Shown here in pieces: positions 1 to 34,645 of a DNA stretch of 34,645 nucleotides (position 1 is its first letter; each line of letters starts with the position of its first letter). The position numbers and the translations under genes are program-made. The notes under the pieces were generated by a model that saw only the letters and a list, made by a program, of their open reading frames with translations, did not search any database and was not told the DNA's origin. The stretch comes from a virus. The stretch covers positions 1 to 34,645 of IMG/VR virus record IMGVR_UViG_3300008107_000182, one strand, 5' to 3'.

Positions 1-1
1 G

Positions 2-718
2 GATCATATTTCAGAACCTCGAGCTACTAAACTTTTAGCCCTCTATCAAGCCCAGGAAGAGAATCTTGCACTATCTCCAGCCTCTTCACGTACTGCTTTT
101 CATAACGCTTTCCCGGGAGGTTATGTCGACCACGTATTAAGAGTAGTAGAAGCAGCTCTTGCTTTATACGAAGTATGGGAAGGATTCGGCGCAGATATGA
201 CTACGTTTACACAAGAAGAGTTAGTGTTTTCAGCTATCAATCACGATCTAGGTAAATTAGGTCGCGGCGGTAAACCTGCTTACCTACCTAATGATTCAGA
301 ATGGCACGTAAAGAATCAGGGAGCAATGTATAAGCCTAATGCTGAATTACCTTTTATTCCTATTCAAGATGCATCGTTATTTATTTTACAATCAGCTGGC
401 ATTGAAATGTCTTTCAACGAGTTTGTAGCTATTAAGACTCATGACGGACCTTATGATGATGGTAATAAAGCATATCTTTTTTCAAGTCAAAATGAATCTA
501 AATTAAGAACTGCACTCCCTTATATTTTACATCAAGCTGACATTCTTGCAGCTAGAGTAGAATGGGAGAAAGAGTGGAGCGGTAAAGTGGGTGTATCTAA
601 GCCTAAAGAAGTAAAACCTGCTACTGCTACTCAATTTAAACAAGCTGCTGAAGCTAAAAAGTTATCGAATATCGGGACTAAGAATCCTGGATTACTTAAC
701 GCACTAAAAGGATTATAA
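2..718 (+). CDS. HD-domain phosphohydrolase, 5' truncated by window edge
   Basis: The reading frame is open from base 2 through the stop at 716-718 with no stop codon, so the gene runs in from the left and the ATG at 197 is internal. The translated part is 238 residues. Counting from base 2, it shows the metal-binding HD signature: His44 in GGYVDHVLRV, His81-Asp82 in INHDLGKLG, and Asp180 in HQAD. HD proteins hydrolyse phosphate esters, often of nucleotides. The substrate cannot be told here; a nucleotidase or (p)ppGpp-hydrolase-like role are both possible. The C-terminus is Lys/Ala-rich and looks flexible. The next gene starts 1 base after the stop, suggesting a shared transcript. The HD assignment is strong; the substrate is unknown. 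Confidence 0.8.
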   Translation, partial: DHISEPRATKLLALYQAQEENLALSPASSRTAFHNAFPGGYVDHVLRVVEAALALYEVWEGFGADMTTFTQEELVFSAINHDLGKLGRGGKPAYLPNDSEWHVKNQGAMYKPNAELPFIPIQDASLFILQSAGIEMSFNEFVAIKTHDGPYDDGNKAYLFSSQNESKLRTALPYILHQADILAARVEWEKEWSGKVGVSKPKEVKPATATQFKQAAEAKKLSNIGTKNPGLLNALKGL

Positions 719-719
719 T

Positions 720-989
720 ATGTTTGGATGGATTATGCTCGCAGTATGGGCATTAACTGTTGTGGGTTGGATTATTTACAACCTCTATCGTAAAAATGTA
801 AAGTTAGAAAACACGGTTATTACTCAAGCTAATTTTATAGCAGGGCTTCAGAGTATGATTGGAGAATCTGAAAAAGCCGTAAAAGGTTTAGATGATAAAA
901 TTTGGCTTGAAAGCGATAAAGAGCTGCAACAAGTTTTTTTTAATTTAAAAGCAATTCAAGAAGGATTAAATCAATTCAATAAGCGGTAA
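720..989 (+). CDS. Small single-pass membrane protein with coiled-coil tail
   Basis: This 89-aa protein has one hydrophobic segment at about residues 3-21 (Trp/Val/Leu/Ile-rich), followed by a basic NLYRKNVK stretch and then a charged, helix-prone region of about 60 residues. The charge distribution suggests the N-terminus in the membrane and the C-terminal helix in the cytoplasm. I do not recognise the family. It sits one base after the HD gene, and its stop overlaps the start of the sigma-factor gene (TAATG), so it is probably translationally coupled to both. The overall shape is similar to small phage spanin or membrane accessory proteins, but no lipobox or second subunit is present, so I do not assign lysis. 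Confidence 0.6.
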   Translation: MFGWIMLAVWALTVVGWIIYNLYRKNVKLENTVITQANFIAGLQSMIGESEKAVKGLDDKIWLESDKELQQVFFNLKAIQEGLNQFNKR

Positions 990-1762
990 TGACTGAAGAC
1001 ATTTTTAAGCCAGAAGAAATAGAGGTTACGCTTACTAAAGACGGTAAGGTCAGAAAGAGGAGGCCGAAAAAGTCTATCGACTACTTTACCCTAGATACTC
1101 AACAAGCTATTCTAGATTATAGAAAAGAGACTTCACAAGTTAAAAGAGATGAGATTTTTAACGAGAAGATTTATTACGCTTTCTATAAGCTTGCAGAAAA
1201 TATTATTCATACTTTTAAATTCTACTACACTGAAGTAGATAATATTAATGAATTAAAGCATGAGGTAATTGCTTTCTTACTCGAAAAATTACATCTCTAC
1301 GATCAAACAAAAGGTAAGGCTTATTCTTATTTCGGTACTATTGCAAAGAGGTATTTGATAGTATACAACAACAATAACTATAAGAGATTAAAAGGGAAAG
1401 CACCTGTAGATGATGTAGAAACAGATAAGACGATAACAAATGAACTACTTCTTTCGCGTCCAGACGATCTAGAGTCTAATAGCTTTATTGATCTTTTTAT
1501 TCAAAGAATCGACGATGAACTCCTCGAACTCTTTCCAAAACCTCAAGAAGCTAGAGTAGGAGACGCAATCCTGGAGCTTTTTAAGAGGAGAGAGAATATT
1601 GATATTTTTAATAAGAAAGCTCTTTTCATCTATATAAAAGAGATTACAGATGCTCCTACTCCTGTGATTACCAAGGTAATAAAAGTACTTAAGGAGATTT
1701 ATAGAGACATGTTGAATAAATATCTGGAAGAGGGAACGAAGATTGACATTTTTTCCCGTTAG
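989..1762 (+). CDS. 55: Late-transcription sigma factor, T4 gp55-like
   Basis: This 257-aa protein resembles the T4 late sigma factor gp55, a minimal sigma70-family protein that directs host RNA polymerase to late promoters together with the sliding clamp. The sigma region-2-like part spans about residues 86-125. It contains the helix ELKHEVIAFLLEKLHLYD, then a Lys-rich turn and AYSYFGTIAKRYLI, matching the position where gp55 and sigma70 contact core polymerase and the -10 element. The N-terminus is Lys/Arg-rich (KVRKRRPKK). It is longer than T4 gp55 (about 185 aa), and the extra C-terminal half has no motif I recognise. A TATTTAT element begins 2 bases after its stop. The alternative would be another ECF-like sigma factor, but size and phage context favour gp55. 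The call rests on motif resemblance, not alignment. Confidence 0.65.
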   Translation: MTEDIFKPEEIEVTLTKDGKVRKRRPKKSIDYFTLDTQQAILDYRKETSQVKRDEIFNEKIYYAFYKLAENIIHTFKFYYTEVDNINELKHEVIAFLLEKLHLYDQTKGKAYSYFGTIAKRYLIVYNNNNYKRLKGKAPVDDVETDKTITNELLLSRPDDLESNSFIDLFIQRIDDELLELFPKPQEARVGDAILELFKRRENIDIFNKKALFIYIKEITDAPTPVITKVIKVLKEIYRDMLNKYLEEGTKIDIFSR

Positions 1763-1763
1763 A

Positions 1764-1770
1764 TATTTAT
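1764..1770 (+). promoter_or_regulatory. TATTTAT late-unit motif, copy 1
   Basis: TATTTAT preceded by AGA and followed by TT, 13 bases before the ATG at 1784 and directly after the sigma-factor gene. It belongs to a set of nine similar elements in the window. It heads the tail/baseplate block. The promoter role is inferred from repetition and position. Confidence 0.5.
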
Positions 1771-1783
1771 TTAAAAGAGTCTC

Positions 1784-2158
1784 ATGAGTTTAGATTTTGA
1801 TTTATACGACGGTAAGAAGTATTCTGACCTCGTAAAAGATATCGTTAAGAATCATAAAGCTAAACAGAATCAAATAAAGGCTTTGACCGATCAGCTCGTA
1901 AACATGGTCAATGAACCTGGTGATGCTGTCGTCGTAGTTCCTTTAATTAAAGGGTATTTAGATTCTGATATCAAAAACGATGAAGCACTAGTTAAGCTTG
2001 CCCAAATACTTCAGAAAGCAAATCAGACTGAAACAGGCGCCGATGGTATGTTTAGCGATAAAGACCTAGAGATGCTTTTCAGTGATATACAAAAAACAAC
2101 TGCCCCTTTAAAAGAAGAAGAGGTTAAACAATTACCAAGTAGCGAGCAAAATGGCTAA
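1784..2158 (+). CDS. Conserved-looking phage protein of unknown function, first gene of tail block
   Basis: This 124-aa, mostly helical, acidic protein begins MSLDFDLYDGKKYSDLVKDI and has no signal peptide or membrane segment. A helix rich in Lys and Gln (residues about 14-40) is followed by a hydrophobic stretch DAVVVVPLIKGYL and an acidic C-terminus. I do not recognise a function. It is the first gene behind a TATTTAT element, and AAAAGAG 4 bases before the ATG could serve as a weak ribosome site. Its last 8 bases overlap the start of the gp5-like hub gene, so it is probably made together with baseplate parts. It could be a chaperone or a minor tail component; neither can be shown. Confidence 0.6.
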   Translation: MSLDFDLYDGKKYSDLVKDIVKNHKAKQNQIKALTDQLVNMVNEPGDAVVVVPLIKGYLDSDIKNDEALVKLAQILQKANQTETGADGMFSDKDLEMLFSDIQKTTAPLKEEEVKQLPSSEQNG

Positions 2159-3104
2159 TTTTAACCCTACATATGCCCAGCAACTCGCTTCGTTCTCTCA
2201 GCCTACCGGTCCTAGTACGAGTTTCAGTTACCTTATTGCACGTATAACACACGTCGTACAAGGCCCTGTTTATATTGGAACAAACGTTCCTGACCCGTAT
2301 TATAAAGATCCTTCAGATTTAGGGACAATAACTTTTCAGCTACTAACCGGACTTCAAGACAGAACCTTAGCGAGTGGCGGTAATAATGTAGCTCGACCGA
2401 TGTATTCGGCAGTAAAGCAGTACCCCGTAGAAGGCGAAATAGTATTATTATTTCCTGGACCTTCTAGAGAAATGAACGAAGATAGAGGCCGTAGAGACTT
2501 TTTTTATACCTTACCCTACAACTTATGGGGATTAGCAAATCACAACGCTTTCCCAGACCTCGGCGATTACAGCGCTTATATAGGTAAAGTTCAGCGTACT
2601 TATCAAGATAGTAGCACAACAAACCAGCCAATAAATACTTCCGCTACTGGATCACTAAATATGCCCTTAGGGCCGAATTTCGTAGAGAAGAGCGACATAA
2701 AAGCATTGAGACAGTTTACGGGAGATGTAACTATTGAAGGTAGATGGGGGAATTCAATAAGATTCGGATCTACAAACCCTATTCCTGCTGATCAAAATCC
2801 TTGGTCAAAAAATAGTACTCCCGGTAATCCTATTACGATTATAAGAAACGGACAAGGCAAACCTGATAATAATATCACAACGTTACCTACGGTAGAAAAT
2901 ATTAATAAAGATCCTTCATCAATTTATTTGACACAAGGACAGCAAATAGTAATTGATGATATAAATAATAATTTTAGTTTAGCTAGCTTAGATGTAGTAT
3001 TATCTAGAACATATACTGTATCTATACCTATTCAACAACAGCTGACGAGTACTGATAACATATCAGCTCAGGAACAAGATCAAATTCTTAATAACCAAGG
3101 TTAA
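2151..3104 (+). CDS. 5: Baseplate hub protein, gp5-like (no lysozyme domain)
   Basis: The protein has 317 residues. T4 gp5 is the hub protein whose N-terminal OB fold plugs the baseplate, with a lysozyme domain and a C-terminal needle. Here residues about 20-130 look OB-like (PVEGEIVLLFPGPSRE, then FFYTLPYNLWGLANHNAFPD). They are followed by a segment I associate with the region after the OB fold in gp5-like proteins of marine phages (EGRWGNSIRFGSTNP, then ITIIRNGQG, then DPSSIYLTQGQQI). No lysozyme catalytic motif is visible in between, so wall digestion at entry must come from elsewhere. The start overlaps the previous gene by 8 bases (ATGGCTAA). The next gene starts one base after the stop and looks like the missing needle part. 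Function rests on recognised pattern, moderately sure. Confidence 0.6.
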   Translation: MANFNPTYAQQLASFSQPTGPSTSFSYLIARITHVVQGPVYIGTNVPDPYYKDPSDLGTITFQLLTGLQDRTLASGGNNVARPMYSAVKQYPVEGEIVLLFPGPSREMNEDRGRRDFFYTLPYNLWGLANHNAFPDLGDYSAYIGKVQRTYQDSSTTNQPINTSATGSLNMPLGPNFVEKSDIKALRQFTGDVTIEGRWGNSIRFGSTNPIPADQNPWSKNSTPGNPITIIRNGQGKPDNNITTLPTVENINKDPSSIYLTQGQQIVIDDINNNFSLASLDVVLSRTYTVSIPIQQQLTSTDNISAQEQDQILNNQG

Positions 3105-3105
3105 G

Positions 3106-3534
3106 ATGTATCAACCACAATTTCCATATCTAGGTAATCAAGTCATTATAACCTCAGGAAGAGTTGTACATCACTCCTATGATGATTTTATATTTTTATT
3201 CGGTAAAAAAGGAGTTGCAATCTCTTCACCTGCTACCTTTACAGTTGATGCGAACGAGAAAACTACTATTGCATCACCTAAGATAGAATTAGGATTTAAC
3301 GCAGCACGTATAGGCGAACCAGTATTACTCGGTACAAGTACTGCTATTCAGTTAGGATTTCTTATCGACGCACTTGTCAATCTCGGAGTAGCTTTGCAAG
3401 CAATGTCTGCTGAAGAACTCGAAACCGCTATTCCTGGAATAGTAAATACAGGTAAAGTTTTAGAAGGAATAGGTAGTAGAGTTAAAGCTCAATTGAATTC
3501 TTCATGTCTCTCTAAAAATACATTTACCAGGTAA
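3106..3534 (+). CDS. Baseplate needle/spike-like protein
   Basis: This 142-aa protein has an N-terminal half of short alternating beta-like units: NQVIITSGRVVHHS, then FIFLFGKKGVAISSPATFTV, then EKTTIASPKIELG and GEPVLLG. In-line units ending in SPKI-x-LG are typical of the beta-helical needle that follows the OB/lysozyme part in gp5 and VgrG-type spikes. The C-terminal half (from about residue 80) is helical and may fold back or contact a partner. It starts one base after the gp5-like hub gene and its stop overlaps the following gene (TAATG). I infer that hub and needle are encoded as two polypeptides here. Confidence 0.5.
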   Translation: MYQPQFPYLGNQVIITSGRVVHHSYDDFIFLFGKKGVAISSPATFTVDANEKTTIASPKIELGFNAARIGEPVLLGTSTAIQLGFLIDALVNLGVALQAMSAEELETAIPGIVNTGKVLEGIGSRVKAQLNSSCLSKNTFTR

Positions 3535-5804
3535 TGCCAAGGAATAAGATAGCAAGAGGTATTGAGAGAATTGTCAGGATCTCTTCAAAAGGACTGGGCG
3601 AGCTACAAATTGGCGTCGATAAGATCTTATGGGGTAACCCCTCTCCTCCTAGAGATAGAAGATCTTCTGCTAGTTACGGAAATAAACCTGCAAGAGAACC
3701 TAGAAGTTACACAACAAGAACTGTACCGGCACCTTCCGCACGCAATGAAGTAACGTTCGGTAGCGGAAATGCCGGCAAAACAATACCCCCACCTACTAAT
3801 CTACCGACCCCGTGGCAATTTCAATCTGTTTTAGGACCTGACGATACTCCCCCAGAGGATATAAAGGATACAATTGTAGCTACTAGAAACCAGCCTGACA
3901 AACAGTTACAGTATAGAGAAGTACCTACAAGACCTGAAAGACCGAGAGTAGGTCAACGCCTAGTTCAATCAGGCTTATTTAATGCGTTAGACGCTTTAAA
4001 TTCTGTCGACTTATGTAATGTAGTTTCTTACGCTTACGATAATATAAACGTAAAAAGACAGCCTCGACCTGAAAGAAGTACTTGGACGACAACACAGACG
4101 GCTTTTTATACTTTACAAGATCAAGCAGGGTTAGTAGTTCAAGCAATCGATAAATATACAGCCTACCCGAATGTTTTTATAGGATCTTATTTAGGCGTAG
4201 GACCTAATGCTGTTCCCCCTCAACAAGCCGTTACACAGTCGAATGCGCCAACACAAGGAGGTACTGCAGTACAGAAGTACAACATGTACTACTTGTTGAA
4301 GAGTATCGGAGAAGTTTTTAGTTTTAATACCAATACTACGGGATCTCTCTTTACATCACAAGATGCAATACTGTTAAGAGAAGTTCCCGGTCTCGGATCT
4401 AATTTAAATTTCGTTAACGATATTTTAGGAGACGTTAATAAGTATTCAGATTTTAATCAAATATCTACTCCTGAACTCCTTGCTCTGCAGACTAAGATAG
4501 GTAGGTTGAGATCGGTCTGTACAACTATCCAAAATCTAAACTTTAAGAGCGCAATCAACTTAGCAGGTAATTTTGTAGGCGCAGATATTAGGAGTCAAAT
4601 TTCACGGTTAAATGAATTCGTAGATGTAACAAAAATTATACCTACTCTAAAGGAGATTAATAACGGAATAAGATCGTTCATAAGAATAGCTAGTCAAGTT
4701 CAGAAAGTAATTACTACCGGACAGTTTATCATTAAGTTGGCTATTCTCTTCATAAGAGTATTTAGATTTATACTCTATTTCTTTGGCATACTCCCTATCC
4801 CTCTAATATTCAGTACTGCTGGTGCTCAAACTAAAATCCAGGACGCTAAAGATGCTGCAAGAGATGAATCAAATGGAGTAGTAAGAGTACTAAAGTCGAT
4901 TAACGCTCTTTTAGGAGTTGCCACAAACTTTGTACGTTATTTAGTAGTAAACGCAAATGAACTATTAAGAAGGCTAGACACTCTCCTATTAAACTTACAG
5001 GTTTGTGACGCTTTCAAAGATTCTGATGTTTTAAATGAGCTATTAGAGACTCGTAGTAGCCTCAATACCACGCTCAATGAACTTTCGTCTTATATAATCA
5101 GCTATGATTCTAAGACAAACCCGGATACTACTCTCTTTGGAGCTTATGAGATCAGAATATTAGAAGAGCAGGTAGTCGACGTTTCTGTCGAAAATAGACG
5201 CAGAAGAGGTGTTGCGTTAGATCAAGCCGGAACTATAATAGTTCAATCTGACCTCACCTTTGCAACAAATCCAGATGTCATAATAGGAGAAGTAAAGCAA
5301 AAGCTTGTAGCTCTTGGCTTAGTAGGTCCTGACCTAGGAACAATTGACGGCGATGTATTATCTGCTGTAAGCGAAGCGTTCAATTTCCTAGATAATAACG
5401 ACATATTAGACGACGATTTGAATATAGATGCTGCAGTCGTAGATCTGCCGGATAATACAGATGAAAATGCAGGATTAGGATTGAATGCATTTGTAAATAA
5501 TCTAAAAGGAGGTAGAAGATTAAGGAGAAGAACAAGAGCGGCGCTAGCTAAAAACTACAGAGAATCGGCAGCGGAAATTCGAAAAACAGATACTACAGGA
5601 AGATTTACTGCATTAGGTGCTACTCAAATTCAACAAGCTATACGTCTGGATATAGCTAATTTAAGAGATCAAATAAAAGAATGGCAAGCTCAGATTGCCA
5701 TAGCGATAACCCAAGGTCCATTAGGCGTAGCAATAGTGGCTGACAGGAGAAAAAAGATAGTTGCCGCAAATCGAAAAATCCTAGAACTTCAACGAGGAGG
5801 TTAA
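3534..5804 (+). CDS. Large tail/baseplate-associated protein with hydrophobic hairpin, function unknown
   Basis: The protein has 756 residues. The first 130 are basic and rich in Pro, Arg and Ser and look disordered. The middle (about 140-395) is helical with interspersed Asn/Gln. Residues about 397-428 form a very hydrophobic stretch (LAILFIRVFRFILYFFGILP) broken by Pro, which could be a membrane hairpin. The rest is helical, with a basic patch near residue 660 (GGRRLRRRTRAALAKNYRES). It lies between the hub/needle genes and gp25. That position and size would suit a hub, tape-measure or injected protein, but I recognise no family. A membrane-active segment in a virion protein would fit delivery through the inner membrane. 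Confident as a gene, not as a function. Confidence 0.6.
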   Translation: MPRNKIARGIERIVRISSKGLGELQIGVDKILWGNPSPPRDRRSSASYGNKPAREPRSYTTRTVPAPSARNEVTFGSGNAGKTIPPPTNLPTPWQFQSVLGPDDTPPEDIKDTIVATRNQPDKQLQYREVPTRPERPRVGQRLVQSGLFNALDALNSVDLCNVVSYAYDNINVKRQPRPERSTWTTTQTAFYTLQDQAGLVVQAIDKYTAYPNVFIGSYLGVGPNAVPPQQAVTQSNAPTQGGTAVQKYNMYYLLKSIGEVFSFNTNTTGSLFTSQDAILLREVPGLGSNLNFVNDILGDVNKYSDFNQISTPELLALQTKIGRLRSVCTTIQNLNFKSAINLAGNFVGADIRSQISRLNEFVDVTKIIPTLKEINNGIRSFIRIASQVQKVITTGQFIIKLAILFIRVFRFILYFFGILPIPLIFSTAGAQTKIQDAKDAARDESNGVVRVLKSINALLGVATNFVRYLVVNANELLRRLDTLLLNLQVCDAFKDSDVLNELLETRSSLNTTLNELSSYIISYDSKTNPDTTLFGAYEIRILEEQVVDVSVENRRRRGVALDQAGTIIVQSDLTFATNPDVIIGEVKQKLVALGLVGPDLGTIDGDVLSAVSEAFNFLDNNDILDDDLNIDAAVVDLPDNTDENAGLGLNAFVNNLKGGRRLRRRTRAALAKNYRESAAEIRKTDTTGRFTALGATQIQQAIRLDIANLRDQIKEWQAQIAIAITQGPLGVAIVADRRKKIVAANRKILELQRGG

Positions 5805-5826
5805 CTTCAAATTATTCAATTAAATA

Positions 5827-5833
5827 TATTTAT
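5827..5833 (+). promoter_or_regulatory. TATTTAT late-unit motif, copy 2, 5 bases from the ATG
   Basis: TATTTAT preceded by ATA and followed by TA, with only 5 bases before the ATG at 5839. There is no Shine-Dalgarno sequence. If it acts as a -10 element the transcript would begin at or near the start codon. Confidence 0.5.
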
Positions 5834-5838
5834 TACAT

Positions 5839-6273
5839 ATGGCAAAACTAGATGCACTTAGAAAAATAATCCGCGAAGAGGTTCGAGCTGTTTTTCAAGA
5901 GGAACTAGCTGGAATTCTCAAAGAAGCTGTTATGGCAAATAGAACACAACAGCCTATAACTGAAGCAGTTAAGCCAAAGCAACCTGCTATCGGAACACTC
6001 AACAAACAAGTCCCTAAATTAGTACCGCCGGTTCTCGGTGCAAATAATCCTCTCAACAGTCTTCTTGCCGAAACCGCGATGACGATGACTGCAAAAGATT
6101 TCGAAGGATTCGGTAATATTTCTGCAACCACTGCAGATGTTCCAGTAGTAGATTCCATGGGAGATATGTTTGCTTCGGCAAGAAAGAGTTCGAACCTAGA
6201 TGCTATAGAAATCAACGCAGTTCCTGACTTTACAGGAATTATGGCCAAAATGAAAGCTAACGGAGAAATATAA
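5839..6273 (+). CDS. Small phage protein with N-terminal amphipathic helix
   Basis: This 144-aa protein has residues 3-31 forming a strongly charged amphipathic helix (LDALRKIIREEVRAVFQEEL), then a Pro/Gln linker and an Ala/Met-rich second half. I do not recognise a function. Its stop overlaps the gp25 start (TAATG), so it belongs to the baseplate wedge transcript. A TATTTAT element 5 bases before the ATG makes it first in its unit. An I-R-E tripeptide at residues 11-13 resembles the cleavage context of prohead protease, but the surrounding residues do not fit the tag seen in the 25-32 kb cassette, so I do not count it as tagged. It may be a scaffold or assembly partner of the wedge. Confidence 0.6.
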   Translation: MAKLDALRKIIREEVRAVFQEELAGILKEAVMANRTQQPITEAVKPKQPAIGTLNKQVPKLVPPVLGANNPLNSLLAETAMTMTAKDFEGFGNISATTADVPVVDSMGDMFASARKSSNLDAIEINAVPDFTGIMAKMKANGEI

Positions 6274-6683
6274 TGGCATATAACCTTAGAAATATAAATG
6301 TTCTTGATCTCAGGCCTTCGACTGGTATTGGAGTCGCTTTACCTTTCGACGCTCCAGGAGTATTTAGAACAGTTTATACTACGAGGGAACAATTGAAGTA
6401 TAACATTATAAACTTCTTACTTACTGATCAAAGAGAGAGAATTTTCAATCCTAGTTTCGGGGCTAATATTAGAAGTAAAGTATTCGAGCAAATTACCAGA
6501 GAAACACTAGACGAATTAGATTCTCTTATTAGAGCAGGTATCGAAAGATACTTCCCTAATGTTATAATCACGCAATTAACTTTTGGAGGAGATCCAAATC
6601 AGAACCTATTAACAATACAGTTTTCGTATACAATAAACAATACAGGTGAATCAGACATTGTAACACTAAGTTTAAATGGCTAA
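6273..6683 (+). CDS. 25: Baseplate wedge protein gp25
   Basis: This 136-aa protein matches the gp25/gpW family in length (T4 gp25 is 132 aa) and pattern. Its family core spans about residues 40-130, with INFLLTDQRERIFNPSFGAN and then a helical segment, followed by paired beta strands near the C-terminus. gp25 sits at the inner rim of the baseplate and joins the wedges to the tail tube/sheath start. It overlaps gp6 by 8 bases, its direct partner in the wedge, which fits co-translation of interacting parts. No unusual features. Confidence 0.9.
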   Translation: MAYNLRNINVLDLRPSTGIGVALPFDAPGVFRTVYTTREQLKYNIINFLLTDQRERIFNPSFGANIRSKVFEQITRETLDELDSLIRAGIERYFPNVIITQLTFGGDPNQNLLTIQFSYTINNTGESDIVTLSLNG

Positions 6684-8538
6684 CAAGAATATAACATATC
6701 TAAATAAGGATTTTACTACGTTTAAGAATGCGCTAGTAGAGTATGCTAAAACGTACTATCCTAATTCGTATAACGACTTTTCTACCTCCTCGCCTGGTAC
6801 TATGTTTATTGATATGGCGTCTTATGTAGGAGATGTACTTTCGTTTTACTTAGATAACCAAACCCAAGAGACGTTTTTAGAGTACGCAAAGCAAACAAAC
6901 AATCTTTATGCCCTAGCTTACATGTTAGGATACAGACCGAAGGTTACGTCTGCTGCAATAGTAACCCTAGATGTATACCAGCAAATACCTGCTTCAGGCT
7001 CCGGCTACGATCCCGATTTTAATTACGCAATGATCGTAGAAGAGGGAATGCAGGTAAGATCTAATATCAATACCTCTAACTTTTTTTACTGTCCTAATAG
7101 AGTAGACTTTAATTTATCCTCTTCAATAGACCCAACCGAGATCTCAGTATATACGACAGCGGGCGGTAATCCGAATACATACTTATTAAAGAAAAGAACT
7201 CAAGCAATTTCCGGTCAAGTTAGAACTGCTGTTTTAAATTTCGGAACTATTCAGAGATTCCCCATAAGAACAATACAGGATACAGATATCATCGAAATCA
7301 TAAGAGTAATTGATCAAAGAACAGGGTACAGATGGTACGAGGTACCTTATCTAGCACAGGACTATATTTTAAAACCTGTAGCTAATACTGCCTTAGCCTA
7401 CCCTCAATTATATCAAGAAGCAAATCAGGTACCTTATGTACTAGAGAAAGAAAACGTACCTTTCCGCTTTGTTTCAAGATTCACTGCAAATAATATTTTA
7501 CAGTTAGAATTCGGAGCAGGTATACAAGCAATTTCAGGATCAATTCCAAATCCTTTTAATGTAGGTATAGGAACGGTGAACGGTATTGATATGTTAAATA
7601 CCGCTTACGATCCCACAAACTTCGTTACAAATAATTCTTACGGAGTCGCTCCCTTCCAAACTAATTTATCAGTACAATACCTAGTAGGGGGCGGGGCTAC
7701 ATCTAATATTGCAGTAAACGAATTAACTAATATAGTATTTTCTAATATCACATTTCCAAACCCAACTAACCCTACTACTGAGGCTACGATAAGAACTACC
7801 TTAGCTATTAACAACAGCGTACCTGCAGTAGGAGGAGGCGATGGCGATACTCCCGAAGATATCAGGTTAAACACCTTAGCTCAGTTCCCTTCTCAGATGC
7901 GCGCAGTAACGCAGCAAGACTATTTAGGCACAGTATTAGGGATGCCGCCTAAATTCGGTCAAGTAGCAAAAGCATATGTGACAAAAGATACTGCTACCTT
8001 TGCTCAGTACTTAGTAGGGCAGCCTGGCGAAAGAGATCCTCTAGCAACTTCAATTTATTTACTTAGCTACGATACACTAGGAGCTTTTACAACTCCAGGG
8101 CCTGCTCTTTTAAGAAATATACAAACCTATCTTGAGCAATATAGAATGCTTACAGATACTATCATCCTAAAACCTGCCTATATCATAAATATTCAGGTTA
8201 ATTTCGACGTAATCATTAGACCAAATTATACATCAAGAGATGTACTTGCTGGATGTCTTAGTGTATTAAGAACGTACTTTGCAAGAGAAAATTGGCAGAT
8301 TAATCAACCGATAATCCTTTCCGAAATCTATACAGCCCTTGATCAGATTGCAGGAGTACAGACTGTCCAGAAAGTATCGATAAACAATATAGCAGGAACT
8401 AACCAAGGTTATTCTCAATATAGTTATGACATTTCAGGAGCAACTCTGAACGGGGTTATTTATCCTTCTTTAGATCCAAGTATTTTTGAAGTTAAATATC
8501 CAGACACAGATATTCAAGGACGTGTAGTAACATTCTAA
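6676..8538 (+). CDS. 6: Baseplate wedge protein gp6 (baseplate J-like)
   Basis: The protein has 620 residues (T4 gp6 is 660). The N-terminus (NKDFTTFKNALVEYAKTYYP, then SSPGTMFIDMASYVGDVLSF) is characteristic of gp6/baseplate-J proteins of T4-like phages. The central QDYLGTVLGMPPKFGQVAKA region, near residue 413, is the conserved core of the fold. gp6 dimers build the continuous inner ring of the baseplate that triggers sheath contraction. It overlaps gp25 by 8 bases and is followed after 2 bases by the next structural gene. Nothing is missing. Confidence 0.9.
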   Translation: MANKNITYLNKDFTTFKNALVEYAKTYYPNSYNDFSTSSPGTMFIDMASYVGDVLSFYLDNQTQETFLEYAKQTNNLYALAYMLGYRPKVTSAAIVTLDVYQQIPASGSGYDPDFNYAMIVEEGMQVRSNINTSNFFYCPNRVDFNLSSSIDPTEISVYTTAGGNPNTYLLKKRTQAISGQVRTAVLNFGTIQRFPIRTIQDTDIIEIIRVIDQRTGYRWYEVPYLAQDYILKPVANTALAYPQLYQEANQVPYVLEKENVPFRFVSRFTANNILQLEFGAGIQAISGSIPNPFNVGIGTVNGIDMLNTAYDPTNFVTNNSYGVAPFQTNLSVQYLVGGGATSNIAVNELTNIVFSNITFPNPTNPTTEATIRTTLAINNSVPAVGGGDGDTPEDIRLNTLAQFPSQMRAVTQQDYLGTVLGMPPKFGQVAKAYVTKDTATFAQYLVGQPGERDPLATSIYLLSYDTLGAFTTPGPALLRNIQTYLEQYRMLTDTIILKPAYIINIQVNFDVIIRPNYTSRDVLAGCLSVLRTYFARENWQINQPIILSEIYTALDQIAGVQTVQKVSINNIAGTNQGYSQYSYDISGATLNGVIYPSLDPSIFEVKYPDTDIQGRVVTF

Positions 8539-8540
8539 CC

Positions 8541-9800
8541 ATGGCAGTATATCAAATATTTGCATCCGCAGACTCGACAGTATATTCAAGGTACCCGTCA
8601 AAAAATACGGGCCGAGATCCTATTCTAGAAGTATCTGCAAAAAACTCTCAAGACGGTACTAGATTCCTCTATAGAGAATCCTTAACCAATAATCCTTACT
8701 ACACTTACGATCTAGCTGCAAACGGTAATTACGATACTACAGAATACTATTTTCCTGATAAGGATATAAGAAGAGCATTACTTCAATTTTCTACAGCCGA
8801 TATCACAAAACTGGAGGCTTTCGCATCAGAATCAATCAGCGGGTCCTGGAAAGCAAACTTAAAGCTTTATTTAGCTTCTGCACAGAATTTAAGTACAACC
8901 TATTCCTTAGACGTCTTTGCATTATCTCAATCCTGGGCTATGGGGACAGGGCAATTTGCTCAAGTACCTGAATCGAGAAATGGAGTAAGCTGGTTATATA
9001 CAGGACCGTACCAAAACTCCCCGTTATGGACACAAACAGGTAGTTCGTATATTACACTATATTCTGGAAGCCAATTCTTCGATTACATGTCCAATAAGGA
9101 CATTAATATGGATATAACCGACGTAGTTGGGGGATGGTTTGCATACCCTCTACCTACAAACTACGCAACTCCGGTAGATAACTTAGGAACAGAAGGAGGC
9201 GATCCGATCATTACGGAGAATGATAATAACATAGTCGTCTCTACTGTCGGAATACCTAATTACGGTTTGATAGTTAAGCACCCGGATTATATAGAGAATA
9301 ATACGTCTTCCTTTGTAGATTTGAAGTTCTTTTCAGTCGACACTCATACCATCTATCCTCCGACAATTGAATTTAAATGGGCAGACGCAGTCTACGGGCC
9401 AACAGGATCCTGGAGTCTTGCTACTAATGACCAAATCACAATTGTACTGCAAAATAATCCAGGTCAATTCAGGCAAAACGAAGTATATAAAGTAAGGACC
9501 GGGGTAAGAGCAACCTATCCTGCAAGACAATTCACTACTTCATCAGTATATCTAAATCAACTATACCTCCCGGAGCAAAGCTATTGGTCTTTGATGGACT
9601 ATAAGACTAACGAAGTAATCGTTGATTTCGATACAGAGTATACAAAATTAAGCGCCGACACAACAAGTAATTATTTCACTTTATATACTAGCGGTCTAGA
9701 GGTAAATAGATTTTATAAGATTTTGATTAAAACTATACTTCAATCTGGAGAAGAAGTGATTTATACAAACGAAAACTTAATTTTTAAAGTAGTTCAATAA
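8541..9800 (+). CDS. Virion structural protein with DNRLRE-like beta domain
   Basis: This 419-aa beta-rich protein begins MAVYQIFASADSTVYSRYP, a form I associate with DNRLRE-type domains, in which an N-terminal strand is followed by ordered loops and a later SWAMGTGQFA-type segment. The pattern DIRRALLQFS near residue 76 also fits. The C-terminal half (from about residue 250) has further beta strands with FKWADAVYGPTGS. Such proteins occur next to gp6 in uncultured T4-like phages and are probably baseplate or fibre parts. The gene starts 2 bases after gp6 and overlaps the next gene (TAATG). The exact place in the particle is unknown. Confidence 0.6.
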   Translation: MAVYQIFASADSTVYSRYPSKNTGRDPILEVSAKNSQDGTRFLYRESLTNNPYYTYDLAANGNYDTTEYYFPDKDIRRALLQFSTADITKLEAFASESISGSWKANLKLYLASAQNLSTTYSLDVFALSQSWAMGTGQFAQVPESRNGVSWLYTGPYQNSPLWTQTGSSYITLYSGSQFFDYMSNKDINMDITDVVGGWFAYPLPTNYATPVDNLGTEGGDPIITENDNNIVVSTVGIPNYGLIVKHPDYIENNTSSFVDLKFFSVDTHTIYPPTIEFKWADAVYGPTGSWSLATNDQITIVLQNNPGQFRQNEVYKVRTGVRATYPARQFTTSSVYLNQLYLPEQSYWSLMDYKTNEVIVDFDTEYTKLSADTTSNYFTLYTSGLEVNRFYKILIKTILQSGEEVIYTNENLIFKVVQ

Positions 9801-10147
9801 TGGCAGAAGAAGTTAAGTTAATTAAAGAGGTGTACGGACGGAACACTTTCACTAGAGTAGTTGATACCTCTTTTTCTGAATTATATACTCCTGTTACAGC
9901 CTCTGCAGCTCTCCCTCAGCAGATAACTATCGACGAGTTTTTTGATTTGTATAATGAATTATTTTTTGATATTCCTGCAACCGGAGAATTAAACTCGCAT
10001 GAGTATCTTGCCGCTAGAAGTACAGAATATTTAGGAGGCGGAGTTTTAACTGACGGGGAAAAGGCTTATATTGAAGAGATCAACTCACTTCGTCAACAAC
10101 TTCTTGAAGCTAATGCAAACATTTTGAGTTTGTCTAATACAGTATAA
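9800..10147 (+). CDS. Small structural protein with C-terminal coiled coil
   Basis: This 115-aa protein has a compact acidic N-terminal part and a C-terminal heptad-like segment (EEINSLRQQLLEANANILSL) of the kind that trimerises or dimerises phage connector proteins. I do not recognise the family. It overlaps both neighbours by one base (TAATG at each junction), sitting between the DNRLRE-like protein and the 1609-aa giant. I infer that it is a linker or a chaperone for them. Confidence 0.55.
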   Translation: MAEEVKLIKEVYGRNTFTRVVDTSFSELYTPVTASAALPQQITIDEFFDLYNELFFDIPATGELNSHEYLAARSTEYLGGGVLTDGEKAYIEEINSLRQQLLEANANILSLSNTV

Positions 10148-13100
10148 TGGAAACAGTAGACGTAAGATACATAGGATCAAACGGGCAATACCAGACTTAT
10201 TCTCCCGAAGACGTAGCCCTAATAAGTACTGCACTAGTTACAGCGAACTTTGGCGGCCCTACTGACTATATAGAGTACTTTATTAAGGATCTAGGGGGAG
10301 CAGTTTTAGATAGTAATTATAATACCTCCCAGTATAATATCGGAAATCTAGTAGATCCCGTCACCGGAACTACTACAGAGCTAGTTTTAGATCCGGAGGC
10401 TGATGCTAAGAGATCGGGTTTCAATAGAGGTACTTTTAATTTAAAGTATAACTTCTTTACTAGACAGCTACTATCAGGCCCAATCCCCTCTCAAAACTTT
10501 TGGATTAAAGAAATTTCCACATCTAGAACTGAGATAAAAACCGCCAGACAGAACCTATCTAATACACAGCTCTCTGAAACCTTCGGCGTCTTTAACGCGA
10601 TACTTTCCGGAGACATCTACTATCCGACCTTCTATCTAAACTTCGGTAACGATATTCAGATCATCGGAGTCAATGCCGTGTACGTAGAAGAAGACGGGAT
10701 CGGTTATGTAATCTTTAAACTATACGAACCCTTACCTGCAGACTTCGATGTAAAGTCTACTTTTTGGGTAGTAACACCCGTTGCAAACCCAGCCGAATTC
10801 AACGTAACAATAAACGTTACCCCAGAAGCTGTTTCAGATACCGTACAGGTCAGAGGACCTAATTTCAAGGTTTCCGTTGATGATAGAATAGGACAAACCA
10901 CCCCGTACTATAATTATTCTGATTTATTTGCAACGATAGTAACCTCTTCCTTCCAGCAGTTGAGTTCATTGATGAACGAAAAGGGAATTCAGATAAACGT
11001 AGATTATAGTGATTTAAACAATTTCATTCATTTTTCATCTGCTACAGAGAGATTATATAATTTCACCTATAAGTTACAGCAAATAGAGTCCGCCTCCTAC
11101 GGCTTGACTCAAACAAATACAACACAGGCAAAGGTATCACTACAGTCACAGATTGATAGTATTATTACTAACTTTGATGGCTGGGAGTATTATATGTACT
11201 TTGACTCTGCATCTACTGCATGGCCTAAGCGGAACAATACCGCACCCTTTATCTTATATTCAGTAAGCTCATCGGAAGCCATAAACTGGCTAGGAAGCCC
11301 AAGTATAGTGCCTACGGCTAATACTATGAGCATGTACTGGTCAGCTTCGTATTATGACGATCAAAATAAAGACTGGTTAATACATTCTACACCGCAGTAT
11401 ATTTTAGACGACAGTGCCAACGCACCGTATCTGGTTTTCTTAAATATGATCGGTCAACATTTTGACAATATTTGGATCTATTTAAAAGACCTCTCTAACA
11501 GGTATAATGCAAATAACAATCCATTTGTCGGAATCTCTTTAGATCAAGTTTCTGAAGCAATTAAAAGCTTCGGTGTACAGTTATACACTAATACTAGTAT
11601 TTCTGATAACCTCTACTATTCTCTATTAGGAATTAATCAAACCGGATCAAGACTACCTCTTACTTCTAGTACATACGCAACAATCGTACTACCTAGCAGT
11701 AGCCTCTACGCTCCAGTAGGTAGCGATTACTTAAGCGCTTCTTTATATTTACCTCCGATAGGAGAAGAAAAAATTTACAGGTATGTAGTTACTATGCCGT
11801 TTGTAGCCAACAACATGTTAGGCCTATGGAACGCAGTTAGCTCAATCTACAACACTATTACCGTATGGGGCGGTGGAACTATAACCAGAGGGTATGTCAC
11901 CCCGACATTACCCGGAACTCAGATCCAAGACGAAATTTATAAACGTATCTATCATAACCTCCCCTATCTTTTAAAGACTAGAGGTACAGAAAGGGGGATG
12001 CGAGCATTAATCGCAACATACGGAGTTCCTTCAGATATTTTAGAGCCCCTAGAGTTTGGGGGATATAATTACTTACAGTATCCAGGTATACAAGAGATTT
12101 CTCAGGTTAGAATAATGACCGGAAGCGTACAGCAAATTTCAAGTAGCCTTCTGTCTCCGTGGACTACATTACAGTATTACTCTAACGATTTAGAAAAAAC
12201 ATCCATAACAGTACAAGCAGGATTCTCTCCCGCCGACTCAATTAATGCAAGTATTACTTCATCAGGGTACGTTACTGCATCAAACCAGCCTGGTTATTTT
12301 AATATAATGCAGCTGATTGGCGCACCCAATCTACAATACTCTAGCTCCTATTTCCCCCTTGATAAAGTAAGTAATACGTACTTCACTAATGAATATACTA
12401 GTAGATACGACGTATGGGATTTTATAAGGCTAATTAAGTATTACAATAACTCTCTATTCAAGATGATGAGAGATTGGGTACCTGCAAGAGCCAGTGCCGA
12501 TACAGGTATTGTGATCAAGTCTCACATGCTTGAGAGAAATAAGTACCCAAGACACGAACCTACCTATACTACCTCTTCTTACGACGCTGATTATTACCTT
12601 TTAACATTAAGTGGATCAGATGGAGGAGCAGTAATAGAAAATACAAATTTCCTAGCCGGTATTCCAATTCAATATAACGGTACAGCATCTATCGCACTTA
12701 CTGCGTCTTTCGGTACTGTATTTATGAGTTCTTCTAATGATATTCAAAAATATACAGGAGAATTTAGCGGTAGTTATATTGATGTAGTAACAAATTATTT
12801 TCCGCAAGAAGAAGTATCGAGCTATATCTTTCCATGGACTTCTTCAACACCAGGAAACAACGGACTTTTCCTAACATACTCGGTCAGCCCGTTGTTCGAA
12901 AACGTATTTACCCCTGTTAGATCACAAAGGTTCTTAGATCTGGACTTTAATTCAACACAGTTCGCGCCAGTTAATTACGGTTTAATTACAAAATCGTTAG
13001 ATGACACTATTCTTTACGGTAATATTACACAGAGTATGCAACCATACTCACAGTATGCTTTCGTACAAGATTACAATCACACCTTTAGACCTTACATTAT

Positions 13101-14976
13101 ACCACGCTACAGCGGCTCTTATCTATCCGGACAGTATAACACCTCTAGTGCAGGAGATATTTCGTACGGTAATGACCCTGTGATAAATTACAATACTAAT
13201 AAGTTAGGCTTATTTACACAGATTGCAACCAGTTCGTTCTTCCCTGGAAGAGTAAACGTATCTCTCGCTTATCTTGCAGACGTTTCGGGAGGTCTATTTG
13301 AATTAAACCAAAATAATAGAAGCTGGCAGGACGTACAGAATATATTTGTTGCGGCAACTACAGCGACTATCAAACAGTTTGATAATAAGAAATACAGTAA
13401 CCAAGTAAGTACTGATGGTATCAAGGCTATTTACAGTAGTGGTTACAGCTATAGCCCACAGCTATACTTTGCTACCGGATCTGACACGAGACTGTATTTT
13501 CAATATTTAGGATCAGACTTAGGAGGTAGTTTTAGAGGCTACGCCTCTGGATCAGCAGGCAATAGCTTTATTAGCGGAAGCGGACCAGTTCCACCGCGAT
13601 TCCCCGTAGTCCTAGATCCCGGAACTTCTGTACGTTCAGGTAAAATATACAACTACTTAAACGCAGAAGATCCTGCAAGTTCAGATTTCGCAACAGGATC
13701 AACCTCGCCGGCTATATGGCCAAACTATACTGCTTTAATTGCAGGACAGAGAACATTTACAATCAATTTAGGAATCGATGTATTATTCCCTGACCCATCT
13801 ATTGTAGGCAGTAACTCTATACAGTATACTTGGGCTGCTTATAAAAACTCAAGCGAATTAATAGGCACCTCTCAGAACCTCAACTTCACATCACAATACT
13901 CTGCCGGAGGCGGTACAACTACCGGATCTATACTAGGAGAGAATTTAACAGGTAGCTTTTCGTTATCGTACGGGCCAGTAGGCGGATCTTCTTACTCAGA
14001 GCCCGGCCCATTCAACGTAGTGATCGATGGAATTAATCACGGAACAGTTAACGGAACCGTCGATTACGCCGTATACGGATATCAATTGAACGGAGGACCT
14101 ACGTTAACGTCTAATTTTCCAAGTAGCGTTACAGGTGATATAGCAAACTATTTAAATATCGTTGACGTGTCTCCCGGCGCGAATCCTCCAACACGACTAG
14201 ACGGAATATCAGCAGGCGGCGGAGGCGGGGCACCGTTTAACATCTCCGGATCATCTTTGTCCCTTAATTATACAACACCCGTAGTTAATTTAGCTCCAGG
14301 CGATAAAGTAGAATTCAGATTAACCCAAGCATACTTGACAACCGGGAACTTTACAGCATCTATAGTTCAAGGAGCATCTAATACCTACCTGGTAACTCAA
14401 CCTGCTGCAGTAGGTACAGGAGGGTATCCGTTTACAATAATCACAGGATCCGGAACACCAATTTATTCAATTTCTGATGTAACCGATACCACAAGTATAA
14501 TCTCACTAAACAGTCAAGTATCTTCCTTCTTACAGTACCAATTCGTACCTTATTTTATTTCAGGAGCATACATCATATCTAGCAGCTTATATGACAACTA
14601 CGGTGACGTTAACTATCCGTTTAATCCCCAATTCGGAGACGCAATCGTGATGAGTGACTTTAGTGGAATCACACAAGAACTTCAAGTTGTTAGCGCATCA
14701 CTACAGAGCGGAAGATTGAATATAGTAGTTACACCACAAGTGTTGGATAACTGGTTGTTAAATTCTAACTTAGTATATAAGTTCTTATTATTAAAGAGGT
14801 ATAATGATGAACAAAATGCGATACTAACATTTAATAAAGCTCCAGGAGCAACTTCTTATGGATTTTTAGTACCGGATACTATCAGTAATCAAGTAATTGA
14901 AAACATTAACAGTCTACAAGCAGCCGTTCAATCTCAGATATTAAACTCCCAATCGCCCACCCCAGAAGGTATATAG
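10147..14976 (+). CDS. Giant 1609-aa baseplate/tail structural protein, gp7-like candidate
   Basis: This is the largest gene in the window. The N-terminal about 550 residues are beta-rich with long Asn/Tyr/Ser loops. Residues about 590-640 form a helical, more conserved-looking segment (DEIYKRIYHNLPYLLKTRGT, then ERGMRALIATYGVPSDIL). It resembles the segment in tail protein I/gp7-type wedge proteins that binds the neighbouring wedge subunit. The remainder is Ser/Thr/Gly-rich beta structure with a Gly cluster near residue 1358. It follows gp6 after two smaller genes, the area where T4 has gene 7 (1032 aa). I infer that it is a wedge-initiator or peripheral-baseplate protein fused to fibre-like domains. 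The structural role is strong, gp7 identity tentative. About 45 bases follow before the next gene. Confidence 0.55.
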   Translation: METVDVRYIGSNGQYQTYSPEDVALISTALVTANFGGPTDYIEYFIKDLGGAVLDSNYNTSQYNIGNLVDPVTGTTTELVLDPEADAKRSGFNRGTFNLKYNFFTRQLLSGPIPSQNFWIKEISTSRTEIKTARQNLSNTQLSETFGVFNAILSGDIYYPTFYLNFGNDIQIIGVNAVYVEEDGIGYVIFKLYEPLPADFDVKSTFWVVTPVANPAEFNVTINVTPEAVSDTVQVRGPNFKVSVDDRIGQTTPYYNYSDLFATIVTSSFQQLSSLMNEKGIQINVDYSDLNNFIHFSSATERLYNFTYKLQQIESASYGLTQTNTTQAKVSLQSQIDSIITNFDGWEYYMYFDSASTAWPKRNNTAPFILYSVSSSEAINWLGSPSIVPTANTMSMYWSASYYDDQNKDWLIHSTPQYILDDSANAPYLVFLNMIGQHFDNIWIYLKDLSNRYNANNNPFVGISLDQVSEAIKSFGVQLYTNTSISDNLYYSLLGINQTGSRLPLTSSTYATIVLPSSSLYAPVGSDYLSASLYLPPIGEEKIYRYVVTMPFVANNMLGLWNAVSSIYNTITVWGGGTITRGYVTPTLPGTQIQDEIYKRIYHNLPYLLKTRGTERGMRALIATYGVPSDILEPLEFGGYNYLQYPGIQEISQVRIMTGSVQQISSSLLSPWTTLQYYSNDLEKTSITVQAGFSPADSINASITSSGYVTASNQPGYFNIMQLIGAPNLQYSSSYFPLDKVSNTYFTNEYTSRYDVWDFIRLIKYYNNSLFKMMRDWVPARASADTGIVIKSHMLERNKYPRHEPTYTTSSYDADYYLLTLSGSDGGAVIENTNFLAGIPIQYNGTASIALTASFGTVFMSSSNDIQKYTGEFSGSYIDVVTNYFPQEEVSSYIFPWTSSTPGNNGLFLTYSVSPLFENVFTPVRSQRFLDLDFNSTQFAPVNYGLITKSLDDTILYGNITQSMQPYSQYAFVQDYNHTFRPYIIPRYSGSYLSGQYNTSSAGDISYGNDPVINYNTNKLGLFTQIATSSFFPGRVNVSLAYLADVSGGLFELNQNNRSWQDVQNIFVAATTATIKQFDNKKYSNQVSTDGIKAIYSSGYSYSPQLYFATGSDTRLYFQYLGSDLGGSFRGYASGSAGNSFISGSGPVPPRFPVVLDPGTSVRSGKIYNYLNAEDPASSDFATGSTSPAIWPNYTALIAGQRTFTINLGIDVLFPDPSIVGSNSIQYTWAAYKNSSELIGTSQNLNFTSQYSAGGGTTTGSILGENLTGSFSLSYGPVGGSSYSEPGPFNVVIDGINHGTVNGTVDYAVYGYQLNGGPTLTSNFPSSVTGDIANYLNIVDVSPGANPPTRLDGISAGGGGGAPFNISGSSLSLNYTTPVVNLAPGDKVEFRLTQAYLTTGNFTASIVQGASNTYLVTQPAAVGTGGYPFTIITGSGTPIYSISDVTDTTSIISLNSQVSSFLQYQFVPYFISGAYIISSSLYDNYGDVNYPFNPQFGDAIVMSDFSGITQELQVVSASLQSGRLNIVVTPQVLDNWLLNSNLVYKFLLLKRYNDEQNAILTFNKAPGATSYGFLVPDTISNQVIENINSLQAAVQSQILNSQSPTPEGI

Positions 14977-14993
14977 AATTTAAGCAAATACAC

Positions 14994-15000
14994 TATTTAT
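14994..15000 (+). promoter_or_regulatory. TATTTAT late-unit motif, copy 3
   Basis: TATTTAT preceded by CAC and followed by AA, lying in the 45-base gap after the giant gene and 21 bases before the ATG at 15022. AAAGAGAAA downstream of it could be a weak ribosome site. Confidence 0.45.
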
Positions 15001-15021
15001 AAAGAGAAAAACACGTAAAAT

Positions 15022-15687
15022 ATGGCATATTTAAGTAACACGTCCGTTGTAGTAGACGCTATCTTAACAGATACTGGCAGACAACTATTAGCACAAAACG
15101 ACGGATCATTTCAAATCACACAGTTTTCGCTTTCTGATGATGAAGTAGATTACACTTTGTATAACCCTAATCATCCATCCGGATCAGCATTTTACGGAGA
15201 GGCTATTGAAAATATGCCAATTATTCAAGCCTTCCCTGAATCTCAAGAGATTATGAAGTATAAGCTCATTACTCTCCCTAGAGGAACAGCCAAGCTTCCT
15301 GCTATCAGTATTGGGTATAGCACTATAGTCCTTAGACAAGGTGCAAGTCTTTCGATTACACCCCAAACACTTAACTATCTCGGAGCTACTTCTACTTTTG
15401 AACAATCCGGATATATTGCAGAAATCGGAGATGTTAGAACTACTGCTGCGTTCAACGGAGTAGGTATCAACACTCCTCAAGCAACTGCCTTAAATGCCAC
15501 TGGAGTTCAAACAGTTGGTACTAACGTTTCTAAGACAGTTATTGGTACAACTATCAACATCACTGCTACGACAGTTAATACGCTGTTTGGAAGCAACACT
15601 ACCCTGTATACTACATTAACTGTAACTGGTCGCGATTCAGGTGCTAGATTGTTTATTCCTGTTCAAATTACTAAAGTAAATCAATAA
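15022..15687 (+). CDS. Virion structural protein, unknown role
   Basis: This 221-aa protein has an N-terminus (VVVDAILTDTGRQLLAQNDG, then FSLSDDEVDYTLYNPNHPSG) that I recognise as recurring in structural proteins of uncultured T4-like phages. The C-terminal about 100 residues are Thr/Val/Asn-rich beta structure, like a small Ig-like or fibre-docking domain. No enzyme motif is visible. It is first behind a TATTTAT element and is followed after 6 bases by another structural gene. It probably belongs to the baseplate periphery or fibre network. Family recognition is from memory only. Confidence 0.55.
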   Translation: MAYLSNTSVVVDAILTDTGRQLLAQNDGSFQITQFSLSDDEVDYTLYNPNHPSGSAFYGEAIENMPIIQAFPESQEIMKYKLITLPRGTAKLPAISIGYSTIVLRQGASLSITPQTLNYLGATSTFEQSGYIAEIGDVRTTAAFNGVGINTPQATALNATGVQTVGTNVSKTVIGTTINITATTVNTLFGSNTTLYTTLTVTGRDSGARLFIPVQITKVNQ

Positions 15688-15693
15688 TAGAAT

Positions 15694-16773
15694 ATGTCAT
15701 TCACAAGATTAGCTCCATCAGACTTTGTAATTAGCTCCGACTCGATTACAGCTCCGGCATGGAGCTCCAATCAGCCTACGCTTGCAACATTTTATACCGC
15801 ATCCTCAACCGTAACATCTGCAATCAGCGCCGGCGCGTTTTACCTTAACGTGTACCAGACTCAAAGTTCTGCAAACGGAGCAGCAGTTCAATTCGCTATC
15901 GCATACGGTAATCAGTACGGATCAGGTTCGAAATGGTATAATAATCTAGTACCTGGAGTATCACCATCGCTGACAACCTATCGTCAATACGAAACCCTCG
16001 TGTATGGTCCCGCTTTATCAGGCTCTACCCAAGGATTCAATTTCGGGGGTCTCGCTTCCAGTGCGCCCGATATTTTTGCGATAAACGTAGACAGGAATAG
16101 GTATAAGCAAACGCTATTCCCGGGAACATTTAATATTAGTCTATCAGGTTCAGGGGGCCAGATAACTTTATGTGATAACAGTAATAATGTTACTACAGTA
16201 ACCTATTTAGATTGTGGTAGAGTATTCAACCTTGTATCCGGATCCTTCGGTAGCGCTATTAGCAACTCAGTATCTGGAGCTATTGCACCAGGTTACACCG
16301 TATCCGGCTCTTATGGATTCTTCTTACCTGATATCGGAACAATTATTCTCAACCCTAGTGCACTTGCATTACCGGCAGTTTCGGGAGGTATAAATTATGT
16401 AATCGATAGAGCAAACTACGGAGTAGTGTCTGTAAACGCTAGTTCATCTTATACTTCAACTAACAACACGCTGTTATTCCAAGCAATTTCAGCAAGCGGT
16501 AATTTTCAGCTGAATTCCGAGGAGACAATATCATCCGATTATGTATTCGTAAGAATCGGTAATTCAGAGTATAACTACTCTTCTAATCCAACATTTGCTT
16601 CAGGTTCAGGAGCAGTATTATGGCCAACAATGATTTATAACCCGCAGACTTATATTACAACTATCGGCTTATATAATGAAGCAAGTGAGCTTTTAGCAGT
16701 AGCTAAGATGTCCGTACCGCTGGTAAAAGACTTTACAAAAGAAGCACTAATAAGGGTTAAGTTAGATTGGTAA
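15694..16773 (+). CDS. Beta-rich virion structural protein with repeated C-terminal domain
   Basis: The protein has 359 residues, rich in Ser, Gly, Asn and Tyr, without charged clusters, typical of baseplate/fibre proteins. Residues about 280-359 form a domain with RIGNSEYNYSSNPTF and YITTIGLYNEASELLAVAK, ending in VKLDW. The same domain makes up most of the 124-aa protein at 18844, so it is a reused module. The middle carries DCGRVFNLVSGSFGSA, which I do not recognise. It lies between two other structural genes with 6- and 9-base gaps. Confidence 0.6.
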   Translation: MSFTRLAPSDFVISSDSITAPAWSSNQPTLATFYTASSTVTSAISAGAFYLNVYQTQSSANGAAVQFAIAYGNQYGSGSKWYNNLVPGVSPSLTTYRQYETLVYGPALSGSTQGFNFGGLASSAPDIFAINVDRNRYKQTLFPGTFNISLSGSGGQITLCDNSNNVTTVTYLDCGRVFNLVSGSFGSAISNSVSGAIAPGYTVSGSYGFFLPDIGTIILNPSALALPAVSGGINYVIDRANYGVVSVNASSSYTSTNNTLLFQAISASGNFQLNSEETISSDYVFVRIGNSEYNYSSNPTFASGSGAVLWPTMIYNPQTYITTIGLYNEASELLAVAKMSVPLVKDFTKEALIRVKLDW

Positions 16774-16782
16774 TAAAATAAG

Positions 16783-17388
16783 ATGAGTAGAGCAGCAAAC
16801 AGTCTTAGGACTTCAGATGTTATTACTACTCCTATCAAACTAAAATACAGCTCTTCTTTTGAATCGAGTTCATTCGGAGAATACGGTATTCAGGTTGTGA
16901 AAGGAGTGAACGGTGCAGTGACTATAACTGGATCAATCTCACAAGAGACGATCAACTATTATTCAATACGTCACTTATATTACTCAAACTACCTGACAGG
17001 ATCCTTTCCGGTTTCAGCATCAAGCGCCTTTAATTACCCCCAATCTACAGCCGCATCAGGAACATTTGACGCAGATGTACGCCATTTTCCAACTCAATCA
17101 GGTGCAGAAGTAACTGTAATCTCAATCCCGAGAGGGGTTTATGGCCAACAAATCTCAAGACAAAGTTTTATCTTATCATCTTCTTTTTACTGTATAGTAG
17201 ATGACGGAAACGGTAATTTGATAGATATCGGAAACGCAAATAGCGGCTTATATATACTTAACGGATATTTTAACGCTACTAATTATTTCGTATCACAATC
17301 CGAACCTGCAATTCACGTAGGAAACCTGATATATCCACAAGGAATGGCTATTATAACATCCCCCGCCTATCAAGCATTTTTCCCGTAA
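16783..17388 (+). CDS. Virion structural protein, unknown role
   Basis: The protein has 201 residues. It begins with a polar segment (RTSDVITTPIKLKYSSSFES) and continues with aromatic-rich beta structure (YYSIRHLYYSNYLTGSF, then ISIPRGVYGQQISRQSFIL and YCIVDDGNGNLID). The high Tyr/Ser content and lack of enzymatic motifs fit a baseplate or fibre-attachment protein. The same residue pattern recurs, as I recall, in metagenomic T4-like phages. It is the last gene of the unit starting at 15022; a new TATTTAT element follows 13 bases after its stop. Confidence 0.55.
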   Translation: MSRAANSLRTSDVITTPIKLKYSSSFESSSFGEYGIQVVKGVNGAVTITGSISQETINYYSIRHLYYSNYLTGSFPVSASSAFNYPQSTAASGTFDADVRHFPTQSGAEVTVISIPRGVYGQQISRQSFILSSSFYCIVDDGNGNLIDIGNANSGLYILNGYFNATNYFVSQSEPAIHVGNLIYPQGMAIITSPAYQAFFP

Positions 17389-17401
17389 GTTTAATTTGAG
17401 A

Positions 17402-17408
17402 TATTTAT
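17402..17408 (+). promoter_or_regulatory. TATTTAT late-unit motif, copy 4
   Basis: TATTTAT preceded by AGA and followed by TT, located in the 38-base gap between structural genes and 18 bases before the ATG of the tail fibre gene at 17427. It would give the fibre its own late promoter. Confidence 0.5.
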
Positions 17409-17426
17409 TTATAAACGAATTCAACG

Positions 17427-18833
17427 ATGGGTCTAATATTCCGCGTCTCCTCTAGCGCTAATACAGGAGCTACATATATCAAAGACGCACCTCTCGCATT
17501 TGATGAAGGAGACGGTAACTTTGCCTGGCTTGCAGCTAATCTATCCGCAAGCGCAGTTAGTATTTCTGGAGCCGTTAGCCTTAGCGGAACCTTCAGTATT
17601 CCTAGTCTAACAACTACAGTTCAAAACAACGTAGTTACTGTAGATACAACTACCGGTCGCCTATATTATACCGCTTCATCTGCGTTCGGAGGAGGTGGAG
17701 GAGGATCAACTGATACCTCTTCTTTATTGATTACCGCTTCTGCAGTTAATAATATACTTACATTTACTAAAGGAGATAGTTCTACTTTCGTCGTTAACGT
17801 TAATACAGGATCTCTATTTGGAACTTCGAGCTGGGCCCTTAACGCTATAACAGCCTCTCATTCTTTAAATACGATATCCGCATCTTATGCGCTAAGTAGT
17901 TCTTACGCTTTATCTTCATCTTTCGCAACTACTTCATCTTTTACTATAAGCTCTTCTTATGCATTAAGCAGTTCGTATAGCGTATCTTCATCTATTGCAT
18001 TCAGTAGCTCCTACGCTTTATCTGCTTCAAACGCATTAACTGCATCTCATCCTATTTCTTTATCCGGTTCTAGCTTATACTCTACTAATCCTTCAACAAA
18101 AGGCTTTAGCTTGATAGACGGGATATTCCTAGGAAGTAATGCAGGTAAGGATGCTGCAAATGCTAATAATTCTATTTTTATCGGAGTTAGTGCAGGCTTT
18201 GGAGCTACAGGTTCTACAAACTCAAACTTCATAGGATACTTCGCAGGACAGAACGTATCCGCAGCAGGAGGTTCTAATTTTATTGGAGCATTAGTTGGAC
18301 AAAATGCAATAAGTGCATCTAATTCAAACTTTATAGGCGGATTAGCAGGAGCAGGAGCAACGTATGCTTCAGAATCTATATTTGTAGGTAGTTCAGCAGG
18401 ACTTAATGCAGCTAGCGCATCTTACTCGACCTTTATAGGATATAAAGCAGGGCAAAGGGTTGGCGGCGGCGGAGCAGCAGGACCTGGAGTAAATAATATC
18501 GTATTAGGTACCGGTATAACTGTACCAAACGATATCAACCATGCAATTAATCTAGGAGGTATAATTTATGCTACCGGCTCACAATTTAATCTGAGCGGAA
18601 CACCAGTTGCAGGGCCTGTAACCAACGGTAAGGTAGGTATTAACCAGTTCAGCCCACAGTACCCGTTAGACGTGAGCGGTAGTGTAGGAATCTCACAAGT
18701 ATTACATCTAGCCGACCTCAATCCATTACCATCAGGAAATCCAGGAGACCTAGCAGTGTCCGAGTCTATGTTATATTTCTATGCCTTCTCCGGATCATTT
18801 GTAGGATGGAAGAAAGTATCTTTAATTCCATAA
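17427..18833 (+). CDS. Tail fibre protein built from hexapeptide and 17-residue repeats
   Basis: The protein has 468 residues. The N-terminal about 140 residues probably attach to the baseplate. Residues 152-211 are ten gap-free hexapeptide repeats, consensus SSYALS. Residues 232-350 are seven 17-residue units, consensus S-x-F-[IV]-G-x-x-A-G-x-x-A-x-x-A, like the beta-roll repeats of trimeric autotransporter heads. The C-terminus (LHLADLNPLPSGNPGDLAVS, then YAFSGSFVGWKKVSLIP) resembles tips of phage fibres. I infer a trimeric fibre with a stalk, a shaft and a receptor-contacting tip. It has its own TATTTAT element. A short protein with a domain of the 15694 gene follows after 10 bases and may be a partner. 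Confidence 0.7.
   Translation: MGLIFRVSSSANTGATYIKDAPLAFDEGDGNFAWLAANLSASAVSISGAVSLSGTFSIPSLTTTVQNNVVTVDTTTGRLYYTASSAFGGGGGGSTDTSSLLITASAVNNILTFTKGDSSTFVVNVNTGSLFGTSSWALNAITASHSLNTISASYALSSSYALSSSFATTSSFTISSSYALSSSYSVSSSIAFSSSYALSASNALTASHPISLSGSSLYSTNPSTKGFSLIDGIFLGSNAGKDAANANNSIFIGVSAGFGATGSTNSNFIGYFAGQNVSAAGGSNFIGALVGQNAISASNSNFIGGLAGAGATYASESIFVGSSAGLNAASASYSTFIGYKAGQRVGGGGAAGPGVNNIVLGTGITVPNDINHAINLGGIIYATGSQFNLSGTPVAGPVTNGKVGINQFSPQYPLDVSGSVGISQVLHLADLNPLPSGNPGDLAVSESMLYFYAFSGSFVGWKKVSLIP
17880..18059 (+). repeat. Ten tandem 18-bp repeats coding hexapeptide SSYALS
   Basis: Ten consecutive 18-base units without insertion or deletion encode [SA]-S-[YFINH]-[ATSP]-[LIVTF]-[ST]. Codons vary between units, so the protein pattern is kept while DNA diverges. 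The periodicity points to a fibrous triple-stranded stalk. Such arrays can gain or lose units by recombination. Confidence 0.8.
18120..18476 (+). repeat. Seven tandem 51-bp repeats coding a 17-residue beta-roll-like unit
   Basis: Units start at residues 232, 249, 266, 283, 300, 317 and 334 of the fibre, each exactly 17 residues; the last is degenerate and Gly-rich. Invariant or near-invariant are Phe at 3, Gly at 5 and Gly at 9. The spacing suggests one coil turn per unit. Confidence 0.75.
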
Positions 18834-18843
18834 TTAGTTATAG

Positions 18844-19218
18844 ATGTCTTATACGTTATTTTTAACAGCCGAAACTACAATCTTTCAAAACGAGGTAAAG
18901 TGTAGGGTATCTGAGAACGATTTTAATTTCTCTCAGAACCCATCAGTCTTTATCAAAAAACTAATTATTTCCGGTTCTAGAGCACTACCTTTTTTCGGCC
19001 CCGTAAGCGGATCCGGGACGCCAATCAGTAGCTCATTTGGTCAAGTTGTAGACGGGGCAATCTACGACTTTATGACAGGGTCATCATTCCGCCCTTATGC
19101 TACGACAGTAGGCCTCTACAACGAAAACAACCAACTTCTCGTTGTAGGTAAGCTCGCCACACCTTACCCCATCCCTGCCAATACGGATATGACTTTTATA
19201 GTCAAGTGGGATAGTTAA
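18844..19218 (+). CDS. Small structural protein, single copy of the domain ending the 15694 gene
   Basis: This 124-aa protein has residues about 20-124 paralleling the C-terminus of the protein at 15694. VKCRVSENDFNFSQNPSVF corresponds to the RIGNSEYNYSSNPTF segment, and ATTVGLYNENNQLLVVGKL corresponds to ITTIGLYNEASELLAVAK, with a shared final VK-x-D motif. It follows the tail fibre by 10 bases. I infer an adaptor or cap using the same interface as the longer protein. Nothing suggests enzymatic activity. It is the last structural gene before the nuclease/primase group. Confidence 0.6.
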   Translation: MSYTLFLTAETTIFQNEVKCRVSENDFNFSQNPSVFIKKLIISGSRALPFFGPVSGSGTPISSSFGQVVDGAIYDFMTGSSFRPYATTVGLYNENNQLLVVGKLATPYPIPANTDMTFIVKWDS

Positions 19219-19229
19219 AGAAAATTTTT

Positions 19230-19697
19230 ATGTTAAAAAAATGGTTTACGTTTGACGGAGAAGAATTGATTGAATACGATTCTGTAGAAAATTTCCCCAA
19301 AGGCTGTATTGGTTTTGTATATGAAATTACCAATACTAAGACAGGAAAATTTTATATCGGCAAAAAATCACTTTTTTCGAATACAAAGAAAAAGTTAACT
19401 AAAAAAGAGCTAGCCGAGCACACAGGTCCGGGGAAGAAACCTACAAAGAGGCTAGTAATAAAAGAATCTAATTGGTTAGATTATTGGGGATCAAATAAAA
19501 CAATGCTTAAGGAAATAGAGGAGCAAGGTGTAGATAATTTTAAAAGAAAGATTTTAAAGTTTTGTTTCAATAAAAAACAGCTTACTTATTGGGAAGTACA
19601 TTTTCAGTGCATAAATGGAGTTCTATTAAGAGAAGATTCATATAATGATAACGTTCTCGCTAAGTTCTTTCGCAGGGATTTGGTAGAACCAGAATAA
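19230..19697 (+). CDS. GIY-YIG family nuclease
   Basis: The protein has 155 residues. The GIY-YIG signature appears as GFVYEI (28-33) and FYIGKK (41-46), with a Lys-rich stretch after it. A conserved-type Glu in LTYWEVHFQ (Glu122) matches the metal-binding Glu of this fold. In T4-like phages such proteins act as homing (seg-like) or DNA-repair/restriction-like endonucleases. This one is free-standing between the structural and replication genes, as homing nucleases often are. The degenerate first motif (GFVY for GIY) leaves activity open. The ATG is preceded by AAAGAAAATTTTT, with no clear Shine-Dalgarno site. Confidence 0.65.
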   Translation: MLKKWFTFDGEELIEYDSVENFPKGCIGFVYEITNTKTGKFYIGKKSLFSNTKKKLTKKELAEHTGPGKKPTKRLVIKESNWLDYWGSNKTMLKEIEEQGVDNFKRKILKFCFNKKQLTYWEVHFQCINGVLLREDSYNDNVLAKFFRRDLVEPE

Positions 19698-19708
19698 ATC
19701 CTTATATT
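19680..19708 (+). promoter_or_regulatory. sigma70-like promoter for the primase gene
   Basis: TTGGTA (19680-19685), a 17-base spacer and TATATT (19703-19708). The expected start is near 19715, giving a leader of about 16 bases before the ATG at 19731. The same -35 word with the same spacing occurs before 32545. It would allow early or middle expression by host polymerase. It overlaps the end of the nuclease gene. Confidence 0.4.
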
Positions 19709-19730
19709 ATATGTAAGAGAATTATTCTAC

Positions 19731-20657
19731 ATGGAGCAATCCCGTTTAGTACTTGGACTTTTACATAGTGTTTTAGGTAAATCAAAGCCTTCAACAAAAG
19801 GTAACCATGCCTTTCATTGTCCGTTCTGCAAGCATCATAAGCCAAAACTTGAAATAGACCCTAAGAGCGGCTTCTATCATTGTTGGACCTGCGAACCTGC
19901 CACTAAAGGACGTAGTCTAGTTTCATTGCTGAGAAAGCTACAAGCAAGCCCGGCTCAGATTACCGAAATGAAAAGCTACTTTCCTGACGGTAAGGTAGAG
20001 GTCGAAGATAAAAAGTATTCTATTGTTGAATTGCCGAAAGAATTCGTATCTCTATCACAGAGTAGTACTAAGCTAGTATATCGTCAAGCGAAAGCCTATG
20101 TCAAGAATAGGGGCATTACAGAAGAAGACATTTTAAAATATAATATAGGTTATTGCGAAAGGGGTAGGTATGCTAATTCTATAATAGTACCTTCTTACAG
20201 CAAAACCGGCCGCATAAATTATTTTATTTCTAGGTCTTTTGAGAGAGATCCAGCACGTAAGTACAACGCTCCTTCATGTAATAAGAATGAGTTGATCGGT
20301 TTAGAGTACTTTATTAATTGGAACGTCCCTGTTATTTTGTGTGAAGGCATCTTTGACGCTATCGCACTAAAGAGAAACGCTATTCCGTTATTTGGTAAAA
20401 CTATCCCGCGTGCTTTAATGCTTAAGTTAGTACAGAATAATGTTAAGACCGTCTACCTAGCACTCGATAATGATGCATTGAAGGAGTCTTTTAACTATGC
20501 CTTAGAGTTAATTAATTTAGGTAAGGACGTTTACTTAATTGAATTAGGAGGTAAAGATCCATCTGAATTAGGTTTTGAGGAGATGACAAAATATTTACAT
20601 ACAGCCAAGCAGCTTACTTTCGGTGAACTGCTACTTAAAAAAATGCAACTATGTTAA
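19731..20657 (+). CDS. 61: DNA primase, T4 gp61-like
   Basis: The protein has 308 residues (T4 gp61 is 342). The zinc-binding domain is at about residues 28-56, with Cys30-x2-Cys33, then His50 and Cys51-x2-Cys54. The catalytic TOPRIM domain follows, with Glu205-Gly206 in LCEGIFDAIAL and Asp246/Asp248 in LALDND. Primase makes RNA primers for lagging-strand synthesis with the gp41 helicase, which is not in this window. Its end overlaps the exonuclease gene by 7 bases (ATGTTAA), implying coupled translation of two DNA-metabolism proteins. The candidate promoter upstream differs from the late motif, fitting expression before late genes. Confidence 0.85.
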   Translation: MEQSRLVLGLLHSVLGKSKPSTKGNHAFHCPFCKHHKPKLEIDPKSGFYHCWTCEPATKGRSLVSLLRKLQASPAQITEMKSYFPDGKVEVEDKKYSIVELPKEFVSLSQSSTKLVYRQAKAYVKNRGITEEDILKYNIGYCERGRYANSIIVPSYSKTGRINYFISRSFERDPARKYNAPSCNKNELIGLEYFINWNVPVILCEGIFDAIALKRNAIPLFGKTIPRALMLKLVQNNVKTVYLALDNDALKESFNYALELINLGKDVYLIELGGKDPSELGFEEMTKYLHTAKQLTFGELLLKKMQLC

Positions 20658-21289
20658 TTGAACAAAGATCAGAAGAATGGTTTCAGTTACGGAGAGGTAA
20701 AATTACTAGCTCTGAGATTCATAAAATAATGGGCGAAAAAGGTCTTACTGAGACTGCTAAAACCTACCTACTAGAAAAAGTTTGCGAACACTTTGGCGGA
20801 GTTACAGAGCCTGCTCACGGTCAAGCCCTCGATTGGGGTACTGAATTAGAGCCTGTAGCGATTGAACATTACGAGAAGGTCACAGGAACAAAAGTAGAAA
20901 AAGCTTCTTTTATGGCTGCAAGCGAATACTACGGAGGCTCACCTGATGGGATCGTTACACCTAAAGGCGTAATCGAAGTAAAATGTCCGTTTAAATCTGC
21001 TAATCACTTCAAGCACGGACTTATTGACAGTGCTGTCAAGTTTAAAAAAGTCGCACCAAACTACTACTACCAGTGTATATCAAACATGATATGCGCAAAA
21101 GCTACATGGTGTGACTTTATTAGCTTTGATCCTCGCGTATCTTCAGACTACCAGATGTTTATATTCAGATTAGAGTTAGACAAGGAAGAGGTGAAGCTAA
21201 TTAATGAGAGACTAGAGCTAGCAATCGAATACATGGAAGGTTTAAAAAAGGAGATAAAAGACGCAAAACCTAAATTGCTTCTAGGATAG
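20651..21289 (+). CDS. YqaJ/lambda-exonuclease family recombination nuclease
   Basis: The protein has 212 residues (lambda Exo is 226). The family signature runs in order: QRSEEWFQLRRGKITSSEI (5-23), GTELEPVAIEHYE (63-75), SPDG with Asp99, IEVK with Glu109 and Lys111, and YYYQCISNM with Gln141. These are the metal ligands and catalytic Lys of the PD-(D/E)XK core. Lambda Exo-type enzymes resect 5' ends of duplex DNA for annealing recombination. No annealing protein is seen in the window. T4 itself uses gp46/47 instead, so this is a departure from the T4 type. The start overlaps the primase stop. Confidence 0.85.
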   Translation: MLIEQRSEEWFQLRRGKITSSEIHKIMGEKGLTETAKTYLLEKVCEHFGGVTEPAHGQALDWGTELEPVAIEHYEKVTGTKVEKASFMAASEYYGGSPDGIVTPKGVIEVKCPFKSANHFKHGLIDSAVKFKKVAPNYYYQCISNMICAKATWCDFISFDPRVSSDYQMFIFRLELDKEEVKLINERLELAIEYMEGLKKEIKDAKPKLLLG

Positions 21290-21290
21290 A

Positions 21291-21297
21291 TATTTAT
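21291..21297 (+). promoter_or_regulatory. TATTTAT late-unit motif, copy 5, 7 bases from the ATG
   Basis: TATTTAT preceded by AGA and followed by TA, directly after the exonuclease stop and 7 bases before the ATG at 21305. It separates the replication genes from the next unit. Confidence 0.5.
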
Positions 21298-21304
21298 TAC
21301 TAGT

Positions 21305-21904
21305 ATGATCGACGCAGAACTACTAGGACAGAGAATTGCTGAAGCTGTTATAAACGAACCGGGTCCGTGCTTTTATCCTGGAAGATTTAAGCCACCACAT
21401 AAAGGACATTATGAGGCTGCTAAAGCTCTAGCTGCGAAAGATTACATAGTTAAGGTATATATCATCATAAGTAAGAAAGTTATTGACGGGATTACACCCG
21501 AAGACTCTCTTATGATCTGGAATATGTATTTACAGGCGGAACCTAATCCAAAAATTACTGTTAGGATATCTACTCAAGAGTCTCCTATTATTACTATAAT
21601 CGATTTTTTAAAGAAAAACCCTGATACAAATCCGGTATATATTGCAGTAGGGGATGATGAAAGTGATGATATGCAGTACGGAACCTCTCTGCAAAAAAAC
21701 TTCGGAGAGAGAGTAAAGGTGATAAAGATCAAAGAAAGAAAACCGGATGCTTCTGCTCCGCATGTAAGAGCTTTACTGCAAGCAGGCGACTACGAAGGTT
21801 TTAAAGAATCGGTTCCGGAAGCTGCATTTAACAGAGGTGCTGGACCTAAGATTTTTAAAATGTTAGCACCTAAAATGACTCAAAGTGAACCAGAAGAATC
21901 TTGA
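21305..21904 (+). CDS. HxGH nucleotidylyltransferase
   Basis: The protein has 199 residues. GRFKPPHKGHYEAAK (26-40) carries the HxGH motif (His32, His35) of the nucleotidylyltransferase superfamily. SAPHVRALLQAGDYEGF (150-166) occupies the place of the usual [ST]-x-x-x-[IV]-R second motif that contacts the nucleotide triphosphate. These enzymes transfer AMP or CMP to a phosphate, for example in NAD or CoA synthesis. The substrate cannot be read from this sequence; an NMN adenylyltransferase role is one option. It is first behind a TATTTAT element, so it would be a late protein, which is unusual for a metabolic enzyme. Its last 20 bases overlap the metallopeptidase gene. Confidence 0.7.
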   Translation: MIDAELLGQRIAEAVINEPGPCFYPGRFKPPHKGHYEAAKALAAKDYIVKVYIIISKKVIDGITPEDSLMIWNMYLQAEPNPKITVRISTQESPIITIIDFLKKNPDTNPVYIAVGDDESDDMQYGTSLQKNFGERVKVIKIKERKPDASAPHVRALLQAGDYEGFKESVPEAAFNRGAGPKIFKMLAPKMTQSEPEES

Positions 21905-22670
21905 TACCGTAAAGCATTTTATTGGCTTTTGTAAGAAAGAACTAGAGATACAATCTCTACCTAGAATCTCTTTTATCAGAAACAGAGACTTTGTGGAGAA
22001 CTTTAGATCTTTTGGCGAATATAATCCTAATAAGGCGACAGTCCGTGTGTTTATAACCGGGAGAAACCTTGCTGATGTATGTAGAAGTCTTGCTCATGAA
22101 CTCGTTCATCATCGCCAGAACGAATTAGGTTTAATCTATAACGCTGCCGGAGAAACTGGAACTGAAGTAGAAAACGACGCCAATTCTATTGCCGGAATCA
22201 TAATGAGAGAGTATGGTAAACTAAATTTAAGTTTATACGATTTACCTAGCAGTGAAACACAGTCATTACACGAGATAGGAGATATTGCAAACCCTTACGA
22301 ATTCGGTGAACCTGAAATAGACGACGACAATAACTACTTCTATCATTTTGATACTCCTAAACACAAGTATAGTGTAGGTATCAGCCCTATGGGAGACGAT
22401 TCTTACGAGATTGTTTTCAATCCAGGTCAGGAAATGGGTCTAGATACAAACGAAGGAGTTGCCTTGAGAGTGATATCTACAGTAATGAAGATCACTTTAG
22501 ACTTTATTGAAAAAGTAGAGCCGGAAGAAATAATAATACATCCTATCGCAACTAAAGGGGATAAGGATCTCAGAAGATTTAGAGCCTATGGAGCTTTTTT
22601 GAATAGAAATCTTCCTGCTGATTACCGGCTAGTAACGCTTGGAGACAGCTATCGCTTACTGAAAAAGTAG
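21885..22670 (+). CDS. HExxH zinc metallopeptidase
   Basis: This 261-aa protein carries HELVHH at 71-76, giving His71, Glu72 and His75 of the gluzincin HExxH motif. Glu96 in EVENDANSIAG is a good candidate for the third zinc ligand. It starts at GTG (21885), within the end of the previous gene; no ATG lies between there and the motif, so GTG is needed. The C-terminal half, with FYHFDTPKHKYSVGISPM and YEIVFNPGQEMG, is beta-like and unassigned. No signal peptide is seen. In T4-like phages such peptidases are of unknown target. Head maturation is normally done by a serine protease, so I do not assign that role. Confidence 0.7.
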   Translation: MNQKNLDTVKHFIGFCKKELEIQSLPRISFIRNRDFVENFRSFGEYNPNKATVRVFITGRNLADVCRSLAHELVHHRQNELGLIYNAAGETGTEVENDANSIAGIIMREYGKLNLSLYDLPSSETQSLHEIGDIANPYEFGEPEIDDDNNYFYHFDTPKHKYSVGISPMGDDSYEIVFNPGQEMGLDTNEGVALRVISTVMKITLDFIEKVEPEEIIIHPIATKGDKDLRRFRAYGAFLNRNLPADYRLVTLGDSYRLLKK

Positions 22671-22690
22671 TGAGATTTTAAATTTTTGTT

Positions 22691-23290
22691 ATGGAAAATA
22701 CACTAAAAAAAGAATTCAACCCGCGAGATGTTCAGAGGATGCGTAATATTATCACCGGAAAAACCGGAGATAGAACGCAAATACAGGGCGGGTGGGAGAA
22801 AAATACTCAAGAACACAGAGAAGGTGATATTTGGGAGGAAAATAATAAGACTTGGACTATAAAAAACGGTATTAAAATGACCGTAACCAAGCTCGATAAG
22901 ATAAAAGATCTAGTCTTAATACCATTATGTTGTCCGGAGTGCGGTAACGTAATGAAAATCAATGAGTATAACAAGAAAATGTGGGGAATCCATAAAAAAT
23001 GCTTTGACTGCGTCATAAAAATGGAATCCGAAATAAAAAGACAGGGGAAGTGGGACGAATATAGTTCTAATATTATGAATCGAAACAAAAACGCAGAGCT
23101 GGATGACTTAGAAGCAGCGCTCGAACAGTGGGTTGACCAGCAAGATTCATTCGTTTCCGAGCAAGGAGAGGTAGAAAAATGGGGTGGAGGCGACAAAAAA
23201 GCTATCTATAAACAGGTTAAGGCTGAACTCGTTGAACTAAGGAAACGAGATATTTATAATGGAAAAAATCTAGACGAAAATGCCGTTTAA
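22691..23290 (+). CDS. Zinc-ribbon protein of unknown function
   Basis: This 199-aa protein has Cys81-x2-Cys84 and Cys104-x2-Cys107, preceded by His101, forming a zinc ribbon in the middle of the chain. The N-terminal part has EHREGDIWEENNKTWTIKNG (41-60). The pattern recurs, as I recall it, in hypothetical proteins of T4-like phages. The C-terminal third is charged and helical (ELDDLEAALEQWVDQQDSF). A nucleic-acid or RNA-polymerase-binding role is possible, but nothing here shows it. The end overlaps the next gene by 11 bases, and a TATTTAT element lies inside its 3' end. Confidence 0.6.
   Translation: MENTLKKEFNPRDVQRMRNIITGKTGDRTQIQGGWEKNTQEHREGDIWEENNKTWTIKNGIKMTVTKLDKIKDLVLIPLCCPECGNVMKINEYNKKMWGIHKKCFDCVIKMESEIKRQGKWDEYSSNIMNRNKNAELDDLEAALEQWVDQQDSFVSEQGEVEKWGGGDKKAIYKQVKAELVELRKRDIYNGKNLDENAV
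23251..23257 (+). promoter_or_regulatory. TATTTAT late-unit motif, copy 6, inside a gene end
   Basis: TATTTAT preceded by AGA and followed by AA, within the last codons of the zinc-ribbon gene and 22 bases before the ATG at 23280. The flanks match the intergenic copies, so it could start a new unit. Being inside a coding region, it is less certain. Confidence 0.35.
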
Positions 23291-23858
23291 ATCCAAAGCT
23301 CAACAGAGATTTATGTTTGCCACAATGCCTAAGACAGCTGAGAAATGGGCAAAACATACACCTGATATCGAAAAACTACCTCAACACGTACCTCAAGAAG
23401 GAATGATGAAGGATAACTGGGATCATCCAGGATGCGAAGATAAGGTAGGTAAGATGTTTGTAGTACTCAAGCCTGGGCCAGAATCGCTACCAAAGGATAT
23501 AATGCATCAAACACATGCTTTCGGTATGGGACAGTTCGAGCCACAGAGTGTACACGGTGTTTATACCGATAAGGACGAAGCAGGATTAGTGGCCGAAGCT
23601 GCTTGTACTGAACTCCGTAAGCATCTAGAGGAAGTAGAGAAGAAAAAAGATACTGTTATCAGTAAGATTGATAAACACATTGCTAAGCTTCAGAAAGAGA
23701 TCAATGCTCATATGAAAGAGGCTACTGAAATCCCTGAAATGTCAGAAAAGCATCACGAACTAGCTGAAAGAAAGATGGGCATGATTAGAAATCTGCGTGA
23801 TAAGCATAAAATGGTTAAAGCTGCGAAAAAACAATTACCTGAAATCGAAGAAAAATAA
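23280..23858 (+). CDS. Phage protein with conserved-type N-terminus and coiled coil
   Basis: This 192-aa protein opens with MPFKSKAQQRFMFATMP, an N-terminal signature I have seen in many phage proteins of unknown role. It continues with WAKHTPDIEKLPQHVP and a Gly/His/Met-rich part. Residues about 110-192 form a long, highly charged coiled coil (ELRKHLEEVEKKKDTVISK). No catalytic motif is seen. It overlaps the zinc-ribbon gene by 11 bases and the next gene by one (TAATG). It may be an assembly or scaffold component. Confidence 0.55.
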   Translation: MPFKSKAQQRFMFATMPKTAEKWAKHTPDIEKLPQHVPQEGMMKDNWDHPGCEDKVGKMFVVLKPGPESLPKDIMHQTHAFGMGQFEPQSVHGVYTDKDEAGLVAEAACTELRKHLEEVEKKKDTVISKIDKHIAKLQKEINAHMKEATEIPEMSEKHHELAERKMGMIRNLRDKHKMVKAAKKQLPEIEEK

Positions 23859-24220
23859 TGGAACAATTTGGAACCTTTATAGGCACGTTGATGCAAAGCC
23901 GCAATCAGGCTCATATCTATCATTTACAGTCAAACTCCTACGCACAACATATAGCCCTACAAGCATATTACGAAGGTATTATACCTCTTATTGACGGGAT
24001 AGTTGAGAGCTATCAAGGAGCGTACGGTATTCTACGTGGATATAAAATGGCAGGTACGATTAAAGAAGATGAAAACCCTGTAATATACTTTGAAGGACTC
24101 GGCAAATTCGTAGAAGCTATTTTTCCATCTCTTCCACAAGATACTTTTCTTTTAAACCAATATGATGAAATATCAACTCTGATCCAATCTACTAAGTATA
24201 AGCTTAAATTTTTACACTAA
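23858..24220 (+). CDS. Small helical protein, possibly ferritin-like fold
   Basis: This 120-aa, all-helical protein contains [18 protein letters not shown] followed by [20 protein letters not shown]. The spacing of His, Gln and Glu on consecutive helices resembles the four-helix Dps/ferritin-like group, as in some short phage proteins. A full di-iron site (two E-x-x-H motifs) is not visible, so a redox or iron role is only a possibility. It overlaps both neighbours by one base (TAATG). I am confident it is a gene, not of function. Confidence 0.5.
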
Positions 24221-24924
24221 TGCTTGACGAAAAGAAAGGCACATGCTGCGGTAAATGTGGACACGTTCATGTAAAGGGCACTAGTTGCCCTAAACCTTTT
24301 TTGACGGGAAAAAGCCATTGTAGCCGTAGAACTAATGAAATGCATACAATGGCCGATGACGGTCCTGATGAGTTTCATCAAGTAAGAGCCGATCACGAAG
24401 AAAGTATACAAGAATTAACCGGAACCTCATCTGGTGTACCCGAATTTCTACATCAATTAGAAATTAACCCTGATATATTAAAACACTTACAAGATAAGGG
24501 ATGGTATTTCAGATCATTCGATGATGTAAGAAAGTATGTTGAAGAAATCGATCATAGAGAGTTTCAAGAACTTTTAAAAGACTTAGAAGACTTTGAACCG
24601 AAGTCGATGGATGAGACGGAACATTTTTGTGAAGCATGTCTTGCAGAGTATCTTTTAGAGTATGAGAATAAGTTAGAAGAAGCTGAATACAGAGGACGTA
24701 AGGTAACTTTAGGTAAGCCATTTTTAACACCTGGCGGACCTAAGAAAAGATCAGTATATGTTAAGAATGCAAAGGGTAACGTAGTTAAAGTTAACTTTGG
24801 CGATCCTAACATGAAGATAAAAAAATCAAATCCTGCACGTAGAAGATCATTCCGTGCTAGACATAAATGTAGTAATCCAGGACCTCGCTGGAAAGCCCGC
24901 TACTGGTCCTGTAGAGCTTGGTAA
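24220..24924 (+). CDS. Zinc- and Cys-rich protein with basic C-terminal module, DUF6321-like
   Basis: The protein has 234 residues. The N-terminus has [12 protein letters not shown] and a second Cys/His pair at about 23-34, likely binding zinc. The middle is acidic and helical. The C-terminal about 80 residues contain [20 protein letters not shown] and [18 protein letters not shown], then a very basic end with Cys217 and Cys231 ([20 protein letters not shown]). This end is a recurring module in T4-like phages, which I associate with the DUF6321-type family. Basic, Cys-containing tails recur in three other genes nearby. It may bind DNA or capsid contents. It ends one base before the ATG of the next gene. 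Confidence 0.6.
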
Positions 24925-24925
24925 A

Positions 24926-27577
24926 ATGTATAGATTATTAGATATACTCCTTGAAGACGAATGCACGTCATGTAGGTCTAAAAGACTACACGAAGCCTAC
25001 AGCGAAAAGGCTATTAATGATTTTATAAAAAGATTTTTAGAACAGGCCGAAGATCTCAACATCTCTGTTACCGAAGACGAACTAAGAAAGTATATAAAAA
25101 TCTTTGATAAAATTAAAGAAAAGCTCCCTAGCGATCGTAGAGATCTTACTAAGTACAAAGTATCGGAACTTATCAGAGTTGTAACTCAAGGAAAGACAGG
25201 TGCCGACGAAGAAAAAGAAGAAATTACACCTGATGTTGTTTACCACAACGACGACGATTCAATTATTATATACAACGGTAACACAGAAGGTACTTGTGTA
25301 AAGTACGGTAAAGGAGAGAGTTGGTGTATAACTAAATCATCTTGGGCCGGTCATAGATATAGTGAAGAGAAGGGATATCCTACATTTTACTTAGCAAAAA
25401 ATAATAATTTACCTAAGAGTAATCCTTTAAGCTTTGTTGTTATTGCTGTAAGAGATCCTAAGGTTTTTGGAGAAGAGCATTACGTTTTACATCCTAGAGA
25501 TAATACTCCACACTACCCTGATCCTATAAGCTTTGATGAGCTATTAAGCGAGGCTCCTTGGCTAAGGGAGGTTCCTAATTTAAAATCTATAATCAAGTAC
25601 GTTCCGCTATCTACTCAAGAAAAGGTAATACATCAATATAAAGGAAGACCGGTTACATACAGAGAATGGACTGCGTTTCCTTATAGAGAAAAAGAGGCGT
25701 ACTTAGTAGCTAGAAAGAATGCGAGAGAGTCAAGTAGAGATGCTGAGCTATTTTCCGATATTACTGATGATGATTTTATAAAAGATCGTCTACCTAAATT
25801 TCCCGATGTACTTAAATTTGTAGTTAGAACTCCCGACTTAGTAAAACCAGAACTTTTATTAAAAAATTTAAATAACTTTTCTGACGAAGCCAGGAAATCG
25901 GTTACCAGCAACCTACATACACCTGTCGAAACTAATTTACTATCCTCCGATACAATACCTTTTGGTGTAAAGAAAATTCTGACAAAGCTTAACAAATGGG
26001 AACTAAAGCCTACTGAAAAACTATACGTTACTGCTGACGGAGATACTATTGTCAAATTGACTTTAGGTGATGATGTTAAAATAGGTTTATATCAGGCAGA
26101 AGACGAGTATCCTGATATTAAGTTAAATAAGAGAACGTCTAAGTATCTGCTCGATTATCCTAAACTGGATGAAATTCCTTTTGTATCCTTAATAAAGTTG
26201 TCCGAAAAAGGAGTCATAGATTTCAGCGTAATACAGAAAGTACTAGATGATGCTGAAGGTAAATCAAACTCTCCTATTGCAGTTAAAGATACAGAGGATG
26301 GAAAAATCATAATAGACTCAACCTCGCTTACTGCTTATAAGGTAAAAGGAAATGAAGTAAAGCAAATTCCGTTTACAGACGAAGAAGTACAGGACGTATT
26401 TAAAGATGCAATAAGTAGTGATGAATTCAAGAAAACTGCATTACAAGTCTTTAGTAGTGGTGAAAGTAATGAAGACTTACCTAAATCCGCAAACCTTGGG
26501 GCTTTAAGTAGTATTATAAACTCCCTACCTTATAATGAAAGGACGATGAATCTTGCAGACAGGTACGGAGGGTCAAGCGAGGTCGTAGCTTTTGAAAACT
26601 TCACCGACGGGATACCTGTGATCTACTTCATGAAAAAAACGCCTGAAGACGCACTCGACTATCTTTACGCAACTAGAATGTATCGCGGGCGAAATAATAA
26701 TGGACGAAGAAGATTAGAAAGCGAACAATATCCTAAGTATCTCAATTATCTTAGACAGACTAACCAATTGATTGACGATGACAAATTAAGAGGTATACTC
26801 AATTCAAATGTAAGTACTAATGAAAAGAGAGATTTTCTAAATTCAAATCCACCTCTTGATCCTGATAACGTACTAAAACCTGTTATAGATTCAAATAGAG
26901 AAGTTTATTTACTGAATACAGTCAATCGCCGTAATAGCTCTAAAATCTCTCCTAGAACAGGTAATCTAGTAGGTGCTATGCTATCTCAAGGGAGATATGA
27001 TCAGCTTTTTAGATTAATAACCCCCGAACAACCTGCCGCTCAAGCAGCACCTCAACAAGCAGTACAGACTCAACCCCAGCAAGTCGCCCAGCAGCGCGCA
27101 TACTGGCAACAACCTGCACCGACCGGCGATGTTAATATTCCGCAACTAATGCAAACCCTTAATGCATCAGAGCAGTTTGCACGTATCCCTGAGGGTGATA
27201 GAAGAAGATTAAATGTAACTAATGGCGCAGAACTAAATAGGAGAACAGACGGTGGTGCGCGTCGTAGAAATCAATTACTGGGCGCTGCCGGTCAAGTAGA
27301 AGCCGCTTACGCAGCCCTAACTAGTAGGATTTATGTAATAAGACTTACAAACGGAACTCGAGTAATTTCAATAAAAGTATATCCAGGTAATAGAGAATAC
27401 TTGTTGATACCGGGACAGAGAGCATACTCGCTTGATGAACCAAATCAACTGCTAGCATTGCTACGTCAAAACAATTTAGCCGAAGCTAGAAAATATTTTA
27501 TTAGAAGTTATCTAGATGCTAATCCAGGCAATCTTGAAGAAGTAAAAGAAATCCTACGTCAACATTCAAATAAATAA
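24926..27577 (+). CDS. Large tagged protein, candidate head-packaged (cargo) effector, function unknown
   Basis: The protein has 883 residues. I choose ATG 24926, directly after the previous stop, over the upstream in-frame GTG at 24854, which would overlap that gene by 71 bases. From 24926 the protein begins MYRLLDILLED, matching the tag M-x-[KR]-L-x-x-[IV]-L-x-E of the cassette, with Glu at residue 10. Cys124 and Cys134 frame CVKYGKGESWCIT, a pattern I have seen in other large phage proteins without known role. A Gln/Pro/Ala-rich linker lies near residue 690-735 and a separate C-terminal domain follows. By analogy with T4 Alt it could be packaged in the head and injected, but no ADP-ribosyltransferase motif was found. 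Confidence 0.7.
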   Translation: MYRLLDILLEDECTSCRSKRLHEAYSEKAINDFIKRFLEQAEDLNISVTEDELRKYIKIFDKIKEKLPSDRRDLTKYKVSELIRVVTQGKTGADEEKEEITPDVVYHNDDDSIIIYNGNTEGTCVKYGKGESWCITKSSWAGHRYSEEKGYPTFYLAKNNNLPKSNPLSFVVIAVRDPKVFGEEHYVLHPRDNTPHYPDPISFDELLSEAPWLREVPNLKSIIKYVPLSTQEKVIHQYKGRPVTYREWTAFPYREKEAYLVARKNARESSRDAELFSDITDDDFIKDRLPKFPDVLKFVVRTPDLVKPELLLKNLNNFSDEARKSVTSNLHTPVETNLLSSDTIPFGVKKILTKLNKWELKPTEKLYVTADGDTIVKLTLGDDVKIGLYQAEDEYPDIKLNKRTSKYLLDYPKLDEIPFVSLIKLSEKGVIDFSVIQKVLDDAEGKSNSPIAVKDTEDGKIIIDSTSLTAYKVKGNEVKQIPFTDEEVQDVFKDAISSDEFKKTALQVFSSGESNEDLPKSANLGALSSIINSLPYNERTMNLADRYGGSSEVVAFENFTDGIPVIYFMKKTPEDALDYLYATRMYRGRNNNGRRRLESEQYPKYLNYLRQTNQLIDDDKLRGILNSNVSTNEKRDFLNSNPPLDPDNVLKPVIDSNREVYLLNTVNRRNSSKISPRTGNLVGAMLSQGRYDQLFRLITPEQPAAQAAPQQAVQTQPQQVAQQRAYWQQPAPTGDVNIPQLMQTLNASEQFARIPEGDRRRLNVTNGAELNRRTDGGARRRNQLLGAAGQVEAAYAALTSRIYVIRLTNGTRVISIKVYPGNREYLLIPGQRAYSLDEPNQLLALLRQNNLAEARKYFIRSYLDANPGNLEEVKEILRQHSNK

Positions 27578-27578
27578 A

Positions 27579-27824
27579 ATGAGTAAGCAAGCCATCGTGG
27601 AGGTCCTTAAGAGAATAATGAAGAAAGCAATAGTTGAGAATGCACCTGCACCTTCTAAACCAAAAGAGAAACCAGGAACAACTACTAAGCCAGGTAAGCC
27701 GGGAGAGAAGGAGAAGCCTCGCCGCCCATTAGGTAATCCGAATGTTAAACCTGCCCCGAAGGCTATGAACGAGGAAGAGGTAGTTGATAAGATTGTTAAA
27801 CGCTTTAAGACTAAAAAGAAATAA
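27579..27824 (+). CDS. Short proline/lysine-rich protein
   Basis: The protein has 81 residues. An N-terminal amphipathic helix (SKQAIVEVLKRIMKKAIVEN) is followed by a disordered, basic Pro/Lys/Gly linker (residues 22-55) with RRPLGNPNVKPAPKAM, and then a short helix ending in lysines. The RRPLGNPNVKP-type motif recurs, as I recall, in T4-like phages. I-V-E at residues 18-20 would fit a prohead-protease site, which would release the basic part, but the helix is not the standard tag. It overlaps its right neighbour by one base (TAATG). Charge and disorder suggest a DNA- or capsid-interior-binding peptide. Confidence 0.55.
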   Translation: MSKQAIVEVLKRIMKKAIVENAPAPSKPKEKPGTTTKPGKPGEKEKPRRPLGNPNVKPAPKAMNEEEVVDKIVKRFKTKKK

Positions 27825-28963
27825 TGAGCCGTTTACTTGAAATAGAGTACGAAAAGATATTTTCACCGAAGACTATGGCTGCCCTAAAGGGTAAGTCTGG
27901 CGAGTCCTTGCGTCAAATGATAGGCAATAAAAGTTTGATGCAAACAATGTTGCGTTCCAGGGAAGTTTTAGATAAAATTATTCAAGCCGAAGACGGATAC
28001 CGTGATGAATTAGAAATGGTAGCGGCACAAATGGTTACTGATGCATATCCTATCATTGATTACGCAAATATCAAGATTGATGCAAAGATAGTCGGTAACG
28101 AAAATGTAAATATTCCACCACCGCCACCAGAAGACGATCCTGGATCTCCTGATTTTGGAGAAGATGATCCTGAGAAGTTAAAAGCCAAGCGCCGTATTAT
28201 TAATGGTATCACGCAAGGTGCTTCCGTGAGAGGTGCTTTTGGTTTTATGCTTTTCAGAGAGTATTTAGATCAAATAAATCCTGAATTAGTTGAGGATTAT
28301 AGCGAAATATTAAAGCTTGTATTTGGTGTTTACGACGATCCAAATGCTATAGCTATGTTTCTATCTATGCTTGCCCAGGGGCAGAAAATGCAAGGCGGAG
28401 AAAGTGATATGGAGTATGACGAAGAAAATAATCAATTCGTTATTAAAGCTAAGGCAATTTGCTTTCCAATGCTTGTACATGAAATAGTAAAAGGGTTATA
28501 TGAAATTGTAGGTACAGAAGGATTTGGTGCAGACAAAGCGAAGAATCAAGCCATAGTTGGAGCTGTGGATAAACTTGAACATGAACCTGAAGATCTTCAG
28601 TACGGTAAGTTTATTTACGATGCTATCTCTAACTTATACAACCAGAGCGATATCGATGATCCACGCGTGCGTGAATTGTTCTTTACAGCCGTTTACAAAT
28701 TGCCTGATAGTGAATTTTTCCCTTTCATTGAGAATGTAATCAATGGCGAACTGACCGCAGATCAAAAAAATTGGGCACAAGGTGAAATGCGTGATATCGC
28801 AAAAGATCTCAAAAAGGATGACACTGGTTTAGAGGATCTAGACGAGAACAAAGCCGACCGTTGTCTTCGCATTGCACGCCGTAAGTACAGTAAGCCATCG
28901 GCCTACCGTTCAGGTGCTATTGTAAAATGCCGTCAAGGTAAAATCTGGAAGGGTTTAAAATGA
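27824..28963 (+). CDS. Phage protein with basic Cys-containing C-terminal module
   Basis: The protein has 379 residues. The N-terminal about 90 residues are helical, followed by a Pro/Asp-rich linker (IPPPPPEDDPGSPDFGEDDP) and a large helical domain (about 120-330). The C-terminal about 35 residues are basic with Cys347 and Cys369 (ADRCLRIARRKYSKPSAYRS), a module I recognise as recurring in phage proteins. It begins MSRLLEIEYE, containing L-L-E at residues 4-6. This only loosely resembles the tag, so I do not count it. The end overlaps the next gene by 4 bases (ATGA). Function unknown; head-interior role inferred from neighbours. Confidence 0.6.
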   Translation: MSRLLEIEYEKIFSPKTMAALKGKSGESLRQMIGNKSLMQTMLRSREVLDKIIQAEDGYRDELEMVAAQMVTDAYPIIDYANIKIDAKIVGNENVNIPPPPPEDDPGSPDFGEDDPEKLKAKRRIINGITQGASVRGAFGFMLFREYLDQINPELVEDYSEILKLVFGVYDDPNAIAMFLSMLAQGQKMQGGESDMEYDEENNQFVIKAKAICFPMLVHEIVKGLYEIVGTEGFGADKAKNQAIVGAVDKLEHEPEDLQYGKFIYDAISNLYNQSDIDDPRVRELFFTAVYKLPDSEFFPFIENVINGELTADQKNWAQGEMRDIAKDLKKDDTGLEDLDENKADRCLRIARRKYSKPSAYRSGAIVKCRQGKIWKGLK

Positions 28964-29226
28964 TAAAACTAATCGACATATTAAATGAGATTAGAGAAGA
29001 GAAAGAATCTCTTCATAAATGGTTTTCTAGACAAGGTGGATCAGGTGGATCGAAAGGTTGGGTAGACTGTAATACCTGTCGTAAAGATCCAAAGACAGGT
29101 AGAAAGAAATGTAAAGCGTGCGGTAGACAGAAGGGTGAAACGAGAGCTAAGTACCCATCCTGCCGCCCAACACCCTCTCAATGTAGTAGAAAAGGAAAAG
29201 GTAAAACGTGGGGTAAGACAAAATGA
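28960..29226 (+). CDS. Tagged Cys-rich basic protein, DUF5872-like
   Basis: The protein has 88 residues. It starts with the tag MIKLIDILNE, then a linker and HKWFSRQGG, KGWVDCNTC and CKACGRQKGE. It has six Cys (37, 40, 51, 54, 68, 75), with two CxxC pairs suggesting one zinc site, and a very basic tail (CSRKGKGKTWGKTK). YPSCRPTPSQC is a signature I associate with DUF5872-like small proteins in phages and some cellular genomes. If the tag is removed after Glu10, 78 residues of compact, positively charged protein remain. It overlaps both neighbours by 4 bases (ATGA), so it is translated together with the 379-aa protein and the 62-aa protein. Confidence 0.65.
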   Translation: MIKLIDILNEIREEKESLHKWFSRQGGSGGSKGWVDCNTCRKDPKTGRKKCKACGRQKGETRAKYPSCRPTPSQCSRKGKGKTWGKTK

Positions 29227-29411
29227 TTAAGTTAATAGACGTATTAAACGAAGTTAAAGAAGGAATCCACGACCCGGTTAAACCAGGTATCCTAAAGAAA
29301 AGACTCGGAACTCTGTCTTGTCCTAGAGTAAGATCGGCTAAATCCAAACTAAAAGATAAAGGGACTCACTATGCAAAAGCACTTCAACGTTATTTAAACT
29401 ACCACTGTTAA
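29223..29411 (+). CDS. Tagged 62-aa basic protein
   Basis: It starts with the tag MIKLIDVLNE. The rest is 52 residues rich in Lys/Arg: a PVKPGILKKRLGTLSC segment and a helix KLKDKGTHYAKALQRYLNYH ending in Cys. The module recurs in phage proteins, as I recall. The tag differs from that of its neighbour at the DNA level, with six of ten codons changed synonymously and one nonsynonymously, so it is not a fresh duplication. After cleavage it would be a small DNA-binding-like peptide, comparable in size to T4 internal proteins. It overlaps the previous gene by 4 bases and is followed by a 25-base gap. Confidence 0.6.
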   Translation: MIKLIDVLNEVKEGIHDPVKPGILKKRLGTLSCPRVRSAKSKLKDKGTHYAKALQRYLNYHC

Positions 29412-29412
29412 C

Positions 29413-29419
29413 TATTTAT
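29413..29419 (+). promoter_or_regulatory. TATTTAT late-unit motif, copy 7
   Basis: TATTTAT preceded by AAC and followed by AT, 17 bases before the ATG at 29437, right after a stop codon. It heads the second part of the tagged cassette. Unlike most copies it is followed by a good ribosome site. Confidence 0.5.
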
Positions 29420-29425
29420 ATACGT

Positions 29426-29430
29426 AAGGA
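29426..29430 (+). promoter_or_regulatory. Shine-Dalgarno site AAGGA for the gene at 29437
   Basis: AAGGA with a 6-base spacer to ATG 29437. It is the clearest ribosome site I saw in the window and fixes the start of that gene. Confidence 0.6.
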
Positions 29431-29436
29431 AACACT

Positions 29437-29811
29437 ATGTGGCAAGCTAACGTAACAATCATTAATAATACAGACTACAGTCTAACCATCGATGGTGTAG
29501 GTCCTGGAAATATATCTATCGGCGCCAATCAACAGACTAGTTGGAGTTCTGAAGAGGTACATAACACTAAGTCTCTCCTATTTTGGAAAATACAAGGAGA
29601 GTTTTATATGCAAGGAAATTTGTCTTTCGGACCAGAAGCAGGCGTATACGTAGATAGAGGTTGGCAGGCAGAAGATGATCAAACGATACAAATGGTTGCA
29701 GTTGCAAACGGTAAATCTTGGACACAAACTCAAAACGGCGGTGAAACCCTTCTTGCTTGGAATGAATTCGAGCAGGGCGGTGATATCACTTTAACTTTTA
29801 ACGAAGGATGA
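29437..29811 (+). CDS. Beta-sandwich-like protein, function unknown
   Basis: This 124-aa protein is almost entirely beta-strand-like, with NVTIINNTDYSLTIDGVGPG at the N-terminus, several Trp residues and an acidic C-terminus (EFEQGGDITLTFNE). The pattern of an N-terminal N-x-T-x-Y strand and a Gly-rich loop recalls aegerolysin/lectin-type beta-sandwiches, but I cannot place it in a family. It carries no packaging tag, although neighbours do. It has its own TATTTAT element and the strongest ribosome site, suggesting high late expression. It overlaps the next gene by 4 bases (ATGA). Confidence 0.5.
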   Translation: MWQANVTIINNTDYSLTIDGVGPGNISIGANQQTSWSSEEVHNTKSLLFWKIQGEFYMQGNLSFGPEAGVYVDRGWQAEDDQTIQMVAVANGKSWTQTQNGGETLLAWNEFEQGGDITLTFNEG

Positions 29812-30050
29812 AAAAACAAACATTAAACGAAATTCGCCGGATGCAAAAGATTGCCGGTCTTTTAAGAGAAGATCTAGATGCACCTAAAAGTGACTCTTAC
29901 GAAGATACAATCGCTCAGTTAGATGATATGTATCCTGATCCATCACAATATCAAGACTTTGTAAATGCATTCAAGAAAGAGCTTATGCATCTTCCAGAAC
30001 CAGTAAAAAAGGAGTGGATTGCTAAGTTTAAAGCAAATTTTGGCAGCTAA
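29808..30050 (+). CDS. Small tagged protein (QKIAG-type tag)
   Basis: The protein has 80 residues. It starts with a longer tag, MKKQTLNEIRRMQKIAGLLR followed by Glu21, that closely parallels the start of the 126-aa protein at 31590. L-N-E at 6-8 and L-R-E at 19-21 are both matches to the [LI]-x-E cleavage consensus. The remaining 59 residues are acidic then helical, rich in Asp/Tyr, with EPVKKEWIAKFKANF at the end. Nothing enzymatic is visible. I infer a small head-interior protein. It overlaps its left neighbour by 4 bases. Confidence 0.6.
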   Translation: MKKQTLNEIRRMQKIAGLLREDLDAPKSDSYEDTIAQLDDMYPDPSQYQDFVNAFKKELMHLPEPVKKEWIAKFKANFGS

Positions 30051-30064
30051 TAAACTAAACTAGA

Positions 30065-30757
30065 ATGATAAAGCTAAAACACTTACTGCCGGAATGCAAT
30101 GAATGTGGACGTGATTGGAATCACGGACATGATCATGAAGCCGGTATGGCTAAGAACGAGTTAAGAGATATGATCTCAAATGCATCTAAGATCGATCACA
30201 TGATCGGTGAAGGAGATAACTTACCTGGATGGGTATCGGCATACATTTCACTAGCTGCTGATTATATGCATTCAGTATCTGAGTATCTAGCAGGCGAATC
30301 TAGCCGGATGCAAGAACCAGGTCCGGGATACGGTATAGATGAGGATATGTCACCTGACGTAAAAGAAGGTAAAATAAGCCCTGTAAAAAAAGTTATAAAT
30401 AGTGTTCTTAGAAAGAACGGACTAGCTGCGGTACAAATGGCTGCGTCTGGTATTAGAGGTATTTCTGAACCTAAAAGACCCGGTGTAAAAGCTTACAAGT
30501 ATGAATTTCCGGGTTTAATTTCATTTTTTAGCGTTAAAAAAGATGAATTAGAATCACTAGCTACACAAATGGGGGAAGCAGGAGTGAATATAATCGGTGT
30601 AGGAGATAGAACGATAAATTTTGACCCTAATAATTTAAAACCTACTACACAGCAACCAGTTCCGGGACCTGGATTAGAAGAAAAGAAAGCACAGAGTAGA
30701 GCCCAACAAGCAGCTATTGCGATTTCATTGCAAAAAGCAGGTAAGAAGCCTAAATAA
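30065..30757 (+). CDS. Tagged 230-aa protein with conserved helical domain
   Basis: It begins MIKLKHLLPE, matching the tag with Glu at residue 10, and continues CNECGRDWNHGHDHEAGMAK, a Cys/His cluster that might bind metal. Residues about 30-80 (KNELRDMISNASKIDHMIGE, then WVSAYISLAADYMHSVSEYL) form a helical domain I recall from many T4-like phage proteins of unknown role. The rest has a Pro/Gly linker, a small mixed domain near residues 110-180 and a Lys/Gln-rich tail. It overlaps the next gene by one base (TAATG). Head-interior location is inferred from the tag. Confidence 0.6.
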   Translation: MIKLKHLLPECNECGRDWNHGHDHEAGMAKNELRDMISNASKIDHMIGEGDNLPGWVSAYISLAADYMHSVSEYLAGESSRMQEPGPGYGIDEDMSPDVKEGKISPVKKVINSVLRKNGLAAVQMAASGIRGISEPKRPGVKAYKYEFPGLISFFSVKKDELESLATQMGEAGVNIIGVGDRTINFDPNNLKPTTQQPVPGPGLEEKKAQSRAQQAAIAISLQKAGKKPK

Positions 30758-30978
30758 TGATAAAGCTTTCCTCCATATTATATGAAGATGTTTCGAAAAG
30801 AACAATCATGAAGGATGCAATTGAAACTGCAGATTTTTTTGCACGTCGTGCTTTCACAAAAGACGAGGCAATAGATCTTGCAGCCGTTGCTATGAAGAAG
30901 TTACATAATTATAATTTAACACCTGAAGATAGGGAAGCGATAAAACACTGGATTTATAACCATCCAGCATTTAAGTAA
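30757..30978 (+). CDS. Small tagged protein
   Basis: The protein has 73 residues, beginning MIKLSSILYED, the 10-residue tag with L-Y-E at its end. The remaining 63 residues are helical (KRTIMKDAIETADFFARRAF, then DEAIDLAAVAMKKLHNYNLT) and end in HWIYNHPAF. No known family. The start overlaps the stop of the 230-aa tagged gene, and the endolysin follows after 3 bases. Confidence 0.6.
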   Translation: MIKLSSILYEDVSKRTIMKDAIETADFFARRAFTKDEAIDLAAVAMKKLHNYNLTPEDREAIKHWIYNHPAFK

Positions 30979-30981
30979 ATT

Positions 30982-31581
30982 ATGAACCTCGATAAACTAA
31001 AAGGACACGTACCGGACAATGTAATAGCACAAATTCCTCAAGTAGGAGAAAAATTTGCTATTAATACCCCTCTCCGTCTAGCGCATTTTCTTTCCCAGTG
31101 CGGACACGAGAGCGGTAACTTTAGAGTAGTAAATGAGAATTTAAATTACGGTGCAAAAGGTCTTTTAGGTCTTTTTAAAAAATATTTTCCTGACGAAGCT
31201 AAAGCAAAATTATACGAGCGTAAACCAGAAAAAATCGCTAACTTAATTTACGGAGGTAGAATGGGTAACGGACCTGAAGCATCAGGGGATGGATGGAAGC
31301 ACAGAGGAAGAGGTTATATTCAATTAACAGGAAAAGATAACTATACAGCATTCGGTAAAGCAATCGGTGTTGATATTTTAGCAAATCCAGATCTTGTAGC
31401 TACTAAATATCCATTACTATCTGCAGCCTGGTATTGGAATAGCCGTAAGCTAAATGCTGTAGCCGATCAAGGTGCAACTGATGCAGTAGTTACTAAAGCA
31501 ACCAAACTTGTTAACGGAGGTACCATTGGCCTTGCCGATCGTATAAAACATTTTAAAGAGTTTCATCATTTACTATCTTAA
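30982..31581 (+). CDS. GH19-type endolysin
   Basis: The protein has 199 residues. It matches the glycoside hydrolase family 19 chitinase-like fold used by phage lysins. Glu43 in CGHESGNF is the likely catalytic acid, and Glu52 in NENLNYGAKGLLGLF the second Glu. DGWKHRGRGYIQLTGKDNY, near residue 105, is the substrate-groove signature. It has no signal peptide or membrane segment, so a holin is needed; I do not see one in the neighbourhood. It lacks the packaging tag even though it lies inside the tagged cassette, so it is probably cytoplasmic lysis enzyme rather than cargo. Confidence 0.85.
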   Translation: MNLDKLKGHVPDNVIAQIPQVGEKFAINTPLRLAHFLSQCGHESGNFRVVNENLNYGAKGLLGLFKKYFPDEAKAKLYERKPEKIANLIYGGRMGNGPEASGDGWKHRGRGYIQLTGKDNYTAFGKAIGVDILANPDLVATKYPLLSAAWYWNSRKLNAVADQGATDAVVTKATKLVNGGTIGLADRIKHFKEFHHLLS

Positions 31582-31589
31582 AAAAAACA

Positions 31590-31970
31590 ATGAAAAAGAA
31601 TCTAATCAACGAAGTACGTCAACTGCAAAAGATTGCAGGTATTTTAAAAGAAGATGTAGATGTTACTTCTATCTACGACGATGCAATTAACTACGCCTAC
31701 CAGATGACACCGGAGCTTATGTACGAAGACGGAGAATTAGGAGATGACGTAGAAAGCATACTTCAAGCAGAAGATGAATTTAAGGCTCTTTTGCAGGCAA
31801 AGCAAGTTAATCCTAAGAGTAATTTAGCTTATCGTAGATACTGGGAAAATGCACTTGGACACGCTAAAGGACATGGAGATATTGACGTAGAAGACTTTAA
31901 AGAATGGTTTAAAGATACTGCTGTCGAGACTCAAGCTTACCATGATATTTTTGATTCAATAATAGCTTGA
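31590..31970 (+). CDS. Tagged 126-aa protein (QKIAG-type tag)
   Basis: It begins MKKNLINEVRQLQKIAGILK with Glu21 next, parallel to the protein at 29808 at nearly every position (MKK, NE, QKIAG, L, E-D). It contains I-N-E at 6-8 and L-K-E at 19-21. The remainder is acidic and helical, with YAYQMTPELMYEDGELGDDV and DVEDFKEWFKDTAVETQ. No known function. It follows the endolysin after 8 bases. The tag similarity between two otherwise unlike proteins is the evidence for shared targeting. Confidence 0.6.
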   Translation: MKKNLINEVRQLQKIAGILKEDVDVTSIYDDAINYAYQMTPELMYEDGELGDDVESILQAEDEFKALLQAKQVNPKSNLAYRRYWENALGHAKGHGDIDVEDFKEWFKDTAVETQAYHDIFDSIIA

Positions 31971-31995
31971 ATTTAAATAAAGATTGTATTTGAAT

Positions 31996-32466
31996 ATGAC
32001 AAACAGAGAAATTATAAGAAGGTTAATACTAAATGAAGTAGAAAGGATGGAACCAAAAGTCCAATCTTTTGAGGACGATCCTATCAACTTTATTCTACAA
32101 AAGTATCCTACCCTCCGTAAGACTTTGGAGATGTTAATGTCTCCTGCTTTCAAGGACTACATTACAGGTATTTACATTATTGCACCTAAGCCTACTACTT
32201 TTAGAATCGTTTTGCATAACGGACAAAGCTTTATGCTTACTTTCTTAGGTAAGGCTTACGAGGCTACAGTAGGGGGAAAGAAGTTTTACCTGCAGACAAT
32301 TGGTGAAAGAGAAAGAGCTACCAATGCTATTGCACGTCTATTAGCTGTTGGTAATCCTATTGAGACAAAGGGTCCCGAAGGAGAAGAGCAAGTAGCTGGT
32401 GAGCCAGAAGAAGGTGTAGAAGAAACACCACCAGAGGAGGCAGAAGCAGAAGAAACAGAAGCCTAA
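31996..32466 (+). CDS. Tagged protein with acidic C-terminal tail
   Basis: The protein has 156 residues from ATG 31996; an in-frame TTG at 31984 would add only 4 residues, and I prefer ATG. It begins MTNREIIRRLILNEVERMEP, with L-I-L-N-E ending at residue 14, like the last part of the tag. The middle (DPINFILQKYPTLRKTLEML, then DYITGIYIIAPKPTTFRI) is a compact alpha/beta domain I recall as recurring in T4-like phages. The last about 40 residues are highly acidic (Glu-rich). Position before terminase might suggest the small terminase subunit, but I see no DNA-binding motif and do not make that call. Confidence 0.6.
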   Translation: MTNREIIRRLILNEVERMEPKVQSFEDDPINFILQKYPTLRKTLEMLMSPAFKDYITGIYIIAPKPTTFRIVLHNGQSFMLTFLGKAYEATVGGKKFYLQTIGERERATNAIARLLAVGNPIETKGPEGEEQVAGEPEEGVEETPPEEAEAEETEA

Positions 32467-32470
32467 TATA

Positions 32471-32498
32471 AAGCCCGGTTAAAAAAACCGGGTTTTTT
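32471..32498 (+). terminator. Rho-independent terminator
   Basis: Inverted repeat CCCGGTT (32474-32480) and AACCGGG (32486-32492) with a 5-A loop, followed by six T. It lies 4 bases after the stop of the tagged gene and before the sigma70-like promoter, closing the 25-32 kb cassette. It is the only strong terminator I saw. Confidence 0.9.
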
Positions 32499-32499
32499 G

Positions 32500-32528
32500 T
32501 TGGTAGTTTAAAAGCTTTTCAGTAATAT
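32500..32528 (+). promoter_or_regulatory. sigma70-like promoter before the 82-aa gene
   Basis: TTGGTA (32500-32505), a 17-base spacer and TAATAT (32523-32528), directly after the terminator. The predicted start is near 32535, 10 bases before the ATG at 32545. Same -35 word and spacing as the primase promoter. Confidence 0.4.
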
Positions 32529-32544
32529 ATTAGAAATCGTATTT

Positions 32545-32793
32545 ATGAGAACACGAACTATAGTAAAGACACTTAATACCGTTTGCGGAAAAACTATTAC
32601 TTTTTTACAGACCGAAGGACAGCCTAATAGAATGCATTCGGTAGATGGACCTGCTCTAATCTATGCAGATGCAGATAGCAAAGCACCCGAATACTACCTC
32701 TACGGGATTAAATACTCAAAAGCCGAATGGAAAGAACGGCTTTCACAGCGAAAACCCCTGGTTTCCCTTGAGATTCCTATTGATTTTCAATAG
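32545..32793 (+). CDS. Small protein with DGPA/YYLYGIKYS motif
   Basis: The protein has 82 residues. NRMHSVDGPALIY followed by EYYLYGIKYSKAEWKERL matches a short repeat I know from phage and giant-virus proteins (DGPA, then a W/Y-Y-L-N-G strand and an EEW helix), here present once. The role is unknown. It lies between the terminator and the terminase gene. It has its own sigma70-like promoter and no late motif in the usual place, although TATTTAT overlaps its ATG. That suggests expression at a time different from terminase. Confidence 0.6.
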   Translation: MRTRTIVKTLNTVCGKTITFLQTEGQPNRMHSVDGPALIYADADSKAPEYYLYGIKYSKAEWKERLSQRKPLVSLEIPIDFQ

Positions 32794-32798
32794 CAAAC

Positions 32799-32805
32799 TA
32801 TTTAT
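32799..32805 (+). promoter_or_regulatory. TATTTAT late-unit motif, copy 8, before terminase
   Basis: TATTTAT preceded by AAC and followed by TA, 29 bases before the terminase ATG at 32835. It lies 5 bases after the stop of the 82-aa gene. Confidence 0.5.
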
Positions 32806-32826
32806 TAAGGTAAAAAGGTTGTAAAA

Positions 32827-32838
32827 ATGTACAAATGA
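32827..32838 (+). other. Possible 3-codon leader minigene (Met-Tyr-Lys)
   Basis: ATG TAC AAA TGA, overlapping the terminase start as ATGA. AAAAGG at 32813-32818 is 8 bases from this ATG but 16 from the terminase ATG, so ribosomes may load here first and reinitiate. Could be chance. Confidence 0.25.
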
Positions 32839-34424
32839 GTCAACGCGCAGCTATAAGCGATGCTATAAGGCAAGAACTTATAAGGTGTAAACAGGATCCA
32901 GTATACTTCATGAAGAAGTATTATACGATCCAGCACCCAACTAAGGGGAGAATGACCTTCAACCTCTATCCCTTCCAAGAGAAAGTACTTAAACTCTTAC
33001 AAAGACATGATTATTCTATAATAAACAAGTCAAGGCAGTTAGGTATCTCTACTCTAACCTCTGCGTTTGCATTGTGGATGATGCTGTTTGAGCAAGATAA
33101 GAACGTTCTTGTTCTAGCTACTACTCAAGCTACTGCAAAAAACATGGTAACGAAGGTAAGATTTGCTTATGATAATTTACCTCAGTGGATGCAAATGCCA
33201 GTCCTGGAACATAACCGTTTAAGTCTACGTTTAAAAAACGGATCACAAATTAAAGCTGTATCAGCTGCTACCGATAGTGCACGTTCAGAAGCAGTATCCT
33301 TACTTGTAATTGACGAGGCCGCCTTTATTGATAGGATCGAAGATATTTTTACAGCCGCCCAACAAACACTTGCTACCGGCGGTAGATGTATTGCCTTATC
33401 TACACCAAACGGTGTCGGCAACTGGTTTCATAAGGAGTTTACACGTGCCCAACTTGGTGAAAATAAATTTACACCCATTAGTCTTCCATGGACAGTTCAC
33501 CCTGAGAGAAATCAAGCATGGCGTGATGAACAAACAGCTCAACTAGGGCCTCGTAATGCTGCTCAAGAATGTGATTGCGACTTTTCTACATCAGGAGACA
33601 CTGTGATCGAACCAGGGATTTTAAATTTTTACCAGGAAACAACTGTACAAGAGCCTGTAGAGAGGAGCGGACCTAACCATGCTTATTGGGTTTGGAATTA
33701 TCCTGACCCAATGAAGACGTATATGATTGTCGCTGACGTAGCAAGAGGTGACGGTAAAGACTTTTCTACCTTCCACGTCATAGATACATTGACGGTTGAT
33801 CAGGTAGCTGAGTATAAAGACCAAATTCCTACCAAGGACTTTGCACGCATGCTCGTATCTAAGGCTATCGAGTGGAATAATGCAATGCTCATTGTAGAGA
33901 ATGCAAGTATTGGATGGGATGTCGTTACTACAATTCAAGAGATGGGTTATCCTAATCTCTATTATGCACCTAAGTCTGAAATTGTAGGTACACAAATTGA
34001 TCTATACGTTACAAAGTTTGATAGAGGCGATGGAATGGTACCTGGATTCAGTATGAATCAGAGAACAAGACCTCTCGTTATCGAAAAAGCAAGGTCATTT
34101 ATGGAGGAAAAGAGTGCTTTAATTCGTTCACAAAGACTTCTTGACGAGTGGCGAGTGTTTATTTGGAAGCATGGTAAGCCTCAAGCCTTGCAAGGGTATA
34201 ATGACGACTTAGTTATGCCGTATAGCATTGGACTTTTCTTACGAGATACAGCACTCCGTTTCCGTCAAACAGCTATGGATTTGACTTACGCTAGCCTCAA
34301 CGGATACACTAAAACTGAACAAAACTTCCAAGTTTACACCCCCAATAACGGTTCAAATCAACAAAATCCCTGGCAAATGCCAGTAAACGGACAGCAGGAC
34401 GATATAACTTGGCTGCTGGGATAA
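32835..34424 (+). CDS. 17: Terminase large subunit gp17
   Basis: The protein has 529 residues (T4 gp17 is 610). The ATPase part has Walker A-like SRQLGIST (66-73), Walker B LLVIDEAAF with Asp160-Glu161, and the coupling motif ALSTPNG (187-193). The nuclease part has Asp301 in VADVARGDGKDFSTFHVID, Glu355 in IVENAS and the late Asp cluster in YNDDLVMPYSIGL. It is the motor that packages DNA into the prohead through the portal and cuts concatemers. A TATTTAT element lies 29 bases upstream. The portal gene follows after 15 bases. No small subunit is recognised next to it. Confidence 0.95.
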   Translation: MSQRAAISDAIRQELIRCKQDPVYFMKKYYTIQHPTKGRMTFNLYPFQEKVLKLLQRHDYSIINKSRQLGISTLTSAFALWMMLFEQDKNVLVLATTQATAKNMVTKVRFAYDNLPQWMQMPVLEHNRLSLRLKNGSQIKAVSAATDSARSEAVSLLVIDEAAFIDRIEDIFTAAQQTLATGGRCIALSTPNGVGNWFHKEFTRAQLGENKFTPISLPWTVHPERNQAWRDEQTAQLGPRNAAQECDCDFSTSGDTVIEPGILNFYQETTVQEPVERSGPNHAYWVWNYPDPMKTYMIVADVARGDGKDFSTFHVIDTLTVDQVAEYKDQIPTKDFARMLVSKAIEWNNAMLIVENASIGWDVVTTIQEMGYPNLYYAPKSEIVGTQIDLYVTKFDRGDGMVPGFSMNQRTRPLVIEKARSFMEEKSALIRSQRLLDEWRVFIWKHGKPQALQGYNDDLVMPYSIGLFLRDTALRFRQTAMDLTYASLNGYTKTEQNFQVYTPNNGSNQQNPWQMPVNGQQDDITWLLG

Positions 34425-34427
34425 AGA

Positions 34428-34434
34428 TATTTAT
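34428..34434 (+). promoter_or_regulatory. TATTTAT late-unit motif, copy 9, 5 bases from the portal ATG
   Basis: TATTTAT preceded by AGA and followed by TA, 5 bases before ATG 34440. Spacing is the same as for copy 2 at 5827. No Shine-Dalgarno sequence intervenes. Confidence 0.5.
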
Positions 34435-34439
34435 TAGAT

Positions 34440-34645
34440 ATGGCAGATCAGCAACCACAAAGGAACCTATTTTCGACACTTAAACGCTTGTTTTCCACTG
34501 ATGTTATCATCAGAAACGATGGAGGAACGTTAAGAACTGTCGATGTAAATCAGATCCAAGTCGATGGCGTACTTCAAACTAACGCCCTAGTCGACCGTTT
34601 TAACCGTATTTATACTACCTCTACCTCTTATGGGGTGAATTTAAA
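34440..34645 (+). CDS. 20: Portal protein gp20, 3' truncated by window edge
   Basis: 68 codons are visible from ATG 34440 and the frame is open to the end. The start (ADQQPQRNLFSTLKRLFSTD, then VIIRNDGG, IQVDGVLQTNALVDRFNRIY) is characteristic of T4-like portal proteins, in which a short polar leader is followed by the FSTDVIIRN-type strand and the N-x-LVDRF-x-R-x-Y helix. The portal forms the 12-subunit ring at the head vertex through which terminase loads DNA. It follows terminase after 15 bases, without tail sheath and tube genes in between, unlike T4 (17-18-19-20). Confidence 0.85.
   Translation, partial: MADQQPQRNLFSTLKRLFSTDVIIRNDGGTLRTVDVNQIQVDGVLQTNALVDRFNRIYTTSTSYGVNL

Follow-up and report, generated by a model that had tools for sequence, protein, structure and literature searches.

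The window, i.e., the whole stretch of DNA analysed here (34,645 nucleotides, positions 1 to 34,645 of the IMG/VR virus record IMGVR_UViG_3300008107_000182), harbors an open reading frame (ORF) of 468 amino acids (17427..18833, + strand, as are all its parts, the two flanking half genes, and the adjoining endonuclease ORF). Its central region is built of two different repeat arrays, and the ORF itself lies between two others that match the opposite ends of a gene that is single in other phages. Three questions are raised by this locus: which kind of protein is encoded, how its arrays might be folded, and what its position between the two half genes means.

Organization of the ORF and of its two repeat arrays

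The N-terminal part (residues 1-87, 17427..17687), which contains the motif EGDGNF and is 74-84% identical in three relatives, is probably, judging from its sequence, the end that attaches the protein to the virion; by eye, it resembles the starts (LTY.EMD.NF) of genes 167 and 168 of Flavobacterium phage immuto. It is followed by a module of about 30 residues, NNILTFTKGDSSTF (residues 99-129, 17721..17813), found also in loci L008-L010, by ten hexapeptides of consensus SSYALS (residues 152-211, 17880..18059), by a connector of 21 residues (18060..18122), in which SGS is invariant in five relatives, and by seven 17-residue units of the form NFIGxxAGxxATxAxxS (residues 233-351, 18123..18479). 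After the second array come a conserved cap, NNIVLGT.I..P......INLGGII (18480..18626), a candidate capping-loop motif, VGINQFSPQYPL (residues 403-414, 18633..18668), and a C-terminal part, LPSGNPGDLAVS..LYFY..GWKK (18726..18830), which is kept in five relatives, the last residues excepted.

The initial annotation had described this region (17880-18476) as two exact, gap-free repeat systems of 10 and 7 units with codon drift. The period is indeed exact and each array is free of gaps, but the units are not identical and the two arrays are separated by the 21 residues of the connector. Three of the ten in-frame hexapeptides are exactly SSYALS and the tenth (ASHPIS) is weak; no two 17-residue units are identical, six of them being good and the seventh fading past its first half. 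The start of the region fits, while its end is one codon out of phase and corresponds to 18479. In the hexapeptide stretch, self-identity peaks at periods 24 (0.58) and 6 (0.55), and its maximum (periods 2-35) was equalled in one of 10,000 shuffles; in the 17-residue stretch, the peaks fall at periods 17 (0.44) and 34 (0.41), and none of 10,000 shuffles equalled them. The codon drift is confirmed at the DNA level, only 20-31 of 51 bases being shared between the longer units and 5-16 of 18 between the hexapeptide units. Tandem Repeats Finder, at a score of 30, reported neither array, but only a 16-base AGCAGG run inside the 17-residue one. Since the units have diverged strongly in DNA sequence and neither array is reported by this program, the period is held at the protein level.

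Predicted fold of the arrays and of the segment that follows them

The protein was modelled with AlphaFold as a single chain, on a 23-row alignment in which the arrays of other phage contigs were trimmed to about their last seven units plus the cap. This model (mean pLDDT 63.6), which replaced a three-row one (mean pLDDT 40.9, with block means of 61-85 over the array), predicts a beta-solenoid with one coil per 17-residue unit: each of the seven coils has a strand at xFI, six of them also show a second bridge near AT, and the pLDDT block means are 73-96 in the first six units and 77 and 52 in the last. Among the structure matches listed, the closest solved folds (best Z 11.4) belong to the beta-solenoids at large; several of them we take to be right-handed. 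Against the PDB, Foldseek gave no match below E 1 with either model, and sequence searches with the whole protein or the three-row profile gave nothing below E 0.36; a five-row array profile reached E values of 0.75 and 0.89 with unrelated proteins, which were rejected. A library of viral structures yielded an uncultured phage protein (44% identity, E 1.7e-10, TM-score 0.45), whose UniProt name is "Trimeric autotransporter adhesin YadA-like head domain-containing", and H9NCD4 (37% identity, E 1.7e-8), taken to be gp257 of Sphingomonas phage PAU on the basis of protein length and identity.

The structural constraint that had been read from the periodicity is supported by the single-chain solenoid as far as the 17-residue units are concerned; over the hexapeptides, the pLDDT of the same model is 27-41 and no fold is resolved. 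These low values, the serine-rich composition, and the lack of a solved relative by sequence (no PDB match up to E 10 for the hexapeptides alone) would suit a flexible, disordered, and possibly glycosylated linker rather than a folded shaft. No Pfam model of the hexapeptide-repeat transferases (left-handed beta-helix) matches the whole protein or its N-terminal part. We nevertheless consider the linker doubtful: the period is strict, without indels within the array, the Tyr/Leu alternation recurs in relatives at 68-71% identity, and a fold existing only in the trimer would likewise give a low pLDDT in a single chain. As a shaft, the hexapeptides would fold only in the trimer, each chain then supplying, per turn, one short strand (Y-A-L) and one SSS turn.

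The 17-residue array had also been interpreted as a variant of the trimeric autotransporter head roll. As described in the available sections of PMC9543794, Gly-8 is invariant in the 14-residue layer of such heads, Ala-6 is conserved, and positions 5 and 7 are usually hydrophobic; rare insertions occur between position 14 and position 1, and the layers of UspA1 are mostly of 15 residues. The consensus of 527 distinct 17-residue units, collected with an expression that restricted positions 2-4, 7, and 8 and from a DNA pattern that demanded Phe at its own two units, is N (55%), F (94%), I (52%) or L (40%), G, two variable positions, A (90%), G, two variable positions, A (48%) or N (34%), T (58%), one variable position, A (43%) or G (39%), two variable positions, and S (54%) or N (40%). 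Gly is present in 527 of 527 units, as required by the collecting expression. In the fetched ORFs, the spacing between units is 17 residues in 580 cases, 16 in 17, and 18 in six, the collecting pattern having asked for 17; in the window, the layer is 17 residues long in all units, versus 14 or 15 in the YadA type.

The array might be a genuine left-handed parallel beta-roll of the YadA type, each layer having gained three residues at the inter-layer loop. Its Gly, with Ile or Leu before it, would correspond to Gly-8 and position 7 in the layer of 14 residues; the rare insertions and the 15-residue layers of UspA1 (PMC9543794) also speak for it, and one of the viral matches bears the YadA name. 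However, the place of Ala-6 is taken by Phe in 94% of the units (only F, I, V, and L being allowed there by the expression), and that of position 5 mostly by Asn or Thr. Moreover, no YadA Pfam model was retrieved for the fibre protein (E up to 1), for five array members (E up to 10), or for eight further proteins (E up to 0.1). The fold matches listed are other beta-solenoids, several presumably right-handed; that no YadA chain is among those listed carries no weight. We regard a true YadA roll as rather doubtful. For a variant head roll, the support is no more than suggestive: Gly and its hydrophobic predecessor agree, while the Phe, the lack of Pfam matches, and the general character of the structural matches do not. 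Both systems would share a periodic roll whose layers each carry a Gly (demanded, in the collected units, by the expression), but the YadA head has layers of 14-15 residues, Ala-6, and a membrane anchor, whereas the window protein has 17 residues and Phe, and its C-terminus matches no Pfam model of the autotransporter membrane-anchor barrel up to E 1. Our fair guess is a larger roll, in which Phe would fill the added space. A repeat-containing tail fibre with a C-terminal YadA domain has already been published for a marine phage (PMC3909814); the available sections of that paper mention neither 17-residue units nor a split gene.

Of the 36 matches to the cap in the fetched loci (some of them near copies), 31 sit after at least three in-register units; the cap is also found in phage PAU and in Leptolyngbya phage Lbo-JY46. 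The segment following the cap, VGINQFSPQYPLDVSG, gave a profile match to the Bdellovibrio fibre Bd2133 (8ond; whole-sequence E 2.6e-5, best stretch 0.0047) and to Bd3182 (8ojn; whole-sequence E 0.0015, single stretches 5.6 and 4.2), reached only with a profile of 23 related arrays. Within it, residues 403-414 read VGIN....P...L and align with 8ond and 8ojn at equal spacing. The capping loops of the trimeric beta-helix of Bd3182 are R656-H669 and F752-H765, and the aligned loops exceed the published motif by one residue (PMC10769870, available sections); by position arithmetic, these are exactly the loops that the two matched stretches of Bd3182 include. The match is weak per stretch and lies outside both repeat arrays. 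As it involves fibres that are trimeric, a trimer is the best reading of the window protein, and this segment the best evidence for it.

The capping-loop segment is thus common to the window fibre, to the Bdellovibrio mosaic adhesive trimer (MAT) fibres Bd2133 and Bd3182, and to S74 phage fibres. The likeness does not extend to the arrays, and the Bdellovibrio proteins belong to a predatory bacterium whereas the window fibre is a phage gene. The C-terminal S74 peptidase-chaperone, moreover, has no Pfam match in the fibre protein up to E 1. This domain is absent in the NS74 subgroup of such fibres, so that the window fibre would be at most like the NS74 subgroup of the S74/MAT type.

The proposed slot between two halves of a tail gene

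The fibre ORF fills a slot (17389..18843, to which no strand is assigned) between an N-half (16783..17388) and a C-half (18844..19218), which match the two ends of a tail gene consisting of one ORF in relatives. Gene 166 of immuto matches the N-half with 24% identity (E 2.6e-6) and the C-half with 37% (E 1.7e-21); the single gene of Microcystis phage Mel-JY01 does so with 25% (E 1e-8) and 35% (E 5e-19). The C-half retrieved 119 relatives from IMG/VR, the best 80 of which were used. In their flanks, the tail gene is whole, with no gap at the slot, in 12 loci and split in 26 (with 0.9-4.2 kb between the halves), while in 42 the N-half lies outside the flank. A whole-contig search of these 42 recovered the N-half in four, each time in an open frame of 582-971 amino acids and, by position arithmetic, upstream on the same strand at 7.5-9.7 kb. 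The tally for the best 80 of 119 loci is therefore 12 whole, 30 split, and 38 undecided or, by distinct C-half sequence, 6, 17 (window included), and 27, respectively. Whole genes have a short linker at the break point, where the N-half of the window stops and its C-half starts. The slot borders share no direct repeats of at least 12 bases; promoter-like sites are as many as in shuffles, and a search for terminator-like sites gave none.

It might be that nothing has been inserted, i.e., that the N-half and the C-half have always been two genes, which have been fused in some phages. Both halves are indeed kept as separate ORFs with conserved ends, and the C-half distantly resembles the end of the neighboring gene at 15694. 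Trees were built on distinct C-half sequences only, 52 in the first and 23 in the second, from which 27 sequences of unknown state and two long-branched outgroups had been dropped. A single change of state is all that their well-supported branches demand, and with shuffled labels the mean is 5.5 changes, versus 5 for the real ones. On the other side, whole genes are found in immuto and Mel-JY01, both of them distant outgroups, and here and there within the group; the best trees require five changes or more, and a single clade of whole forms is rejected, marginally, by the AU test (p 0.047). On balance, an original state of two separate genes seems unlikely to us. In Mel-JY01 (L184, 14490-23436), five adjoining ORFs match the tail gene at 15694 of the window, whole or at its end, suggesting that this family multiplies in tandem.

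As for the content of the slot, Pfam was searched with 20 ORFs located upstream of C-halves: 12 reach the curated cut-off, one falls below it, and seven have no match. The families at cut-off are glycosyltransferases (several families), HtrL_YibB, carbamoyltransferase, and FkbM methyltransferase. Repeats abound in other cargo, which looks Ig-like by eye and has no Pfam match. In the cargo count, only ORFs of at least 150 amino acids that match no conserved anchor were taken as cargo. Since the N-half was not seen in their contigs, many of these ORFs are placed in the slot only indirectly, and all the carbamoyl- and methyltransferase ORFs belong to this group. Among the confirmed split loci, glycosyltransferase ORFs or members of their clusters are present in L211, L252, L255, L257-L259, and L263, and members of the HtrL_YibB cluster in L231 and L245. 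An extended N-half ORF (261-1252 amino acids) occurs in 12 of the 26 loci that are split in the flanks, three of these being near copies, and in the four found by the whole-contig search, as if cargo could also fuse to the N-half. Long unnamed extensions continue the frame of the N-half in L211, L225, L241-L243, L262, and others.

The split gene is immediately followed by an ORF for a SegE-type GIY-YIG endonuclease (19230..19697; PF19835, E 3.5e-25), which was detected in 71 of the best 80 of 119 loci, whole or split, and whose identity to its relatives (72-76%) is close to that of the fibre. This enzyme might drive the exchange of cassettes; the proposal is weakened by its presence in 11 of the 12 whole, i.e., empty, loci.

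Taken together, these data allow us to put forward, tentatively, a standing slot at the fixed linker: the tail gene would be whole in some phages and in others split by interchangeable cassettes for host recognition or glycans, among which we would include repeat fibres, glycosyltransferases, other sugar-modifying enzymes, and repeat-rich surface proteins. The fibre cassette would be exchangeable, and the two halves would still work together. Pelagimyophages have a variable region among structural genes, the host recognition cluster, which includes tail fibres and glycosyltransferases; it lies between VrlC and gp14, not in a split gene, whereas the slot of the window would be inside one (PMC7029224, available sections). 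No account of this arrangement appears in the titles and abstract openings retrieved from the open-licence literature, and it is the split-gene slot, not the fibre itself, that looks new.

A putative tail fibre and the number of its units

The fibre gene is embedded among the tail genes of a tailed phage. Genes for gp25 and baseplate J lie upstream of it, the window also encodes a terminase, and the terminase and the wedge protein are closest to those of immuto (55.8% and 43.7%). In immuto, this tail cluster is followed by genes with the annotations tail fiber and tail spike. Those of this neighborhood, genes 167, 168, and 170, include one (gene 170) with SASYA-type and IG..A-type repeats (by eye); there, however, the fibres follow a whole tail gene (gene 166), whereas in the window the fibre is inside the gap. 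Farther downstream, an ORF (30982-31581) resembles class I chitinases (Glyco_hydro_19, PF00182) and is possibly a lysis enzyme.

No S74 or other Pfam domain was found in the C-terminal part, and neither the whole protein nor five array members match Pfam at its cut-off. In PHROGs, the whole protein has no match up to E 0.1; with the array part, a "tail spike" family is reached by four of five array members (best E 0.015; E 0.3 for the window protein), and one array member matches a family of unknown function at E 0.00031. The designation "fibre" given by the initial annotation is supported by the N-terminal motif, by the capping loop, and by the place among tail genes.

In comparison with L006, the fibre has an amino acid identity of 71% (dN 0.23), versus 91-100% (dN 0.01-0.08) for four flanking tail ORFs and 72% for the GIY-YIG ORF; versus L121 and L007, the values are 69-71% for the fibre and 78-96% for the four flanking tail ORFs. 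The hexapeptide row (14 residues or no match) was left out of this comparison; in the base-by-base comparison of the gene between contigs, no use was made of the raw mismatch count for L007, a pair with indels. In three relatives, the dN/dS ratio of the fibre is 0.13-0.18, suggesting constraint, though dS is saturated.

We consider it likely that the phage is a large, contractile-tailed relative of immuto and that the ORF encodes its tail fibre, a receptor-binding protein. The EGDGNF domain would attach this protein to the virion and would be followed by a glycine-rich hinge, the serine-rich hexapeptide shaft, the seven-coil solenoid, the cap, a capping loop of the trimeric beta-helix type, and a short C-terminal tip. 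Both the attachment through the N-terminus and the binding to the host are putative roles, assigned from sequence features. A repeat-built tail fibre is a known kind of protein; for the 17-residue solenoid, no solved relative was found.

Some of the relatives may not be virion fibres, since gp257 of PAU (L011, 3701-5710) starts, by eye, with a signal-peptide-like stretch, which is odd for such a fibre. This start in a protein sharing array and cap, and the occurrence of glycosyltransferase-type genes in the same slot of relatives, might indicate a phage-encoded adhesin displayed on the infected cell rather than on the virion. For the window protein this is quite improbable, as it lacks such a start, has an N-terminal motif of the type found in the annotated tail fibres of immuto, and is encoded within a tail gene cluster.

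The 17-residue pattern was found in at least 120 stretches and the hexapeptide pattern in 45. In a survey that skipped the duplicates L001 and L013-L017 and kept the copies L002-L005, L006, and L164, 114 ORFs (copies included) carry at least three in-register units or at least five hexapeptides; the longest unbroken runs of the array-bearing fetched ORFs span 3 to 18 units (threshold three). According to the resulting table, both arrays occur together in ten distinct ORFs, five of which are the family of the window fibre. A search of bacterial genome contigs gave no relative of the window array and one short relative of the PAU array, in a Clostridium contig.

Four other IMG/VR contigs, with different sample numbers, harbor a fibre gene identical over 1404 bases. 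Ten hexapeptides and seven units are found in each of the relatives at 71, 71, and 68% fibre identity, and 14 and eight in the one at 58%, where the gaps at one place of the array total exactly 17 residues; the hexapeptide numbers 10 and 14 are counts by eye, the counting expression, which omits the last one, having returned 9 and 13. L193, whose contig is cut at its start, has no hexapeptides and ten 17-residue units, its C-half being 90% identical; in the same slot (L193, 1-1285), the hexapeptides give way to three tandem variants of the NNILTFTKGDSSTF module (about 30 residues; NNVLTFTKGDNTTF). L207 has, in the same slot, a fibre with a similar N-terminus and a different remainder. In PAU gp257 and in XAI97394.1 of Lbo-JY46, the array (six and four units, by eye) is followed by the same cap, without hexapeptides and with other N-termini (35-38% identity over 34-40% of the query).

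The capacity of unit number to change, as anticipated by the initial annotation, is thus seen across lineages (7, 8, 10, 6, and 4 units), not among near relatives or the four identical contigs. With 10 and 7 in the near relatives and 14 and 8, 0 and 10, six, and four elsewhere, unit number changes slowly, by whole units, alongside module exchange, and not by slippage. A rapid length switch, in which slippage would alter unit number within a population, might account for whole-unit differences between lineages, but it is extremely improbable given that the units share too little DNA (20-31 of 51 bases) to slip easily, that the four other contigs of different sample numbers are identical, and that 10 and 7 are retained at 68-71% fibre identity.

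A fibre composed of two unrelated repeat systems probably determines the range of bacteria that a phage can infect, and the 17-residue module, of which no solved relative was found, is present in many environmental phage contigs. If the slot is real, it would pose the question of how a split tail protein still works, and it would provide a defined genomic address at which the cargo for host recognition and surface glycans might be read by comparing contigs.
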